From Candidatus Poribacteria bacterium (GTDB lineage Bacteria; Poribacteria; WGA-4E; WGA-3G): a DNA stretch of 64,000 nt. Position numbers and translations under genes: made by a program. The notes below the pieces were generated by a model. That model searched no databases, was not told the DNA's origin, and worked only from the letters and a program-made list of their open reading frames with translations. The stretch spans positions 62,001 through 126,000 of the forward strand of contig JAJECK010000051.1 of the NCBI GenBank assembly GCA_022822085.1, in the 5' to 3' direction. Shown here piece by piece: positions 1-64,000 of the stretch. Positions within the stretch are counted from its first letter, which is position 1. Every line of letters begins with the position of its first letter.

Positions 1-2
1 TT

Positions 3-1865
3 TCTGAAGAGGTATGGAAACCTGAAGATGACACTGAACTCAATGTCGTATTTGAATCGTTCTCATCACTCTTAGACCCCGCAGAAGAAGCAACAGATAT
101 TAACGCCGGACTAACACATATCCTTGAAAATCACTCTAATCTGCGCGGTGTGGTGCTGCTCTCGGATGGCGATTGGAATGTCGGGGATTCACCAGAAAAG
201 GCTGCCACCCGCTTCCACATGAAAGAGGTACCCGTTTTCACCGTAGGTGTCGGCAGTGAAGTACCATTACCCGACCTTGAGTTAGTTAGCATGGACGCGC
301 CGACTTATGGCGTTACAAAGAAACAACTCCGTATTCCGTTTGTCGTTCGCAACACTTTGGGGCAAGACAGAGACGTGAATCTAACTTTGAGCATCAATGG
401 AGAATCAACGATTACCAAAATCATTACAGTTCCTGCTATGGGACAGGCACAAGATAATATGGCTTGGACACCACAAGAAACAGGTGAATACGACATATCT
501 CTGCGAATTGCAAAGGATATCCAAGAGTTGATACCAGAAAATAATGAACTCTCTGCTCCAATATCAATACGTAAAGAACAGTTGAAAATTCTCGTTATAG
601 ATTCTTTTCCGCGTTGGGAGTATCGTTATCTACGCAACGCTTTGGAACGTGATGCAGGTGTTGATGTCTCGTGCCTGCTATTTCATCCTAAGCTACCACA
701 GGTTGGCGGAGGACGCGCTTATATCAAGAGGTTCCCTGATGCAAGAGAACTCAGCAAATTTGATGTGGTGTTTCTCGGAGATGTCGGGATTGCTCCCGAT
801 CAGTTGACGACTGAACAAGCACAGGATTTACGGCAACTTGTTAGTGCCCAAGCAGCTGGCATTGTCTTTCTACCGGGACGCACAGGCGCGCATAATTCAT
901 TGACTATCGGTCCACTTGCCGACCTTTATCCTGTAGTTTTAGATCCTGCCACACCGAACGGTGTCGGTTCAAGTTTGCAAGGATATTTCGCTCTCACAGA
1001 ACCCGGACAACGAAGTTTATTGACACGGCTTGGAGATACCGATATTGATAACAGCGATGTGTGGCGCACGTTACCAGGTTTCTTCTGGTATGCTGGCGTC
1101 AGACGTGCGAAAGCAGGAACAGAGATATTGGCAGTACACGACCAAGCTTCCACAGTGTCCGGACGCGTGCCACTTATTGTTACAAAAACGTATGGCACAG
1201 GGAAAGTCCTTTTCATGGGAACGGATAGTGCATGGCGTTGGCGACATGGTGTTGAAGACAAATACCACTACCGCTTCTGGAGTCAAGTCGCCCGGTGGAT
1301 GGCATATCGCCGACAAATGGCACAAGGTGAATCGATACGAATGTTCTACTCACCTGACCGACCTCACGTTGATGATGTCCTTACCTTAAACGCTAATGTA
1401 ATTGATAACTTCGGCGGACCGCTGGAAAGAGGCACAGTCGTGGTACAGGCGATTGCCCCTTCTGGTAAAACTGAAACCATCCGACTACAACCAGGTGTAG
1501 AAGATGCGTTAGGACTGTTCATCGGGACGTTTACACCGAAAGAGGCTGGCAACTATCGGCTTGTAGCGACCAGCAGTGAAACAGGGGCATCCGTTCAAAC
1601 TGAGCTTTCGGTGCAAGGATTAAATCGTGAGCAACAAGGAAGATTGGCAAGGTTTGATGTTCTTGAGGAAATCGCAAATATCACTGGAGGGAAATTAGTA
1701 TCAGTTTCTGAAGTAGGGACATTACAGGAACATCTCGCTGCCCTACCAGAACCTGAACCGATTGTTAAACGGACGCGTATCTGGGCAAACCCGTATTGGG
1801 GTGGGTTGATTATACTTCTGCTCGGGTTATTCTGGGTTGCAAGGAAGATGGCAGGTACGATATAA
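3..1865 (+). CDS. VWA-domain / glutamine-amidotransferase-like membrane protein, 5' truncated by window edge
   Basis: Frame stays open upstream of the listed start to base 3; VVLLSDGDWNVG and VFTVGVGS VWA-like motifs, C-terminal TM helix. Confidence 0.7.
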   Translation, partial: SEEVWKPEDDTELNVVFESFSSLLDPAEEATDINAGLTHILENHSNLRGVVLLSDGDWNVGDSPEKAATRFHMKEVPVFTVGVGSEVPLPDLELVSMDAPTYGVTKKQLRIPFVVRNTLGQDRDVNLTLSINGESTITKIITVPAMGQAQDNMAWTPQETGEYDISLRIAKDIQELIPENNELSAPISIRKEQLKILVIDSFPRWEYRYLRNALERDAGVDVSCLLFHPKLPQVGGGRAYIKRFPDARELSKFDVVFLGDVGIAPDQLTTEQAQDLRQLVSAQAAGIVFLPGRTGAHNSLTIGPLADLYPVVLDPATPNGVGSSLQGYFALTEPGQRSLLTRLGDTDIDNSDVWRTLPGFFWYAGVRRAKAGTEILAVHDQASTVSGRVPLIVTKTYGTGKVLFMGTDSAWRWRHGVEDKYHYRFWSQVARWMAYRRQMAQGESIRMFYSPDRPHVDDVLTLNANVIDNFGGPLERGTVVVQAIAPSGKTETIRLQPGVEDALGLFIGTFTPKEAGNYRLVATSSETGASVQTELSVQGLNREQQGRLARFDVLEEIANITGGKLVSVSEVGTLQEHLAALPEPEPIVKRTRIWANPYWGGLIILLLGLFWVARKMAGTI

Positions 1866-1883
1866 CTATTAACGGTATTAGTT

Positions 1884-3053
1884 ATGCCAAAATTGGACAT
1901 ACGCGAACTTTACTACATTACGCACATAGACAATCTCCCATCCATCCTTGCGCGCGGGGTTTTGTCTCACGCAAAGATGGAAGCAGAAGGCGTACATTCT
2001 ACACCTATCTATGATGCGGATATAGTCAGCAGACGCAACCACATAACGACTCCTGACACAAAGAGGCATTGGTCTTATGCTAATCTCTATTTCCAACCAC
2101 GGAACGCTATGATGTATCGCGTTGTCCATGAAATTGAACCAAAAAATCTTGCTGTTATAGGTATCAATAAAAGTGTATTAAATGAACAAGATGTTTTTAT
2201 CACAGATGGAAACGCCGCGCATGAGACAACACAATTTTTCTATCCTTCCAAAGGATTGGAAATCTTAAGACAACAGTGGTCAATAATTCGGAACGATTGG
2301 TGGAATAGAGATGACGGATCCAAGCGAAAAATTATGGCAGAATGTCTAATTCCAAGGCACATTAAACCTGAATACATTCAATCTGTTTATGTAGCAGGTA
2401 ATTCAGTACGAGATATCGCTCAGGAAAAAGTTGGAAATTCCGATGTTACCGTTAGTTCTGAACCAGACATGTTTTTCCAACCATACAGTCGGACAAGAGT
2501 AGGAGACAATATTTCACTCATTGATGGAGATGTGTTCTTCTCAAACCTACAGACATTAACAATTAGCGTGAATCTACAAGGAATTATGGGAAAAGGATTA
2601 GCCTCACGTGCCAAATACCAATTCCCCGATGTCTATGTAGCATACCAGGATGTGTGTCGGGCAAAACGAATCACAGCGACAAAACCTTATCTCTACAAAC
2701 GCGAAAGTTCTTTAGACGAGGAATTGGCTGATGTAGGTGCGCCGCTTGTCGCTCCCAATGCCGTCAAGTGGTTCCTGCTTTTCGCAACGAAACGGTATTG
2801 GAAAGACAATTCACGTTTAGATGATATTGAAGGCGGTCTTGCCTGGGTTCGGGACAATTTTCAAAAGGAAGGAATTCAATCTCTCGCAATGCCTGCCCTC
2901 GGTTGTGGGTTGGGAGGTTTGGATTGGAAAGAGGTTGGTCCCTTGATGTGTAAATATCTGCACGGTATTAATATTTCAGTCGCAATCTATCTGCCACGGG
3001 AACATCAAATTGAGTTACAATATAAAACAGCATCATATCTACTATCACTTTAA
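1884..3053 (+). CDS. DarT (DUF4433 DNA ADP-ribosyltransferase) fused to DarG-type macrodomain in one ORF
   Basis: N-term YYITHIDNLPSILARGVLSH, YFQPRNAMMY, TDGNAA, KIMAECLIP match DarT; C-term DGDVFF, NLQGIMGKGLASRAK, PALGCGLGGLDW match DarG macrodomain. Confidence 0.85.
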   Translation: MPKLDIRELYYITHIDNLPSILARGVLSHAKMEAEGVHSTPIYDADIVSRRNHITTPDTKRHWSYANLYFQPRNAMMYRVVHEIEPKNLAVIGINKSVLNEQDVFITDGNAAHETTQFFYPSKGLEILRQQWSIIRNDWWNRDDGSKRKIMAECLIPRHIKPEYIQSVYVAGNSVRDIAQEKVGNSDVTVSSEPDMFFQPYSRTRVGDNISLIDGDVFFSNLQTLTISVNLQGIMGKGLASRAKYQFPDVYVAYQDVCRAKRITATKPYLYKRESSLDEELADVGAPLVAPNAVKWFLLFATKRYWKDNSRLDDIEGGLAWVRDNFQKEGIQSLAMPALGCGLGGLDWKEVGPLMCKYLHGINISVAIYLPREHQIELQYKTASYLLSL

Positions 3054-3099
3054 TGGGAGTGACTTTTTTGTCAATAGTCACACCAAAAGGAGAATATTA

Positions 3100-6000
3100 A
3101 TGAACCAAACACCATCACAAAACAACGGGGTAAACCTACCTCCACGAATGCAAAAAGCATTAGAACAATACAAAAAACGGGTATGGATCATCAAACTTGC
3201 GGAAGGCACATTAGCAGCGATCTTTGGGCTCATCGTTTCATATCTCATCGTGTTTGGCTTAGAACGACTGATTGATACCCCAGCACCCCTGCGCGCGCTC
3301 ATCCTAATAGTTGGAATGGTCGGGACGGTAATTTTCCTGCCGCTGAAATACTACAACTGGGTCTGGCGAAATCGACAATTAGAAGGTATTGCCAAGCTAT
3401 TGCAACATAAGTTCCCACGTTTTGGTGATCATGTGCTCGGCATCGTAGAACTCGCCTCAGAAAGATCTGACCAATCGTCAAGTCCTGCACTGGTTGCAGC
3501 CGCTATGCGTCAAGTTGATGAAGAAGTGGCAAAACACAATCTCAAAGATGCTGTGCCGAATCCGAGACATCGTCGTTGGGCAATAGCAGTAGGTCTACCC
3601 CTACTCCTTGTTATCATTGGGGTAATCATTATTCCGGCAACGACTGGCAACACTCTTGCGCGATGGTTGACTCCATGGCGAAACGTTGAACGATGGACAT
3701 TTGCCCAATTGAAAGGCAAACCGGATCCACGCGTCGTTGCCTACGCAGAACCCTTTGATGTTGAAGCTCAGTTGAAAGATGAATCCCCATGGAAACCTGA
3801 AACCGGTGAAGCACGATACGCAAAACAAGAACCTGTAGTTGCAGAACGAGATGGGGCTACTTATAAATTTCAATTGCCACCGCAAACAGAGGAAGGAAAA
3901 ATCAAGATGCGGGTAGGAGATGCAAGACGTTCCATTCCCGTTGAACCAAAATTGCGCCCGGCACTCAAAGAACTTATTGCCAACGTTCAGCTCCCCGATT
4001 ATCTACAACGCGAAGAACCGAGAATAGACGATGTACGTGGTGGAATAGTGAGTTTAGTGAAAGGTAGTACTGCCACCTTGGAAGCGACAATTACACGAGA
4101 ACTCTCTGAAGCAACGTTAAATGAACGGCCGCAAAAAATAGAAGGAGAAAAAATAACAACAGAACCGATTGCCGTCCAAAAAACGACAGAGATGGCGTTA
4201 ACATGGCGGGATCACTATGGACTTGCAGCGAGTGAACCTCAGGTAGTGCAGTTTGAACTACAAGAAGACGCAGAACCAACCATTGCTATTACCAAACTAA
4301 AAAACAATCAGGTTGTGCTTTCTACAGAAGTGCTCACATTTGAGATTCAGTCGGCAGATGATTTTGGTGTGAAACAGGTCGGTATAGAATGGGAAGGTAT
4401 TGAGAACCCAATCCAAAACCCTGAACCTGCAATCGGTGAGAAAACCGTGTCCTCAGGGTCGCCTATATCGGAATCACTCATCGTGCCAGCGACATTCTCC
4501 GTTGAACGAGAAAATGTTCCACCACAGAGCCTACGTCTGCGTGCTTTTGCAGAAGATTATTTTCCTAACCGCGAACGTGTCCGTTCACCACAGATAGTGC
4601 TGCATGTGCTTTCCCCGTCAGAACATTTCAAGTGGTTAATCGGACAGATGCAGCTCTGGGCAGGTGCAGCAAAGGACGTACACGACAAAGAATTGCAATT
4701 ACACCAAACCAATCGTGAACTGCAAGACCTGCCCCCCGAAGCACTTGACGATCCAGCACAACGTAAAAAATTGCAGGAACAAGCCGCTGCAGAACGTGCT
4801 AACGCAGCAAAACTTGATAGCCTCATTGATAGCGGTAAAGAGTTGGTGCAAGAAGCAGCAAAAAACAGTGAGTTTGACGCGGAACAACTACAATCTTGGG
4901 GAGATATGCTCAAACAATTAGAGGAGATAGCCGGAAAGCAGATGCCTTCTGTCGCAAATTTACTCGCACAAGCATCCGAAGCCCCAGGACAGAGCAGTCA
5001 GAAGCCATCAGACAGCAGCCAGCAAAGTCCATCTTCTCCAAGTAGTAGTCCTAGTCAACAATCACCAAGCGAAAACCAAGGAGAACAGCAGCAAAACCAA
5101 GCATCAAACGGAAAATCGCAACAGTCTGACCAACAACAGAAAGATGCAGAACAACAGCAAAACCAAGCATCAGGTGATAAATCACAATCCTCTGGTAAAC
5201 CGCAGGAAGGTTCAGGAGATGATACAAAGAAATATGGACCCGATAGTTTCGTGCCACCTGAAGGGACAGACGAGGATGCTGAGGATCCTGAAGACCCAAA
5301 CAAACGTCCCGATTCTGTCAGTGTGAACCGGAGTAAACCACCACAAGGTGGGGAACAAGGTAAACCTTCACCTACGAATCCCACACCAGGACTTTCAGAT
5401 GTAGAATCGGGTTTCAACAAACCTGACAAGCCAAGTGACGCACCACCATCACAAGTTGTTGGCGGGTTAGCCATCCCTAATACGACTTTGATGGGAAGTG
5501 GCAGAGAAGATCAAGGTGAAGATGAAAACACTGAAACACCACCTGCGGAAGAACTCGTGGTACAGGCTGTTGAAGAACAGAAGGAATTGTTGGACGCTTT
5601 CGCTAAACTATCAGACGAGATGAAAAAACTTCTGGTCAGTTTTGAAAATAGTACATTCGTGAAACGGTTGAAAGCAGCCTCACGAAAACAGATTGACATC
5701 GCAGCTGATCTCAACAAAATTGATACCTTTGGGCTTTCTGACAGAGGCACAAAAAATCAAGATGTCCGAAAACGTTTAGCTGAAATGGAATCCAATGAAT
5801 CCAAGAAGGTAACCACCATCATACAAGATATGGCAGCTTATACTGATCGTCGTCCTAATGATAATTACCTACGTGTCCTTGCTGAGATGGAAGACGCTTC
5901 TGTATCAAACCAGATGCGCGAACTTGTTAGATCAATTAACAGGAATTATGTCGGACAATCAACGATTGAAGCAGAATACTGGGCGGATACTTTGGATCGA

Positions 6001-6669
6001 TGGGCAGAACAGTTAGTAGACCCATTACCGGATGGAGAATGTCCCCCAGGTGGAATGATGGAGTTGCCAAGTCTACCCCCTGAAATTGTCCTTGAGGTAT
6101 TACGTATCATCAATCGCGAGATTCAATTAAGAGAGGAAACGCGCGAAACGGAGAACGCAAAGGGCACTCTCAATTCCGATAAATATTATGAGCGAAGTGA
6201 AGGATTGAGCGATACACAATATGAAATCGCCGAGGATACACTTGAGATAGCAAGACAAATCAGTCTATTGCCAGAAGCGAATACACCACGTATCAGGCAG
6301 CAATACGCTAAAGTCGCTATGGCAGCAGAAGTTATGGAGGAAGCGGAAACAATCCTTGCCCAACCTAACACCGGTCCCGAAGCTATCGCAGCCATATCAG
6401 AAGTAATAGAAATCCTCCTTCAAACACAACGCGTTCCAAATACACCTGGTAGCGGCGGTGGTGGCGGTGACACACCAGGAGGTAGCGGTAATGTCTTTGC
6501 ACAATTAGTTTCCGCTATGGCACTCGGAAGTGGTAGCGGCGACGACTCCGGTGAGGTATTCATTGAAAAACGCTCTCCTAAACAAGCAATAGGAAAAACA
6601 GGGCGCGTCCTACCTGAAGAATTCCGACAAGGTTTAGACGCATATTTCAACGTTTTAGAGGGGAACTAA
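3100..6669 (+). CDS. DUF4175-like large membrane protein with Q/S-rich linker
   Basis: ATG at 3100 preceded by AAAGGAGAATATTA; two N-terminal TM helices, TM helix near residue 160, long helical C-term; ORF track starts 30 aa too early. Confidence 0.65.
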   Translation: MNQTPSQNNGVNLPPRMQKALEQYKKRVWIIKLAEGTLAAIFGLIVSYLIVFGLERLIDTPAPLRALILIVGMVGTVIFLPLKYYNWVWRNRQLEGIAKLLQHKFPRFGDHVLGIVELASERSDQSSSPALVAAAMRQVDEEVAKHNLKDAVPNPRHRRWAIAVGLPLLLVIIGVIIIPATTGNTLARWLTPWRNVERWTFAQLKGKPDPRVVAYAEPFDVEAQLKDESPWKPETGEARYAKQEPVVAERDGATYKFQLPPQTEEGKIKMRVGDARRSIPVEPKLRPALKELIANVQLPDYLQREEPRIDDVRGGIVSLVKGSTATLEATITRELSEATLNERPQKIEGEKITTEPIAVQKTTEMALTWRDHYGLAASEPQVVQFELQEDAEPTIAITKLKNNQVVLSTEVLTFEIQSADDFGVKQVGIEWEGIENPIQNPEPAIGEKTVSSGSPISESLIVPATFSVERENVPPQSLRLRAFAEDYFPNRERVRSPQIVLHVLSPSEHFKWLIGQMQLWAGAAKDVHDKELQLHQTNRELQDLPPEALDDPAQRKKLQEQAAAERANAAKLDSLIDSGKELVQEAAKNSEFDAEQLQSWGDMLKQLEEIAGKQMPSVANLLAQASEAPGQSSQKPSDSSQQSPSSPSSSPSQQSPSENQGEQQQNQASNGKSQQSDQQQKDAEQQQNQASGDKSQSSGKPQEGSGDDTKKYGPDSFVPPEGTDEDAEDPEDPNKRPDSVSVNRSKPPQGGEQGKPSPTNPTPGLSDVESGFNKPDKPSDAPPSQVVGGLAIPNTTLMGSGREDQGEDENTETPPAEELVVQAVEEQKELLDAFAKLSDEMKKLLVSFENSTFVKRLKAASRKQIDIAADLNKIDTFGLSDRGTKNQDVRKRLAEMESNESKKVTTIIQDMAAYTDRRPNDNYLRVLAEMEDASVSNQMRELVRSINRNYVGQSTIEAEYWADTLDRWAEQLVDPLPDGECPPGGMMELPSLPPEIVLEVLRIINREIQLREETRETENAKGTLNSDKYYERSEGLSDTQYEIAEDTLEIARQISLLPEANTPRIRQQYAKVAMAAEVMEEAETILAQPNTGPEAIAAISEVIEILLQTQRVPNTPGSGGGGGDTPGGSGNVFAQLVSAMALGSGSGDDSGEVFIEKRSPKQAIGKTGRVLPEEFRQGLDAYFNVLEGN

Positions 6670-6772
6670 TGACAAAATAACGTCATTCATCTCAGTAGGT
6701 GCGTTTTTCACCAATAAATTGAGATAAACCCATTAATTTAGATTCAATGTGCTGCACAACAGAGGAATACCG

Positions 6773-7720
6773 ATGGCTGTTAGGGAAAATGATGTTATAC
6801 CTTATGAGGTATTTGCCAGATTCAAACGGATAGAACAAGGAAATCCAATCATCTCTCTTCCTCCACCGCTTTGGGCAGCAGCAACGCATGCGATTGTTGT
6901 TGATGGGACGGTCCACTATATCTGGTGTAAACGCTATGTAGATCGTCGGTGGGTAATGATGCACGCCACAGCTCCTATCAGTGCTATCACCGACATTACA
7001 CAGGACAAACGAAATCCTATTATTGAACCTTCAGTAGATGGGTTTGACAATGCAGCCGTTGAGTATCCTTTTCCTTTTTTGAATCCTGCTGACGGCAAAT
7101 ACTATATGTATTATCGTGGTAAAGGAGAAACGACGCCTGAACAGACAGGATTGCTTGTAAGCGACGGTGATTTAGGTAAATGGCAACGTGTTCAACACAC
7201 GCCAGTCATCCCTGCGGATACAGAACACGAACTACACGGTTCAACACATCCCTCTGTAGCAATAGATGGTGATACAATCCACATTGTTTATACAGGCAAG
7301 GCAACGAAATCATTCGGTGAAGGACTAACGATGTGTCATGCCACCGCGCAAACAAACAATCCAGCATTGGTAACAAAAAGTCCCGCAAATCCCGTTTTCA
7401 CAGGTAGTGGGCAAGCATGGGATAGTAAAGCCGTTCGCGAAACTGAATTGTTTAAAGGTCCGGAGTATTTCCATATTCTCTATGGCGGTTTTGATGGGGA
7501 AGTATGGAGAATCGGGCATGTGCGGACTCGTGATTTCCTTAACTTTGAACCAAATCCATACAATCCTGTTTTCATACCATCTGACGACCCCGATGCTTTT
7601 GACTGCGACGGTGTCTTGACAGGACAGATCCTTGAAATTGACGATACTTATGTCATGCTCTATGCTGGTAAAAAAGGTAATGAATGGCAAACAGGTTTGG
7701 CTACAATACGAGAAGGTTAG
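6773..7720 (+). CDS. GH43/GH130-like five-bladed propeller glycosidase family protein
   Basis: Repeated blades (YMYYRGKG, IHIVYTGKAT, FHILYGGFDG, YVMLYAGKKG); start ATG 6773 after AGAGGAATACCG. Confidence 0.65.
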   Translation: MAVRENDVIPYEVFARFKRIEQGNPIISLPPPLWAAATHAIVVDGTVHYIWCKRYVDRRWVMMHATAPISAITDITQDKRNPIIEPSVDGFDNAAVEYPFPFLNPADGKYYMYYRGKGETTPEQTGLLVSDGDLGKWQRVQHTPVIPADTEHELHGSTHPSVAIDGDTIHIVYTGKATKSFGEGLTMCHATAQTNNPALVTKSPANPVFTGSGQAWDSKAVRETELFKGPEYFHILYGGFDGEVWRIGHVRTRDFLNFEPNPYNPVFIPSDDPDAFDCDGVLTGQILEIDDTYVMLYAGKKGNEWQTGLATIREG

Positions 7721-7741
7721 AACCAGAATGAGGGTTGACAA

Positions 7742-9451
7742 ATGCAACTCCGAAAAATTGTCCGTCTATATTTTGTTTTATTATTAGTTGCAGGCATTGC
7801 TTATGCAGAAGAAAACACTGCCAACGGTGGAAACATCATAGGAAAAATCCGTGATATTAAACAAAATCCAATTATTGGGGTTGAAGTCAAGATTGTTAGT
7901 TCTGATGGTAAAACTTTCACAGTAATATCAGATGCCGATGGCAATTATAAATTTTCAAACATTCCTGCGGGACGTTACACAGGGAACTATCACAAAAAAG
8001 GATATGGATCCCGAACTGGCCCGTCTATTGTGGTGGATAACGGAAGAAACCATGGTGTCCAACACATAATGCATAGCACAAAGGACATTCAGAAAATTCA
8101 GATTTTAGTTCATCACATTGCCGATAATATAGGGGTGTTATTCGACCTTGATGCTTTGGAGGTCAAGGCACTTCGTCAATCAATGCAGATATCGATTGAA
8201 AACGTATTAGAATATGATCAAAACTTGATGTCTATGGTCCTAAATTCCAGACATAGAAAAGGTGTGGAAATACTTGATGCATTGTTGACCCATTCCGAGA
8301 TAAAAAACACAATAGCCAAACATCTAAATACGCAACAACTAAAGGATTATATAGATTTCACCAAAACACGACAAAAGAATGCTCAACAAGCTTGTATTCA
8401 TTTTATCGCCGTCTTACTTGAGCAATCTCTCAGTCTAAGTATTGAGCAAAAAGATAGAATAATACAATTACTGATTGAAAGTAAAGATGCTGACAAACAA
8501 CTTACCTTAGAGAACTTAATAAGTGAACCACTTCAAAATATTGTAAATCTGATTAATAACGAATTAAAATTATCTCTGGACAATATATTGAACCAAACGC
8601 AGTTAGAATTATGGAAAGTAATGCTACAAATATATGAGGAAGAGAGGCATGAATTTGGAGATGTTGTAGGAATTGAGGTGCTTGAGGCACCAATGGATGA
8701 AGCAATAGAGAAACCAGAAAGGCAAAAGAAACAACTTCAGGTCAAGTCTAAAGAGGAAATCCGAGAATCTCTACTTTGGCAACTGGCAAAAACAGCCCTT
8801 ACGGCGCACACCGAACGTTTAGGACTACAGAATGAGCAAGACTTGAGACGGTTAGATCTGGCATCAGCCGGTGTAGCGCATCAATTCGTTGAAACACAAG
8901 ACATATATATTAATTCAAGAGTTCCATTTGTAGAAGACTCAAGCAACATCATAATGGCAGTGATGGCTTCCTCAATAACTCGTGAAGATGCTATCAAAAA
9001 ACTCAACACAATTGCTCAGGACCTTCAAGAAAAGAGAACCAACAACCAAGAGATTGTTGATGTATCTGACAAGACAGTTAATCCGTTATACCATCACACT
9101 TTGAATAACATGTTTTTTGATAGAATTTCTTACGTCTTAAATAATCCACTTTATCAACATGCTATCAGAGATGTTCTTCCCGAAGAGGCGTATACACAAT
9201 ATATTGAAAAAGAAACTGAAAGAATAGCATTTCTTCAACAAGCATCACGTGATCTTGTAGTTGCCAATATTGATATCTATCTACTTCTAAATGAAAACCA
9301 GCGGAAACATTTAGAAACAGCAGCAGCGCAGCTAACACTCCCGATCATAAGCAATGATGGACTAACATATATGATAATAAAACTTTTCCTTAGTGCTGCC
9401 ACTGAGACATGGAGTCCTTGGCAGCAACTTCAAGTAGTAAATGGAGGATAA
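7742..9451 (+). CDS. Secreted protein with carboxypeptidase-regulatory-like (CarboxypepD_reg) domain
   Basis: Signal peptide; GKIRDIKQNPIIGVEVKIVSSDGKTFTVISDADGNYKFSNIPAGRY. Confidence 0.6.
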   Translation: MQLRKIVRLYFVLLLVAGIAYAEENTANGGNIIGKIRDIKQNPIIGVEVKIVSSDGKTFTVISDADGNYKFSNIPAGRYTGNYHKKGYGSRTGPSIVVDNGRNHGVQHIMHSTKDIQKIQILVHHIADNIGVLFDLDALEVKALRQSMQISIENVLEYDQNLMSMVLNSRHRKGVEILDALLTHSEIKNTIAKHLNTQQLKDYIDFTKTRQKNAQQACIHFIAVLLEQSLSLSIEQKDRIIQLLIESKDADKQLTLENLISEPLQNIVNLINNELKLSLDNILNQTQLELWKVMLQIYEEERHEFGDVVGIEVLEAPMDEAIEKPERQKKQLQVKSKEEIRESLLWQLAKTALTAHTERLGLQNEQDLRRLDLASAGVAHQFVETQDIYINSRVPFVEDSSNIIMAVMASSITREDAIKKLNTIAQDLQEKRTNNQEIVDVSDKTVNPLYHHTLNNMFFDRISYVLNNPLYQHAIRDVLPEEAYTQYIEKETERIAFLQQASRDLVVANIDIYLLLNENQRKHLETAAAQLTLPIISNDGLTYMIIKLFLSAATETWSPWQQLQVVNGG

Positions 9452-9458
9452 TATAGCC

Positions 9459-10559
9459 ATGCAAAAATACAAAGAATTCTTTATCTTACCGAATCACACG
9501 CAAATTATTGTGTTTATGGGACTATTGATATTCATGGGCACGTTTATCAATGAATCTACCTTGGCACAAGACCCTACTCTACGCTACGGTACAGGTGTGC
9601 CGCCAGCAGTGAGAAGCATCAATGACCGATGTTTACGGTATCTCGTCAGCACACAGTTAGCAAATGGAAGTTGGCCCGGTTCACAAAATGGAGCAGGAAT
9701 TACGGGTATTTGTGTTATGGCATTGATGGCAAGTGGGGAAGACCCGGATTACGGTCCTTATGCACCCAACATACGTAAGGCACTGCGCCACATGATTTCT
9801 ATACAGGATGTCAGATCAGGATATATGGGAACAAGAAGTGGGCACGCATCAATGTATCACCACGGTTTTGCTATGTTGGCACTGTCCGAAGCGTATGGTG
9901 CTGTAGACGAAGACCTACTCTGGAAAGATAGCAATGTTCCGGCAAGTCGTAGGAGAACCATCAGCGAAACTTTAGAACTTGCAGTGCGATGTGCATTGAC
10001 TTCACAGGAAAAGAACCCTTGGGGGGCATGGAGATACTCTCCTCAAGCACGAGATGCTGACACAACCGTGGCAGGCACTGTGTTGATGGGAATCCTCGGG
10101 GCGCGTAACGCTGGTATTGAAATCCCTAATGAAGCGATTAACAAAGCATTGAACTTTTTTCAAACCTGCACAATAAAGGGTGGAGGTGTCTCTTATACCC
10201 CTTCAGGCAGCCACGGAGATGGGCTCACACGTTCCGCTATTGCGACACTCGTATATGCAATTGGCAAACGAAAAGATACACCTGAATATAAAGCCACTTC
10301 CGAATACATAAAACGTAGAGTAAATTACAGTACAGGTAATCATTATATGTTTTATACCCTATACTATATGGCACAGGCTCTATTTCAGACTGATTTGGAA
10401 GCATGGCAATCTTGGAATGAGCGTACCATTGAACGACTACAAAAAATGCAACAACCAGATGGAAGCTTCAACAGCTCCTACGGTAAAGCTTATGGAACGG
10501 GCATGGCTGTGCTTACATTGGCTTTGAACTACCGTCTGCTGCCTATTTACGAAAGGTAG
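9459..10559 (+). CDS. Prenyltransferase/squalene-oxidase repeat (terpenoid cyclase-like) secreted protein
   Basis: CLRYLVSTQLANGSWPGS, ALTSQEKNPWGAWRYSP, LQKMQQPDGSFNSSYGKAYGTGMAVLTL repeats. Confidence 0.7.
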   Translation: MQKYKEFFILPNHTQIIVFMGLLIFMGTFINESTLAQDPTLRYGTGVPPAVRSINDRCLRYLVSTQLANGSWPGSQNGAGITGICVMALMASGEDPDYGPYAPNIRKALRHMISIQDVRSGYMGTRSGHASMYHHGFAMLALSEAYGAVDEDLLWKDSNVPASRRRTISETLELAVRCALTSQEKNPWGAWRYSPQARDADTTVAGTVLMGILGARNAGIEIPNEAINKALNFFQTCTIKGGGVSYTPSGSHGDGLTRSAIATLVYAIGKRKDTPEYKATSEYIKRRVNYSTGNHYMFYTLYYMAQALFQTDLEAWQSWNERTIERLQKMQQPDGSFNSSYGKAYGTGMAVLTLALNYRLLPIYER

Positions 10560-10599
10560 TATATAAAACTGTAACCCAAACGCATTAAGGAGACACACA

Positions 10600-13038
10600 A
10601 TGCAAAAATGTCTTAGAAATTTAATGGTCATTGTCCTTACACTCATCGGATTATGGTTCCACGCCACTACACAGGCTCAGGAAACACTCTTACGTTGGAA
10701 AAATGGTGATTCCCTCTCCGGAAAACTGATGGATAGTAAATCAGGGACAATCCGATGGAAGTCTCCATATTTTGCAGACGAGTTGAATGTAGATATCACT
10801 GTATTAGATTCCATTGTTTTCTCCAAGCAACCCACACCGGTAAAGGGGACTTTCCGCGTAGGCACTGTATCAGGCGATTTTTGGACAGCGGACATTATTG
10901 ATTCAGATGAAAACACTTTCCTCTTTTCGAACAATCGTTACGGTAAGTTCCGTGTGAATAGAGATATGATTTATTCTCTTGAGAACCAAGAACATTCCAA
11001 TCTCATTTTTGATGGATCACAACTTTCATCTTGGTTGCCATCTGAACAAAATGAAGTAAAAAAACAAACACAACGACCCAATATCAATCCCACCGGTTGG
11101 CACCCTGAACAGGGGGGAATACCACACACATTTAGAAGTAAAACAAGTTTATATTATCCGATTAAATGGCCCAAACGTTATGAAATTGACTTTGAAATTG
11201 CCTCTACATCAAGTCCCCCTGGTTTCGTTTTCTCACTCGGTAAAAACCTTTACCAAGCATTGCGAATTGAAACTTGGGCAAAAGAACTTGTTGTCGTTCA
11301 AGGAACGTTATACGAACCTATATTACAAATAAAACCAGATCACCGCAGGTACCGTTTGCGAATTGCTTATGACCAAGACACGCAGGTATTAAAGGTATTT
11401 GATGAAAACGGCAATCTACTCTTGAAATTAGATGAGGTGCTTCAGACTACTAAGGTCCCCGGTCCATATATATATAATCGAGGACAAGACCTGGCAGTTC
11501 GACGGTTAAGAATTTATCATCAAACTGGGGATTTTAAACACCAACAAGTTGATTTTTCTAAACCGAGAGTCCACATGATGAATGGAGAAGTTTTTCACGG
11601 TAAGTTGTTCGTTGAAAATGGGGACGCTTATGTCCTCAACACGGATGGAAAACGGTCTGACGTGAACATAAGCCAAGTTGATCGTGTCGTTATGCCAGGA
11701 CGGAGACTAAAAAAAGTTGAGCAACGCATGGCATTGACATATATTGACGGGTCAGTCATAAATGGAAAAGTAGAACAGTTGAATATTGACAGTGTTATAA
11801 TGCAAACAAACTTTGCAGAAGAAGCGATAACCTGTTCACTTGATGGTGTGTCCGAACTTCGTCTTGAGTCTATAGGTAAAACCAAACAACCCGTTGAGGC
11901 TTATGACAAAATGTTTTTTCCGACGGGAAGTCTGCGCGGACAAGTGATATTTGACACTAATGAAAAATCCAGTATCCAGTGGTTGCCAATAGGTACTTCG
12001 GAACCTGTCCGTATAGCAAACAACCTATCTCCCCGGATTGAACGAAATAATAAACATGTTTCAAGATTACACCAATTTGATGTGAAGACGTTCCCGCACT
12101 TAATGCATCTGAAGAACGGAGAAGTTATTCCTTGTCAAGTTGTGTCTTATGATAAAGTCCGAATTAATTTCGTATCACCATTTATCAAAGCAACACACAT
12201 AGACCCAAAACATATTAAAGGTATTGAATTCTCTCGTGGAAAAACTCATTCCCGAAAAGAAAACCGAAATCCTATTACTATCACAGGGGGTAATAAACAC
12301 CGTATTATTTTAGAGGATGGCAGAATATTGGAAGGTAAGATGCGTAGGACTAAAGCCGGAAATCTTGAAATAGAAGTGGATACTGGAAACCCTAATGAAA
12401 AAATTAACATCACTTTTGTTGGAGGGAACGTAATTGATAACGATGCAGTTGCTCTGAAGCAGGCTGTTGAACTCATGTTTGATCCGCTTGAAACCAAGGA
12501 GGCAGAATTAGATGTTAAATTAGAACGCGCACTCACCGTGCCACGTTTCAATCGTGATAACCCCTCAAAACATATTCTTGTGGCAAAAAATGGGGATATG
12601 AAGCGAGGGAATTTCATCAGTTTCGATGGAAAAATAATTCAGTTCGCTTCCAGTTTACAAACCCATGAGATCCCTATAGATCGAGTCGCACGGATAGTTG
12701 ACATTAGTGTTAACGATACTGAACAGCCAACAAACGGGGAAGAACCGATCAACAATGAAGAATCGCAGGAACATCAGAAAGCTGACAATCAACAGTCAGA
12801 AACCGAACAAGATCTAGTTCGGTTCGCGTTGATACACAATCCGATTATGATTTTTGAACCGGTTGGGGTTAAAGGTGAAAGGTTCATCGGACACTCGCAA
12901 ATCTACGGAGAGGTGTCTGTTCCAGTCAATAGCATACAATATATACATTTTGGGGACAAAGCAAAGTCGTTCAAGTCTGTATTTGAGCAATGGGTTGCCC
13001 GATCAGCCAAAGAACCAGATTACGGTTCTGACCGGTAG
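10600..13038 (+). CDS. Large secreted protein with repeated NG(D/E)xxxGxl modules and LamG-like middle
   Basis: Signal peptide; recurring WKNGDSLSGKL, MNGEVFHGKL, IDGSVINGKV, LKNGEVIPCQV, LEDGRILEGKM, AKNGDMKRGNF. Confidence 0.5.
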   Translation: MQKCLRNLMVIVLTLIGLWFHATTQAQETLLRWKNGDSLSGKLMDSKSGTIRWKSPYFADELNVDITVLDSIVFSKQPTPVKGTFRVGTVSGDFWTADIIDSDENTFLFSNNRYGKFRVNRDMIYSLENQEHSNLIFDGSQLSSWLPSEQNEVKKQTQRPNINPTGWHPEQGGIPHTFRSKTSLYYPIKWPKRYEIDFEIASTSSPPGFVFSLGKNLYQALRIETWAKELVVVQGTLYEPILQIKPDHRRYRLRIAYDQDTQVLKVFDENGNLLLKLDEVLQTTKVPGPYIYNRGQDLAVRRLRIYHQTGDFKHQQVDFSKPRVHMMNGEVFHGKLFVENGDAYVLNTDGKRSDVNISQVDRVVMPGRRLKKVEQRMALTYIDGSVINGKVEQLNIDSVIMQTNFAEEAITCSLDGVSELRLESIGKTKQPVEAYDKMFFPTGSLRGQVIFDTNEKSSIQWLPIGTSEPVRIANNLSPRIERNNKHVSRLHQFDVKTFPHLMHLKNGEVIPCQVVSYDKVRINFVSPFIKATHIDPKHIKGIEFSRGKTHSRKENRNPITITGGNKHRIILEDGRILEGKMRRTKAGNLEIEVDTGNPNEKINITFVGGNVIDNDAVALKQAVELMFDPLETKEAELDVKLERALTVPRFNRDNPSKHILVAKNGDMKRGNFISFDGKIIQFASSLQTHEIPIDRVARIVDISVNDTEQPTNGEEPINNEESQEHQKADNQQSETEQDLVRFALIHNPIMIFEPVGVKGERFIGHSQIYGEVSVPVNSIQYIHFGDKAKSFKSVFEQWVARSAKEPDYGSDR

Positions 13039-13200
13039 GACAAGGTTCACATTATATCATATCTAAAAATAGATTTTTCTATAAAAAAGGATCGTTCGTA
13101 GTGGCGCACTTTATTACGCCTCATAGGTGTCAATTTTAGAAAATGTCTGAGTTATTGTGAATACCTCTAAATACACATGATTATTGAGATTGTCCATATT

Positions 13201-13318
13201 TAGTCCCGTAGGGACGATATGTTTATATTTTGTCGTTATGATGCACATATCGTTCCTACGGGACTAAAGATACCATGTTCAACTGTGATCTATATACATA
13301 TCGTCCCTACGGGACTGA
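13201..13318. repeat. Three copies of palindromic element TAGTCCCGTAGGGACGATATG (one forward, two reverse)
   Basis: Copies at 13201-13221, 13247-13267 (reverse), 13297-13318 (reverse); same element at 63063-63139. Confidence 0.85.
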
Positions 13319-13671
13319 AGAGCACTTATAAATGTTCTGAATATACATAATGAAAATCACCATTTATTTTCTTAATCTTCATCCACTTTGTGCAGTAGGG
13401 TGCGCACAAACTGGAAAGTGGACGGGACAAATGTGTGCAAGTAATTATAGATTCCACTATAATGGGTAGCTGCACAATGTTGGACATTTTGGGTTGTAGT
13501 TGCACAATTTAGGGCATGTATGTTGTTTGAACCAGGAGCTTTAGGATTAACGGGTAGTCATGATTGGAGTTCGCACGGTTTAATCCCATTCATAAAAACC
13601 TTAAGACTCATTTGCATACTACCAATATTTAAGATATACTTAATAAAAATAACACAAAATAGGATTATATA

Positions 13672-14850
13672 GTGCGACTCATTTTTTATACAGGTAAAGG
13701 TGGAGTCGGGAAAACCACTATCTCCGCAGCGACAGGGATGAAATTGGCTTCACTCGGATATAAGACCATCGTCATCTCACTTGACGTGGCACATTCCCTA
13801 CGTGATTCTTTTGACAGAGAAGACCTACTTATCGCCCAAATAGACGAAAAACGGATACAAATAAATGAAAATCTGTGGATTCAGGAGATAAACGTCCAAG
13901 AAGCAATTGTTGAATACTGGGATGAGGTGTACAACTACATCCGTTCTTTGCTGAACCGTTCTGGACTGGAAAGTCTGGTGGCAGAGGAGATTGCTGTGTT
14001 TCCGGGAATGGAAGAGATTTGCGCGCTGCTCTACATCAATCAGTACGTCCGTGAAAACACTTATGATATTATTATCCTCGACTGTGCCCCAACAGGTGAA
14101 TCACTAAGATTTGTTAGCATTCCAACTACACTTGAATGGTATATGAATCGCATCTTCAAATTAGAACGGAACTTGGCAAAAATCGCCGGGCCGGTAATAG
14201 AAACTATCAGTTCTGTCCCAATACCAAAGGACGCATATTTTCAAAACATACAGCAACTCTTTGATAGACTTGAAGGAATTGATAAGGTTCTAACAGACCC
14301 AAAAATAACCACTGTGCGTCTTGTTACAAATCCAGAGAAAATAGTAATTAAAGAGACACAAAGAGCCTTTATGTACTTTTGTCTGTATGGGTTATGTATT
14401 GATGCTGTCATCATCAATCGTATCTTTCCTGAAGGCGTTGAAGAGAAGTTTTTTGAAGTTTGGAAACAGACACAACAAAAGTATATAGAAGAAGCAGAAG
14501 ATTATTTTTCGGGTGTGCCAATTTGGAAAGTAAATCTGTTTGACGATCAAATTGTTGGTGAAGCAGGTCTTTGCAAGTTGGGTGATATCCTATATCCCAA
14601 TATTGACCCCGCAGATAGATTTTCAGAACAGAGACCGTATCAATTTCAAAAAGTCAATGATGTTTATCAGCTTGTAATGCAACTTCCATTTCTATCAAAA
14701 CAAGAGGTACATCTATCCAAGCATGGTGATGAGTTAGTCGTCACAATTGGTGGTTTTAAACGGCATGTAGCATTACCACGCAGCTTAGCAAGTGCTAAAG
14801 CAACTGGAGCAAAACTGACTGGACATCAACTTGTCATCACTTTCCAATAA
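13672..14850 (+). CDS. ArsA/Get3-family anion-transporting ATPase (GTG start)
   Basis: MRLIFYTGKGGVGKTTISAATG deviant P-loop; DCAPTGESLRF; C-terminal ArsA_HSP20-like domain. Confidence 0.85.
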   Translation: MRLIFYTGKGGVGKTTISAATGMKLASLGYKTIVISLDVAHSLRDSFDREDLLIAQIDEKRIQINENLWIQEINVQEAIVEYWDEVYNYIRSLLNRSGLESLVAEEIAVFPGMEEICALLYINQYVRENTYDIIILDCAPTGESLRFVSIPTTLEWYMNRIFKLERNLAKIAGPVIETISSVPIPKDAYFQNIQQLFDRLEGIDKVLTDPKITTVRLVTNPEKIVIKETQRAFMYFCLYGLCIDAVIINRIFPEGVEEKFFEVWKQTQQKYIEEAEDYFSGVPIWKVNLFDDQIVGEAGLCKLGDILYPNIDPADRFSEQRPYQFQKVNDVYQLVMQLPFLSKQEVHLSKHGDELVVTIGGFKRHVALPRSLASAKATGAKLTGHQLVITFQ

Positions 14851-14928
14851 ACTTTTCATAAAGTTTCACGTCTCAATTTTCGCGTAAAAACGAATGAGTC
14901 TCAAAACAGATAGAAGTGTGTTAACCAA

Positions 14929-15696
14929 ATGATGATATTTCTATTTCCAATGCCATCAAAAAGAAAAGGTGAATCCGCCAGTGACGTACAAACTTCACCA
15001 CAACAATACGTAGTTAATACACGCACAGATAAAGCCGTATTCATTGTAGCCTTAACCACATTTTTTACGTTCTTATTACTGTTCTTATTACCGATTAGGT
15101 CATTAGGAATTCGCACTATTTGGCTACTCTATCCAAATGTGTTACTCGCTATCGGATGCTTTGGATTTCTCATCCGAACACGTTCAGACATCGGTGAAGA
15201 TTTGCTCTTGCACAGTGTACTATTCGGATCTGCAGCAACAGCAACATATTTGCCGATGGATTGGGGATTTTCAAAAAAGGTACGCTTTATCATCTATCGC
15301 AGCACAGATTTTTTTGGAAACGTGACAACACCGATTGGGTTGATACTGACATGGGTAATCTTGGCAACTTTAGCAATATACTTCTACCATCGACTTCAAA
15401 TGTTTGGATTACATCAATGGGTGGCTTCAGGAATAACAGGTGTTGCAGTAGCTCTTGGAAGCGTTATTATCTATGGACTCGGTAAAGAATTATGGGAATG
15501 GAACGTTTTACGTGTTGGGAGTATCCCTCACATCGCATCAGTCCCTATCTTTATACCAATTACATTTATGCTAACCTTTATTCTATGTCCGTACTACTTT
15601 TATAGAAAACAGCCTGCTTTACTTGCTGGAATAAGGTGTGGATTGTTCATGGGAATAGTAATGATTATAAGTTATATCATCTTGTGGCGAATCTAA
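14929..15696 (+). CDS. Hypothetical multi-pass membrane protein
   Basis: Multiple predicted TM helices. Confidence 0.55.
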   Translation: MMIFLFPMPSKRKGESASDVQTSPQQYVVNTRTDKAVFIVALTTFFTFLLLFLLPIRSLGIRTIWLLYPNVLLAIGCFGFLIRTRSDIGEDLLLHSVLFGSAATATYLPMDWGFSKKVRFIIYRSTDFFGNVTTPIGLILTWVILATLAIYFYHRLQMFGLHQWVASGITGVAVALGSVIIYGLGKELWEWNVLRVGSIPHIASVPIFIPITFMLTFILCPYYFYRKQPALLAGIRCGLFMGIVMIISYIILWRI

Positions 15697-15793
15697 AGGA
15701 TAATATTCAATATATTTACTACCAGCATGTAAGGTAAAATGCAACATACCATAGAAATTAGAATTAGGAGAGACTCATAATTAGGAAAAAGAT

Positions 15794-16357
15794 ATGCCAG
15801 ACTTACTTGAAAAGAAAAGAATGCGTTCAACTACAATATTAGCCGTCCGTAGAAACGGTCAAGTCGCTATCGGAGGAGATGGCCAAGTCACTTTAGGAGA
15901 CACAGCCATCAAACACAGCGCACGGAAGATACGGAAGATATATCAGGATAGTGTACTTATCGGATTCGCAGGTTCTGCTTCAGACGCGCTTACCCTCTAT
16001 GAAAATCTGGAGAAAAAACTGGAACAATACCGCGGGAACCTTCAAAAAGCATCGGTAGAACTTGCCAGAGATTGGCGGAGTGACCGCATTCTTAGACGCG
16101 CGGATGCTCTGATGATTGCTGTTGATGCAAAGGGCGGATATCTTATCTCAGGTAATGGAGATCTCATCGTCCCTGACGATGATGTACTCGCTATCGGTTC
16201 CGGCGGTTCCGTCGCACTCGCGGCTTCCAGAGCTTTGCTAAAATATACAAAGTTAAACGCTTCCGAGGTTGTTGCTGAAGCATTACGTATTACGAGTGGA
16301 ATCTGCATCTATACGAATGCACAAGTTGAGATTGAATCAATTGAATCAGGAGAATAA
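15794..16357 (+). CDS. hslV: ATP-dependent protease subunit HslV
   Basis: TTILAVRRNGQVAIGGDGQVTLGDTAIKHSARKIRKI, GFAGSASDALTL; adjacent hslU. Confidence 0.95.
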   Translation: MPDLLEKKRMRSTTILAVRRNGQVAIGGDGQVTLGDTAIKHSARKIRKIYQDSVLIGFAGSASDALTLYENLEKKLEQYRGNLQKASVELARDWRSDRILRRADALMIAVDAKGGYLISGNGDLIVPDDDVLAIGSGGSVALAASRALLKYTKLNASEVVAEALRITSGICIYTNAQVEIESIESGE

Positions 16358-16423
16358 AAAACAATGGACGTTATTTTCACGATGGCACGAAAGCGTGTGC
16401 CTGAGGTGTTTTAGGAGGTCACT

Positions 16424-17935
16424 TTGGAGAAAAAAACTGTTGAAACGAAATCCTTAGCAGACGCACTCACACCGCGGCAAATTGTTGAAGAACTTGATAA
16501 ATACATTATCGGACAATTTGAAGCAAAAAGGAGTGTCGCTATTGCACTACGCAACCGGTCACGCCGACAGATGCTTGCAGATGAGATGCAAGATGAAGTT
16601 GCCCCTAAAAATATTATCATGATCGGTTCTACGGGGGTCGGTAAAACAGAAATTGCACGACGACTGGCACGCCTCGTTGATGCTCCATTCATCAAAGTTG
16701 AAGCATCAAAATATACTGAAATCGGTTACGTCGGACGCGATGTCGAATCAATGATCCGAGACCTGACAGAGATGTCGGTCAGCCGTGTGAAAGCAGAACA
16801 AACCGTCGTCGTCGAAGAAAAAGCTTTAAAATCAGCCGAAGAACGGTTGTTAGACTGTTTGTTCCCGATGCCAAGGGCATTAAAAAACCAACCCAATGGT
16901 AAACCCACAGATGAATTTGAAGTAGACGAAGATATTGATTTTGGTGAAGAGCCTGAGATTGAAATAGATGAGGACGATATACTTCAATTGCCGTTTGAAA
17001 TAGAAGAAACAACTGAAAAGCAGAATGACGCTTTAGAAAAACAACGAGAACGACACCTGAAAACACGCGAAAAGTTACGTAAACGGCTAAAGGATGGGGA
17101 ATTTGAAGATAATGAAGTTGAAATCAATATGAAATCACGAAGCATGCCGTTCGTAGAGATTTTTTCACCGGGTGGTATTGAAGAAATGGATATTAACTTC
17201 AAAGATATGTTCAGCAATATCCTGCCGAATCAAACGAAGAAACGACGTGTGAAAGTTTCCGAAGCACGGCAAATCCTGATGCAAGAGGAAGCTGAAAAAC
17301 TAATTGACATGGATGCTGTCATCAGTGATGCGATTGAACGTGTTGAAAATACTGGAATCGTCTTCTTAGATGAAATAGATAAAATTGCTGGACGCGAATC
17401 ACGGCACGGCCCGGATGTATCACGTGAAGGTGTACAGCGCGACATTCTGCCCATTATTGAAGGGAGTACCATAGCAACAAAATACGGTTCTGTGCGTACA
17501 CATCATGTGCTGTTCATCGCAGCGGGGGCTTTTCATGTCTCTAACCCGTCAGACCTCATTCCTGAACTGCAAGGTAGATTCCCAATACGAGTTGAACTAA
17601 AAAGCTTGAATCAAAGCGACTTTAAGTGTATCTTGACAGAACCGAAAAACGCATTGGTCAAGCAGTATACGGCATTACTTGAGACAGAAGGGATTAAGGC
17701 AAAAATCACAGAAGATGCGATTGATGAAATTGCATCCCTCGCTTTTCAGGTCAACGAATCTGTGGAAGATATCGGCGCACGAAGGCTGCATACCATTATG
17801 GAAAAGTTGTTTGAAAATCTGTTTTTTGATGCACCTGATCTTGAGGAGAAAAGCGTAAAAGTTGACGCAGATTATGTCCGAGGGGAATTGGCAGAAATCG
17901 TTAAAGATCAAGACCTAAGTAGATATATTCTTTAG
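16424..17935 (+). CDS. hslU: ATP-dependent protease ATPase subunit HslU (TTG start)
   Basis: [58 protein letters not shown] before TTG. Confidence 0.95.
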
Positions 17936-17970
17936 TATGACAATCTCAGGAAGTAGGTGCCCCGTCAACC

Positions 17971-18849
17971 CTATCTATTATCCAAAGTCTGAAGCATCTG
18001 TTTTGCGGTGAGGTATTGTTTTTCAAAGCTCGGTATACCTTTAGCCTTTTTCAGAAACGTCTCTAAATAACGCTGCATCATGATGTTATCACCTTTTTTC
18101 TGATAGGCAAGCACAAGTCGGTAATATGCTTCTATTTCATCAGAATCCAGAGATACCCCTTTTTCATAAGCGTGGATAGCACTGAGCACTTCGCCAGTCT
18201 CTTCATAAGCAAGACCAAGATTGAAATACACCGTGGCATCACCGCCATCCAGTTCTATGCCTGACTTATAATGTTGAATTGCCTCTTGGTATGATTCTTG
18301 GTTGAGATAAGCATCTGCCAGGTTGTAATAGGTGTCTACAAAAGTCGGGTCAGCATCCAATGCGTTTTGATATGCCTGCAGTGCCTCATCAAATCTATCT
18401 GTCAAATCGTACGCATAACCGAGATTGTTATAGAAGGCAGGATTCTCCGGTGCAATTTCAAGAGCAGCGCGAAACATTTCTATCGCAAGGATAAACAGAC
18501 GCATGTCAACATAAACTAAACCTAAGTTGTTATATGCGTGTTCGTGGTTTTCGTCAAGCGCAATGGCTGTTTGAAAAGATGCTATCGCTTTCTCATTCTC
18601 ACCCAATTGGTGATAGATTTTTCCTAATGCAATATGTCCTTCTGGGTCAAGAGGGTTGAGTTCCTGACCCATTTCAAGTTTTAATGCCTCACGTTTGAGT
18701 TCTTTCTGTTGCTGTTGTGCTTCATCAGGCGAGGGACAACCGGACAATAAACAAGATAAGAGAATAAGCGAGACGACGGTGAAACACTTAATATTACAAA
18801 CTTCAGGACATTCTAAGGAGTATTGATGATTATTGACACACATACACAT
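17971..18849 (-). CDS. TPR-repeat lipoprotein
   Basis: Lipobox LLSGC and about six TPR units (AYNNLGLVYVDM, AFYNNLGYAYDLT, ...). Confidence 0.75.
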   Translation of the reverse strand: MCMCVNNHQYSLECPEVCNIKCFTVVSLILLSCLLSGCPSPDEAQQQQKELKREALKLEMGQELNPLDPEGHIALGKIYHQLGENEKAIASFQTAIALDENHEHAYNNLGLVYVDMRLFILAIEMFRAALEIAPENPAFYNNLGYAYDLTDRFDEALQAYQNALDADPTFVDTYYNLADAYLNQESYQEAIQHYKSGIELDGGDATVYFNLGLAYEETGEVLSAIHAYEKGVSLDSDEIEAYYRLVLAYQKKGDNIMMQRYLETFLKKAKGIPSFEKQYLTAKQMLQTLDNR

Positions 18850-19662
18850 TTTTATGACCCGACACGTCCAGAAGGTGTGCCGTGGCCAAACCCCGATGAT
18901 GAACTACTTTACCGCACGGTTATGCCGGATGATTACAAAAAACTTGCTGTCCCTGAAGGCGTTACGGGAACTGTAGTCGTTGAAGCGAGCAGATGGGTTG
19001 AAGACAACCAGTGGATTCTCGACCTTGCCGCAAATGAGTCGTTTATTGTTGGATTCGTTGGAAACCTAAATCCTAACGATGCAGATTTTGAGGAGAACCT
19101 TAAACGGTTTTCTGCCAATCCGCTTTTCCGTGGGATCCGTCTCGGTGGTGGTCTTATGCAATCACTTAGTGATGCTAACCTCGTAAAGAATATTGAGAAA
19201 TTAGCAGAGAAAGAACTCACTTTAGATCTGCTCATAAACCCTGAAGCATTAAGACATCTACCTGCTCTGGTTGAACACATTCCGACAATGCGTGTTGTGA
19301 TTAACCACATCGCTGGCGTTCGCGTTGACGGTAATCCACCCGACGAAGCGTGGGTTTCGGCGATTCAGGAAGCTGCCCGTTATCCGAATGTCTACTGCAA
19401 GGTATCAGGGTTAGCAGAGCATACGGGTCAAACACCCGCCCCTGAAGACGTTGCATACTACACACCAACAATTGATGTATTGTGGGATGCATTTGGTGAA
19501 GATAGACTCATCTACGGCAGTAACTGGCCTGTTTCGGAACGATTTGCCCAATACAAAGTCGTACAAAAGATTGTTGATGACTACTTCAGCGCGAAAGGCG
19601 ATGAAGTCTCTGAAAAATACTTTTGGCAAAATGCAAAGGCAGCATATCAGTTAGCTATTTAG
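18823..19662 (+). CDS. Amidohydrolase (Amidohydro_2, metal-dependent TIM-barrel hydrolase)
   Basis: MIIDTHTHFYDP; RGIRLGGG; VINHIAG; YGSNWPV. Confidence 0.85.
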   Translation: MMIIDTHTHFYDPTRPEGVPWPNPDDELLYRTVMPDDYKKLAVPEGVTGTVVVEASRWVEDNQWILDLAANESFIVGFVGNLNPNDADFEENLKRFSANPLFRGIRLGGGLMQSLSDANLVKNIEKLAEKELTLDLLINPEALRHLPALVEHIPTMRVVINHIAGVRVDGNPPDEAWVSAIQEAARYPNVYCKVSGLAEHTGQTPAPEDVAYYTPTIDVLWDAFGEDRLIYGSNWPVSERFAQYKVVQKIVDDYFSAKGDEVSEKYFWQNAKAAYQLAI

Positions 19663-20228
19663 GCGACCCATCGTATAAACTCAGCTGCGGGTTGCCGTTT
19701 CGGTTCCTTAATTTCTGCGGGATAACCGGTATAGAAGAAACCGATGATGTATTCTTGCGATGAATCGATGCCGAGCAATTTATAGGTCTGCTCTTCCATC
19801 GTGATTCTACCGGTGCTCCACTGCATGCCGACACCTGCATCCCACGCAGCGAGTTGGACGTTCTGCATTGCACAACAGGCAGCAGCGTAATCTTCGCGTT
19901 GTCGTTGTTCGTCTCCATCTTGGACACAGGACACAGCGATAATCGTTGGCTTAGACATAAATTTCTCGTAAGCCAATTGCCCAATCTTTGCGAGGTTCTC
20001 CGCATCAACGTGGTCAGGTGTGTCCTCCATCTTGATTTCTCGGTATCGTTGTGCCAGGATCAGTTTCGTTTTTTCACCGATTACGGTGAACCGCCACGGT
20101 TCTGTGACATGATGGTTCGGTGCCCATATCCCGTAACTGAAGATTTGTTCAATTACGTCGTTAGGCACGGGTTCCTCTTTGAATTTGAAAATTGTTCGTC
20201 TTGAGATGATTGCATCTTTTACGTCCAT
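19659..20228 (-). CDS. Nitroreductase family protein
   Basis: DAIISRRTIFKFKEEPVP, WAPNHHVTEPWRF. Confidence 0.85.
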   Translation of the reverse strand: MDVKDAIISRRTIFKFKEEPVPNDVIEQIFSYGIWAPNHHVTEPWRFTVIGEKTKLILAQRYREIKMEDTPDHVDAENLAKIGQLAYEKFMSKPTIIAVSCVQDGDEQRQREDYAAACCAMQNVQLAAWDAGVGMQWSTGRITMEEQTYKLLGIDSSQEYIIGFFYTGYPAEIKEPKRQPAAEFIRWVA

Positions 20229-20297
20229 AAAATCCTCCTTGTTGAATTATAGTGTGTTAGGTGGTTGATTGCAAGCGGTTGAATCTGCTCACTTGAT

Positions 20298-21731
20298 TTA
20301 CCCTAATTCAGCTTTAAGGCTTTCCACTGCTTCAACGGTATCCTCAATTTCTTTCTTTGGTATATTTGCAATAGTAGCATGACTGAGCGGGTTTAAAATA
20401 CGAGTCCGATACGTCTCAATGTCATTAATCAGTTTCTTGTCCAACAAAGCAGAACCCCCATTTTCAGTTCTTCTCTTATTTTCAATTTTTATTGCATCCC
20501 AGAAATGTTTACTATCTTGTTTGTCTGGGTGTCGATGGTATTTGACAGGCAGATGTTTATTTTCACAGAATTCCTCTATTATCACCTCAAACGCTGTGCG
20601 TAGATAAACCGCACATGCTTTATAGTCGTTCATATCAATATATTCCTTCGCCTTCTCAAGATATGCCTTATCTTCCGTATAAACAGGGATTTCATATTCA
20701 TCGGTTTGCCGAAAATAAAACTCAACGGCTTTCCATTTCCCACCGTGGGATGTCCTTTGCTTGACAATCTCGTACCACACCTTATCATAAGTCGTCAAAA
20801 AGACTTGGTAATCTGCAAAATATTCTTCTAAAATATCAAGTACTGGGAGACGGTTTGACATGTCCAAACCGATTAGCACGTCATCTAACGCGATGATTTT
20901 GAGATCGCTTTCTGGCTGGAGCAGGATTGACGAAAAATAGATGGCAATTGCAATCGCTGACAGTTTTGCTTCATTTAGAAAAAGGTGGTGTGCGGGAATG
21001 TCTTTGTCAAAAAACACAACGTTCAAAAGAGTTTCCTGATTATCAAGTGTCTTTTTATCCTGGTTGTATGTTATCCCTTGAAAAGTTAAGTCAAGAGCAA
21101 CGTTATATCCAAATTTTAGAAGAATATCGGATGCTTTCACCTGCAGTATTTCCAATCTACGTTTTAATTCACTGTTGAAGGTTTCTATTTCTGTTTCCAA
21201 TTCTGCGATTTTCGTTTTGGCGTTTCGGCGGGGACGCGGCTCCTGTTGGACGCTTTCCAATTCTTCACCAAGTGTTCGATTTGTTACAGGATTGATGGTG
21301 TTGACCAGAAGATTATCCACTAACAATTTGAAGACATTCACGTTTTCTTCTTCACGATGGACGTAATGCGTTTCCAGCAGATTTTTATAGTCAAGAAAAC
21401 CCTTTGCTCTTGATGCTTCAATAATCAATGGATCATTCGTTTCTCTGACGTTTTGAGACCATTCATACACGTGCTCATTGGATCCTGAGTTTGCGCGGAG
21501 ATGTAGTTTAATGTGTCCATCATCGTTTGCAATAAAGATGTTCTGGTGATTTTCAAATTGGTGAATCCCTTCACCGGATTCCAGAAAGAATTTTAATGCC
21601 TGATACAAGGACGTTTTTCCACTGCCATTTTCGCCGTAAACAAGCAAATTCTTACCAGCCTTGTGCAGTTCGATCTGATACGGTCCATAAAAAGCTCTAA
21701 AGTTTTTAATCTCAATTTTGGTAATTCTCAT
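20298..21731 (-). CDS. RecF/SMC-like AAA ATPase with HEPN-like C-terminal region; putative defence ATPase
   Basis: IKNFRAFYGPYQIEL, Walker A GENGSGKTSLY, LNEAKLSAIAIAIYFS, Walker B IIALDDVLIGLD; C-term RILNPLSH. Confidence 0.8.
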   Translation of the reverse strand: MRITKIEIKNFRAFYGPYQIELHKAGKNLLVYGENGSGKTSLYQALKFFLESGEGIHQFENHQNIFIANDDGHIKLHLRANSGSNEHVYEWSQNVRETNDPLIIEASRAKGFLDYKNLLETHYVHREEENVNVFKLLVDNLLVNTINPVTNRTLGEELESVQQEPRPRRNAKTKIAELETEIETFNSELKRRLEILQVKASDILLKFGYNVALDLTFQGITYNQDKKTLDNQETLLNVVFFDKDIPAHHLFLNEAKLSAIAIAIYFSSILLQPESDLKIIALDDVLIGLDMSNRLPVLDILEEYFADYQVFLTTYDKVWYEIVKQRTSHGGKWKAVEFYFRQTDEYEIPVYTEDKAYLEKAKEYIDMNDYKACAVYLRTAFEVIIEEFCENKHLPVKYHRHPDKQDSKHFWDAIKIENKRRTENGGSALLDKKLINDIETYRTRILNPLSHATIANIPKKEIEDTVEAVESLKAELG

Positions 21732-24700
21732 GCCTTACCCTCAATGATGCGAATAGGTTTGACACTGCTCATAAAGAACAGATCAACAGCGACCGGATGT
21801 GTTTTTTCATATAATCGATCAAAGATGTCCCGGCACGCGGACATTTTATCTCCTTGAATATCTTCAAGCTGCGGCAACTGTTCATCAAACAGCGGTTGGA
21901 AAAAATGTTTGTTCCCTTTATGAAGTTCGTCTGGCAGATAAGACTCATAAACCATGCCGTCAATGATTCGCTCAAAATATCCGAGCATCACACGGTCGCG
22001 GGCATACGCCAAATCTCTGCTATTTATCGTCGGTTGTTGCTGGAGATAGATAAGATAGTCAACAAATTTGCCGATAAGTGTCTTTTGCGTTGATGTAATT
22101 TCGGGGACAGGAATCTGTTGCATATAACCACTACGCGCACGCAGGTAATCAATCGTCAACTGGTTAGACTCCTGTGAGTAAAACCACTCGACAACACGCG
22201 AATTCAATAGACCGCATAACCACAATTCTTCGGTAGGGATAAGGTAACACTTATCCCCGCAATAAAAACCTGCGGTATCGACTGCAAAAGTTTGGTGATT
22301 ATAGAGATTTGGACAGATAAGTTTCGGTTGTGAAAACCGATGCGACTTATCAAGAGAGATTGGGAGTTCGTACCATTCCTGTTTACCAACCCTTTTGCTC
22401 AAAATATCCCTATAATTTCCCAAGTGTTTCAAGATTGCTGGATACTCATCTATCGTTATGCCCCGATGTGCAAATATTAACCACTGTCCTTGTGGCTCTG
22501 CATGCCAGCGTCTGAGGTCGCGTCCGTACAAAAACGGTTTCAAAATATCTGCCGATGATGGATGCGCGGCAATGAGGTTATCCCGCGTCGCTTCGTCCAC
22601 AACAAATGCTTCAGTTGGGGAGGTCTTGATGCCGAAGGAAGGTTTCACTTTGATGTACTCACCCAAGGAGGTGCCAACATTGCGAAGTTGCTCAAGCAAA
22701 CTCATCACATTTGGTGATTCCATAGGTTTCTTGTCTTCATCTAATATTTTGTGGGTTTTAGGGTGCCGGACTCGCAGTCGCTGCGTTAACATGAATTTAA
22801 TGTCTTCCGGAACTCGGAAACCTTTATACTGCTTAAACGTCTCAATGTTTTTATAACTGTTATGAAACGAAGCGATGATATCAACCCCTTTGTCTTTGGC
22901 AGCGGTCAGGTCGGCTTTTGCCTTATCCCATTTTTTCAGATGTAACATCACTTCACCACGATTGCAGTATGCAAGACCAAGTTCCGGATTCAATTCTATT
23001 GCCTTGTTATAATCTTCAATAGCACTATCAAAATCGCGTTTTTGATAGTAAGCATTACCACGATTGTAATAAGGATGAAAGAGTTTTGGATTCAATTCTA
23101 TTGCTTTGCTATAATCTTTGATAGCACTATCTAAATCACCCTTTTCATGGTAAGCAAGCCCCCGGTTGTAATATGCTTCAACAAAATCCTGTTTCAACTG
23201 TATTGCGATGTCATAGTCTTTAATAGCACTATCATAATTCCCTTTGTTGCGGTAAGCAGCACCGCGATTGCTATAAGGTTCAGCATAATCCGATTTTAGT
23301 TGTATCGCTTTGTTGCAGTCTTCTATAGCTAAATCGTACTCACCTTTGCTGCGATAAACAGCACCGCGATTGTTATAGGCTGAGTCATAGTCCGGTTTAA
23401 GATCAATTGCTTTGTCAAAATCTTTGATAGCAAGATCATGCTCACCTTTTTCGCCATATTCAACACCGCGATTATTATAAAAACTGGCATCATTATTTCG
23501 CGTGGATTTAGGCAACCAAAGTAGTTCACCTGGTCGTGGCTTCTGTATTATTCCGAATTCGGTCCTGGGTAATATTCTTTTCTTCATCTGGCTTTTTGGA
23601 TGGACAGAATATGGGATATATCCCCCACGATCAAAGTTTGGACTCGCATTATCCGGGTCTCCTGATAATACAATACCATAAGAAAAAGGACCAACCGAAA
23701 GACCGGTAAAGAAATCTAACATACAACCAATATTGTCCCCTTTTACAAAAAAGCGGACATAGTGCCTATGTTCAGTAGAATCATAAATCAGAGTTTCGGT
23801 CGCTGGGTTTTTCCCTTGAGTTCCAATACTTTCAGGATTCCCATTTCCTTTATTGATAAAATCTTTGATATCCTCAAACATAGGTTCGTGTCCAGTAAAT
23901 TCACGATAGTGGTACAAAAAACAATGAAATGCTATTTTTGCTATCGCTCTGGTAATGTATTTCGTGGCTCTCCGATCAGGTATTGCTTGGACAGACTGTG
24001 AAAAAACATCCGTTTTAAGAGATCTATCTCCTTCTATAATTTCCTTTGTTTCACCTTGAAGAGCATTGTAGAATGTCTCTACTTTACCCATATATTTACC
24101 TTCCTCAGGATAAATAACCCTCACGTCATATCGCGTTTGAGGAAAATCTGTTATAAACTTGGATTTAAATTCATTTACTCTACCAAAATACCTTTCTGCT
24201 GTCTTTGGTGGCAAAATGTAAGTATTTCCAAAAATGCAGTATACATCATCTTGTTCGTCATAATCTGTAATGAGGTCATCATCTGGACCGATAGTGTTAA
24301 ATTTTTCTCGGTTTTCTGCAACGACATCAGTACCAGTTTGTCCTTCAGTATATTGAGTTATTATAATCTGCGGTTGTAGAGCACTTGCAGAATATACAAA
24401 AGCTCTTGTTTCATTATCTTCTAATCCTGGTTCATGTAGGATAATTAAGTCATCGTATAGAGGGTCGGGGAAAAACACTCGCAATGGATTAACTCCAACA
24501 GATCTTTTGTAATAAATTGATGAAAACAAATCTTTAGAATTGACACCCAATTCATCCTTAACTCTATTCCATACATAAGCTATATGAGATTTCTGGGACA
24601 AGACCACATCAAGTTTCCCTAAATCGCTATTGCAATTTTTACACAAGTGTTTATCAATCACCCATCCAGGAGCATCCTTTTGAAGTAATGACTTGGGAAA

Positions 24701-24760
24701 CGCATGCTCTCTACTTAGAATCTTTTCTTTTTTGCAATAAATACATTTTCCTTTGAACAT
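21728..24760 (-). CDS. HNH-type zinc nuclease domain + TPR repeats + TaqI-like C-terminal specificity domain
   Basis: CIYCKKEKILSREHAFPKSL...HLCKNCN; six TPRs; LKPFLYGRDLRRW...WLIFAHRG...LCGLLNSRVVEWFY...IPVPEI as in type IIG RM C-termini; start ATG 24760 behind GGAGG; 4-bp overlap with downstream ATPase. Confidence 0.75.
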   Translation of the reverse strand: MFKGKCIYCKKEKILSREHAFPKSLLQKDAPGWVIDKHLCKNCNSDLGKLDVVLSQKSHIAYVWNRVKDELGVNSKDLFSSIYYKRSVGVNPLRVFFPDPLYDDLIILHEPGLEDNETRAFVYSASALQPQIIITQYTEGQTGTDVVAENREKFNTIGPDDDLITDYDEQDDVYCIFGNTYILPPKTAERYFGRVNEFKSKFITDFPQTRYDVRVIYPEEGKYMGKVETFYNALQGETKEIIEGDRSLKTDVFSQSVQAIPDRRATKYITRAIAKIAFHCFLYHYREFTGHEPMFEDIKDFINKGNGNPESIGTQGKNPATETLIYDSTEHRHYVRFFVKGDNIGCMLDFFTGLSVGPFSYGIVLSGDPDNASPNFDRGGYIPYSVHPKSQMKKRILPRTEFGIIQKPRPGELLWLPKSTRNNDASFYNNRGVEYGEKGEHDLAIKDFDKAIDLKPDYDSAYNNRGAVYRSKGEYDLAIEDCNKAIQLKSDYAEPYSNRGAAYRNKGNYDSAIKDYDIAIQLKQDFVEAYYNRGLAYHEKGDLDSAIKDYSKAIELNPKLFHPYYNRGNAYYQKRDFDSAIEDYNKAIELNPELGLAYCNRGEVMLHLKKWDKAKADLTAAKDKGVDIIASFHNSYKNIETFKQYKGFRVPEDIKFMLTQRLRVRHPKTHKILDEDKKPMESPNVMSLLEQLRNVGTSLGEYIKVKPSFGIKTSPTEAFVVDEATRDNLIAAHPSSADILKPFLYGRDLRRWHAEPQGQWLIFAHRGITIDEYPAILKHLGNYRDILSKRVGKQEWYELPISLDKSHRFSQPKLICPNLYNHQTFAVDTAGFYCGDKCYLIPTEELWLCGLLNSRVVEWFYSQESNQLTIDYLRARSGYMQQIPVPEITSTQKTLIGKFVDYLIYLQQQPTINSRDLAYARDRVMLGYFERIIDGMVYESYLPDELHKGNKHFFQPLFDEQLPQLEDIQGDKMSACRDIFDRLYEKTHPVAVDLFFMSSVKPIRIIEGKA
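22890..23490 (-). repeat. In-frame TPR-coding tandem repeat (~102 bp unit)
   Basis: Repeated YNNRGxxYxxKGxxDxAIxDxxKAIxLxxD units. Confidence 0.85.
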
Positions 24761-24858
24761 TACATATCCTCCAATGAGTCCTATCACTGCCCGACCAATA
24801 GACAACACGCTGTTGGGTAGCGAGTTAGTAAGAAAATGAAATATATGGAAGAATTCGG

Positions 24859-25101
24859 TTATTTTAGTTTCCCACGAAAGACAGCCATAAACGCCTCTGG
24901 CAGTTCGTCAAAATTTTCGGCAATCTTCACTTTACCCTTCCACTGCCCATCACGGCGCGGTTTCTTTTCACCCTGTTCTAAAGGGACCAGTTTGACAACA
25001 GAAGTGCCGTTACTATCAAATATAATATCTTCTCCTGCTACAGCGCGTTTGACTAACTGTGTCAAATAATCTTCCGCTTGTTCATGTATATCAATATGCA
25101 T
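24859..25101 (-). CDS. Phd/YefM-type antitoxin-like protein without adjacent toxin
   Basis: MHIDIHEQAEDYLTQLVKRAVAGEDIIFDSNGTSVVKLVPLE matches Phd_antitoxin pattern; internal start chosen. Confidence 0.7.
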   Translation of the reverse strand: MHIDIHEQAEDYLTQLVKRAVAGEDIIFDSNGTSVVKLVPLEQGEKKPRRDGQWKGKVKIAENFDELPEAFMAVFRGKLK

Positions 25102-25167
25102 TTGTCTGACCTCTTGTAAATTTGTATTATATTGTACTACAACACACCACATGAATACAACACATTG

Positions 25168-25971
25168 CTAATTCCATCCCGCCAGCTGCAAATATTCTTT
25201 CCAAAGTGGGTCACCCCACAACAGCACAACTACCGCAGCACCTGCAATAAAAGGACCGTAAGGTATCGGACTTTTCCTGTCTTTTTTGCCCGTTGCTATT
25301 AGCAGTGTGCCAATAACTGCTCCACTGAAGGCAGACAACCCTATCACCATTAGCAGCTCGGGCAACGCACCGAGATACAACCCGATAATCGCCATCAACT
25401 TGACATCACCCATACCCATTGCCTTTTTTCGCATTATGGCACTACCAATGAATCCAATTAACCATATCACTAACCCACCTGCAACAAATCCAATAAGTCG
25501 CATCTTCAGATAATCTATGTCTTTAGACTGATATGAAATAATACACACAATTCCCAATCCAAGTCCGAGTCCTGTGAGACTCAGTGCATTCGGAATGATG
25601 TAGTGCTGTGCATCAATAAAGGCAATCGGTATCAGCACAGACACAAAAAAGATCGCGTGCAAAAAATAAAGTGTCGTCCCGAATTGGTAATATATGACGA
25701 GATATAGTGCCGCTGTAACGAACTCAACTATTGGATAGAGGACAGATATTTTCGCTTGGCAATACCGACATTTGCCACGTAGAAACAGATAACTCAAAAG
25801 CGGGATGTTGTCGTAAAACTTTATAGATTGGCTGCATTCGGGGCAAAAAGATCGGCGCGGGGAATAAATTGACGTGTCTGAGCGGGGGATGCGGTAGATA
25901 CAAACATTGAGGAAACTGCCAATTGTTAAACCTATGATGAAAATGAAGATAGGTATCCAAATATCACCCAC
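25168..25971 (-). CDS. Prepilin peptidase (A24 family)
   Basis: GSFLNVCIYRIP, CPEC...CRYC zinc motif, FIDAQHYIIP, GMGDVKLMA. Confidence 0.93.
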   Translation of the reverse strand: MGDIWIPIFIFIIGLTIGSFLNVCIYRIPRSDTSIYSPRRSFCPECSQSIKFYDNIPLLSYLFLRGKCRYCQAKISVLYPIVEFVTAALYLVIYYQFGTTLYFLHAIFFVSVLIPIAFIDAQHYIIPNALSLTGLGLGLGIVCIISYQSKDIDYLKMRLIGFVAGGLVIWLIGFIGSAIMRKKAMGMGDVKLMAIIGLYLGALPELLMVIGLSAFSGAVIGTLLIATGKKDRKSPIPYGPFIAGAAVVVLLWGDPLWKEYLQLAGWN

Positions 25972-25974
25972 AGA

Positions 25975-26394
25975 TTACCACCAATATTTTTCGCCTTGCA
26001 CAGCATCAAAATGATACACCTTGCTGATTTCAGCAATCCCACCTAACTGATGTTTTGCTGGTACACGCGGATGACCTTTTGCAATTCCGATTTTATATAT
26101 CTTTGGCATTAACACATAGTTTCCACCCCAAGGTGTCCTTGGAATGGATTCCAGATACGTACCACGCCATCCATCCACACCCGGATCGGTTACAAGTTGT
26201 TCTAACTGCGTTGGATATGTCTGTGTGTGTCTATAGTATTTCTTTATCGCTGTGGCAAGTATTTCAACATCTATATCTGCTTGGCTAACTTTGCGATACC
26301 CTGCCCAAGGTGGATACGAAAGCACCCCAATGACTATGACGAGTGCGACCAAGATGATAAGTTGAATGCGTGTCATTCCGCTGTTTCTATTCAT
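25975..26394 (-). CDS. GspG-like type II secretion/type IV pilus pseudopilin
   Basis: SGMTRIQLIILVALVIVIGVLSYP N-terminal helix; IKKYYRHTQTYPTQLEQLV; DGWRGTYLESIPRTPWG. Confidence 0.75.
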   Translation of the reverse strand: MNRNSGMTRIQLIILVALVIVIGVLSYPPWAGYRKVSQADIDVEILATAIKKYYRHTQTYPTQLEQLVTDPGVDGWRGTYLESIPRTPWGGNYVLMPKIYKIGIAKGHPRVPAKHQLGGIAEISKVYHFDAVQGEKYWW

Positions 26395-26418
26395 ATTTTG
26401 GCTTTCTGCTATCAGTCA

Positions 26419-27798
26419 TTAGTTTTCAGCATCTGGTCGGACAATATTATATTTGCTCATCTTTTTATACAGATTACTTCGTTCAACTTCCAACATCTCA
26501 GCAGTTTTCCGTATGTTCCAATCATTCTCATTTAATGCGGCAAGTATGTATTCCGATTCAGCTGAATCAACCATGGTACTCAAAGGTGTATTTGATTGAT
26601 ATGTAGTCCCATCTAATGTCTGTATTTGGTCCTTTTCAATAGGTAATACGTCCGCAACTTCATTTGGTTGAATAATTTCTTTATTGACCATGATAAGTAA
26701 ACGTTCAACGATATTTTTGAGCTCACGAATGTTGCCGGGCCATCGGTAAGATTGGAAAACGGCATAAGCCTCTGATGCAAAAGTTTTCGGTGTAAAAGCC
26801 ATGTCCTTCTGTAATCGCTCTGCAAAGTATTTTACTAATATCGGAATATCCTCTAACCTGTCACGGAGCGGTGGTACATCAATAGGTACGATCTTTAGGC
26901 GATAAAAGAGATCTGTTCGGAATAGCCCTTTCTCAATTTCTTCGGATAGGTCTTTGTTTGTTGCAGCAATTATTCGGACATCAACATTTCGTATCTGTTG
27001 ACTTCCAAGGCGTTCCACTTCTCCATATTCAAGAACGCGTAGTACCTTTGCCTGTGCTTTTAAGCTCATATCACCGATTTCATCAAGGAAAAGGGTGCCG
27101 CCATCCGCCAGTTCAAAACGTCCTTGTCGCATAGAATCCGCACCAGTAAACGCACCACGTTCATGTCCGAAGAGTTCGCTTTCAACAAGTTCTTCAGGCA
27201 ATGCTGCACAGTTTAGTGGGATAAAGGGTTTGTCGGCACGTTTGCTATATTGATGAATAGCATTTGCTACGAGTTGTTTTCCAGTGCCATTTTCACCAGA
27301 GATAAGAACGCCAAGGTTGCTTTCTGCGACTTGTCTAATCTCCGATCGGAGCTTTGTTATAGCACTACTTTCACCTACCATTTCATCTTCAGCGGGGATT
27401 TGTGATTTGAGTATTTCGTTTTCTTTTGCTAACCGAGAGAGTTCTAAAAGTGGTTCAATATTGGATAGGATTTTATCCATACTTACCGGTTTCGTGACAT
27501 AACGTTTCGCGCCAAGTTCCAACGTTTTAACTGCTATTTCAATATCCTGCTGTGCGGACATCATAACGACATTGAGATTTGGGTTTTGTTCAAGCAATTT
27601 CACCAAAGTCTGAACACCGTCTATACCGTTTTCCATCATAATATCCAACAAAACGAGATCAATGTCCTGAGACTCACAAAGTTGCAATGCCTTTTCACCA
27701 CTTGGTGAAGTTAAGGGCTTGTAACCTTTTAGACTTAATCCTTGTGACAGCATTTTCAATATATTCTTTTCGTCATCTACAATTAGAATTGTATTCAT
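26419..27798 (-). CDS. Sigma-54-dependent NtrC-family response regulator
   Basis: REC ILIVDDEKNIL; GENGTGKQLVANAIH; GAFTGAD; C-term Fis-type HTH. Confidence 0.95.
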   Translation of the reverse strand: MNTILIVDDEKNILKMLSQGLSLKGYKPLTSPSGEKALQLCESQDIDLVLLDIMMENGIDGVQTLVKLLEQNPNLNVVMMSAQQDIEIAVKTLELGAKRYVTKPVSMDKILSNIEPLLELSRLAKENEILKSQIPAEDEMVGESSAITKLRSEIRQVAESNLGVLISGENGTGKQLVANAIHQYSKRADKPFIPLNCAALPEELVESELFGHERGAFTGADSMRQGRFELADGGTLFLDEIGDMSLKAQAKVLRVLEYGEVERLGSQQIRNVDVRIIAATNKDLSEEIEKGLFRTDLFYRLKIVPIDVPPLRDRLEDIPILVKYFAERLQKDMAFTPKTFASEAYAVFQSYRWPGNIRELKNIVERLLIMVNKEIIQPNEVADVLPIEKDQIQTLDGTTYQSNTPLSTMVDSAESEYILAALNENDWNIRKTAEMLEVERSNLYKKMSKYNIVRPDAEN

Positions 27799-27884
27799 TT
27801 TGTTAGTCTCTAAATTGGAAGATTTATTATACCATTTCTATTAATTATTGTCTCATTTACGGTTGCTATGGTTTTAGTTTTTTA

Positions 27885-28025
27885 GGACACAAACTAAATA
27901 AAGATTAATTTATTAATTCGGTAATTTTTTATCCGTCCGGGGCAGGTTTCGCTCTGCCGCTGGCGAGGTTTCCTAACCTCGCCAAATTACCGATTTATTT
28001 TCTTAATCTTCATACAGTTTGTGCT
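27885..28025. repeat. MITE-like palindromic intergenic element
   Basis: Imperfect ~42-bp terminal inverted repeats (GGACACAAACTAAATAAAGATTAATTTATTAATTCGGTAATTT / AAATTACCGATTTATTTTCTTAATCTTCATACAGTTTGTGCT) enclosing GGCAGGTTTCGCTCTGCC and GGCGAGGTTTCCTAACCTCGCC hairpins. Confidence 0.75.
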
Positions 28026-28092
28026 ACAAAAAAGAGACATTATATATTAGAAATAGTATTAGTTTATTTTATCAGTTTATGACATAAATATA

Positions 28093-30003
28093 TCAGTTCA
28101 AGTGGTGAGGAATAGGTATCGTATCGGTAAGATATGTGTCTTCATTAAAGGTAATCCGTATCGTGCTACCGACATCTTCTTCGGATTCTACTGCTATTTC
28201 TCCACCGTGGACGGTAATAATCCGTCTGACAATTGCCATGCCGAGCCCTGTGCCATAAGGTTTTGTTGTGTAGTCCAGCGTAAAAAGTTTTTGCTGCGTC
28301 TCTTGTGACATGCCGTGCCCAGTATCTTGAACTTCAAGGGCAATATGTCTGCTATTTTCAGTTGTTGTGGTCCAAGTTTTAAGGGTAAGCGTTCCACCTT
28401 CTTGCATCGCTTCAATTGCATTCTTAACGATATTGCCTACTGCGCGCTCCATCTGTTCACGATCTAAGGAAAGTTGGGGGAGTGGTCTCAACTTTTTTTC
28501 CACTGTAATGTTTTGTGCTTGAGACAACTCCATATACAATTTTAAAACAGACTCTACGATATCGTTCAAATTAATCGGGTGTCGATCTGGTATAGGTAGT
28601 CTGGCATATTGGTGGAACTCGTCTATTAGTTCACGGATACGGTCAACTTCTTCAATAATTGTTGCCGTGCACTCATCAAATATCTTATCAAAGATTGCGG
28701 GTTGATCTTTTGCAGTTTGTAAGTTTTCAACAGAAAGCCGAATCGGAAATAAAGGGTTTTTGACTTCATGCGCGAGCTGCCTGGCAACATCACGCCATAC
28801 AGCGATTCTTTCAGCTGCCTTATGTTCCTCTAAACTTTGATTCAAAGCAAGTGCCATCTGATTAAAGCCATCTGCTAATTCTCCGACTTCCCCCTTGGAT
28901 TGAACAGCAATTTGATACGTTAGATTACCTGCACCAATCTCGTTAACCCCTTGCTGAAGTTGTGCCATTGGTCGTGTGATACGGCGACTCACAAGGTAAC
29001 TGATGCAATAGACTATCACTGCCCCGCTGCCGATACTCCACAACAGAATAACTTGCATTTGATTCTGCCACCGAATACGATATTGATGCGAATAGGCTAT
29101 GATTAATTCTACAAATGGCAATTTTTGCGGATCCGAAAAAGGTAAACTCAGGATGTCAGTACGAACAACGGTAAATGTAGATATGCGTCCACCTTCTTCA
29201 GATGTCCCTGTTCCATCTGATTCCTGAGTATCCCTCAAGGTGACTACCAACTCCTCGATAGGTTTGCCCTCATCTTGATACGCCTGTTTTTGCTGTTCCC
29301 ATTTGGATTTGATCTCTGTCGTACGGAATGCAATACTATTTAATGGTATCCACTCCTCCTGTTCATTCTTCCTTTTTACAAGAAAAATCGGATGTTCGGA
29401 CGGTTGACTCAATAATTCCCCACTTAGCCATTTTTGGAGAGACTTTCCACCAGTAACAAAACCCCAATCCAACCACTGAGTTACCTCAACAACGAACTGT
29501 GGGTCATCACCTGCTGAAATGATTCGTTCTCTAATTGTCCCTTTCCCATTTTTGGAAGTCGGAGCCATTTCTACATCTGCAATCTCAACAACTTTTTGCC
29601 CAATACGTTTTTCATCAGTAGACTTACTCAGAACCAAAATGCCTTCTTTATTTCCGCATTCAAAAATATCAAATTTAGTTAAGGGAATGTCTCGACTGCC
29701 ACCTGTTTCTGCTCCTTCCATTGCACTACGTAATTCTGGGTCTTCACCTATAACTTGGACTTCGTTTCTAATTTCTCTAACAAACCGCTCATATTGGCCG
29801 GAAATATTTGATTTTAATATTGCTACATCTTTGCCCAGTTGTTCGCTAAAAGTATTATCAATCAACAGACTGGCAATACCGAAAATTACTGCGAACATAA
29901 GAAGGATAACGAGGCTGTAAGTGAAAAATATTTTGTTTTGCAGCCGTATTGAAGACAGTTTGTCAAGTATCTTCCGTCTTTGTCGCATAAGCACAAGTTC
30001 CAT
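28093..30003 (-). CDS. HAMP-domain sensor histidine kinase (NtrY-like)
   Basis: VSRRITRPMAQLQQGV HAMP; LAHEVKNPLFPIRLS H-box; GTGLGMAIVRRII G-box. Confidence 0.93.
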   Translation of the reverse strand: MELVLMRQRRKILDKLSSIRLQNKIFFTYSLVILLMFAVIFGIASLLIDNTFSEQLGKDVAILKSNISGQYERFVREIRNEVQVIGEDPELRSAMEGAETGGSRDIPLTKFDIFECGNKEGILVLSKSTDEKRIGQKVVEIADVEMAPTSKNGKGTIRERIISAGDDPQFVVEVTQWLDWGFVTGGKSLQKWLSGELLSQPSEHPIFLVKRKNEQEEWIPLNSIAFRTTEIKSKWEQQKQAYQDEGKPIEELVVTLRDTQESDGTGTSEEGGRISTFTVVRTDILSLPFSDPQKLPFVELIIAYSHQYRIRWQNQMQVILLWSIGSGAVIVYCISYLVSRRITRPMAQLQQGVNEIGAGNLTYQIAVQSKGEVGELADGFNQMALALNQSLEEHKAAERIAVWRDVARQLAHEVKNPLFPIRLSVENLQTAKDQPAIFDKIFDECTATIIEEVDRIRELIDEFHQYARLPIPDRHPINLNDIVESVLKLYMELSQAQNITVEKKLRPLPQLSLDREQMERAVGNIVKNAIEAMQEGGTLTLKTWTTTTENSRHIALEVQDTGHGMSQETQQKLFTLDYTTKPYGTGLGMAIVRRIITVHGGEIAVESEEDVGSTIRITFNEDTYLTDTIPIPHHLN

Positions 30004-30053
30004 TGAACGTGCGATGAATTTGCTACAACGATTCCGTACAATTTAAGGGTGTG

Positions 30054-31487
30054 TTAATTTCTTTTCATTTCACGCGCAATTTCTTCGGTCCGCTTTTTAT
30101 AGCCTTCAACCGCTGATTGGTGGTAGGTCAACTCATCTGAAAGTTTCGGAACACTATCTGTGAGGTGGAGTTCTTGTAGTCTACCTTTAACTGCTACCGT
30201 ATCCATGAGAGTTCGCATCAATAGACACAGGCTGCTGATATCTCGCTTTGGTAAGGTTAGTGTGACATTCGGGATGTCATTATCAGTAAAATTCATTTCT
30301 GTTCCACGATAAGATGCTGTCTGACAATCGTTCATTGAAAGCCCCTCAAACGCATCTAATCCGCTACCTTCTTTAGCAACCGGAATTGTTAAATCTACAC
30401 CAAGGTCTTCCCAATGAACAAATAGAACCGCCTTATCTCTCGGCCCAGCAAGTATTCCATTGAGAATGGAATGATTACTCGTGGGACCTTTCGCTGCAAT
30501 CACATTACATCCAAAACCGCGTTCCTGAATAGATTCGGTATAGAGTTGGACAAACCACTCACCGAGACGACTATTATCTGCATAGTTATAGAATACAATA
30601 CTACCTGCTCCGTAATATTTCTCAACTGAGTCAAGCCATAGTGCAAGGTGATATGCTGTGTTATTGTGATGTGCATAAGGCAGTTGAAAGTTTTCAGCTG
30701 CGCGTTTCACACCTTCGGTTGCCGCGTGTATTCTACCTTCAAGTCTTTCTCCATCCCCTGCTGTCATCGTCAAGAAGAATAAACCAACTGGTGAAAATGC
30801 AGAAAAACGTCCACCTACGCCTTCTGGAACTGGAAGCATACTGTAAAATGGTGCTTCTTGGTGATATTGGAATAGAATGCTTTTGTCTGTTAATCCCGTA
30901 GTTGCAACGATCTGTTTTCGCCATTCGTTGAATTCCTGCTGCAGTCTCTCCTGAATAATCATCAGCGTTGCAAGTGTTTCGCCTGTTTTGCCCGATTTGC
31001 TAATCACATTGAAAAGTGTTTTGTGTAACAGATCGCGTGATTTCAGCATGTCAAGTAATGCTTTAAGCCGAAGTGGATCAAATGTATTCCCCGTGAAGTA
31101 GACCTCAGGTGCACCACCCCGTTCGGAGTTTGATAGAAGGTTGTGATACGGATGATTCGCTATTTCATGAAAAACACGTGCACTCAGATCAGAACCCCCT
31201 ATTCCAACGGTTACGAGCACAGAAAAATCTTCTCTGGCTCTTGTTGACAAATCAAGGACTTGCTGGATATGTTCTGTTTGCTGATGGCTGCGTGTCCATG
31301 CACGCAGATATTGTTCTAAAACTGATAACGAGGTATTTGCCTCTTCATTAAACAATATCTGAATATCTTCTAAACGCGTGTCAACCAATTTCTCTGCATC
31401 TTGCGCATCAGTATCAGCACAGACAAGCATTCTGAGATTGATACCTGAATTACTGCCTAATTCTATTTGTTTTACACTTGAATTCAT
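30054..31487 (-). CDS. pgi: Glucose-6-phosphate isomerase
   Basis: VGIGGSDLSARVFHE, ISKSGKTGETLATL, ATTGLTD, PEGVGGRFSAFSPVG. Confidence 0.85.
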   Translation of the reverse strand: MNSSVKQIELGSNSGINLRMLVCADTDAQDAEKLVDTRLEDIQILFNEEANTSLSVLEQYLRAWTRSHQQTEHIQQVLDLSTRAREDFSVLVTVGIGGSDLSARVFHEIANHPYHNLLSNSERGGAPEVYFTGNTFDPLRLKALLDMLKSRDLLHKTLFNVISKSGKTGETLATLMIIQERLQQEFNEWRKQIVATTGLTDKSILFQYHQEAPFYSMLPVPEGVGGRFSAFSPVGLFFLTMTAGDGERLEGRIHAATEGVKRAAENFQLPYAHHNNTAYHLALWLDSVEKYYGAGSIVFYNYADNSRLGEWFVQLYTESIQERGFGCNVIAAKGPTSNHSILNGILAGPRDKAVLFVHWEDLGVDLTIPVAKEGSGLDAFEGLSMNDCQTASYRGTEMNFTDNDIPNVTLTLPKRDISSLCLLMRTLMDTVAVKGRLQELHLTDSVPKLSDELTYHQSAVEGYKKRTEEIAREMKRN

Positions 31488-31564
31488 TAATTTTGTCCCT
31501 TATTACCTCCATTAGTGCAATCGCTTTTTGTGAATATACTATTGTAAGTTCTGCCAACAAATAT

Positions 31565-32346
31565 CTATCTTATCTTTAATCTCCCCCAAGTAGTAGCGAG
31601 TTTGCCTTGTGATTCCACAGCCAGCGTATTTGGTATTAACTTTTTTATTTCTGCTTGACTGAGAACAGCAGCATAAATCCGAGAATCTTCAATGTGCACA
31701 TCGAGGTCTCCAGGCCCTCCACCTACACCACCGTGACGTTTACCCCAAATAGCCTCCGCATCGTTTTTAGCGAAAGACACAAATTGCCCATGTGTATAGT
31801 CTCCAATTTTGTCTCCGTTCCGGTATAGTCTCACACGCGCAGTGCCGTTATCATTTGCATACGAGATTGCCATCATAATCAACCCACCTGTTTTTTTTCC
31901 TCAAAACCGGGGTCAGGGTCTTGTGTCCGATGAAACCACCCACTCCCTGCCATCCAACGACGATGCTGACGTTCACCAAATACAATTGCATCAAATGTAG
32001 GGTCTGATAGACGATCAATGGTTAAAACTGAACCTTCCTGCACATCAAGATCATCCATAATCACCCACGAAACCAACGTTTTTTCTTCAATGTCCGGCCC
32101 CTCATAACCACTTGCGATTGCCCATTTGTTGGGGTCAATATCCAATTGTCCATTCGCTATTTCAGCTCCCATAAGCGTAATATCAACAAAATTACCTGTC
32201 AAATCTTCCAATTCGACACCTTTCTCATAAGTCCAATGTCCTACAAGTGCTTCTGCTTTATCGCCTTGTGCATACCCAAACATAACAGAACTAAACAACA
32301 GTAGAACAAGACATATCCAGAACTGAATACATTTTAAGTTATACAT
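31565..32346 (-). pseudogene. LamG/ConA-like lectin domain secreted protein split by a -1 frameshift at an A8 tract
   Basis: ORFs 31879-32346 and 31565-31882 are consecutive parts of one domain; frame changes at the T8 run 31891-31898. Confidence 0.7.
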
Positions 32347-32400
32347 GGGTGTGTCTCCTCAATTTGGGTTAGGATTTCCAAGTTTTAATTATTTCTTTAT

Positions 32401-32787
32401 TTATATCCTTCCATATTTATCATCAAGCCGAACAATGTCTTCTTCATCAAAGTTCCCGAATGAAATTTCAAGTATCCGATAATCTTGATCTTCTCCGATG
32501 AGTTGATGTTTTGCCCCCTGCGGAATAAAAACCGGTTCCATCGGTTTTGGATGTATCACATCATCTTCGAGCCTCACACAAGCACCCTCGTCAAGGGGTA
32601 TCCACAGTTCACTTCTATGGTGATGATATTGATAACTTACCTGTTCTCCCGCATGGATTTCTAAAATCTTTACGGTTACCGGTTGGTTAAGGACATACTG
32701 AATAAAACGTCCCCACGGTTTTTCTGTTGTCATTATCTCTGCTAAGACTTGGGATGGGGTTGTCATAGGTTGTAACTGATTCTCCAT
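32401..32787 (-). CDS. Cupin, mannose-6-phosphate isomerase type II C-terminal-like
   Basis: EKPWGRFIQYV, VKILEIHAGEQVSYQYHHHRSELW, IPQGAKHQL. Confidence 0.88.
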   Translation of the reverse strand: MENQLQPMTTPSQVLAEIMTTEKPWGRFIQYVLNQPVTVKILEIHAGEQVSYQYHHHRSELWIPLDEGACVRLEDDVIHPKPMEPVFIPQGAKHQLIGEDQDYRILEISFGNFDEEDIVRLDDKYGRI

Positions 32788-32941
32788 GTGGTTTTCTACA
32801 TAACGAATTCACTTATAATTTAGCACAACATTAACGGTAAGGCAAGCACAAAATGGCAGTACAACTAAATACCCACACCTCTCGAAAAGTATATACTTGA
32901 TATTAAGTTCAATAATAAGTATAATTAATCTTAATTACATT

Positions 32942-32980
32942 GTTGATTATGGCGTTCCTTGATAAGAGGACATAATCAAC
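32942..32980. promoter_or_regulatory. Perfect 10-bp-arm inverted repeat upstream of katG
   Basis: GTTGATTATG ... CATAATCAAC. Confidence 0.4.
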
Positions 32981-33090
32981 CCGAAATTTAGAGCATTTAT
33001 CCGTAAAATGACAACTTTCAGATGTCCAATTGGATTTTTGAACAGATTTTAAAGAAGGATACCTCAAAGAATAGATTATAAGTGGTGTAG

Positions 33091-35298
<2,208 letters not shown>

Positions 35299-35328
35299 CC
35301 ATCTTAAGACACAACCCCTATACATTGC

Positions 35329-35354
35329 AAGGCGGGGTCTCTGCGCCCCGCCTT
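35329..35354 (+). terminator. GC-rich stem-loop downstream of katG
   Basis: AAGGCGGGG TCTCTGCG CCCCGCCTT; weak T tract. Confidence 0.5.
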
Positions 35355-35483
35355 ATCTCATAAACCGAAGAAACCGTATCGACATAGATCCCACCGGACA
35401 ATGAAGTTAGATTCTCGAAGGTGATTTGCGGTGAACTATTTATGAGATACACTGTAATATAAGCAGTTTAACACGGAGGAGTA

Positions 35484-36914
35484 ATGAAAAAACGAACTTA
35501 CGTCAGTTGTTTAATTATATTGTTTTTTATTTTAAATAGTTTCGTCACACACTCAGTTTTCGGGCAAGATATCTCTTTGGTTGAAAAAATATTAGATAAG
35601 CACAAGGAAACGTTAAAACAGAATAAAGTAAAGAATGTTCTACCGAGTATTTTAAAAGAATTAAAGAAACCAGAAAACCATGCAGAATTGATCCAAAAGG
35701 ATCTAACCCAATTGTTTGCGAATCCTGAAGGTTTAAAGGAAATAACAGATAAAATAGACGAAGAATTCATTACACTTTTAAAAGAAGATAGTGGGGTACA
35801 AGCAGTATTCAATGATACAGACTTCCACAACCTGATTCAAGACAAAGATGCAATCGGAGAACTTGCAAGACTTATCAAAGCAGATTGGTTGGAATTTAAG
35901 ATAAGAAATGTTCACATCCTGCTGCTTTTGTTGATAGTCGTAGTGTGTCTTTTTACACTCGGCAAAGGAGCAGATTGGCTTGTTGACGAGGCGGTGGTGT
36001 TATCTACACAGTGGGGATTGGGCAAAGCTGTTATCGGTGCGACGATTGTGAGTATCGGAACAACGACACCCGAAGCAGCGGTTTCCGTGCTGTCTGCTAT
36101 TCAAGGAGAACCGGGACTTGCTCTTGGCAACGCAGTCGGCTCAATTATATGTGATACAGGACTGATTTTAGGTTTGGCTTCACTAATCGCACCTTTATCT
36201 TTCAATCGAGAGTTAGCCTCGCGTCTGTCCAATGTTCAGGTAAGTGCCGGTATTCTTATGGTGTTAGCCTGTTTTCCTTGGTCGTCTCCAGCAAAAGTAT
36301 TCACTCAAGGGGGGACGCTCCATCAATACATAGGCATTGTTTTCGTTGTTCTGTTAGGCCTCTATATATGGCAATCTATCCGATGGGCAGGTGCAATCAC
36401 ACCTGCATCTGAACCAGATGAAGATACAGAACACAAAAGATCGAACACTTATGTCACCCTACTTAAACTTATCGGGTCAATAGCACTTGTTGTCATTTCC
36501 GCGCAAATCCTCATCCCAACAGTGAAGACACTTGCAATAAGATTTAATGTTCCTGAGGAGATCGTAGCAGCAACACTGGTTGCGTTTGGCACATCGTTGC
36601 CAGAGCTCGTAACAGCGATCACAGCAGTTAGACGCGGGCATGGTGAATTAGCAGTCGGCAATATAATCGGGGCGGATATACTGAATGTGCTTTTTGTTGC
36701 GGGGGTATCAGCGGCTGCAACACCTATCGGTCTGCAAGCATCAGGCAAATTCTTCCAATTCCTGTTTCCTGCAATGGTGGTTATTTTGATCGTCTTCCGA
36801 ATCGGTATCTTCGTTTCAGGAAGTCAATTGAAACGACCGTTTGGTGTCGTGTTGGTTGCGACTTATGTTTTGGTGACAATACTTAGTTACATTTTTTCTG
36901 TAGATATGCATTAG
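35484..36914 (+). CDS. Calcium/sodium antiporter (CaCA family) with N-terminal extracytoplasmic extension
   Basis: GATIVSIGTTTPEAAVSVLSAIQGEPGLALGNAVGS and AATLVAFGTSLPELVTAITAVRRGHGELAVGNIIGA alpha repeats. Confidence 0.93.
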   Translation: MKKRTYVSCLIILFFILNSFVTHSVFGQDISLVEKILDKHKETLKQNKVKNVLPSILKELKKPENHAELIQKDLTQLFANPEGLKEITDKIDEEFITLLKEDSGVQAVFNDTDFHNLIQDKDAIGELARLIKADWLEFKIRNVHILLLLLIVVVCLFTLGKGADWLVDEAVVLSTQWGLGKAVIGATIVSIGTTTPEAAVSVLSAIQGEPGLALGNAVGSIICDTGLILGLASLIAPLSFNRELASRLSNVQVSAGILMVLACFPWSSPAKVFTQGGTLHQYIGIVFVVLLGLYIWQSIRWAGAITPASEPDEDTEHKRSNTYVTLLKLIGSIALVVISAQILIPTVKTLAIRFNVPEEIVAATLVAFGTSLPELVTAITAVRRGHGELAVGNIIGADILNVLFVAGVSAAATPIGLQASGKFFQFLFPAMVVILIVFRIGIFVSGSQLKRPFGVVLVATYVLVTILSYIFSVDMH

Positions 36915-36938
36915 AAATCTGATTGGACAAACTGCATA

Positions 36939-38816
36939 ATGAAAAAAACACTGCCTTCGATTGCATTACATACTTTAGATGCAGACCCTGTTTCCCAAGA
37001 ATTCACACAATGGAATCTACCGACAGGCGTGAAAGCACGCCTCGGGAGAGGCAGGATAAGCGATGTCCTAAATCCTCCTGAAATAGCGTTCTCCCCTGAT
37101 GGGAAGCTTATAGCAGTGGCAAGTGCCATTGGGATTTGGGTATACGACGCACAGACAGCGAAAGAGCTGAACTTGCTTACAGGACATACACTTGATGTCA
37201 CGACCGTAGTTTTCAGTCCAGATGGGTCAATTTTGGCAAGTGGAAGTGGTGACAAGACCATCCGTCTGTGGGATGTGCGAACAGGTAAACATATCCAGAC
37301 GTTGAAAGAGCATACCAGTCGTATCAATAATGTTGCGTTCAGTCCGAGCGGGACTATCTTAGCAAGTGCGGGTGATGACAACGCCATCTGTCTGTGGGAT
37401 GTGCGGACAAATGAAATTATTGGCACACTTACAGGTCATACGGACAGGGTTAATTATGTTGTGTTCAGTCCAGATGAGTCTACTTTGGCAAGTTCGAGTT
37501 GGGATGCTACTGTGCGTTTGTGGAGTGTGCAAACTGGGGAATCTCTTCGGACGCTGACAGAACATACAGCTGCTATCAGTAGGGTATCGTTTAGTCCAGA
37601 TGGAAAAACACTTGCAAGTTCGAGTATGGACAAAACCGTTCGTTTGTGGGATCTGCAAACAGGCGAATCTCTTAACACACTTACAGGACACACAGGAAGG
37701 GTTACTAACGTCCTATTTAGTCCAGATGGTGAAATTCTTGTGAGTACTGCAATGGACTTTGACACAGACGTGCGTTTGTGGGACGTGCGGACAGGTGCGC
37801 CGCTTCGGGTACTAAAAGGACATACGCGGAAAGTTACAAGCCTTGCGTTTAGCCCTGACGGATCTACATTGGTAACTGGCAGTGGTGACAGTACTGTGCG
37901 TATATGGGATGTGGCATCTGGCACATCTCGTCAGACAATCACAGATCATACCTTTCGTGTCAGGAGCGTTGTGTACAGTCCAGATGGATCTACGTTGGCG
38001 TGCTCTGGTTGGGATGAAACTGTGGCTGTGTTGAATATGCATACCGGTGAAGAACTTCAGCGACTTAAAGGCCATAAAGCTGATGTCGTAGGTCTTATGT
38101 TCAGTCCGAATGGAAAGACTCTTGCAACTGCAAGTTGGGATAGAACAGCGCGTTTATGGGATGTGCAGACAGGTACAACGCTACACACACTGACTGACCA
38201 TCGTGACTTTGCCACTTGTGTTGTGTTCAGCCCGGATGGAAGGACACTCGTAACCGGAAGTAATGACACTGATGTGCGTTTGTGGAATGTAGCAACAGGA
38301 AAACTTCTATTGACATTGACAGATCATAAAGAAAGTGTCAATAGTGTCGTTTTCAGTCCAGATGGCAAGACCCTTGTGAGTGCAAGCGATGATAAAACAG
38401 TCCGTTTTTGGGATGTGCAGACTGGCGCACTTATGCGGACACTGACTGAGCACACAAAGTCGGTATATAGTGTTACGTTCAGTCCAGATGGCAAGACCCT
38501 TGTGAGTTCAAGCGATGATAAAACGGTCCGTTTTTGGGATGTGCAGACTGGCGCACATAATCGGACTCTCACAGGGCATACAGATGGTGTATGGTGCGTT
38601 GTATTCAGTCCGGATGGCAAGACCCTTGCCAGTACAAGTAGAGACACTGATGTGCGTTTTTGGGATGTGCAAACCGGCACCCACCTGAAGACGTTTCAAG
38701 GACACGCAAAATTGGTTTATACAGCAGTATTCAGTCCTGATGGCAAAACCCTCGCAAGCGGGAGCAGTGACGGCACCTTGGTGTTATGGGATCTCACATC
38801 TAAAATAGTGGATTAG
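36939..38816 (+). CDS. WD40-repeat protein (about 14 repeats)
   Basis: Repeated VxFSPDGxTLASxSxDxTVRLWDVxTG units. Confidence 0.95.
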   Translation: MKKTLPSIALHTLDADPVSQEFTQWNLPTGVKARLGRGRISDVLNPPEIAFSPDGKLIAVASAIGIWVYDAQTAKELNLLTGHTLDVTTVVFSPDGSILASGSGDKTIRLWDVRTGKHIQTLKEHTSRINNVAFSPSGTILASAGDDNAICLWDVRTNEIIGTLTGHTDRVNYVVFSPDESTLASSSWDATVRLWSVQTGESLRTLTEHTAAISRVSFSPDGKTLASSSMDKTVRLWDLQTGESLNTLTGHTGRVTNVLFSPDGEILVSTAMDFDTDVRLWDVRTGAPLRVLKGHTRKVTSLAFSPDGSTLVTGSGDSTVRIWDVASGTSRQTITDHTFRVRSVVYSPDGSTLACSGWDETVAVLNMHTGEELQRLKGHKADVVGLMFSPNGKTLATASWDRTARLWDVQTGTTLHTLTDHRDFATCVVFSPDGRTLVTGSNDTDVRLWNVATGKLLLTLTDHKESVNSVVFSPDGKTLVSASDDKTVRFWDVQTGALMRTLTEHTKSVYSVTFSPDGKTLVSSSDDKTVRFWDVQTGAHNRTLTGHTDGVWCVVFSPDGKTLASTSRDTDVRFWDVQTGTHLKTFQGHAKLVYTAVFSPDGKTLASGSSDGTLVLWDLTSKIVD

Positions 38817-38890
38817 GAAGGACTGAAGCAATATGCTACTGTGAAGTTTCCTACTTAAGAAATATACTGCGATACAAAATATCAGTATCT

Positions 38891-38924
38891 GTCCATTGGG
38901 TTGAGCTTGCGAAACCCAATGGAC
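38891..38924. repeat. Perfect 12-bp-arm hairpin GTCCATTGGGTT-N10-AACCCAATGGAC
   Basis: Read directly; related hairpin at 53789-53815. Confidence 0.7.
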
Positions 38925-39077
38925 GAAAATGTAATAATGGTAATAGATCAATTAGAATTGGTATTAAAAACAACACCTCAATGCCGATTTACGGGTTTAG
39001 CACCTAAAAGCGACACCGAGGTAGTTTGGAAATGTTCTTCTTAGATCGGTAGAGCAGATTAGTTATAGCGCAACATT

Positions 39078-40523
39078 CTATGCTGGCGTTGACAGGAGTG
39101 ACGGCAGAATACCGATAAGGATAATACCAACTGCCGCGAGTGTCAGTCCGATAACTAAAGTTGAGGGATATGGGTTGAACTCCAGTTCCTCCTCCGGTTC
39201 TCGCATATACATGGTTACGACAACGCGTAGGTAGTAGAACGCTGATATCGCTGTGTTGAGCGCACCGACAATGACAAGCAAGTAGAGTTCAGCTCCGATA
39301 GCAGACTTGAAGAGATACAATTTACCAATGAATCCTGCAGTGGGTGGGAACCCAGCAAGAGACACAAGCATTGTCGTCATGAATATCGCAAGTAACGGTT
39401 TTCGGAATCCGAGTCCTGCGTAATCAGAAATCATTAGGTTCTCACCATCAGCCGTTCTTGCCATGATAACCGCACCGAATGCCCCGATATTCATCACACA
39501 GTAGACAAGGAGATAGAACATGGCACTTGATTTACCATCTGGGGTTGCTGCTGCTAAACCTACCATCACATAACCAGCGTGGGCAATGCTTGAATATGCA
39601 AGCATGCGTTTGATGTTCGTTTGTGCAATAGCAATGACGTTTCCAACCGTCATCGTCAGCATTGCTAAGAACATAATAACACCTGTTGCTTCAGGTGGAA
39701 GCTTAGGTAGTGCCTCTATGAAAATTGTCAGAAATGCAGCGAATCCTGCTGCTTTTGGTCCAGCAGAAATAAACGCGGCGATGGTAGTGGGTGCTCCCTC
39801 ATACACATCTGGTGCCCATTGGTGGAACGGAACGATAGCGACCTTAAAACCGAATCCGACGATAAGCAAGAACATACCTGCTAAAAATAGAGATGATGTT
39901 GTTAGTGGAGTAGATTGATTGTCTACGGTAAGTTTTGATATGATTTCGGGTATATTCGTTGTACCTGCAGCCCCATAAATCAAAGCAATTCCATACAGGA
40001 AAAATGCACTTGCAAACGCACCAAGTAGTAGGTATTTCATACCTGCTTCGCTTGAGGCTGGACTCTCTCGGAAATAGCTTGCTAACACATACAACGATAA
40101 CGACATCAATTCCAGACCGAGGAAAACGATTATCAGTTCGTTGCCTGCAGCCATTAACATCATACCGAGTGTTGCTAACAAGATAAGTAGGTAGTATGGA
40201 CCCTGTTTTTTGTCATCTCTCCCTAAATAGCTTATCGATATCAAAGCCACCAAAATTGTTGAAACGAGAAAGATTATATTGAAGAACAACGAATAACTAT
40301 TTACCTTAAACATGTTGCTGAACAGGGTCTCATCTGTGCCAGCTTGTAGCATCTGGATGGTTGATACTAAAGCAATCCCCGAACCAACGATTGTCATCCA
40401 GGCATGCATCTTTTTTGAAATAGAATCAAACATGTCAAAGACAAGTACTATGAACAACGTTGCAACGATGACAAGTTGTGGCATTAACATTGACCAATTA
40501 ATATCAGTTATCTCAGACGGCAT
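39078..40523 (-). CDS. nuoN: NADH-quinone oxidoreductase subunit N
   Basis: Proton_antipo_M family; FHQWAPDVYEGAPTTIAAFIS, RMLAYSSIAHAGY. Confidence 0.95.
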   Translation of the reverse strand: MPSEITDINWSMLMPQLVIVATLFIVLVFDMFDSISKKMHAWMTIVGSGIALVSTIQMLQAGTDETLFSNMFKVNSYSLFFNIIFLVSTILVALISISYLGRDDKKQGPYYLLILLATLGMMLMAAGNELIIVFLGLELMSLSLYVLASYFRESPASSEAGMKYLLLGAFASAFFLYGIALIYGAAGTTNIPEIISKLTVDNQSTPLTTSSLFLAGMFLLIVGFGFKVAIVPFHQWAPDVYEGAPTTIAAFISAGPKAAGFAAFLTIFIEALPKLPPEATGVIMFLAMLTMTVGNVIAIAQTNIKRMLAYSSIAHAGYVMVGLAAATPDGKSSAMFYLLVYCVMNIGAFGAVIMARTADGENLMISDYAGLGFRKPLLAIFMTTMLVSLAGFPPTAGFIGKLYLFKSAIGAELYLLVIVGALNTAISAFYYLRVVVTMYMREPEEELEFNPYPSTLVIGLTLAAVGIILIGILPSLLSTPA

Positions 40524-40595
40524 TCAAAACCTCCGTATTATAACTCCGAAATCTCAATAAATTTAGCATCATAATAATAGATAGAAATATTTTTT

Positions 40596-42089
40596 TTATC
40601 GTAAGAACACAAATGTAACGACCACAAAAAGCGGGAATAAAATAACGACAGACCATAACATATATCCGAAGAAACTTGGCATACGGATTCCGCTCTGTTC
40701 AGCGATTGATTTTACCATAAAGTTCGGAGCGTTGCCGATGTAGGTATTCGCACCCATGAATACCGCTCCCACGGAAATACCCGTTAACAATCGGATAAAC
40801 TCCAAGTGTTGCGGCTCAGTCAATTGACCGGACAAAATTTGTGGGACAACTGCTTCAGTAAGGTGTAATTTCCCAAGAGCCGTGTTAAAGAACGTCAAAT
40901 ATGTTGGTGCATTGTCTAAGAAACTGGACAAGATACCGGTAATCCAGAAATAGTGAGAAGGTTCTTGTATAGCAGCGATCAATCCGCTGAGTGCCCCATT
41001 TTCTCCTGCTTTTAGTATAGCAAGTGCCGGAATAATTGTAATAAAAATCCCTGCGAAAACTTTAGCGACTTCTTCAATAGGTTCCCATGAAAATTCGTTA
41101 GTTTGACGTAATTCCCCTTTGAAGGGAGCAAATACGAGTGAAAATACTCCCATTAAGACAATCAATAGTTCACGTGTGATATTTTGCCAATACACATGAA
41201 CGCCGAGAATGTTGACTTCACCCCATTTGACAGAACCACTCATTAGCACAGCACCAACGATTCCAAGTAAGAAAACGAGGTTGAAAAGTCCATCTATACG
41301 AATCGGTTCATTGGTTCCATCATCCGGGACGACACCCCCCTCGCGTTTAAACATAAATGTGTCAAATATAAAGAACAAAATAATCAATATCGCACTAATA
41401 AATAACATGTGCGGTAATAGTGCTGTAGTCGTCCAGAAGAATGGTACACCCCGTAGAAATCCGAGGAATAAAGGCGGGTCTCCTAATGGTGTTAATGAAC
41501 CGCCGATGTTGCTGACAAGAAAAATGAAAAAGACAACGAGATGTACTTTGTTCTTGCGGTATGCGTTTGCTCGGATTAAGGGACGGATGAGTAGCATCGA
41601 TGCACCTGTCGTTCCAACCCACGAGGCAATGACAGTGCCGATGAGCAATAAAACGGTATTGACTATTGGTGTGCCGCGCAACGTTCCACGTACAAGGATA
41701 CCACCTGCAACAGTGAACAACCCCCACAATAGTATGATAAACGGAATATAGTCTAACAGGTAAATGTGAAGAATATCATAGAAAGCCTTTCCTTTGAAAG
41801 CAATGAGATATGGAACTGAAAAGATTAACCCCCATGCTAAAGACATCTTCCCTCCGTGATGCACAAGAAAATGGGAATCGAAAACAAGTGGGAGAATTGC
41901 GATTGATAGAAGAATACCGACAAACGGAATAATGCTCCAGAGTGGTAAATCTTTTCCATCTACGCCGTGTCCATGATGTGCAGCTTCGCCATTATGTGTC
42001 TCATCAGCACCGAAGGTATCCATGGAAACGGATACTGTAAGTGCCAAAATGACACAAAGGATTATAGTAAACGCGATTTTTGATTTCAC
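40596..42089 (-). CDS. NhaD-like sodium:proton antiporter / citrate transporter family
   Basis: Multi-TM; GDPPLFLGFLRGVPFFW, SSFLDNAPTYLTFFN, GANTYIGNAPNFMVKSIAE. Confidence 0.85.
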   Translation of the reverse strand: MKSKIAFTIILCVILALTVSVSMDTFGADETHNGEAAHHGHGVDGKDLPLWSIIPFVGILLSIAILPLVFDSHFLVHHGGKMSLAWGLIFSVPYLIAFKGKAFYDILHIYLLDYIPFIILLWGLFTVAGGILVRGTLRGTPIVNTVLLLIGTVIASWVGTTGASMLLIRPLIRANAYRKNKVHLVVFFIFLVSNIGGSLTPLGDPPLFLGFLRGVPFFWTTTALLPHMLFISAILIILFFIFDTFMFKREGGVVPDDGTNEPIRIDGLFNLVFLLGIVGAVLMSGSVKWGEVNILGVHVYWQNITRELLIVLMGVFSLVFAPFKGELRQTNEFSWEPIEEVAKVFAGIFITIIPALAILKAGENGALSGLIAAIQEPSHYFWITGILSSFLDNAPTYLTFFNTALGKLHLTEAVVPQILSGQLTEPQHLEFIRLLTGISVGAVFMGANTYIGNAPNFMVKSIAEQSGIRMPSFFGYMLWSVVILFPLFVVVTFVFLR

Positions 42090-43687
42090 TACTTCGTCAG
42101 TGCCTCCTCATCGGTCTTCTTCAACTTTGCAGTTTCAAGTTCCAGAACAACAGTATCTTGTGATTCTTCGTGGTTTATGAGTTGTCCAACTTCCGGTGTT
42201 GTATCTTCCTCCTTCACTTTGACTTCTGCTGCGACAGCGTCAACAGAGGATTTCATCGGCTCCAAGAATGTATTCGGATACACGCCTATCCATACGATAA
42301 ACAGCAATATGGGTAGGAGTACTGCGAGTTCGCGCGGGTTCAGGTCTGGTAGAGATTCATTGGTGCTGTCTGGTGTGCCGAACATAACACGCTGATACAT
42401 CCACAGCATATAAACCGCTGCCAAAATCACACCCGATGTTGCGAAGACTACATACCATCTTGAAAACGCATTTTCAACAAAGCTACCGAGAAGTATCTTG
42501 AACTCTCCGACAAATCCGTTGAGTCCGGGTAATCCGATAGAGGACAAGGTTACAATCAGAAAGATAGTAGCGAAGACAGGCATTTTCTTTGCCAATCCAC
42601 CGAAATCAACAATCATTCGGCTATGCCTACGTTCATAGATCATGCCTACTAAAAGGAACAATGCGCCTGTGCTTAACCCGTGATTTATCATTTGTAGAAC
42701 GCTTCCCTGTATACCAGTACCACTTTGCGAAAACAGCCCCAAAACAACAAAACCGAGGTGACTTACACTGGAGTATGCGACCAATTTTTTCAAATCAGGT
42801 TGCACCATTGCGACTAATGCCCCGTAAATTATCCCAATGACAGCAAGTGGGACGACCCACGATGTGGCATCTGCTGCTGCTTGTGGGAAAAGTGGTAGGC
42901 AGAATCGTACTATGCCATACGTTCCCATTTTGAGCAGGACACCCGCAAGGATGACACTTCCTACCGTGGGTGCTTCAACGTGTGCATCCGGTAGCCAAGT
43001 ATGGAACGGGAAGAGTGGTACTTTAATTGCGAATGCGATGAAAAATGCAAGGAACAGGTAATTGGCGTGCGTAAATGATTCTTCTGCTGCTAATAACTGG
43101 ACAAGATTAAAACTATCACCGTTTTGGAAGTATAGTGCTAAAATGCCGACTAACATGAGCGCACTGCCAGCCATTGTATACAGGACGAACTTTATGGTGG
43201 CATAAATCCTGCGTTCTCCGCCCCATATACCGATGAGGAAATACATCGGGATCAACATCGCCTCCCAGAACACGAAGAACAGGAGCAGGTCTAATGCACA
43301 GAATACCCCCAACATACCGGTTTCCAGTGCAAGCAGCGACATCATGAATCCGCTGAGCCCTTTCTCTACTGAATTCCAAGCAGCGAGGATACATATTGGC
43401 GTTAGAAATGTCGTAAGCAGCACTAACCACAACGATATACCGTCAATGCCGATGTGGTAACTTGCACCTATACCGGGTATCCAATCCAGGTTTTGGTAAA
43501 AATCTGGATTAGTTTGGAATCCAATGAGTGTCTTATCAAATCCTGTGTAAAGACTTATTGAAATAATAAAGGTGAGTAGTCCAGTACCGAGTGCGATCCA
43601 TTTTACAACATTCGCGCCCAATCCTCTGAGCAATGCAATCGCTATCACGCCAAGCAACGGTAAAAAAATAACTATTGAAAGTAGCAA
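42089..43687 (-). CDS. nuoM: NADH-quinone oxidoreductase subunit M
   Basis: GIDGISLWLVLLTTFL, FFVFWEAMLIPMYFLIGIWG, FHTWLPDAHVEAPT. Confidence 0.96.
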   Translation of the reverse strand: MLLSIVIFLPLLGVIAIALLRGLGANVVKWIALGTGLLTFIISISLYTGFDKTLIGFQTNPDFYQNLDWIPGIGASYHIGIDGISLWLVLLTTFLTPICILAAWNSVEKGLSGFMMSLLALETGMLGVFCALDLLLFFVFWEAMLIPMYFLIGIWGGERRIYATIKFVLYTMAGSALMLVGILALYFQNGDSFNLVQLLAAEESFTHANYLFLAFFIAFAIKVPLFPFHTWLPDAHVEAPTVGSVILAGVLLKMGTYGIVRFCLPLFPQAAADATSWVVPLAVIGIIYGALVAMVQPDLKKLVAYSSVSHLGFVVLGLFSQSGTGIQGSVLQMINHGLSTGALFLLVGMIYERRHSRMIVDFGGLAKKMPVFATIFLIVTLSSIGLPGLNGFVGEFKILLGSFVENAFSRWYVVFATSGVILAAVYMLWMYQRVMFGTPDSTNESLPDLNPRELAVLLPILLFIVWIGVYPNTFLEPMKSSVDAVAAEVKVKEEDTTPEVGQLINHEESQDTVVLELETAKLKKTDEEALTK

Positions 43688-43828
43688 ATAAATCTCCTTC
43701 TAAAAGAGTAACTATAAGAATAATGAAATTGTGTCATATTGTCTGTGCAAGATCAAAACCCACCTATTTGTTCATTACCACAATTGAATTATTAACATAC
43801 ATTTTAAATATCGCATATAAACTACAAA

Positions 43829-44269
43829 TTACCTTCTTTTAAAGACTTTAAAGAACAACCACCAACCCGGTGAAAGCCCAAATGGAATATTTAGAACATT
43901 TAGATATTTATCATTTAATTCGCGGCGGCGTTTTGAAAATCCATTTTGAGGCGTTTTGCGCTGCGATGAATATTTCAACTTACGATTGAACTTTGAGATT
44001 TCCTCAGATGATTTTTCACAGTTGTCCAGAATCCATGCACCTAGTTTGACATCGTTGGTAAGTCTGACAGCTGCATCTTGAAAAGTGCCTACTGTGATTT
44101 CAAGAAAGGACAGAATTTCTGTATCTTGCTCAGAATCAGCACCGTATTTGTAACTCCCGATTTCTCCTGCATGCGCAGCCCGTGCTTTATCAGTCATCCT
44201 TGCGACACCGCAGATGCCAGCAATATCTTGATTAAGTATACCCCGCGGGCGAAAAGTCTTCTGTTTCAT
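43829..44269 (-). CDS. DUF5069-like protein
   Basis: IAGICGVARMTDKARAAHAGEIGSYKYG, TNDVKLGAWI. Confidence 0.55.
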   Translation of the reverse strand: MKQKTFRPRGILNQDIAGICGVARMTDKARAAHAGEIGSYKYGADSEQDTEILSFLEITVGTFQDAAVRLTNDVKLGAWILDNCEKSSEEISKFNRKLKYSSQRKTPQNGFSKRRRELNDKYLNVLNIPFGLSPGWWLFFKVFKRR

Positions 44270-44310
44270 CTGTCTTCTCCATCAACTTATAAAATAGGAA
44301 GTATGTTATA

Positions 44311-45444
44311 TCAGGCTTGATGTCTATCTAATAATAGTCCGAAATATATTTCCAATTCGGACTCCACCTGTTTTTTATCTATCGGTTCAATCTGAAAGTG
44401 TTTTTCAAGATATGGATGATGTCTGATAGTATCGCTAATGAAACAGTGTTTGGACTGCTTAAAAAGGTCATCGTCTATAGGAACATCGCAGTTTCCAAAA
44501 TAAAATGGAAGTCTATGGATGTTTCTTTTGAACACATCTACATAAGCGTAATAATCAAGTTTTGTTTTATCAATGACAATCGTGTTACTGCTATAGTTTT
44601 GGACAAAAGTACGATTCCTTTTTAATGCGTTAATATCCCGCATTGTCCAGAAAAACAGCGAATCATCAGGTATTGGATTATCTTGCTTACTTGGATATTT
44701 CCTTATATAACTTGTGATATATTCGAAGTCGCTTAGACAAAAACGAGTTTCGCCTTCTGTTCTAAATTGGAATGAACGGATATAATCGTAATCCATTCCA
44801 TTTGTATCCCGTTGATAAAAGGCAATGATAATTGGAAAAGGTGTGTGTTTAGCCGATTCAGGGAATTCTCCACTACTTATCAGGACACCATCTATCAGTT
44901 TATAGTTAGCAGTAAACTCCTTTAAGTGTTTAAAATTGGTCTGTTTTATCAAGTAAGACAACGGATGTAAAACACAGATATGGTCTGCTTCAAGTTTATT
45001 GTAAGAACGCAGAAATGATATTCCTAAATCCCGACTTGTTATATCTCCATCTATTTCAAAATCAACCTGTTTAATCTTGTTCCGTATCAGTGATGTTCTA
45101 TCGTTATACGGAGGGTTTCCAACGACAATCAATCTTGTAGACTGCTGAGGAATACCGAATTTTTCTCTTGAAACGTTATGCAAAGAATTAGTCCGAAAAA
45201 ATTGGACTTTGTCTGTGTTCTTTTTCGCGATTTTTATTGCATCTTCGTCTATATCATATCCAATTGTGTGAGCCTGACCATAGTTTTTTAAAAAGTCTCC
45301 ATATCCGCAGGCAGTGTCAATTATCGTGGTCTGTGCATCTATGTAGGGTTTAATTAGTTCCCATGCCAGTTGCACAAATTTAGGTGGTGTGTAGTAACTC
45401 CCCAAGTTAACTCTGTCTTCATAATCTAAATGTTCTTGACTCAT
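44311..45444 (-). CDS. N6-adenine DNA methyltransferase (Eco57I-like), no adjacent restriction gene
   Basis: GSYYTPPKFV, DTACGYGDFL, catalytic VVGNPPYNDRTS; ATGA overlap with upstream ORF. Confidence 0.85.
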   Translation of the reverse strand: MSQEHLDYEDRVNLGSYYTPPKFVQLAWELIKPYIDAQTTIIDTACGYGDFLKNYGQAHTIGYDIDEDAIKIAKKNTDKVQFFRTNSLHNVSREKFGIPQQSTRLIVVGNPPYNDRTSLIRNKIKQVDFEIDGDITSRDLGISFLRSYNKLEADHICVLHPLSYLIKQTNFKHLKEFTANYKLIDGVLISSGEFPESAKHTPFPIIIAFYQRDTNGMDYDYIRSFQFRTEGETRFCLSDFEYITSYIRKYPSKQDNPIPDDSLFFWTMRDINALKRNRTFVQNYSSNTIVIDKTKLDYYAYVDVFKRNIHRLPFYFGNCDVPIDDDLFKQSKHCFISDTIRHHPYLEKHFQIEPIDKKQVESELEIYFGLLLDRHQA

Positions 45445-45626
45445 TTTTTGGCAACACAAGATCGATTTTGCTTCTTCCTGTTTTTAAGACGTAGAAATTT
45501 TATACCTTGTTTTTTGAGTTCTTCTTGTCTACGTCTCACATCCACAAAGTAGGCGTGAATATTGTTATTATAGCGATTATTAACTTGCCGTTTTGCTTCC
45601 CGGACCTCTTCAAGAATATCGTTCAT
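45441..45626 (-). CDS. Small antitoxin-like protein paired with PIN gene
   Basis: MNDILEEVREAKRQVNNRYNNNIHAYFVDVRRRQEEL; 10 bp after PIN ORF, overlaps methyltransferase start. Confidence 0.6.
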   Translation of the reverse strand: MNDILEEVREAKRQVNNRYNNNIHAYFVDVRRRQEELKKQGIKFLRLKNRKKQNRSCVAKK

Positions 45627-45636
45627 AGTTCAGTCT

Positions 45637-46092
45637 CTAATAATTGCGTTGGGGTAAGAATCTGACAGAAAAATACCCCGTTGCTTTACAAATTCGATCA
45701 AACTGGATTTGCTGGTTTGGGTTCGCTAAATGTTTAAGATTCCATGTCGTTAGATAAGGAACTCCATTTACGGCAGTTACTGCTACATGGATCGCATCGC
45801 TTTCTTGGTTTAAAGGAAGCACTCGAGCTTGTAACAGTAGATTCGCAAGAAACTCAACTTCCTCAGTAATCTCAAGTAAACCTAAATTTTCTATGGTTTG
45901 TAATCTAAGTTCAACTTGTTCTTGACGTTTTCCAATTTGAATTTCATCTATAACTCGTTGAGAAATAACAAATTCAAATCGTTTATCGTTCCACAAACGA
46001 TGCGTTGCCTTTTGCATTTCAATGATTTCTGGATCTGTTCTATGCTCCCGTATTAAAAAACTGGGAATTGATGTATCTAAATAGACAAACAC
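45637..46092 (-). CDS. PIN-domain putative toxin (VapC-like)
   Basis: VYLDTSIPSFLIRE, DAIHVAVTAVNGVPYLTTWNLKHLANP. Confidence 0.85.
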   Translation of the reverse strand: MFVYLDTSIPSFLIREHRTDPEIIEMQKATHRLWNDKRFEFVISQRVIDEIQIGKRQEQVELRLQTIENLGLLEITEEVEFLANLLLQARVLPLNQESDAIHVAVTAVNGVPYLTTWNLKHLANPNQQIQFDRICKATGYFSVRFLPQRNY

Positions 46093-46507
46093 TATATCTT
46101 ACTTATTCACGCGGAAATCTTTTCTGTTGAATATTGGAACAGAACCATACAACCCCAACAGTAGAAATTCATATCCGAAATTAAAATGTTTTACTGATTT
46201 GTCAAATTTATTTTTCATCAATTCTATCATTAACTATTTAGTTCATCAAGCGTAAATTTGACCACTATTGAGTATGTGTCAATATAAACTCCCAAAACCC
46301 CGTGCATGTATAAAACAAGACTGCGATAAGAGGCCATCTACACCTTATCCTGCCCTTAAAAGAAAAAAGGACATAAACCAAATATTTGAGAAAGCCTTCA
46401 TCATCTACCGTTGCCTCTTGTTAGTGGGGAACTTTACCCTTGCCTCTTTACAAAGGGAGATCTCCTTACTCTCTTATCAAGAGGGGTGAAAACCATTTCT
46501 ATACGAA

Positions 46508-48421
46508 TCAATTAGCAAAAAACAGATAGTATGCAAGGAATAGGACGATACCTATAACCATTGACACAATATATACTTGAACAAGTCCTGTTTGTAATCT
46601 TCGTAGCAAACTACCGATAAATCGGACAAGTGCAGCGACACCGTTGACAATTCCGTCAATAATACCGCTATCAAATAGTTTCCATAACAGGAAATGAGAA
46701 GCGTTTTTTATGGGCTGCACAATAAACGTATTGTATATTTCATCAATATAGTATTTATTCGCAACAAGTTTTTGCAATGCGTTTGTAGGTTCAGCGGAAG
46801 GCACCCGATCTTTATAACGCCTCCAAGCAAAGACGATTCCAAGTATACCAACTATTGACGAAATTATCATAAATGGAATGGCACTGCCTAACGCATCACC
46901 GTGTTCAACTTTGAAACCTGCTACCTTTTCTGTAAAATGATGGAACCAACTATCGTGTCCACCTACACCTAACAGTAAACCGATAATTGCAGACGGGATA
47001 GCGAGAAGTGCCAGCGGAACCCACATCACTGCGGGTGATTCATGCAGATGCGATTCAACTTCAGGTTCTACGCGAGATTTACCGTAAAAAGTGACGAAAA
47101 TCAAGCGGAACATATAGAACGCTGTCAGGAATGCTGTGATTAATCCGATGATGTAAATTACCTGTCCACCCCAAATTTCTGATGAACTTCCCCAAGCACT
47201 ATGTAGGATTTCATCTTTACTCCAGAATCCACTGAGGAACGGGGCACCTGCGATTGCCAACGCACCGACCAAAAATGTTATATGTGTAATCGGCATCTTG
47301 TTCCGCAAACCGCCCATCTTACGCATATCCAATTCGTTTGCCATTGCGTGCATCACACTACCAGCCGTGAGGAACATTAGCCCTTTAAAGAATGCATGTG
47401 TGACCAAGTGAAAGATACCGGATGCATACGCCCCGACACCGACACCGACAAACATGTATCCGAGTTGGCTTACGGTGGAATAGGCAAGAATCCGTTTGAT
47501 GTCGTTCTGTTTAATTGCAATCGTAGCGGCAAAGAAAGCTGTTAACACACCAATCCATGCGACAATATGTCCTGTATGTGCCAGATTATATAGTACTGCG
47601 GACCGGGCAATCATATAGACACCTGCGGTAACCATTGTTGCAGCATGTATTAGGGCACTGACGGGGGTTGGACCTTCCATTGCGTCTGGCAGCCAGACAT
47701 AAAGCGGTATCTGTGCTGATTTTCCTATTGCGCCTACGAATAAGAGTAATGTTGCAACTGCAAGCGTGCTCACTCCAAATATCTTTTCAAAATTATCAGC
47801 TTGAGCATTTTCAAATATGGGTCCGAAGTCAAGTGTTCCGAATGCTGCGAACAGAGTGAACATCCCCAATAGGAAACCGAAATCACCGATTCTGTTGACA
47901 ATAAACGCCTTTTTACCTGCATCCGTAGCGGATTGCTTCTCATACCAGAACCCTATCAACAGATAAGAACAGAGACCAACACCTTCCCATCCCACAAACA
48001 TCATCAAGTAGTTGTTGCCGAGAACGAGGATTAGCATTGCAAAGACAAACAGATTTAGGTAGGCAAAATAACGGGTATACCCTTCATCGCCGTGCATATA
48101 TCCGATGGAATATACGTGGATGAGAAATCCGACACCAGTGATAACTAACAGCATTACGGTTGTTAAGGCATCAACGTGGAATCCGATGCTAACATAATCA
48201 GAGATCCAAGAATATACAATGCCTGCTTCACCTTCAAGTGTGTTCCCTCTGTCTACCGAAACGAACGCTATTATGGAACAGATTAAGGAAACAAGCACAG
48301 CAAGCGCACCAATTCCTCCACTCAGTTTCTCGTTACCTTTTAACCATTTGCCAAATAACCCGTTAATCAGAAACCCAACAAGTGGGGAAATTAACAGGAC
48401 AATAATTAGTTCTTTTGACAT
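46508..48421 (-). CDS. nuoL: NADH-quinone oxidoreductase subunit L
   Basis: FVGWEGVGLCSYLLIGFWYE, LYVWLPDAMEGPTPVSALIHAATMVTAGVYM. Confidence 0.97.
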   Translation of the reverse strand: MSKELIIVLLISPLVGFLINGLFGKWLKGNEKLSGGIGALAVLVSLICSIIAFVSVDRGNTLEGEAGIVYSWISDYVSIGFHVDALTTVMLLVITGVGFLIHVYSIGYMHGDEGYTRYFAYLNLFVFAMLILVLGNNYLMMFVGWEGVGLCSYLLIGFWYEKQSATDAGKKAFIVNRIGDFGFLLGMFTLFAAFGTLDFGPIFENAQADNFEKIFGVSTLAVATLLLFVGAIGKSAQIPLYVWLPDAMEGPTPVSALIHAATMVTAGVYMIARSAVLYNLAHTGHIVAWIGVLTAFFAATIAIKQNDIKRILAYSTVSQLGYMFVGVGVGAYASGIFHLVTHAFFKGLMFLTAGSVMHAMANELDMRKMGGLRNKMPITHITFLVGALAIAGAPFLSGFWSKDEILHSAWGSSSEIWGGQVIYIIGLITAFLTAFYMFRLIFVTFYGKSRVEPEVESHLHESPAVMWVPLALLAIPSAIIGLLLGVGGHDSWFHHFTEKVAGFKVEHGDALGSAIPFMIISSIVGILGIVFAWRRYKDRVPSAEPTNALQKLVANKYYIDEIYNTFIVQPIKNASHFLLWKLFDSGIIDGIVNGVAALVRFIGSLLRRLQTGLVQVYIVSMVIGIVLFLAYYLFFAN

Positions 48422-48424
48422 GCT

Positions 48425-48730
48425 TTATCCTTTCAGCGAATTAACTTCGTCCACATTAATTGTTTCCCGGTGTTTGAAGACACTGACAATAATAGCTAAT
48501 CCGATTGCGACTTCGGCAGCAGCGACAGCCATAACGAAAAAAACGAACAACTGTCCCTCTACTTGACCCAGACTACGGCTGATCGCAACGAATGCAAGAT
48601 TCGCTGCGTTTAGCATCAGTTCAATACACATAAAGATGATAATTGCGTTTCTTCGGATGAGAACACCGATAACGCCTATTGTAAAGAGAAGCGCACTTAA
48701 AACGAGATAGTATTCTAAATCTAATGGCAT
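48425..48730 (-). CDS. nuoK: NADH-quinone oxidoreductase subunit K
   Basis: [28 protein letters not shown]. Confidence 0.97.
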
Positions 48731-48758
48731 GTAAAATCCTTTTTCTCCAAATATATTG

Positions 48759-49286
48759 TTAGTTTTCAGTTTGGCTTTCGCGTTTTACTAAGACGATAAC
48801 GCCAATCAATGCTGCCAACAAAATGAGCGATGTAACCTCAAATGGTAGAAGATATTTGCTAAATAGGAGTTCACCAATTTTGTAAGTTGTTACTGTTTCG
48901 GTTGAGGCTTGTGCAGACTCAAGCGCAGTCCCGGTCCCTGCTGTCATTGCAATATAAACGCCTTGAATTGCCAACAGAACCCCTAACACTACCACTACTC
49001 CCTTCAGTTTTCCTGTGAGAGCACTTTTAGCGGATAACGTGCCGAGATTCAGCAGCATTATTACGAAGAGAAACAGTACCATGATCGCCCCAGCGTAAAC
49101 TATCACTTGAACAGCAGCAACAAAATGCGCACCTAACAGTACAAACAACCCTGCTTGTGCAAAGAATGTTACAATCAGTGAAAGCGCGCTATAGATGGGA
49201 TGCCGAAATGAGATAACAGCAATCGCACCGATTAATGATACTGCACCAAATATGAAAAATAAAATCATTTCTGCGGTCATTAGCAT
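48759..49286 (-). CDS. nuoJ: NADH-quinone oxidoreductase subunit J
   Basis: [51 protein letters not shown]. Confidence 0.96.
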
Positions 49287-49291
49287 TTCTC

Positions 49292-50533
49292 CTATTCTAC
49301 GGCATCTAACCCGCGAAGCGGTGCTGCATCATGTGTTGCTTGAGTTGAAGATTTACTGTTATTATCCAAAGCAAACATGCCTGCAACGATTGCAACAACG
49401 ATAAACGCTGCGACTACGTTGCCAATACCTATCCAAAGACGATTCCCATCAGTTATTATCCACAAAGTTCCGGTCACAACGATTGATGTTAACGCAACGG
49501 GCAACAGGAATTTCCATCCGAAATTCATCAGTTGGTCATAACGGAAGCGCGGCAGTGTCCAACGCACCCAGATAAACACGAACAGGAAAATACCGGTTTT
49601 GATAAAGAAGATCGCAAACGAGATAAGTCCTGCGAGTATAGAGCCTTCTCCACCTATGTTTTCCAATCCGAAGAAGTGCCATCCACCTAAGAAAAGTGTT
49701 ACAACGACTGCAGAGCCGACAATCATGTTCATGTATTCTGCCATGAAGAATATAGCGAATTTCATGCTGCTATATTCGGTATGATAGCCTGCAACGAGTT
49801 CCTGCTCCGCTTCGGCAAGGTCAAACGGTAATCGGTTCGTTTCTGCAAACATGGCTGTTGTAAATGCAAGAAATGCGGGGAAATGTATCAGAATGTTCCA
49901 TGGATGCACACCTTGTGAAGCAGCAATATGTCGAAGACTCAGCGGATTTACTTCGTCATCACCGAACTTAGTTAATATCTCATTTGGTAACTCAGTTAGC
50001 ATCAGCACACCGATAATTGCCAATCCGAGTGTCAACTCATAACTTATCATCTGTGCAGATGAACGTAACCCTCCCAGCAGTGAATATTTGTTGTTTGATG
50101 CCCATGCACCGATAACAACACCGTAAACACCAAGAGAGGCAATCGCTAAGATATACAAAATGCCGATGTTAATGTCTGCAATCTGAAGTGGTATTGGTTC
50201 ATCAATTCCTGCAATCGAAATAGAACTTCCGAATGGGACAACCGCAATGGTAATCATCGCGGGCACAAGGAGCATTGCAGGGGCAAGTACGTAAAGTGGT
50301 TTATCTACATGATTGGGGATAAGGTCTTCCTTAAAGAGGAATTTAATTCCATCTGCGATAGGTTGGAGGAGCCCTTGCGGACCAACACGATTCGGTCCGA
50401 GGCGATCTTGCATCCATCCACTCACTCGACGTTCAGACCAAATCATAGCCATCACACCAATAATCAGCAGATGGACAATGAAGAGAATTTTGACGATTGG
50501 AATTATTATATCTTTTACTAACTCTATATCCAT
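49292..50533 (-). CDS. nuoH: NADH-quinone oxidoreductase subunit H
   Basis: WSERRVSGWMQDRLGPNRVGPQGLLQPIADGIK, AETNRLPFDLAEAEQELVAGYHTEYS. Confidence 0.98.
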   Translation of the reverse strand: MDIELVKDIIIPIVKILFIVHLLIIGVMAMIWSERRVSGWMQDRLGPNRVGPQGLLQPIADGIKFLFKEDLIPNHVDKPLYVLAPAMLLVPAMITIAVVPFGSSISIAGIDEPIPLQIADINIGILYILAIASLGVYGVVIGAWASNNKYSLLGGLRSSAQMISYELTLGLAIIGVLMLTELPNEILTKFGDDEVNPLSLRHIAASQGVHPWNILIHFPAFLAFTTAMFAETNRLPFDLAEAEQELVAGYHTEYSSMKFAIFFMAEYMNMIVGSAVVVTLFLGGWHFFGLENIGGEGSILAGLISFAIFFIKTGIFLFVFIWVRWTLPRFRYDQLMNFGWKFLLPVALTSIVVTGTLWIITDGNRLWIGIGNVVAAFIVVAIVAGMFALDNNSKSSTQATHDAAPLRGLDAVE

Positions 50534-50574
50534 GTTTCTCCTTCTTGATACCGCGTATTATTGAAGTTAGCAGG

Positions 50575-52230
50575 TTAGTCTAACTTAACTCCTGTATCTC
50601 CAATGTTTTGATGCGTTGCGTCACCGTATCCCTCAACATTCTCAGAAATCGCTATGGCAATTTCACCTGCGAAGTGGTAGTCAATCTCACCACCGAGCCG
50701 TTTTGCAAGCTGCTGTGTGATTTCCCAGTCTGCTTGTGCTTCACCCGGTGGGTCAACGGTTTTGCGTATCCGTTGTACCCATCCTGTTGAATTCGTGAAA
50801 GTGCCATCTTTTTCTGCGAAAGTCGTTCCCGGTAGCACGACATCTGCTAATTCCGTAACCGCTGATGGCAGGACATCCTGCACAATGAGGAATTCAACTT
50901 TTTCTAACGCTTCTCTTTCAGCATCTTCAAGCGGACGGTCCGGCGCACCGCTTACGAGATATACGACCTTTGCACCAGCAACCTTTTCCCAGAGTGCCTC
51001 ACCTTCTAAAACGACATTTCCGTTTGCAGAACCGAGTATCGTTCGTGCACCTGCTGTATTCGGATTCTTATCCGCTTCAATGGTGAATTGTGGGTATTTG
51101 TGCTCTTCTCCAAGCTGCTGTCCAAAGAGACCTAATTGGGTTGTCTTTAGTACATCGTGTGCAAACTGCTGTAGGACAAAGTTATCTTCATTCGTGGCTT
51201 GTGCCGAACCAATAACAACAACGTCGTTTTCCTCAACTTCCGACAACTTTTCGGTTATCAGGGTCAACGCATCTGCCCATTGTGTAGTGGATAATTCGTC
51301 ATCCACCTTTTTCAGAGGTAGTTGTAGTCTGTCATCACTATTGACATAATGGTATCCGAGTCGTCCATCATCACACATCCAGTGTTGATTAATATCTTCA
51401 TGGAAACGAGGTTTAATACGGTACAATCCATCTGCTTTATATTCAACTGTAACATTACATCCGACACTACAGCCTGAACATACACTATTTGTCTTTTCCA
51501 TAAACCAGGGGCGAGATTTGAATAAGAAATCTTTACTAATCAACGCACCGACTGGACAAATATCAACGACATTTCCAGCAAGCTTGTTGTCAAGCAGTTG
51601 TATAGGAGTTCCCTCGTGACTTCGTGGAATATCAATCTCATCGTGGGAACCGCGATTGATTAACCCGAGTTCACCACTCCCTGACACCTCATCACAGAAA
51701 CGAATACACCGCGTGCACACAATACAACGTGTGGAATAGAGTAAAACATCTGGGCCTAAGTCTTTCTTTGGCGGAACGTTTTTGACTTCCAGATAACGGC
51801 TCTTATCGTGACCATGGCGGTAACTGAAGTCTTGCAAGTCGCACTCACCAGCTTGGTCACAGACAGGGCAATCAAGGGGGTGATGCACAAGCAAGAATTC
51901 CAAGATATCTTCTCTCGCTTTTATGACACGGGGACTGTCTGTTCGGACGATAGCGTCATATTTATCTTCCAACTTTCTTTCTGGTGGTGCGGATCGGACT
52001 GTCAGTGTACAGCCCGTAGCTAATTGTCGGGCTGGACCGATTGTACCTGGCGGAGCACCTGGTATGGGACCGTAAGGTTCAACGAGGCACATCCGGCAGT
52101 TCGCTGGACGGCTCAACCCAGCGTGGTAGCAGTAGTGAGGCACCTCAATACCTTGTTCTCGTGCTGCTTCAACTATATTCGTTCCATCTTCCACCTCTAT
52201 TTCAAGGTCGTTCAGCTTAATAAATGCCAT
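50575..52230 (-). CDS. nuoG: NADH-quinone oxidoreductase subunit G (short form)
   Basis: CYHAGLSRPANCRMCLVE, CPVCDQAGECDLQD, CIVCTRCIRFCDEV, CSGCSVGCNVTV. Confidence 0.95.
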   Translation of the reverse strand: MAFIKLNDLEIEVEDGTNIVEAAREQGIEVPHYCYHAGLSRPANCRMCLVEPYGPIPGAPPGTIGPARQLATGCTLTVRSAPPERKLEDKYDAIVRTDSPRVIKAREDILEFLLVHHPLDCPVCDQAGECDLQDFSYRHGHDKSRYLEVKNVPPKKDLGPDVLLYSTRCIVCTRCIRFCDEVSGSGELGLINRGSHDEIDIPRSHEGTPIQLLDNKLAGNVVDICPVGALISKDFLFKSRPWFMEKTNSVCSGCSVGCNVTVEYKADGLYRIKPRFHEDINQHWMCDDGRLGYHYVNSDDRLQLPLKKVDDELSTTQWADALTLITEKLSEVEENDVVVIGSAQATNEDNFVLQQFAHDVLKTTQLGLFGQQLGEEHKYPQFTIEADKNPNTAGARTILGSANGNVVLEGEALWEKVAGAKVVYLVSGAPDRPLEDAEREALEKVEFLIVQDVLPSAVTELADVVLPGTTFAEKDGTFTNSTGWVQRIRKTVDPPGEAQADWEITQQLAKRLGGEIDYHFAGEIAIAISENVEGYGDATHQNIGDTGVKLD

Positions 52231-52256
52231 AAATATTACTCCAATGGCTATCGGTT

Positions 52257-53750
52257 TCAGTCTTCAGTCGTTTCTTGTATTTCAGCGAATTCTTTCGGAA
52301 TAAACCGCTGTTGATATGCGTAATTTTCCTCTGGTGGCACTGTCGCTTCAGCAACAGAGAGTGTAACGAGTTTGCTGTCTCGTATAGCGGCTTCAAATTC
52401 AGGTCTGAATTTCCGTAGATAACTTACTGCAGGCCACGATACAGCAATACCAAAAACGCAGATAGTGTTCCATGTCATCGTATCCACATTCGCGATGTTG
52501 TTCGCAACGTTTTCCAGTAGGTCAAGGTCTTCGTAGATTTCCTCTGTTTCTCCCGTATCACCCCACCTACCGCTTTCAGTGACACCGAACTTTGGTCGTG
52601 TGATGGTTGTTTGTCTACCCTCTCCATCAGCAATCCGTTGGACAATATCACGGACCCATGGAGTCCCCCATCGACACGGAGTGCACTGTCCACACGATTC
52701 ATGTGCGTAGAATTTCATGATATTAAGCAGGCAATCAACGATATTACGGGTCTCATTCATCACAATAATACCACCTGATCCCAACATTGATTTAGCAAGT
52801 GTGAGCGATGTGAAATCGAGTCGTGTGTCTAATTCGTAATGCGTTAAGATTGGTGCGGAACTACCGCCAGGGATAACCGCTTTTACTTCTTCACCACGCA
52901 AACCGCCTGCTACTTCAATGAGCTCAGTGCAAGTCAAACCGAGTTCCAATTCATACACACCTGGTTCGTTGACATCGCCGCTGATACAGTAGAGTTTTGT
53001 CCCTGTATTTGGATCCGCTTTTGGTGGATCAAAGCGCGTATCACCATACGTTCGTCCCATCTGGGTATACCATTCCACACCGTTACCGACAATGAAAGGT
53101 AGGTTGCACAAGGTTTCCACATTCTGCACGACAGTAGGTTTCATAAACACACCTTGGACAGCTGGAAAAGGTGGTTTGTTCCGGGGTTGTCCCCGTTTTC
53201 CTTCCAGCGATTCAATCAATCCTGTCTCTTCACCACAGATATAAGCACCAGCCCCTGGATGCGAATAGATGTTAATGTTTAGTCCAGTATCACGGACATT
53301 TTCCCCAAGGTAACCCTGTTCGTAAGCCTCTTTTATGGCAGCATCTAACATCTTTTTACCAAGCGTGAATTCACCACGAATATAGACATAGGTGGTTTCA
53401 ATTCCCATCGCGTAGCAACAGATGAGGATGCCTTCAATTAATAGATGTGGGTTTTTCTCCAAGACGTACCGGTTGCTAAAGGTACCAGGTTCACTCTCGT
53501 CAGCGTTGCAACAGAGATAACGCGGTTCAATATCTCTTGGAACAAAACTCCATTTTTCTCCAGTTGAAAAACCGGCACCGCCTCTGCCTTTCAACCCTGC
53601 ATCCCACACCATTTGCGCAAGTTCTTCAGGTTGAAATTCGGCAATAGCCTTTTCAAAACGGGTGTAGCCTTCATGTTGTCTGAAGACATCAAAAGTGTTT
53701 ATATTCGGTACATCCAGATGCTCGTAGAGAATCCGTTTTTCTTGAACCAT
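52257..53750 (-). CDS. nuoF: NADH-quinone oxidoreductase subunit F
   Basis: GLKGRGGAGFSTGEKW, GAGAYICGEETGLIESLEGKRGQPR, ESCGQCTPCRWG. Confidence 0.98.
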   Translation of the reverse strand: MVQEKRILYEHLDVPNINTFDVFRQHEGYTRFEKAIAEFQPEELAQMVWDAGLKGRGGAGFSTGEKWSFVPRDIEPRYLCCNADESEPGTFSNRYVLEKNPHLLIEGILICCYAMGIETTYVYIRGEFTLGKKMLDAAIKEAYEQGYLGENVRDTGLNINIYSHPGAGAYICGEETGLIESLEGKRGQPRNKPPFPAVQGVFMKPTVVQNVETLCNLPFIVGNGVEWYTQMGRTYGDTRFDPPKADPNTGTKLYCISGDVNEPGVYELELGLTCTELIEVAGGLRGEEVKAVIPGGSSAPILTHYELDTRLDFTSLTLAKSMLGSGGIIVMNETRNIVDCLLNIMKFYAHESCGQCTPCRWGTPWVRDIVQRIADGEGRQTTITRPKFGVTESGRWGDTGETEEIYEDLDLLENVANNIANVDTMTWNTICVFGIAVSWPAVSYLRKFRPEFEAAIRDSKLVTLSVAEATVPPEENYAYQQRFIPKEFAEIQETTED

Positions 53751-53848
53751 ATTTTGCCTCTACATATTGTCTCTTATAGTTTTTGTAAGTTGGGTAGAAC
53801 GAAGTGAAACCCAACAAATTCTGATTGATTCTAAAACACTGTTAGGAA

Positions 53849-54412
53849 TTATTGTTCATCAGGAGGCTCCTTTACCTCATTTACCTGGTCGCTTTCAATC
53901 CATCCTACCACCTCGTTATAGGGCTCGCCTATTTTTTTGACTATAGAATAGATGTCTTTTCCTTCCTTATGCATTTCTATTACACGTCTTTTTTTGTCGG
54001 CCTGAATTTCTGGATCACTTTTAATCCATTTCTCAACGTTCTCATAAGTGGCAGATACTTGCTTAGCAATTTCATAAAGATCGTTGTTCTCTTCCTTATA
54101 TATTTGTATTGCACGCCTTTTTTTCTCAGCATGTTCAGTTTGAATTTCTGGGTCATCTTCAATCCATACTCTAACAGCCCTCGGCATTACCTTCAATTGA
54201 TCAGCAATTTGGTTGATGTCGCGTTCGCCTCTCTTATACTTTTCTATTGCAAGTTTTTTTACATACTCGTTTTGCGATAACAAAACTGCACAACCCATTT
54301 GTATATATCCAAGCACTCGCCACAATCTGATATGGAGTGCGATAAGAAAAATACCGTACCCTATTGAGAATATACCCAAGATAATGAAAAATGCGATCCA
54401 ACCTTCATTCAT
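53849..54412 (-). CDS. TM-anchored protein with three tandem HTH-like repeats
   Basis: N-terminal TM then three ~40-aa repeats (AIEKYKRGERDINQIADQL.., AIQIYKEENNDLYEIAKQV.., VIEMHKEGKDIYSIVKKI..). Confidence 0.6.
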   Translation of the reverse strand: MNEGWIAFFIILGIFSIGYGIFLIALHIRLWRVLGYIQMGCAVLLSQNEYVKKLAIEKYKRGERDINQIADQLKVMPRAVRVWIEDDPEIQTEHAEKKRRAIQIYKEENNDLYEIAKQVSATYENVEKWIKSDPEIQADKKRRVIEMHKEGKDIYSIVKKIGEPYNEVVGWIESDQVNEVKEPPDEQ

Positions 54413-54570
54413 AGTTTTAATCTCTCATTCTCGTTGAAAAAGTTGTTTTCTATGATAATTCTTGTCTCTATCTTAACACTCTATAGCATGTATCATATAT
54501 AGACACTCACAGAAACAATAAGTTTGTCAAATGCTAAAAATCAGGTGGATATAGTACTAATTACTAATTA

Positions 54571-55095
54571 CTAATTAGGAAGTTGCTCTAAAATTTCATC
54601 AACCTTTTCGGGTGTCAAATTTTTATATAAATCGTCATTCACCATGATAACAGGTGCAACATCACAAGATGCAAGACATTCTACTTTCATTAAAGTGAAC
54701 TTACCATCGTCAGTTGTGCCTTTTGCCAGATTCGTTTCCGATGCGATGTCTGTACCGAGTTTCGTTTTGAGATGCTCCAAAACCACTTTGCAGTCACGTA
54801 GTGCACAAGGGAGCGTATGGCAGACGCGGATAACATACTTGCCTACCGGTTCTTCAAAGAACATCGGATAGAAGGTTACCACGTCTTTTACCTTCATCAC
54901 CGTGACCTCCAACAGTTCTGCAACATAACGCATCACAGCAGGAGTGATATAACCTTCTTGCCGTTGTGCCAGGTGGAGTGTTGGCAGCATCGCAGCTTCT
55001 TTCACAGGGTATCGACCAATCAGTTCGTCAAATTCCTGCTTGTTTTCTTCGTTAAACTGAAATGGTGTTTCAATTTGGACAATTTCATCTGACAT
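54571..55095 (-). CDS. nuoE: NADH-quinone oxidoreductase subunit E
   Basis: LHLAQRQEGYITPAVMRYVAELL, VCHTLPCALRDC, VECLASCDVAPVIMVND. Confidence 0.97.
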   Translation of the reverse strand: MSDEIVQIETPFQFNEENKQEFDELIGRYPVKEAAMLPTLHLAQRQEGYITPAVMRYVAELLEVTVMKVKDVVTFYPMFFEEPVGKYVIRVCHTLPCALRDCKVVLEHLKTKLGTDIASETNLAKGTTDDGKFTLMKVECLASCDVAPVIMVNDDLYKNLTPEKVDEILEQLPN

Positions 55096-55161
55096 CTATG
55101 TTTTCCTTTATTGGCTATCAGCGGTGAGTGGACTTGGAAACTTCATTCACTAATAGCGCAT

Positions 55162-55959
55162 CTACTGATAAGTGTCTACATACTTTTCTAATCCATTATA
55201 ATCTGGGACTACTTCTAACGCTTGCATCCGTTCAAGTGCAAAGACTCGATTAGCTTGGCGCAATTCGCAAAATCCCTCTACACACAACGTTTCACCAGAT
55301 TCTCGATTGTTCGGAATATTAAATAACCGCTCTGGTACAACCACACGCATCATCCATGTTTTAGCACTCGGCTTTTTATAGTCAAACCGAATCTTCTGGC
55401 TATTGTCCATAGCATATTGGATTTCCGCAACTTGCTCCGAAAACTCTGATTGTGATGCCTTTAGTGTAAAGCTACCAAATATATCTCCTTTTCCGTACAT
55501 ACCTTCATAACACGGTTTGCAAATCAATTCGAGATTCTCCAACTCGTTTGTTCCGCCTTCACACAAAGGAATCTCATGTATCAGGTACACGTCCCGTTCT
55601 TCTCCACAACTCAAACAGATCGAACCGTTCTGCTGTATAAGATGCAGTTTTCGCTCATTCCAATCCGGTGGCCAGTTCGGTAAAAAGTCATAAATTGAGC
55701 TTAAAGTATTTTTTAACTTCGTTAACTCGTCGGATAAACTTTCCACATCTTCCTCTGAAATTACTTCTCTATCTGAAACTTCAGTCCGCACAAAGAGAGA
55801 CGATAAGAGTTGTGCATCTTGCCGCCGCAGAATAACTTCAATTTCGTCTTTCCGCATTTGCAGTTTGATCAGACAAGAAGTGTGAAGATAGTCTCCATAG
55901 GCCAGATTTATGTCGTATTCATAATCGGCATATTGTTTACATACGGTACAGTACGGCAT
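55162..55959 (-). CDS. HNH-endonuclease-like domain fused to WYL-like domain
   Basis: CLSCGEERDVYLIHEIPLCEGGTNELENLELICKPCYEGMYG; C-term IQYAMDNSQKIRFDYKKP...RVVVPERL...LCVEGFCELRQANRVFALERMQALEV. Confidence 0.7.
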   Translation of the reverse strand: MPYCTVCKQYADYEYDINLAYGDYLHTSCLIKLQMRKDEIEVILRRQDAQLLSSLFVRTEVSDREVISEEDVESLSDELTKLKNTLSSIYDFLPNWPPDWNERKLHLIQQNGSICLSCGEERDVYLIHEIPLCEGGTNELENLELICKPCYEGMYGKGDIFGSFTLKASQSEFSEQVAEIQYAMDNSQKIRFDYKKPSAKTWMMRVVVPERLFNIPNNRESGETLCVEGFCELRQANRVFALERMQALEVVPDYNGLEKYVDTYQ

Positions 55960-55974
55960 CTTTGATCCTTGCAA

Positions 55975-56070
55975 TTATTGAGATTCATCAACAACTTACA
56001 GGTATTCTCACGAACCGCTTCTTCATCAGGCAAAATCTTATAGAATTTTCGCTTCTCGATATCTTCATAA
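55975..56070 (-). pseudogene. Degenerate copy of the small ORF at 56943-57137
   Basis: Minus-strand translation GYEDIEKRKFYKILPDEEAVRENT vs GCADIEKRKFYQILHDEEAAQEGY. Confidence 0.65.
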
Positions 56071-56838
56071 CCGTTCTGCTTTCAAGCGCGCAATTTCTTC
56101 ACGGAGTTGTGCGGCTTCTACTTCGGCATTTTCAGCGCGTGTAGTTTCTTGCTCTGCCCGTGTTTCTGCAGTTTCTGCGCGTGCTTCGGCGTTTTCTGCG
56201 CGTGCTTCAGCATTTTCAGCGCGTGTGGATGCTTGCTCTGCCAAAGTCTGCACCCATTTGTTCTCGACAGGATCAAAAATCCTTATTTCTGGTCCTTGCA
56301 TACGGAAATCCAAACCCAGAACGGATGAACGAATACTTCCATCATCATCTGGCGGAATTGCTGTATAAGCACCGTCCACTAAGGTAAATCCCATGAGCGG
56401 AGATGGTAAATATGCCCCCTCTGCATCAAATAAAAAATAATCTGGTATCTCCAATGATGCGTAGATATCCATTTTCTCACCTAAGTCTTTTTCATAAGTC
56501 CCTTTACTGGAGAACTCCATCACGAAATCGGGGGCTTTCCCTTCCTCCCACGTTTTATACGAAAAACGTGGCTTTTTGTTTATACCAAAACTGACGAGCA
56601 CATCTGGAGCTATAGACTTGCGCGGATCCCCTTCTCTGTAATAGACAAAAATGTCACCAGAGACATAGACATCTGGATTCTTTGCATAATGTGCCTCAAG
56701 AGCCTGCAGCGTCCATATTATTGCTTGTCTATGATAATCGTTTACTGCCATAGGCTCTCCATCAGTATGAGGATAAATAATCGCGTCATCTGTAGGAACA
56801 TAAGGGATAGAAGTTTCTTTTGGATATGTGGCTGCCAT
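56065..56838 (-). CDS. Uma2-family (PD-(D/E)XK) endonuclease with coiled-coil tail
   Basis: GDIFVYYREGDPRKSIAPDVLVSFG, APDFVMEFSSKGTYEKDLGEKMDIYASLEIPDYFLFDAEG; RAENAEARAE tail. Confidence 0.9.
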   Translation of the reverse strand: MAATYPKETSIPYVPTDDAIIYPHTDGEPMAVNDYHRQAIIWTLQALEAHYAKNPDVYVSGDIFVYYREGDPRKSIAPDVLVSFGINKKPRFSYKTWEEGKAPDFVMEFSSKGTYEKDLGEKMDIYASLEIPDYFLFDAEGAYLPSPLMGFTLVDGAYTAIPPDDDGSIRSSVLGLDFRMQGPEIRIFDPVENKWVQTLAEQASTRAENAEARAENAEARAETAETRAEQETTRAENAEVEAAQLREEIARLKAERL

Positions 56839-56942
56839 TATGTTCTCCTTCGTTGTCTGGGTCTAAAATGTCAAACAAACGAGCCCATCTTCATTCTTCA
56901 ACGATTTCAATCCAATCTTACACTTTCATGGTTATACAACGT

Positions 56943-57137
56943 TTAGCTTGCTACTACAAATGACTCCTCTACTTTTTGAGGGAGTTCAACAAAAATAAAA
57001 TAGTATTTGGGATACAAGTAGTCTTCCTGAGATTCATCAATGACTCGTAGGTATCCTTCTTGTGCAGCTTCTTCATCATGCAGAATCTGGTAAAACTTTC
57101 GTTTTTCTATGTCCGCACAACCTTCATTTCGATGCAA
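56943..57137 (-). CDS. Small hypothetical protein
   Basis: GCADIEKRKFYQILHDEEAAQEGYLRVIDESQEDYLYPKYYFIFVELPQ; related fragment at 55975-56070. Confidence 0.5.
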   Translation of the reverse strand: MHRNEGCADIEKRKFYQILHDEEAAQEGYLRVIDESQEDYLYPKYYFIFVELPQKVEESFVVAS

Positions 57138-57212
57138 AGCGCAAATTAGGTTTTTATAAGACTTATTCCAGAATTACAATCTTTTTCACAAATCCTTCCC
57201 TTCAACCATAAA

Positions 57213-58055
57213 TTATTTCAGAGATGACAAGACAAAACCTAATAATATTACTGAAGCGGCTATTGTCGCTATAAGCACGCCTTTTGAGCCTTTGTGCCTT
57301 GTTTCTTTCGCAGATGCACTTTTTTCAGACGTTTTTTTGGGTTCTGGTGGCAAGGCAAAAGTGAGTCCTTCACTGACCTTTTGCCCTTGCAATATGATCT
57401 TAATTGGTCCAGAGGTATAGTGATAGTACTGAACCCAGTCGGCAGAAACACCACTGGGTAATGAACTTGGTTCAAAACTATGATGAAAAATATCGTATGC
57501 AGTATATTCTTTTTCATACATTTCATCTATAATAAATGCTCTTGCATCTGCTCTTTGTGCTGCGATATAACCAGCAAGAACAGCACCGAAAAATGTAGGA
57601 CTTGTACGAATAGGTTTGTTAAGTTCTTCAAGCATTCCTAATTGGGAGGCCTCTCGCATCCTTCCGCCGTACAGTTTGAATATTATTTCTTCGCGCGTCA
57701 ATTTTTTTGTGAGTGTTTGGGACGCATCTATCATTTGAATCGGATCAGCACTTAAATTCAGGGTTCCATTAGACTTATTTCGACATCTCACAGCCACAGC
57801 AATAAGTATTTTAGGGTGTTTAGTTACGCCGATTAATCCTTCAATAGCATCATAAGATTTAACTACTTTGCGGAGATCGGTTACAACAATATTGTATTCA
57901 AATTGTTCATTCTGTAACCTGCCAATTTCTGGAACGCTACTTTTATTTTTTTGAACATGCCACGCGGTAGGTTCCCAATTGGATCGCGTCGTAGGAGCGC
58001 AACCTGAAACTACTGCGGTAAAAATTAACGTTAGAAATAATATAACCGATTTCAT
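57213..58055 (-). CDS. Lipoprotein with C-terminal TM helix, unknown function
   Basis: Lipobox VVSGC; C-term GVLIATIAASVILLGFVLSSLK. Confidence 0.6.
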   Translation of the reverse strand: MKSVILFLTLIFTAVVSGCAPTTRSNWEPTAWHVQKNKSSVPEIGRLQNEQFEYNIVVTDLRKVVKSYDAIEGLIGVTKHPKILIAVAVRCRNKSNGTLNLSADPIQMIDASQTLTKKLTREEIIFKLYGGRMREASQLGMLEELNKPIRTSPTFFGAVLAGYIAAQRADARAFIIDEMYEKEYTAYDIFHHSFEPSSLPSGVSADWVQYYHYTSGPIKIILQGQKVSEGLTFALPPEPKKTSEKSASAKETRHKGSKGVLIATIAASVILLGFVLSSLK

Positions 58056-58196
58056 TCTTTTTTGAACCCTATAAACTTAATTTCTTGACATCAAAACTTT
58101 GCTTCTACAATTTTCACCAAAATTAATAGTTCCAAAAACTGAATTCGGTTTTCAGCAATACTCGCTTTACTATAAAGTTCTCAAGTTCATAGTGTG

Positions 58197-59060
58197 TTAA
58201 CTGCGTGCTTTCAAACGTGCAATTTCTTCACGGAGTTGTGCGACTTCTGCTTCTGCGGTTTCAACACGTGCAGCTGCCTGATCAGCCCGTGCGGTTTCTT
58301 GTTCTGCGCGTGCTTCTGCGTTTTCTCGTGTGATGGTTTCCTGTTCTGCGCGTGCAGCTGCCTGATCAGCCCGTGCGGTTTCTTGTTCTGCGCGTGCTTC
58401 TGCGTTTTCTCGTGCGATGGTTTCCTGTTCTGCGCGTGCTTCTGCAATTTCTGTCTGTTCTGCGCGTGTCAGAATCCATTCGTCCGCAACAGGATCATAA
58501 ATCCTTATCTCTCCATCCTGAAGACGGAAATCCAAATCCAACGCGGATGAACGAATGCTTCCATCATCATCGGATGGAATTGGCATATAAACGCCGTCCT
58601 CTAACGTAAATCCCATCAGTGGCGTTGGTAAATATAACCCTTCTGCATCATATAAGAAATAATCTTGTATCTCCAGTGAAGCGTAGACATCCATCTTTTC
58701 ACCTAAATCTTTTTTATAAGTGCTATCACTGGAAAACTCCATCACGAAATCAGGTGCTTTCCCTTCCTCCCATACTTTATACGTCTTCCGTAGTTTCGGG
58801 TTTATGCCAAAACAGACGAGTACATCAGGAGATATAGACTTCCGGGGATCCCCTTCTCTGTAATACATCAATATATCACCAGAGATATAAACATCAGGTT
58901 TATGTGCAAAATGTGCTTCAAGAGCTTGCAGCGTCCAAATTAGCAGTCTTAAATGATAATCGCTCGCAGCCACGGGCAGTCCATCCTCTTCAGGATAATA
59001 GATCGTCCCATCCGTAGGGACATAAGGAATAGAGATATCTTTTGGATATGTGCTATCCAT
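58197..59060 (-). CDS. Uma2-family endonuclease paralog with expanded coiled-coil tail
   Basis: Same core as 56065-56838; AEARAEQETARADQAAARAEQET repeats. Confidence 0.9.
   Translation of the reverse strand: MDSTYPKDISIPYVPTDGTIYYPEEDGLPVAASDYHLRLLIWTLQALEAHFAHKPDVYISGDILMYYREGDPRKSISPDVLVCFGINPKLRKTYKVWEEGKAPDFVMEFSSDSTYKKDLGEKMDVYASLEIQDYFLYDAEGLYLPTPLMGFTLEDGVYMPIPSDDDGSIRSSALDLDFRLQDGEIRIYDPVADEWILTRAEQTEIAEARAEQETIARENAEARAEQETARADQAAARAEQETITRENAEARAEQETARADQAAARVETAEAEVAQLREEIARLKARS
58270..58437. repeat. 84-bp in-frame tandem duplication (2 copies, 1 mismatch)
   Basis: 58270-58353 vs 58354-58437 differ only at 58331 (t) / 58415 (c). Confidence 0.95.
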
Positions 59061-59120
59061 GATGTTTCTCCTTAAAGTCTGAAATACTTCTGTTTCCTAT
59101 TTCCCAACTTCATCTATAAG

Positions 59121-59477
59121 TTAGTACTTTCCCACAAACTGAATTCGGTTTTTCTCAGGGTCTCTGATATCAAAAATCCCATAACCCCCGTCATTTTCCA
59201 AAGGTCTCAAACGTAACCCTTTTGACTTTAAATGTTGGTGCATTGCGCTCACACTATCAACCTGAAGCATTAACTTTTGTCTACCCTCATTCGGTTTACT
59301 TGCACTATGGAGACACAGTTTACACTCACCTGTATCAAACCGGTAAAAACGATGTTCTGGAAATGGTTGATCTTCCTCTGGAGTCAATCCGATTACATCT
59401 CTATAAAACGCAATGACAGTTTTCATATCTTTTACAAAAAGCATGACTCCGCCAAGACTAACTTTCATTTCTGACAT
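59121..59477 (-). CDS. VOC-family (glyoxalase-like) protein
   Basis: LGGVMLFVKDMKTVIAFYRDVIGLTPE, FDIRDPEKNRIQFV. Confidence 0.88.
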   Translation of the reverse strand: MSEMKVSLGGVMLFVKDMKTVIAFYRDVIGLTPEEDQPFPEHRFYRFDTGECKLCLHSASKPNEGRQKLMLQVDSVSAMHQHLKSKGLRLRPLENDGGYGIFDIRDPEKNRIQFVGKY

Positions 59478-59552
59478 ATCTGGACCTCTATCATTTCTAT
59501 ACCATATTAAGGCGCGAGCCAACTTCCCTTCTATGTATATGTAAAGGTATCG

Positions 59553-60749
59553 TTACCGATCCAATTCCCCTGCAATAACGTTCAAACTCCCTAACACAGC
59601 CACAGTATCCGATACCATGCCACCCTCCAACATGTGCGGCAGTGATTGGAAATGGAAGAAACTGGGTGGACGAATCCGAATTCTATACCCCGTGCCGCTA
59701 CCGTCGCTGACAATGTAGAAACCTAATTCTCCATTGGGTGATTCCGTAGCACAATAATGATCTCCTTGAGGTGGCTGTACGCCGTGTCCATCCATCACAA
59801 TTTTAAAGTGGTGTATCAGTCCTTCTATATGTCCGTAAGCATCCGATTTGTCCGGCATCATAACTTTGTTGTCTTCAAGACTGAATGGACCTTCGGGTAG
59901 GTTGTCAAGTGCTTGCCTGACGATACCGCAGCTTTGAATCATTTCTTCCATACGAACCAGATACCGATCATAAACATCACCGTTTGTACCGACTGGCACA
60001 TCAAACTGGAATTTTTCATAAGAAGAATACGGTTCCGCTTTGCGAAGGTCGTGTGCGACACCTGTAGCTCGCAGGTTGGGCCCTGTCAAGCCGTAATTAA
60101 TCGCATCTTCCGGTGAAATTGCACCTACTCCTTTTGTTCTATCCATCCAAATTCGGTTGCGTGTCAACAAGGTATGCGTTTCTTTCAACGCTTTTGGAAA
60201 ATTCGTGATGAAATCGCGAGCGTCGTTTTCAAAACCATCATAAAGGTCGCGGAACACACCTCCCACACGCGTATAACTTGTTGTCAGTCGTGCACCTGTA
60301 GTTTTCTCAAATATGCTGTAGAGTTTTTCGCGCTCTCTAAAACTATAAAGGAAAACCGAAAACGCACCTAAATCAAGCGCAGCAGTTCCAAGCCACAGCA
60401 GATGGTCAGCCAGTCGAGAAAGTTCAGCCATCAAGACACGAATATATTGGCACCGTTCGGGGACTTCAATACCGAGCAACTGTTCCACTGCAAGCACATA
60501 CCCGAAATTATTTGATAGTGGCGATAGATAATTCATTCGGTCTGTAACAACGATGTACTGATTGTAATCTAAGTGCTCACCCAGTTTTTCAAACCCCGTA
60601 TGTAAGTACCCGGCATGGGGTGTCGCCTTCAAAATGGTTTCGCCATCAAGCTCTAAAACAATACGTAGGGTGCCGTGTGTCGCAGGATGTTGCGGTCCGA
60701 AGTTGAGGACCATTTTCTCACCTGTTGTGCGTTCCATCCCACCTTGCAT
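59553..60749 (-). CDS. nuoD: NADH-quinone oxidoreductase subunit D
   Basis: LNFGPQHPATHGTLRIVLELDGE, TPHAGYLHTGFEKLGE. Confidence 0.98.
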   Translation of the reverse strand: MQGGMERTTGEKMVLNFGPQHPATHGTLRIVLELDGETILKATPHAGYLHTGFEKLGEHLDYNQYIVVTDRMNYLSPLSNNFGYVLAVEQLLGIEVPERCQYIRVLMAELSRLADHLLWLGTAALDLGAFSVFLYSFREREKLYSIFEKTTGARLTTSYTRVGGVFRDLYDGFENDARDFITNFPKALKETHTLLTRNRIWMDRTKGVGAISPEDAINYGLTGPNLRATGVAHDLRKAEPYSSYEKFQFDVPVGTNGDVYDRYLVRMEEMIQSCGIVRQALDNLPEGPFSLEDNKVMMPDKSDAYGHIEGLIHHFKIVMDGHGVQPPQGDHYCATESPNGELGFYIVSDGSGTGYRIRIRPPSFFHFQSLPHMLEGGMVSDTVAVLGSLNVIAGELDR

Positions 60750-60798
60750 ACATAACTCCTTTTATAATTGGCTTGTGCCTATATGCTCTTTTGTTGTC

Positions 60799-61350
60799 TT
60801 ACCGATTCTGCTTTTCAAAGTTAAAACGTTCGCGTTCACCACGTCCCTGCAGCGGATAATCTTTACGCAGCGGGTGTCCTTCAAAGTCATCAGGCATTAA
60901 AATGCGACGTAGATCGGGGTGTCCTTCAAAATCAATTCCAAACATATCATAAGTTTCACGTTCTAACCAGTTGGCAGCCTTCCACAATTCCGTCACCGAT
61001 TGGATTTTCAAATCTTTTTCATGCACAGGCACTTTGACCCGAATACGCGAAGTTTCCCCTTCAAAAGTGTAAAGCTGATAGACGACCATGAATCTGGCAT
61101 AGTCATACTGCATCAATTCTGATTCCAATTGAGAATTGTCAACAGCAGTTACATCAACAAGGAATGAATACGCCAGTTCTGTTTTCAGATATTCTAAGAG
61201 TGCATAACTATTTTCTTTGTTGACAACAACGGAAACGCCGTTTTGGGTTTCAGCATCATCTAAAAGTGCATCTGAAAACTTTTCGCGCAATTTCTCAAGG
61301 ACAAGGGGTTGCGTTTCTTCAGTGATTTCTTCTTTCTCTTCATTCATCAT
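60799..61350 (-). CDS. nuoC: NADH-quinone oxidoreductase subunit C
   Basis: [51 protein letters not shown]; start placed at MMNEEKE. Confidence 0.97.
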
Positions 61351-61867
61351 AAGCAACCTCAGAACCTTTGGGGAGTTCACCTTTATGGATTTGTCGTTGT
61401 ACTTGCATCACGGCATCAATCAAATCTTCGGGACGTGGCGGACAACCAGGAATATAAACATCCACTGGAAGGAATTGGTCAACACCTTGTATTAATGTAT
61501 AGGTATCAAAAACGCCGCCACACGATGCACATGCTCCCATTGAAATAACCCATTTTGGGTCCGGCATCTGATCGTATATCCGTTTCAGGACAGGCATCAT
61601 TTTAATTGAAATCCGTCCTGAAACGATAAGCAGATCGGATTGACGTGGCGAGAAACGAATCGCCTCTGAACCGAATCGAGAAAGGTCATATTTGGAAGCC
61701 AAGGTTGCCATCATCTCTATGGCACAACAAGCGGTACCGAACGGCATTGGCCACAAGGAATTCTTTCGTCCCCAGTTGACAACTTTGTCAATTGTCGTTG
61801 TAATGATATTACCATCAGTTCGTTCGGTGCTTGCTCCACTTTGTATATGGGTTTTGGCTAATCCCAT
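61340..61867 (-). CDS. nuoB: NADH-quinone oxidoreductase subunit B
   Basis: [59 protein letters not shown]. Confidence 0.98.
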
Positions 61868-62226
61868 GTTAAGCCTCCTTTTTTCCAAGCGTAGATGTAT
61901 CCCAACAAGAGAATACCGATAAAAACCAGCATCTCAACTAAAATAAATGTTCCATTTGTTTCAGACATCTTCTTAAAGACCACTGCCCATGGATATAAGA
62001 ATACCACTTCAATATCAAAGATGATAAAGAGCATAGCAATAAGATCAAACCGGATGGAGAACCTTTGTCTTGCATCACCAACCGGTTGCACACCAGATTC
62101 ATATACGGAAAGTTTGACGCGGTTCGGTTTTTTGGGTCCAAGAAGGTGGGTAAGAGAGAGATTTACAGCTGCAAATAGGACTGCAAATATCCCTAAAAAC
62201 ACTATCGGAAGATAATCTATTAACAT
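61858..62226 (-). CDS. nuoA: NADH-quinone oxidoreductase subunit A
   Basis: [45 protein letters not shown]. Confidence 0.97.
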
Positions 62227-62506
62227 TTGATCTAATCTATTTAAGCCTCCAGCAACATGCAGATGGACACACCGTCCATTATGTTATAGGATGAACTTCT
62301 GACGTTGCAAAAAAATAACGCTATTTTAAGAATTTGTGTTCAAATTTTCAAGTAAATTTGTTAAACGTGCTTATAATTTTACATATTCAGATAAAAGTGT
62401 CAAGTATTTTTCAATAAATATTACGAATTTTATGAAATATTGTTGAAAAACGACACATGAGATTATTTATTAAGGTTTGTAAGATCATATAGAATACATA
62501 ACATTA

Positions 62507-62637
62507 CAGGACTTACGCATTTTCTCTTAAAGTCCCCTTGATAAGGGGGATTTAGGGGTTAAAAAGACTAAAAACACTGAAATATCGCACCATTTAACCC
62601 CCCTACCCCCTTATCAAGGGGGAATGCGTAAGTCCTG
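62507..62637. mobile_element. MITE-like element, ~131 bp with 15-bp terminal inverted repeats
   Basis: CAGGACTTACGCATT ... AATGCGTAAGTCCTG ends; inner CCCCTTGATAAGGGGG / CCCCCTTATCAAGGGG. Confidence 0.8.
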
Positions 62638-62662
62638 CATTATTACTAAATAGAGGTATGCT

Positions 62663-63049
62663 TCACCATTGTCGGTAATATGTTGAAATAATAACAGGGA
62701 CAGCAAGTGTGTCATCAAGATATTGATAACCGCTACAATCTGGTTCTGTAAAGACTTGTAATAATTCTAAAGAAAATTCCCAAGATTGACGAGTCAACTT
62801 CCATGTGAAATGATTCTTGGTTTTCTCTATCAATACTGCGCCAATATCTTCATCACTAATCTGTGTCGAAAGTCTACAATCGTTTACAGGTGATATAAGT
62901 GGTAAAGTGTGAATATGAAGCGTTTCCCCAGAATCCAAAATGACATCTTGTATCGCTTTATATAATGGTTCTGCTTTCTTCGGTGTAATTGGAGACATAA
63001 TTATCAATGGGCTGTAATGTCCCACATCTGGTATATATTCAAGTTCCAT
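62663..63049 (-). CDS. Hypothetical protein
   Basis: 128-aa ORF; KAEPLYKAIQDVILDSGETLHIHTLPL. Confidence 0.45.
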   Translation of the reverse strand: MELEYIPDVGHYSPLIIMSPITPKKAEPLYKAIQDVILDSGETLHIHTLPLISPVNDCRLSTQISDEDIGAVLIEKTKNHFTWKLTRQSWEFSLELLQVFTEPDCSGYQYLDDTLAVPVIISTYYRQW

Positions 63050-63062
63050 AAAATCCTCCTTC

Positions 63063-63139
63063 TTTAGTCCCGTAGGGACGCAATGTTTATAGCAAAACGT
63101 GATAGTCCCTCTTTAGTCCCATAGGGACGATATGTTTAT
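63063..63139. repeat. Two direct copies of TTTAGTCCCRTAGGGACGNWATGTTTATA
   Basis: 63063-63091 and 63112-63139; same family as 13201-13318. Confidence 0.85.
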
Positions 63140-63566
63140 AGAACAGGACGGACGCAAATTTGGGTGTCCCTTTTTAGAATTTTGTTCTTTCAAAGATGGT
63201 TCCTCCTTTATCCCTTGTAAGCGATGGGAATGTGTCCGTCCCACTGATAAAGGAGATTTAGGCGTTCTTCCAATTAGCACTAAGACATTATCATTTAGAA
63301 ATGGTCCTATTATCAATCAACACCAAACGGGTTTGGTGGAATGTCCGAATTGCATTCTGCACGATTGGTGTTGAGTGCCCTATTGTGCCCTATTTTGCCA
63401 TGTTTTTCGGCTTTTGGAATTACCCGATCCTTGTACCGTCTATGTTTAAAGGGTTTTTTCGGTTACTTGTGACTCAGATTCGGGCACTGGTCTGGTGCTT
63501 CCCTGGCACAAGTCGTAAATATAACAATTTATTTTATCTTGTATAAAAAACGTGTTTAACCATGAT

Positions 63567-63905
63567 TTATCTGTGTTCCTTTGGTTGCATCATCTCTTTA
63601 CCTTCATGCTGTAATGCTTCCAATTCTGTTATAATGTTTTGTAACGACTTTAAGTCTTTAGGTAAATCACCAGCGTGCAGTTCCTGCAGTAATAAAAACT
63701 GCTGGTCTGTGTTGCGTTGTACAGAAGGTATTGACGGTGTTTTTATAAATGCTTCATGGTCAGCAAGGACCTTTTCAATCTGATTTTGTGTGTCCTCAAG
63801 GACTTTCATTTGTCGTGCAAATATACCGGACGATGTTCCAGGAGGTAAAGGATGTCCCTTCGCATCGGTATAGATGACGTGAATACCTTCTGGGACAATA
63901 CCATT
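63567..63905 (-). pseudogene. C-terminal remnant of a larger protein, no clear start
   Basis: Frame extends upstream as DGENGIVPEGIHVIYTDAKGHPLPPGTSSGIFARQMKVLED without a good start. Confidence 0.4.
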
Positions 63906-63912
63906 TTCACCA

Positions 63913-63999
63913 TCACGGGGATAACCGTTCTATTTTCCAATTGCCATCCTTTTTCAAAGTATAACGGATCCTATCATGCAAACGACTGGGACACCCTTG
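63913..63999 (-). CDS. pdxH: Pyridoxamine 5'-phosphate oxidase-like C-terminus (partial, runs off window)
   Basis: Minus-strand QGCPSRLHDRIRYTLKKDGNWKIERLSP* resembles PdxH C-terminus (RLHDR...W.I.RLAP). Confidence 0.6.
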   Translation of the reverse strand, partial: QGCPSRLHDRIRYTLKKDGNWKIERLSP

Positions 64000-64000
64000 C

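What the first reader, a model, noticed from the sequence alone, without database searches (positions are those of the whole stretch)
1884..3053. DarT toxin and DarG macrodomain antitoxin fused in one polypeptide
The ORF carries DarT motifs in its N-terminal half (including the KIMAECLI region likely to hold the catalytic Glu) and DarG macrodomain motifs in its C-terminal half. DarTG is normally two adjacent genes. Here toxin and antitoxin are covalently joined, in the native order, and the macrodomain lacks the extra C-terminal region of classical DarG. A covalent antitoxin could not be freed by selective degradation, so activation would need another trigger, such as proteolysis, phage inhibition, or ligand binding at the macrodomain.
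Basis: partly seen in the sequence, partly recalled or inferred. Interest (0 to 1): 0.7.

Follow-up and report, generated by a model that had tools for sequence, protein, structure and literature searches.

The report
Fused DarT-DarG toxin-antitoxin protein
One gene in a Poribacteria genome encodes a DNA-modifying toxin and the enzyme that undoes the modification joined in a single protein; the joining is real, but the same kind of fused protein already has a solved crystal structure (Thermosipho africanus DarTG, 2021), so this is a new member of a known kind.

Summary
Window 1884-3053 (+) is one intact 389-aa ORF with a DarT domain (10-198) and a DarG-type macrodomain (210-377), in that order, without DarG's C-terminal domain. 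Catalytic Glu153 and Lys303 are conserved. It is not an assembly artefact: about 30 relatives are fused across Candidatus Poribacteria, including one in a single-contig genome, and both halves are under purifying selection. The novelty claim fails. PDB 7OMU, "Thermosipho africanus DarTG in complex with ADP-ribose" (2021), is one chain aligning end to end (about 50% identity). A template-free AlphaFold model of the window protein matches the whole chain, TM 0.89/0.92. New here is population-level context. The gene sits in a variable site between two conserved genes; in the genus that site is empty, holds a decayed DarTG, or holds DarTG beside restriction-modification genes. Elsewhere in the phylum a free second DarT stands in front of the fusion, and in one clade the macrodomain stands alone. 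Best reading: a self-reversing thymidine ADP-ribosyltransferase acting as an accessory defence or toxin-antitoxin module. No activity, toxicity or phage effect was tested.

The parts
1884..3053 (+). Fused DarT-DarG(macrodomain) ORF, 389 aa
   Evidence: ORF listing; Pfam/PADLOC/NCBIfam hits; end-to-end match to 7OMU; alignment of relatives A1
1911..2477 (+). DarT domain (residues 10-198)
   Evidence: PF14487 E=2e-46; AlphaFold model matches Thermus DarT 7omv, TM 0.78 by target length
2340..2342 (+). Codon of E153, predicted catalytic Glu of DarT (MAEC motif)
   Evidence: Aligned with position 160 of Thermus DarT, which is Ala in the E160A crystal construct; E in 28 of 29 fusions; the 7OMU chain has Ala here
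2511..3014 (+). DarG-type macrodomain (residues 210-377)
   Evidence: PADLOC DarG E=1.4e-41; AlphaFold model matches the T. aquaticus DarG macrodomain 5m3e, TM 0.92 by target length
2790..2792 (+). Codon of K303, equivalent of DarG catalytic K80
   Evidence: Aligned with the FPTK lysine of T. aquaticus DarG (tag offset inferred); invariant in 29 of 29 fusions; K80 essential in T. aquaticus DarG (PMC7003065)
150..1865 (+). Left flank of the variable site: VWA/CARDB-type gene (its start may lie before the window)
   Evidence: Pfam CARDB/VWA; conserved across the genus next to empty or occupied sites
3100..6669 (+). Right flank of the variable site: large conserved gene, no Pfam hit
   Evidence: directly follows the VWA gene (80-159 bp gap) in G033, G035, G043, G044

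Best explanation
The gene encodes a bifunctional, self-reversing DNA ADP-ribosylation enzyme of the DarTG2 kind. [quoted passage not shown] the C-terminal macrodomain would remove it. The net mark depends on the balance of the two activities, so uninfected cells survive while large amounts of exposed single-stranded DNA, as in phage replication, could outrun removal. Shown here: architecture, conserved catalytic residues, purifying selection on both halves, variable occupancy of the insertion site, restriction-modification neighbours in some relatives. Inferred from characterised homologues: chemistry, thymidine target, toxicity, phage defence. The kinetic-balance step is my inference. The fusion is the same kind as the solved Thermosipho africanus DarTG.
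For: DarT and DarG profile matches. End-to-end match to 7OMU, 'Thermosipho africanus DarTG in complex with ADP-ribose', E=5e-128, 50% identity; TM 0.89/0.92 over 382 columns. E153 in 28 of 29 and K303 in 29 of 29 fusions. dN/dS well below 1 in both halves. Variable site: of 18 genomes of the genus, 8 carry the fusion, 4 have an 80-159 bp gap, 2 hold remnants, 4 differ otherwise. Neighbours in relatives: type III methylase and restriction enzyme (L072), HSDR_N protein (L004). A PD-Lambda-4_A-like gene lies just before the window. The EPEC DarG macrodomain alone neutralises DarT (PMC7003065).
Against: No activity, toxicity or phage data for this protein. The DarT half is only distantly related to the biochemically characterised Thermus and M. 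tuberculosis DarT (about 20% identity). H119 of Thermus DarT corresponds to N110 here (also N in the M. tuberculosis DarT alignment), so target base and sequence motif are not certain. The DarG C-terminal, toxin-sequestering domain is absent. The gene lies 18 bp behind a conserved gene with no promoter signal above chance, so it may be expressed constitutively with it.
Confidence: 0.78

Rival explanations
1. A housekeeping or regulatory DNA ADP-ribosylation switch (for example of replication or growth) rather than a defence module; the fusion sets a steady low level of modification.
For: Strong purifying selection on both halves. DarTG is reported to control replication and gene expression in M. 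tuberculosis (PMC12170906, title and abstract). The gene sits tightly between conserved co-directional genes.
Against: Presence/absence variation and decayed remnants within one genus, neighbouring restriction-modification genes in relatives, DarT found in only about half of the phylum's genomes.
Confidence: 0.15
2. One half has been repurposed or inactivated, so the protein acts mainly as a macrodomain (antitoxin, immunity) or mainly as a transferase.
For: A clade of five genomes keeps only the macrodomain; G060 has Gly at the catalytic Glu.
Against: In the window protein E153, R51, N110 and K303 are all present, and both halves have low dN/dS in its own clade.
Confidence: 0.07

Closest known systems
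Thermosipho africanus DarTG, PDB 7OMU (released 2021-06-23)
   Same: Single chain, DarT then macrodomain, no C-terminal DarG domain; 50% identity end to end (41% DarT half, 61% macro half); whole-chain TM 0.89/0.92 to a template-free model.
   Different: Different phylum; the crystallised chain has Ala at the catalytic Glu position, read here as an engineered inactive mutant. The accompanying paper was not held, so what it says of the fusion could not be checked.
Two-gene DarTG2 (Thermus, EPEC, M. tuberculosis)
   Same: DarT toxin followed by DarG macrodomain; catalytic Glu and Lys conserved.
   Different: Two genes, and EPEC DarG has an extra C-terminal domain that binds DarT (PMC7003065). 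A two-gene pair also exists in Poribacteria G004 (L171).
DarTG1 (DarT1-NADAR)
   Same: DarT-fold transferase with a reversing enzyme.
   Different: The antitoxin is NADAR, not a macrodomain; guanine target (PMC11543638). Present as separate loci in the same phylum.
PARP14
   Same: Transferase and reversing macrodomain in one polypeptide (PMC10499325).
   Different: Eukaryotic, acts on protein and nucleic acid substrates; analogy only.

Membership tests
Fused DarTG (7OMU type) | DarT and DarG macrodomain in one ORF, in that order | tested here: met
Fused DarTG (7OMU type) | Same relative arrangement of the two domains | tested here: met
   Whole-chain TM 0.89/0.92, rmsd 2.5 over 382 columns, template-free model of mean pLDDT 88.6
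DarTG2 | DarT domain with catalytic Glu | tested here: met
   E153 = E160 of Thermus DarT
DarTG2 | DarG macrodomain with catalytic Lys (K80) | tested here: met
   K303, invariant
DarTG2 | Toxin and antitoxin as two adjacent genes | tested here: not met
   One ORF; gene order is kept within the ORF. Hence filed as the fused variant, not as a classical two-gene pair
DarTG2 | DarG C-terminal DarT-binding domain | tested here: not met
   Match ends at profile position 151 of 329; 12 residues follow
DarTG2 | ADP-ribosylation of thymidine in ssDNA and its reversal; toxicity neutralised by the macrodomain | not testable with these tools
   Needs biochemistry
DarTG1 | NADAR antitoxin | tested here: not met
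   No NADAR domain in the ORF; second half is a macrodomain

The most novel reading that the evidence does not exclude
In Poribacteria the fused protein is one state of a modular series at shared chromosomal sites: fusion alone, free DarT plus fusion, macrodomain alone, remnants. In the tandem loci the only visible antitoxin for the free DarT is the macrodomain locked to a second DarT, so a fused antitoxin would control a free toxin in trans; and the toxin half can be lost while the antitoxin persists.
Probability: 0.4. Interest if true: 0.45.

Novelty: new member of a known kind. Interest (0 to 1): 0.28.

Why it matters
It shows that covalent toxin-antitoxin joining of DarTG is not a curiosity of one thermophile: it is widespread, conserved and under selection in the phylum Poribacteria. 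The natural series of fused, free-toxin and antitoxin-only forms at shared sites offers a way to ask how a toxin-antitoxin pair works when the antitoxin cannot be degraded separately.

Tried and rejected
Guanine specificity by analogy with DarT1 N104: N110 lies where Thermus DarT has H119, but the M. tuberculosis DarT alignment also has N there, so N is not diagnostic; dropped. Phage record MT837167 as a fused phage copy: rejected, its match spans two ORFs. Streptomyces globosus plasmid as a fusion: two genes. G012 macrodomain as an orphan: rejected, it starts at base 1 of a contig, so truncation is likely. First AlphaFold model (29 close relatives) had a poor macro half, mean pLDDT 67; replaced by a 53-sequence alignment, 88.6. 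A text description of the fusion was sought in papers: none found in the held library; the Nature 2021 paper is not held. Promoter scan: not above chance.

Full report
Observation. The ORF at window 1884-3053 (+) is real and intact. Pfam places DarT at residues 10-198 and Macro at 302-352; PADLOC places DarT at 7-198 and DarG at 210-377, the latter ending at profile position 151 of 329, so the C-terminal DarG region is missing. NCBIfam DarT and DarG models match below their cut-offs, as expected for a divergent fused form.

Prior knowledge. The best solved relative is 7OMU, one 406-residue chain aligned from residue 6 to 377 at E=5e-128, named 'Thermosipho africanus DarTG in complex with ADP-ribose', released 2021-06-23. 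Identity is 50% overall, 41% in the DarT half and 61% in the macro half. A template-free AlphaFold model from 53 sequences (mean pLDDT 88.6) superposes on the whole 7OMU chain with TM 0.89/0.92 and 2.5 A over 382 columns; thus not only the folds but also the arrangement of the two domains agrees. An earlier model from 29 close relatives was poor in the macro half. The paper that presumably accompanies 7OMU is not held, and no held paper was found that discusses the natural fusion; that the structure comes from Schuller et al. 2021 rests on my memory and on the neighbouring PDB codes.

Catalytic residues. E153 aligns with position 160 of Thermus DarT, which is Ala in the E160A crystal construct. 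K303 aligns with the lysine taken as K80 of T. aquaticus DarG, allowing for a ten-residue tag (inferred offset). Across 29 fusions E153 is Glu in 28 (Gly in G060) and K303 is Lys in all. Position 110, equivalent to H119 of Thermus DarT, is Asn in 23 of 29.

Distribution. Named relatives are all Candidatus Poribacteria. In the phylum 42 of 85 genomes have a DarT match. Full-length fused frames occur in about 30 loci. Pairwise dN/dS is 0.06-0.19 for the DarT half and 0.05-0.12 for the macro half. A 54%-identical fusion on a contig classified as viral (L108) is followed by a methylase-like gene resembling type III Mod (methylase by sequence reading only).

Insertion site. In the window the fusion lies 18 bp after the VWA-type gene and 46 bp before the next conserved gene. 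Of 18 genomes of the genus, eight carry the fusion at or near this site (in G042 about 7 kb from the VWA gene with type III restriction-modification genes between), four have a gap of only 80-159 bp (G033, G035, G043, G044), two hold a remnant (G045, 71 residues with a stop; G036, 33 residues), and four have other contents (G032, G034, G037, G039). G046 has an HSDR_N protein and G030 a T5orf172 protein beside the fusion. This is the pattern of an accessory, repeatedly gained or lost module.

Modular variants. At a second site in a related genus, beside a conserved roughly 700-aa gene, different genomes carry the fusion, a free DarT followed by a fusion, or a macrodomain alone. DNA on both sides of the macrodomain-only copy in G082 aligns at about 82% with G047, which has the fusion; about 640 nt including the DarT half in G047 correspond to about 90 nt in G082. 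The five macrodomain-only copies form one supported clade (98/91) placed among fusions, though the fork joining them to particular fusions is weak (87/71). This favours loss of the toxin half from a fusion. Nine of the free DarTs form a clade (100/100) and keep the catalytic Glu (the ninth, G038, was in the tree only). L010 pairs a DarT half of the window type with a macro half of the other type, suggesting exchange between halves. The window's own genome also holds a free DarT plus fusion pair on contig C117.

Mechanism. Best supported: a self-reversing thymidine ADP-ribosyltransferase. Architecture, residues, selection and context are shown; chemistry, target, toxicity and defence are inferred from homologues. 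The EPEC DarG macrodomain alone removes the mark and suffices against DarT in vivo (PMC7003065), so the missing C-terminal domain is no obstacle. A single polypeptide with both activities has a eukaryotic precedent in PARP14 (PMC10499325). Whether activation needs a special trigger is open; a kinetic balance is the simplest alternative and is my inference.

Verdict. Real, well conserved, same kind as a solved protein: a new member of a known kind, of modest interest, with the modular series as its most novel aspect.

Noticed in passing
L002:1471-3407 (window's own genome, contig C117): A free DarT (217 aa) directly followed by a second DarT-DarG fusion (403 aa); the same tandem recurs in several Poribacteria.
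   Followed up: partly
L162, L164-L167 (G082, G048, G076, G071, G077): Stand-alone macrodomain genes, 74-80% identical to the fused macro half, at the site where relatives carry the fusion; toxin half missing.
   Followed up: partly
L091:739-2985 (-) (G029): A 748-aa frame with a macrodomain, then DarT, then NADAR-DarT1: two kinds of reversing domain in one frame with a DarT.
   Followed up: no
L088:1825-4722 (G014): A 965-aa frame with two DarT domains followed by sigma-70 regions 1.2-4, next to a NADAR gene; could be a misassembly.
   Followed up: no
L099:1839-2885 (-) (G035): A frame with an SSB domain followed by DarT, next to a gene that by eye resembles the NADAR partner.
   Followed up: no
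L089:2182-4770 (-) and similar loci: Long WD40-repeat proteins with a C-terminal DarT, each beside a NADAR-DarT1-like gene.
   Followed up: no
L107:2808-6635 (G000:C22, just before the window): A 1275-aa gene matching PADLOC PD-Lambda-4_A (E=1.4e-28), inserted before the VWA gene; a similar 1272-aa frame lies in G034 (L081).
   Followed up: no

Follow-up and report, generated by a model that had tools for sequence, protein, structure and literature searches.

The window, a stretch of 64,000 nucleotides from a Candidatus Poribacteria bacterium, carries two overlapping genes on its minus strand between positions 20298 and 24760. Gene 1 (21728..24760, minus strand) is an intact open reading frame for a protein of 1010 amino acids, with GGAGG standing 7 nt before the start ATG at 24760; Pfam and PADLOC domains divide the product into an effector module, a TPR region and a target-recognition domain (TRD). 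Gene 2 (20298..21731, minus strand) is likewise intact and encodes an SMC/Rad50-type ABC ATPase of 477 amino acids, as judged from its motifs and a structural model. The stop codon of gene 1 at 21728 and the ATG of gene 2 at 21731 share the sequence ATGA, a 4-bp overlap (21728..21731, minus strand), and 4- or 7-bp overlaps are also found in relatives. The two-gene operon described in the initial annotation was thus borne out by the sequence. Downstream lies a nitroreductase gene (19659..20228, minus strand; Pfam Nitroreductase), a neighbour common to ten related loci, which belongs to the conserved flank and not to the system. This neighbour marks the orthologous locus among the relatives.

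The effector module occupies about aa 1-410 of gene 1 (23531..24760, minus strand; the protein numbering of P0001 is that of gene 1 plus one extra N-terminal residue). At aa 7-50, HNH_5 scored 22.8 bits (E 9e-5), under the Pfam cut-off of 27.5. The residues C6xxC9, E18H19 and C40xxC43N44 were invariant in 12/12 homologues, and the first ~56 residues showed the beta-beta-alpha order in the AF2 model, with pLDDT of 80-91 up to residue 50. The module as a whole was modelled poorly (pLDDT 66); a fold search of the PDB with this poor model gave no significant match, and none was found among solved structures using the HNH profile. Because the Pfam score is sub-threshold, the whole-module model is poor and the PDB gave no match, we grade the HNH nuclease fold as probable only. 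The HNH domain proposed from the first inspection is supported by its invariant Cys/His motif and predicted beta-beta-alpha order but has no structural match. The module was found in the window, in locus L034, in the decayed relatives L154 and L157, and in stand-alone proteins elsewhere. The probable effector in the window is an HNH DNase.

The middle of gene 1 (about aa 420-640; 22845..23530, minus strand) consists of about six TPR repeats, detected by Pfam TPR_1 (E 6e-55) and by TPR_2 in up to 6 stretches at about aa 420-625. It is followed by a type IIG-derived TRD and C-terminal region (about aa 672-1011; 21731..22750, minus strand), in which TaqI_C matched aa 742-886 with 51.7 bits against a cut-off of 26.5. 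Both the TPR repeats and the TaqI-type TRD had been recognized in the initial annotation. The PADLOC type IIG profile, REase_MTase_IIG, covers only aa 670-900, a region which in genuine type IIG enzymes comes after the methylase. No Eco57I/N6_Mtase domain was matched by Pfam in the gene 1 protein, and the NPPY/F motif of N6-adenine methyltransferases is absent from it, in agreement with the earlier statement that it has no methyltransferase motif. Nor did we meet in gene 1 a fused PD-(D/E)XK nuclease of the type IIG kind; the N-terminus is HNH_5-like instead.

The RecF/SMC-like ATPase proposed in the initial annotation proved to be an ABC ATPase of the SMC/Rad50 type: gene 2 has Walker A (GENGSGKT), signature (NEAKLSA) and Walker B (LDDVLIGLD) motifs, which are invariant across homologues (alignment A1, 25 homologues), and an ABC head fold. 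Its AF2 model had a mean pLDDT of 81, and the best Foldseek matches were SMC1A heads (E 3.6e-12). The last 120 residues (357-477) form a helical domain. This C-terminal domain shows an N-x3-H pattern (N447, H451), lacking the usual HEPN Arg. A search of a phage collection with the ATPase gave no match, and among plasmids there was one good match only, in Nostoc; mobility is therefore not evident.

Searching 60 related genomes, we matched the ATPase in 27, and within the phylum strong matches were present in 41/87 genomes, a patchy, accessory-like distribution in a clade known almost only from metagenome-assembled genomes. In an ATPase-alignment scan of named genomes (best 80 loci), the effector form was seen in Poribacteria, Latescibacterota and one Gemmatimonadetes MAG; less common effector forms may occur elsewhere. 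The hosts of the effector form are sponge-symbiont bacteria. Among these relatives, a TPR-TRD gene precedes the ATPase and overlaps it by 4 or 7 bp at all loci that could be assessed except L070 of Latescibacteria, which has a full type IIG partner. The overlap recurs in dozens of genomes, and both the ATPase and the TPR-TRD part are under purifying selection, with dN/dS of 0.14-0.27. Taken together, these two results place the pairing far beyond chance, and the co-occurrence of the two genes, a check named in the initial annotation, is strongly conserved. They also weigh heavily against a decaying restriction remnant joined by accident to TPR and HNH fragments. Decayed copies do exist (in L157 the ATPase is broken while gene 1 is intact, and in L154 gene 1 is split), but the motifs of ATPase and effector are invariant, and we rejected a remnant or pseudogene, now a very improbable explanation, on the grounds of dN/dS and conservation.

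The N-terminal effector varies among the relatives. TIR is the commonest, FRG is also found and HNH is rare, and at times the effector lies on a separate upstream effector-TPR gene. One TIR form, L031, is a further copy in the genome of the window itself. Pfam TIR_2 matched three tested proteins with E 3e-16, 3e-27 and 7e-13, and the motif S..S..C..EL, which holds the catalytic Glu of TIR NADases, was conserved in 16/17; the divergent TIR of L039 has NQEL instead. FRG was matched with E 3e-17 and 4e-13, and its motifs YRGE and DFT were conserved in 5/5; FRG has been placed in the ART superfamily, with a suggested NADase activity (PMC9503650). The HNH domain, first taken as the nuclease of the system, is indeed HNH-like in the window but is one of several exchangeable effectors, of which TIR is the usual one. 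Some relatives appeared to be 'TPR-only'. For L040, L053, L055, L060 and L063, a lack of effector was rejected, as a separate upstream gene encodes FRG-TPR (L040, L055, L060) or TIR-TPR (L053, L063); in others, e.g. L032, L035, L041, L054, L185 and L186, no effector was visible in the stretch read. The split forms suggest that TPR arms may join the effector to the TRD protein.

Exchange of the effector in place is seen at the nitroreductase site. In ten relatives, the window counted, the nitroreductase gene directly follows the ATPase gene, and at this site the effector is HNH in the window and L034, a fused FRG in L033, L061 and L065, a separate FRG-TPR in L060 and a separate TIR-TPR in L063; none is visible in L032 and L035, and the contig of L062 ends before the effector position. 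Compared with L032, the window is 85% identical in the ATPase and 54% in the TRD; compared with L035, it is 72% identical in the ATPase and 84% in the TRD. These identities indicate that exchange of the TRD is not tied to the ATPase, and TRD divergence peaks at about aa 790-890. Such a pattern would be expected if effector and sequence specificity were both exchanged.

Outside the clade, the ATPase has a different partner. Among the best 80 loci, ATPases at 30-63% identity adjoin full type IIG genes, whose products of about 1100-1385 aa contain NPPY/F, and at several loci with an intervening gene before the ATPase, the type IIG gene lies a few kb upstream. ATPases beside type IIG genes were found in Cyanobacteria, Chloroflexi, Bacteroidota, Proteobacteria, Planctomycetes, Verrucomicrobia and other phyla; no role has been assigned to the type IIG-linked ATPase in the libraries and papers searched. 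The C-terminus of gene 1 from about aa 672 is 41-44% identical to those of the closest type IIG enzymes (L070, L082, L087 and L093). With ATPases up to 63% identical, and gene order and overlap alike, the pair in the window resembles the combination of type IIG enzyme (Eco57I-type methylase, TaqI-like TRD) and SMC-like ATPase; it differs in having TPR plus TIR, FRG or HNH where that combination has its nuclease and methylase half. A tree of the ATPases placed the effector forms among type IIG partners as a group of 37 rows (SH-aLRT 99); within this group FRG, HNH and TIR were scattered (5, 2 and 6 changes, respectively), and in L070 the partner is once more a full type IIG enzyme. Because the tree was a quick, midpoint-rooted one, we read the direction of change from how widely the type IIG form occurs: outside the clade, full type IIG genes accompany the ATPase in many phyla, so that we consider the system to be derived from a type IIG and ATPase pair. 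The simplest reading would be that an effector and TPR replaced the nuclease and methylase, while TRD and ATPase were retained.

The same comparison bears on Septu, to which the initial annotation had likened the pair. Septu also combines an ABC-type ATPase (PtuA) with an adjoining HNH-type protein (PtuB), and the N-terminal P-loop of our ATPase resembles PtuA in PADLOC (32 bits, at the P-loop end only), so that the operon might be a Septu-like system with added domains. However, NCBIfam PtuA scored 15.5 bits against a cut-off of 500, no PtuB match was obtained in PADLOC, the closest ATPases come from type IIG loci, and sister systems have TIR or FRG in place of HNH. Septu differs, moreover, in its ATPase family, and the pair in the window has a TRD and TPR and belongs to a family in which HNH varies. 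The profile tests, together with the tree, led us to reject Septu membership, and there is scarcely any likelihood left to it; the ATPase comes instead from the widespread family of type IIG partners. No named family for the pair was found in PADLOC or NCBIfam, which agrees with its having been placed outside named defence systems.

If the TRD directs an activity to DNA, the host's own DNA has to be spared, and no linked methylase is present at the window locus. A type IIG gene lies upstream and co-directional at about a dozen related loci (L038, L039, L042, L045, L047, L049, L053, L080, L084, L182, L187 and L189), with TRD similarity that is distant or undetectable. The genome of the window encodes other Eco57I-type methylases, but a matching one among them was rejected, as the TRDs of type IIG enzymes in this genome are only 27-38% identical to that of gene 1. 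The missing linked methylase and such distant TRDs count against the anti-invader system proposed below, in which self/non-self discrimination would have to rest on something else, e.g. an unlinked methylating enzyme, gating by the ATPase or a rare recognition site. The distant TRDs also count against ordinary sequence-specific restriction, in which the TRD would guide cutting by the HNH nuclease and a methylase encoded elsewhere would protect the host. The invariant HNH motif, the type IIG origin of the TRD and the other methylases in the genome would suit such an enzyme, but it would have no need of six or more TPRs, and most sister systems bear TIR or FRG, which are not nucleases. We regard ordinary restriction as decidedly unlikely.

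The comparisons establish how the two proteins are built, that their pairing is conserved and related to type IIG enzymes, that effectors are swapped in place and TRDs exchanged, that effector motifs are conserved and that selection is purifying. We consider it fairly likely that the pair is a version of a modular anti-invader system that arose from a type IIG enzyme and its partner ATPase, with an exchangeable effector on the TPR arm. In the proposed mechanism, the TRD would recognize a sequence in incoming DNA, or the modification of that sequence; the SMC-like ATPase would clamp onto this DNA and check whether it is foreign, replicating or broken; and an ATP-dependent rearrangement would release or cluster the TPR-tethered effector. 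Because sister systems bear TIR (NADase-type) or FRG (ART superfamily) domains, the outcome would probably be self-limiting or lethal for the infected cell, unlike ordinary restriction.

The main rival is a guard or decoy arrangement, in which the TRD serves as bait: DNA mimics or other anti-restriction inhibitors of phages would bind the TRD-ATPase complex and thereby free the effector. This would account for the retention of a TRD with no methylase, and the co-directional type IIG genes upstream at about a dozen related loci would fit it as well. Precedents have been published: PrrC, kept silent by a restriction system, is freed once phage Stp inactivates that system (PMC3710099), and PARIS senses Ocr through AriA, an ABC ATPase (PMC12839542). 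However, a pure bait would need neither the exchange of TRD cassettes nor their divergence, which is greatest at about aa 790-890 and resembles that of sequence specificity; the window locus, furthermore, has no linked restriction enzyme. We therefore consider a guard function unlikely, and prefer recognition of DNA by the TRD.

Both precedents share features with the pair in the window. As in PrrC/RloC ABC-HEPN proteins, an ABC ATPase is coupled to a restriction-type complex, and the backup or alarm logic is similar in concept (PMC3710099); the effector, however, sits on the TRD protein and not on the ATPase, whose C-terminal helical domain is a HEPN candidate lacking the usual Arg. PARIS (AriA/AriB) also joins an ABC ATPase sensor to a partner effector, and the AriA profile matched our ATPase weakly (44.7 bits, P-loop end only), but the pair in the window has no TOPRIM nuclease and the partner is a TRD protein.

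In Thoeris and in short prokaryotic Argonaute-TIR systems, a separate recognition component activates a TIR effector. The recognition part in the window differs in being a protein TRD from a restriction enzyme. We propose tentatively, and with somewhat more doubt than conviction, that the immune architecture is categorically new: a methylase-free TRD and an SMC-like ATPase would trigger interchangeable cell-level effectors (TIR, FRG, HNH) upon DNA recognition. No description of this architecture was found in the literature searched, which covers few subscription-journal papers or preprints. The comparison of sequences points to what may be a new kind of antiviral alarm, one that lost its methylating half and gained interchangeable toxic domains. 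It raises two testable general questions: how self DNA is spared when there is no methylase, and whether a TIR or ART effector can be activated by a protein TRD in the way that a guide RNA would do it. If true, restriction-modification and abortive-infection immunity would be linked in one evolutionary series, whose forms survive side by side: a type IIG enzyme with the ATPase, a type IIG enzyme beside an effector-TPR-TRD protein and ATPase, and the effector-TPR-TRD protein and ATPase alone.

The genome that contains the window also carries a second copy of the system (locus L031, G000:C58:6000-18000, at 6020-9732), in which the effector is TIR; its target-recognition domain (TRD) and ATPase are 66% and 62% identical, respectively, to those of the window. 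Two decayed copies were seen at the same locus: L157 (4481-7438) retains an intact HNH-TPR-TRD gene with a broken ATPase gene, and in L154 (605-3684) the HNH-TPR-TRD gene is split and the ATPase gene is absent. At the related locus L056 (6469-8817), TIR, TPRs and a truncated TRD run on in frame into the ATPase, of which the C-terminal half is present; this fusion apparently originated from an internal deletion.

Immediately upstream of the window pair, there is an ORF of 97 aa (24859-25152), and its counterpart in L058 is likewise located upstream of the pair. By eye, its product looks like a Phd/YefM-type antitoxin; a Pfam search with this ORF gave no match.

Near the C-terminus of the ATPase (residues 446-451, window about 20379-20396), there is an L-N-x-x-x-H pattern, whose N and H are the same in all 25 homologues. 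Judged from sequence, it resembles the HEPN motif but lacks the HEPN Arg.

ATPase relatives are also found with other partners. In Bacteroidota (L107, L110, L117 and L131), they overlap or closely trail genes of other kinds, whose products, judged from their sequences, resemble McrC, a DEAD-type helicase or GmrSD/DUF262; L107 and L110 have a type IIG gene a few kb upstream. The ATPase is adjoined by a TRD-only protein in L119 (6841-9836), with a full type IIG gene immediately upstream, and in L178 on a Nostoc plasmid (4988-7434).
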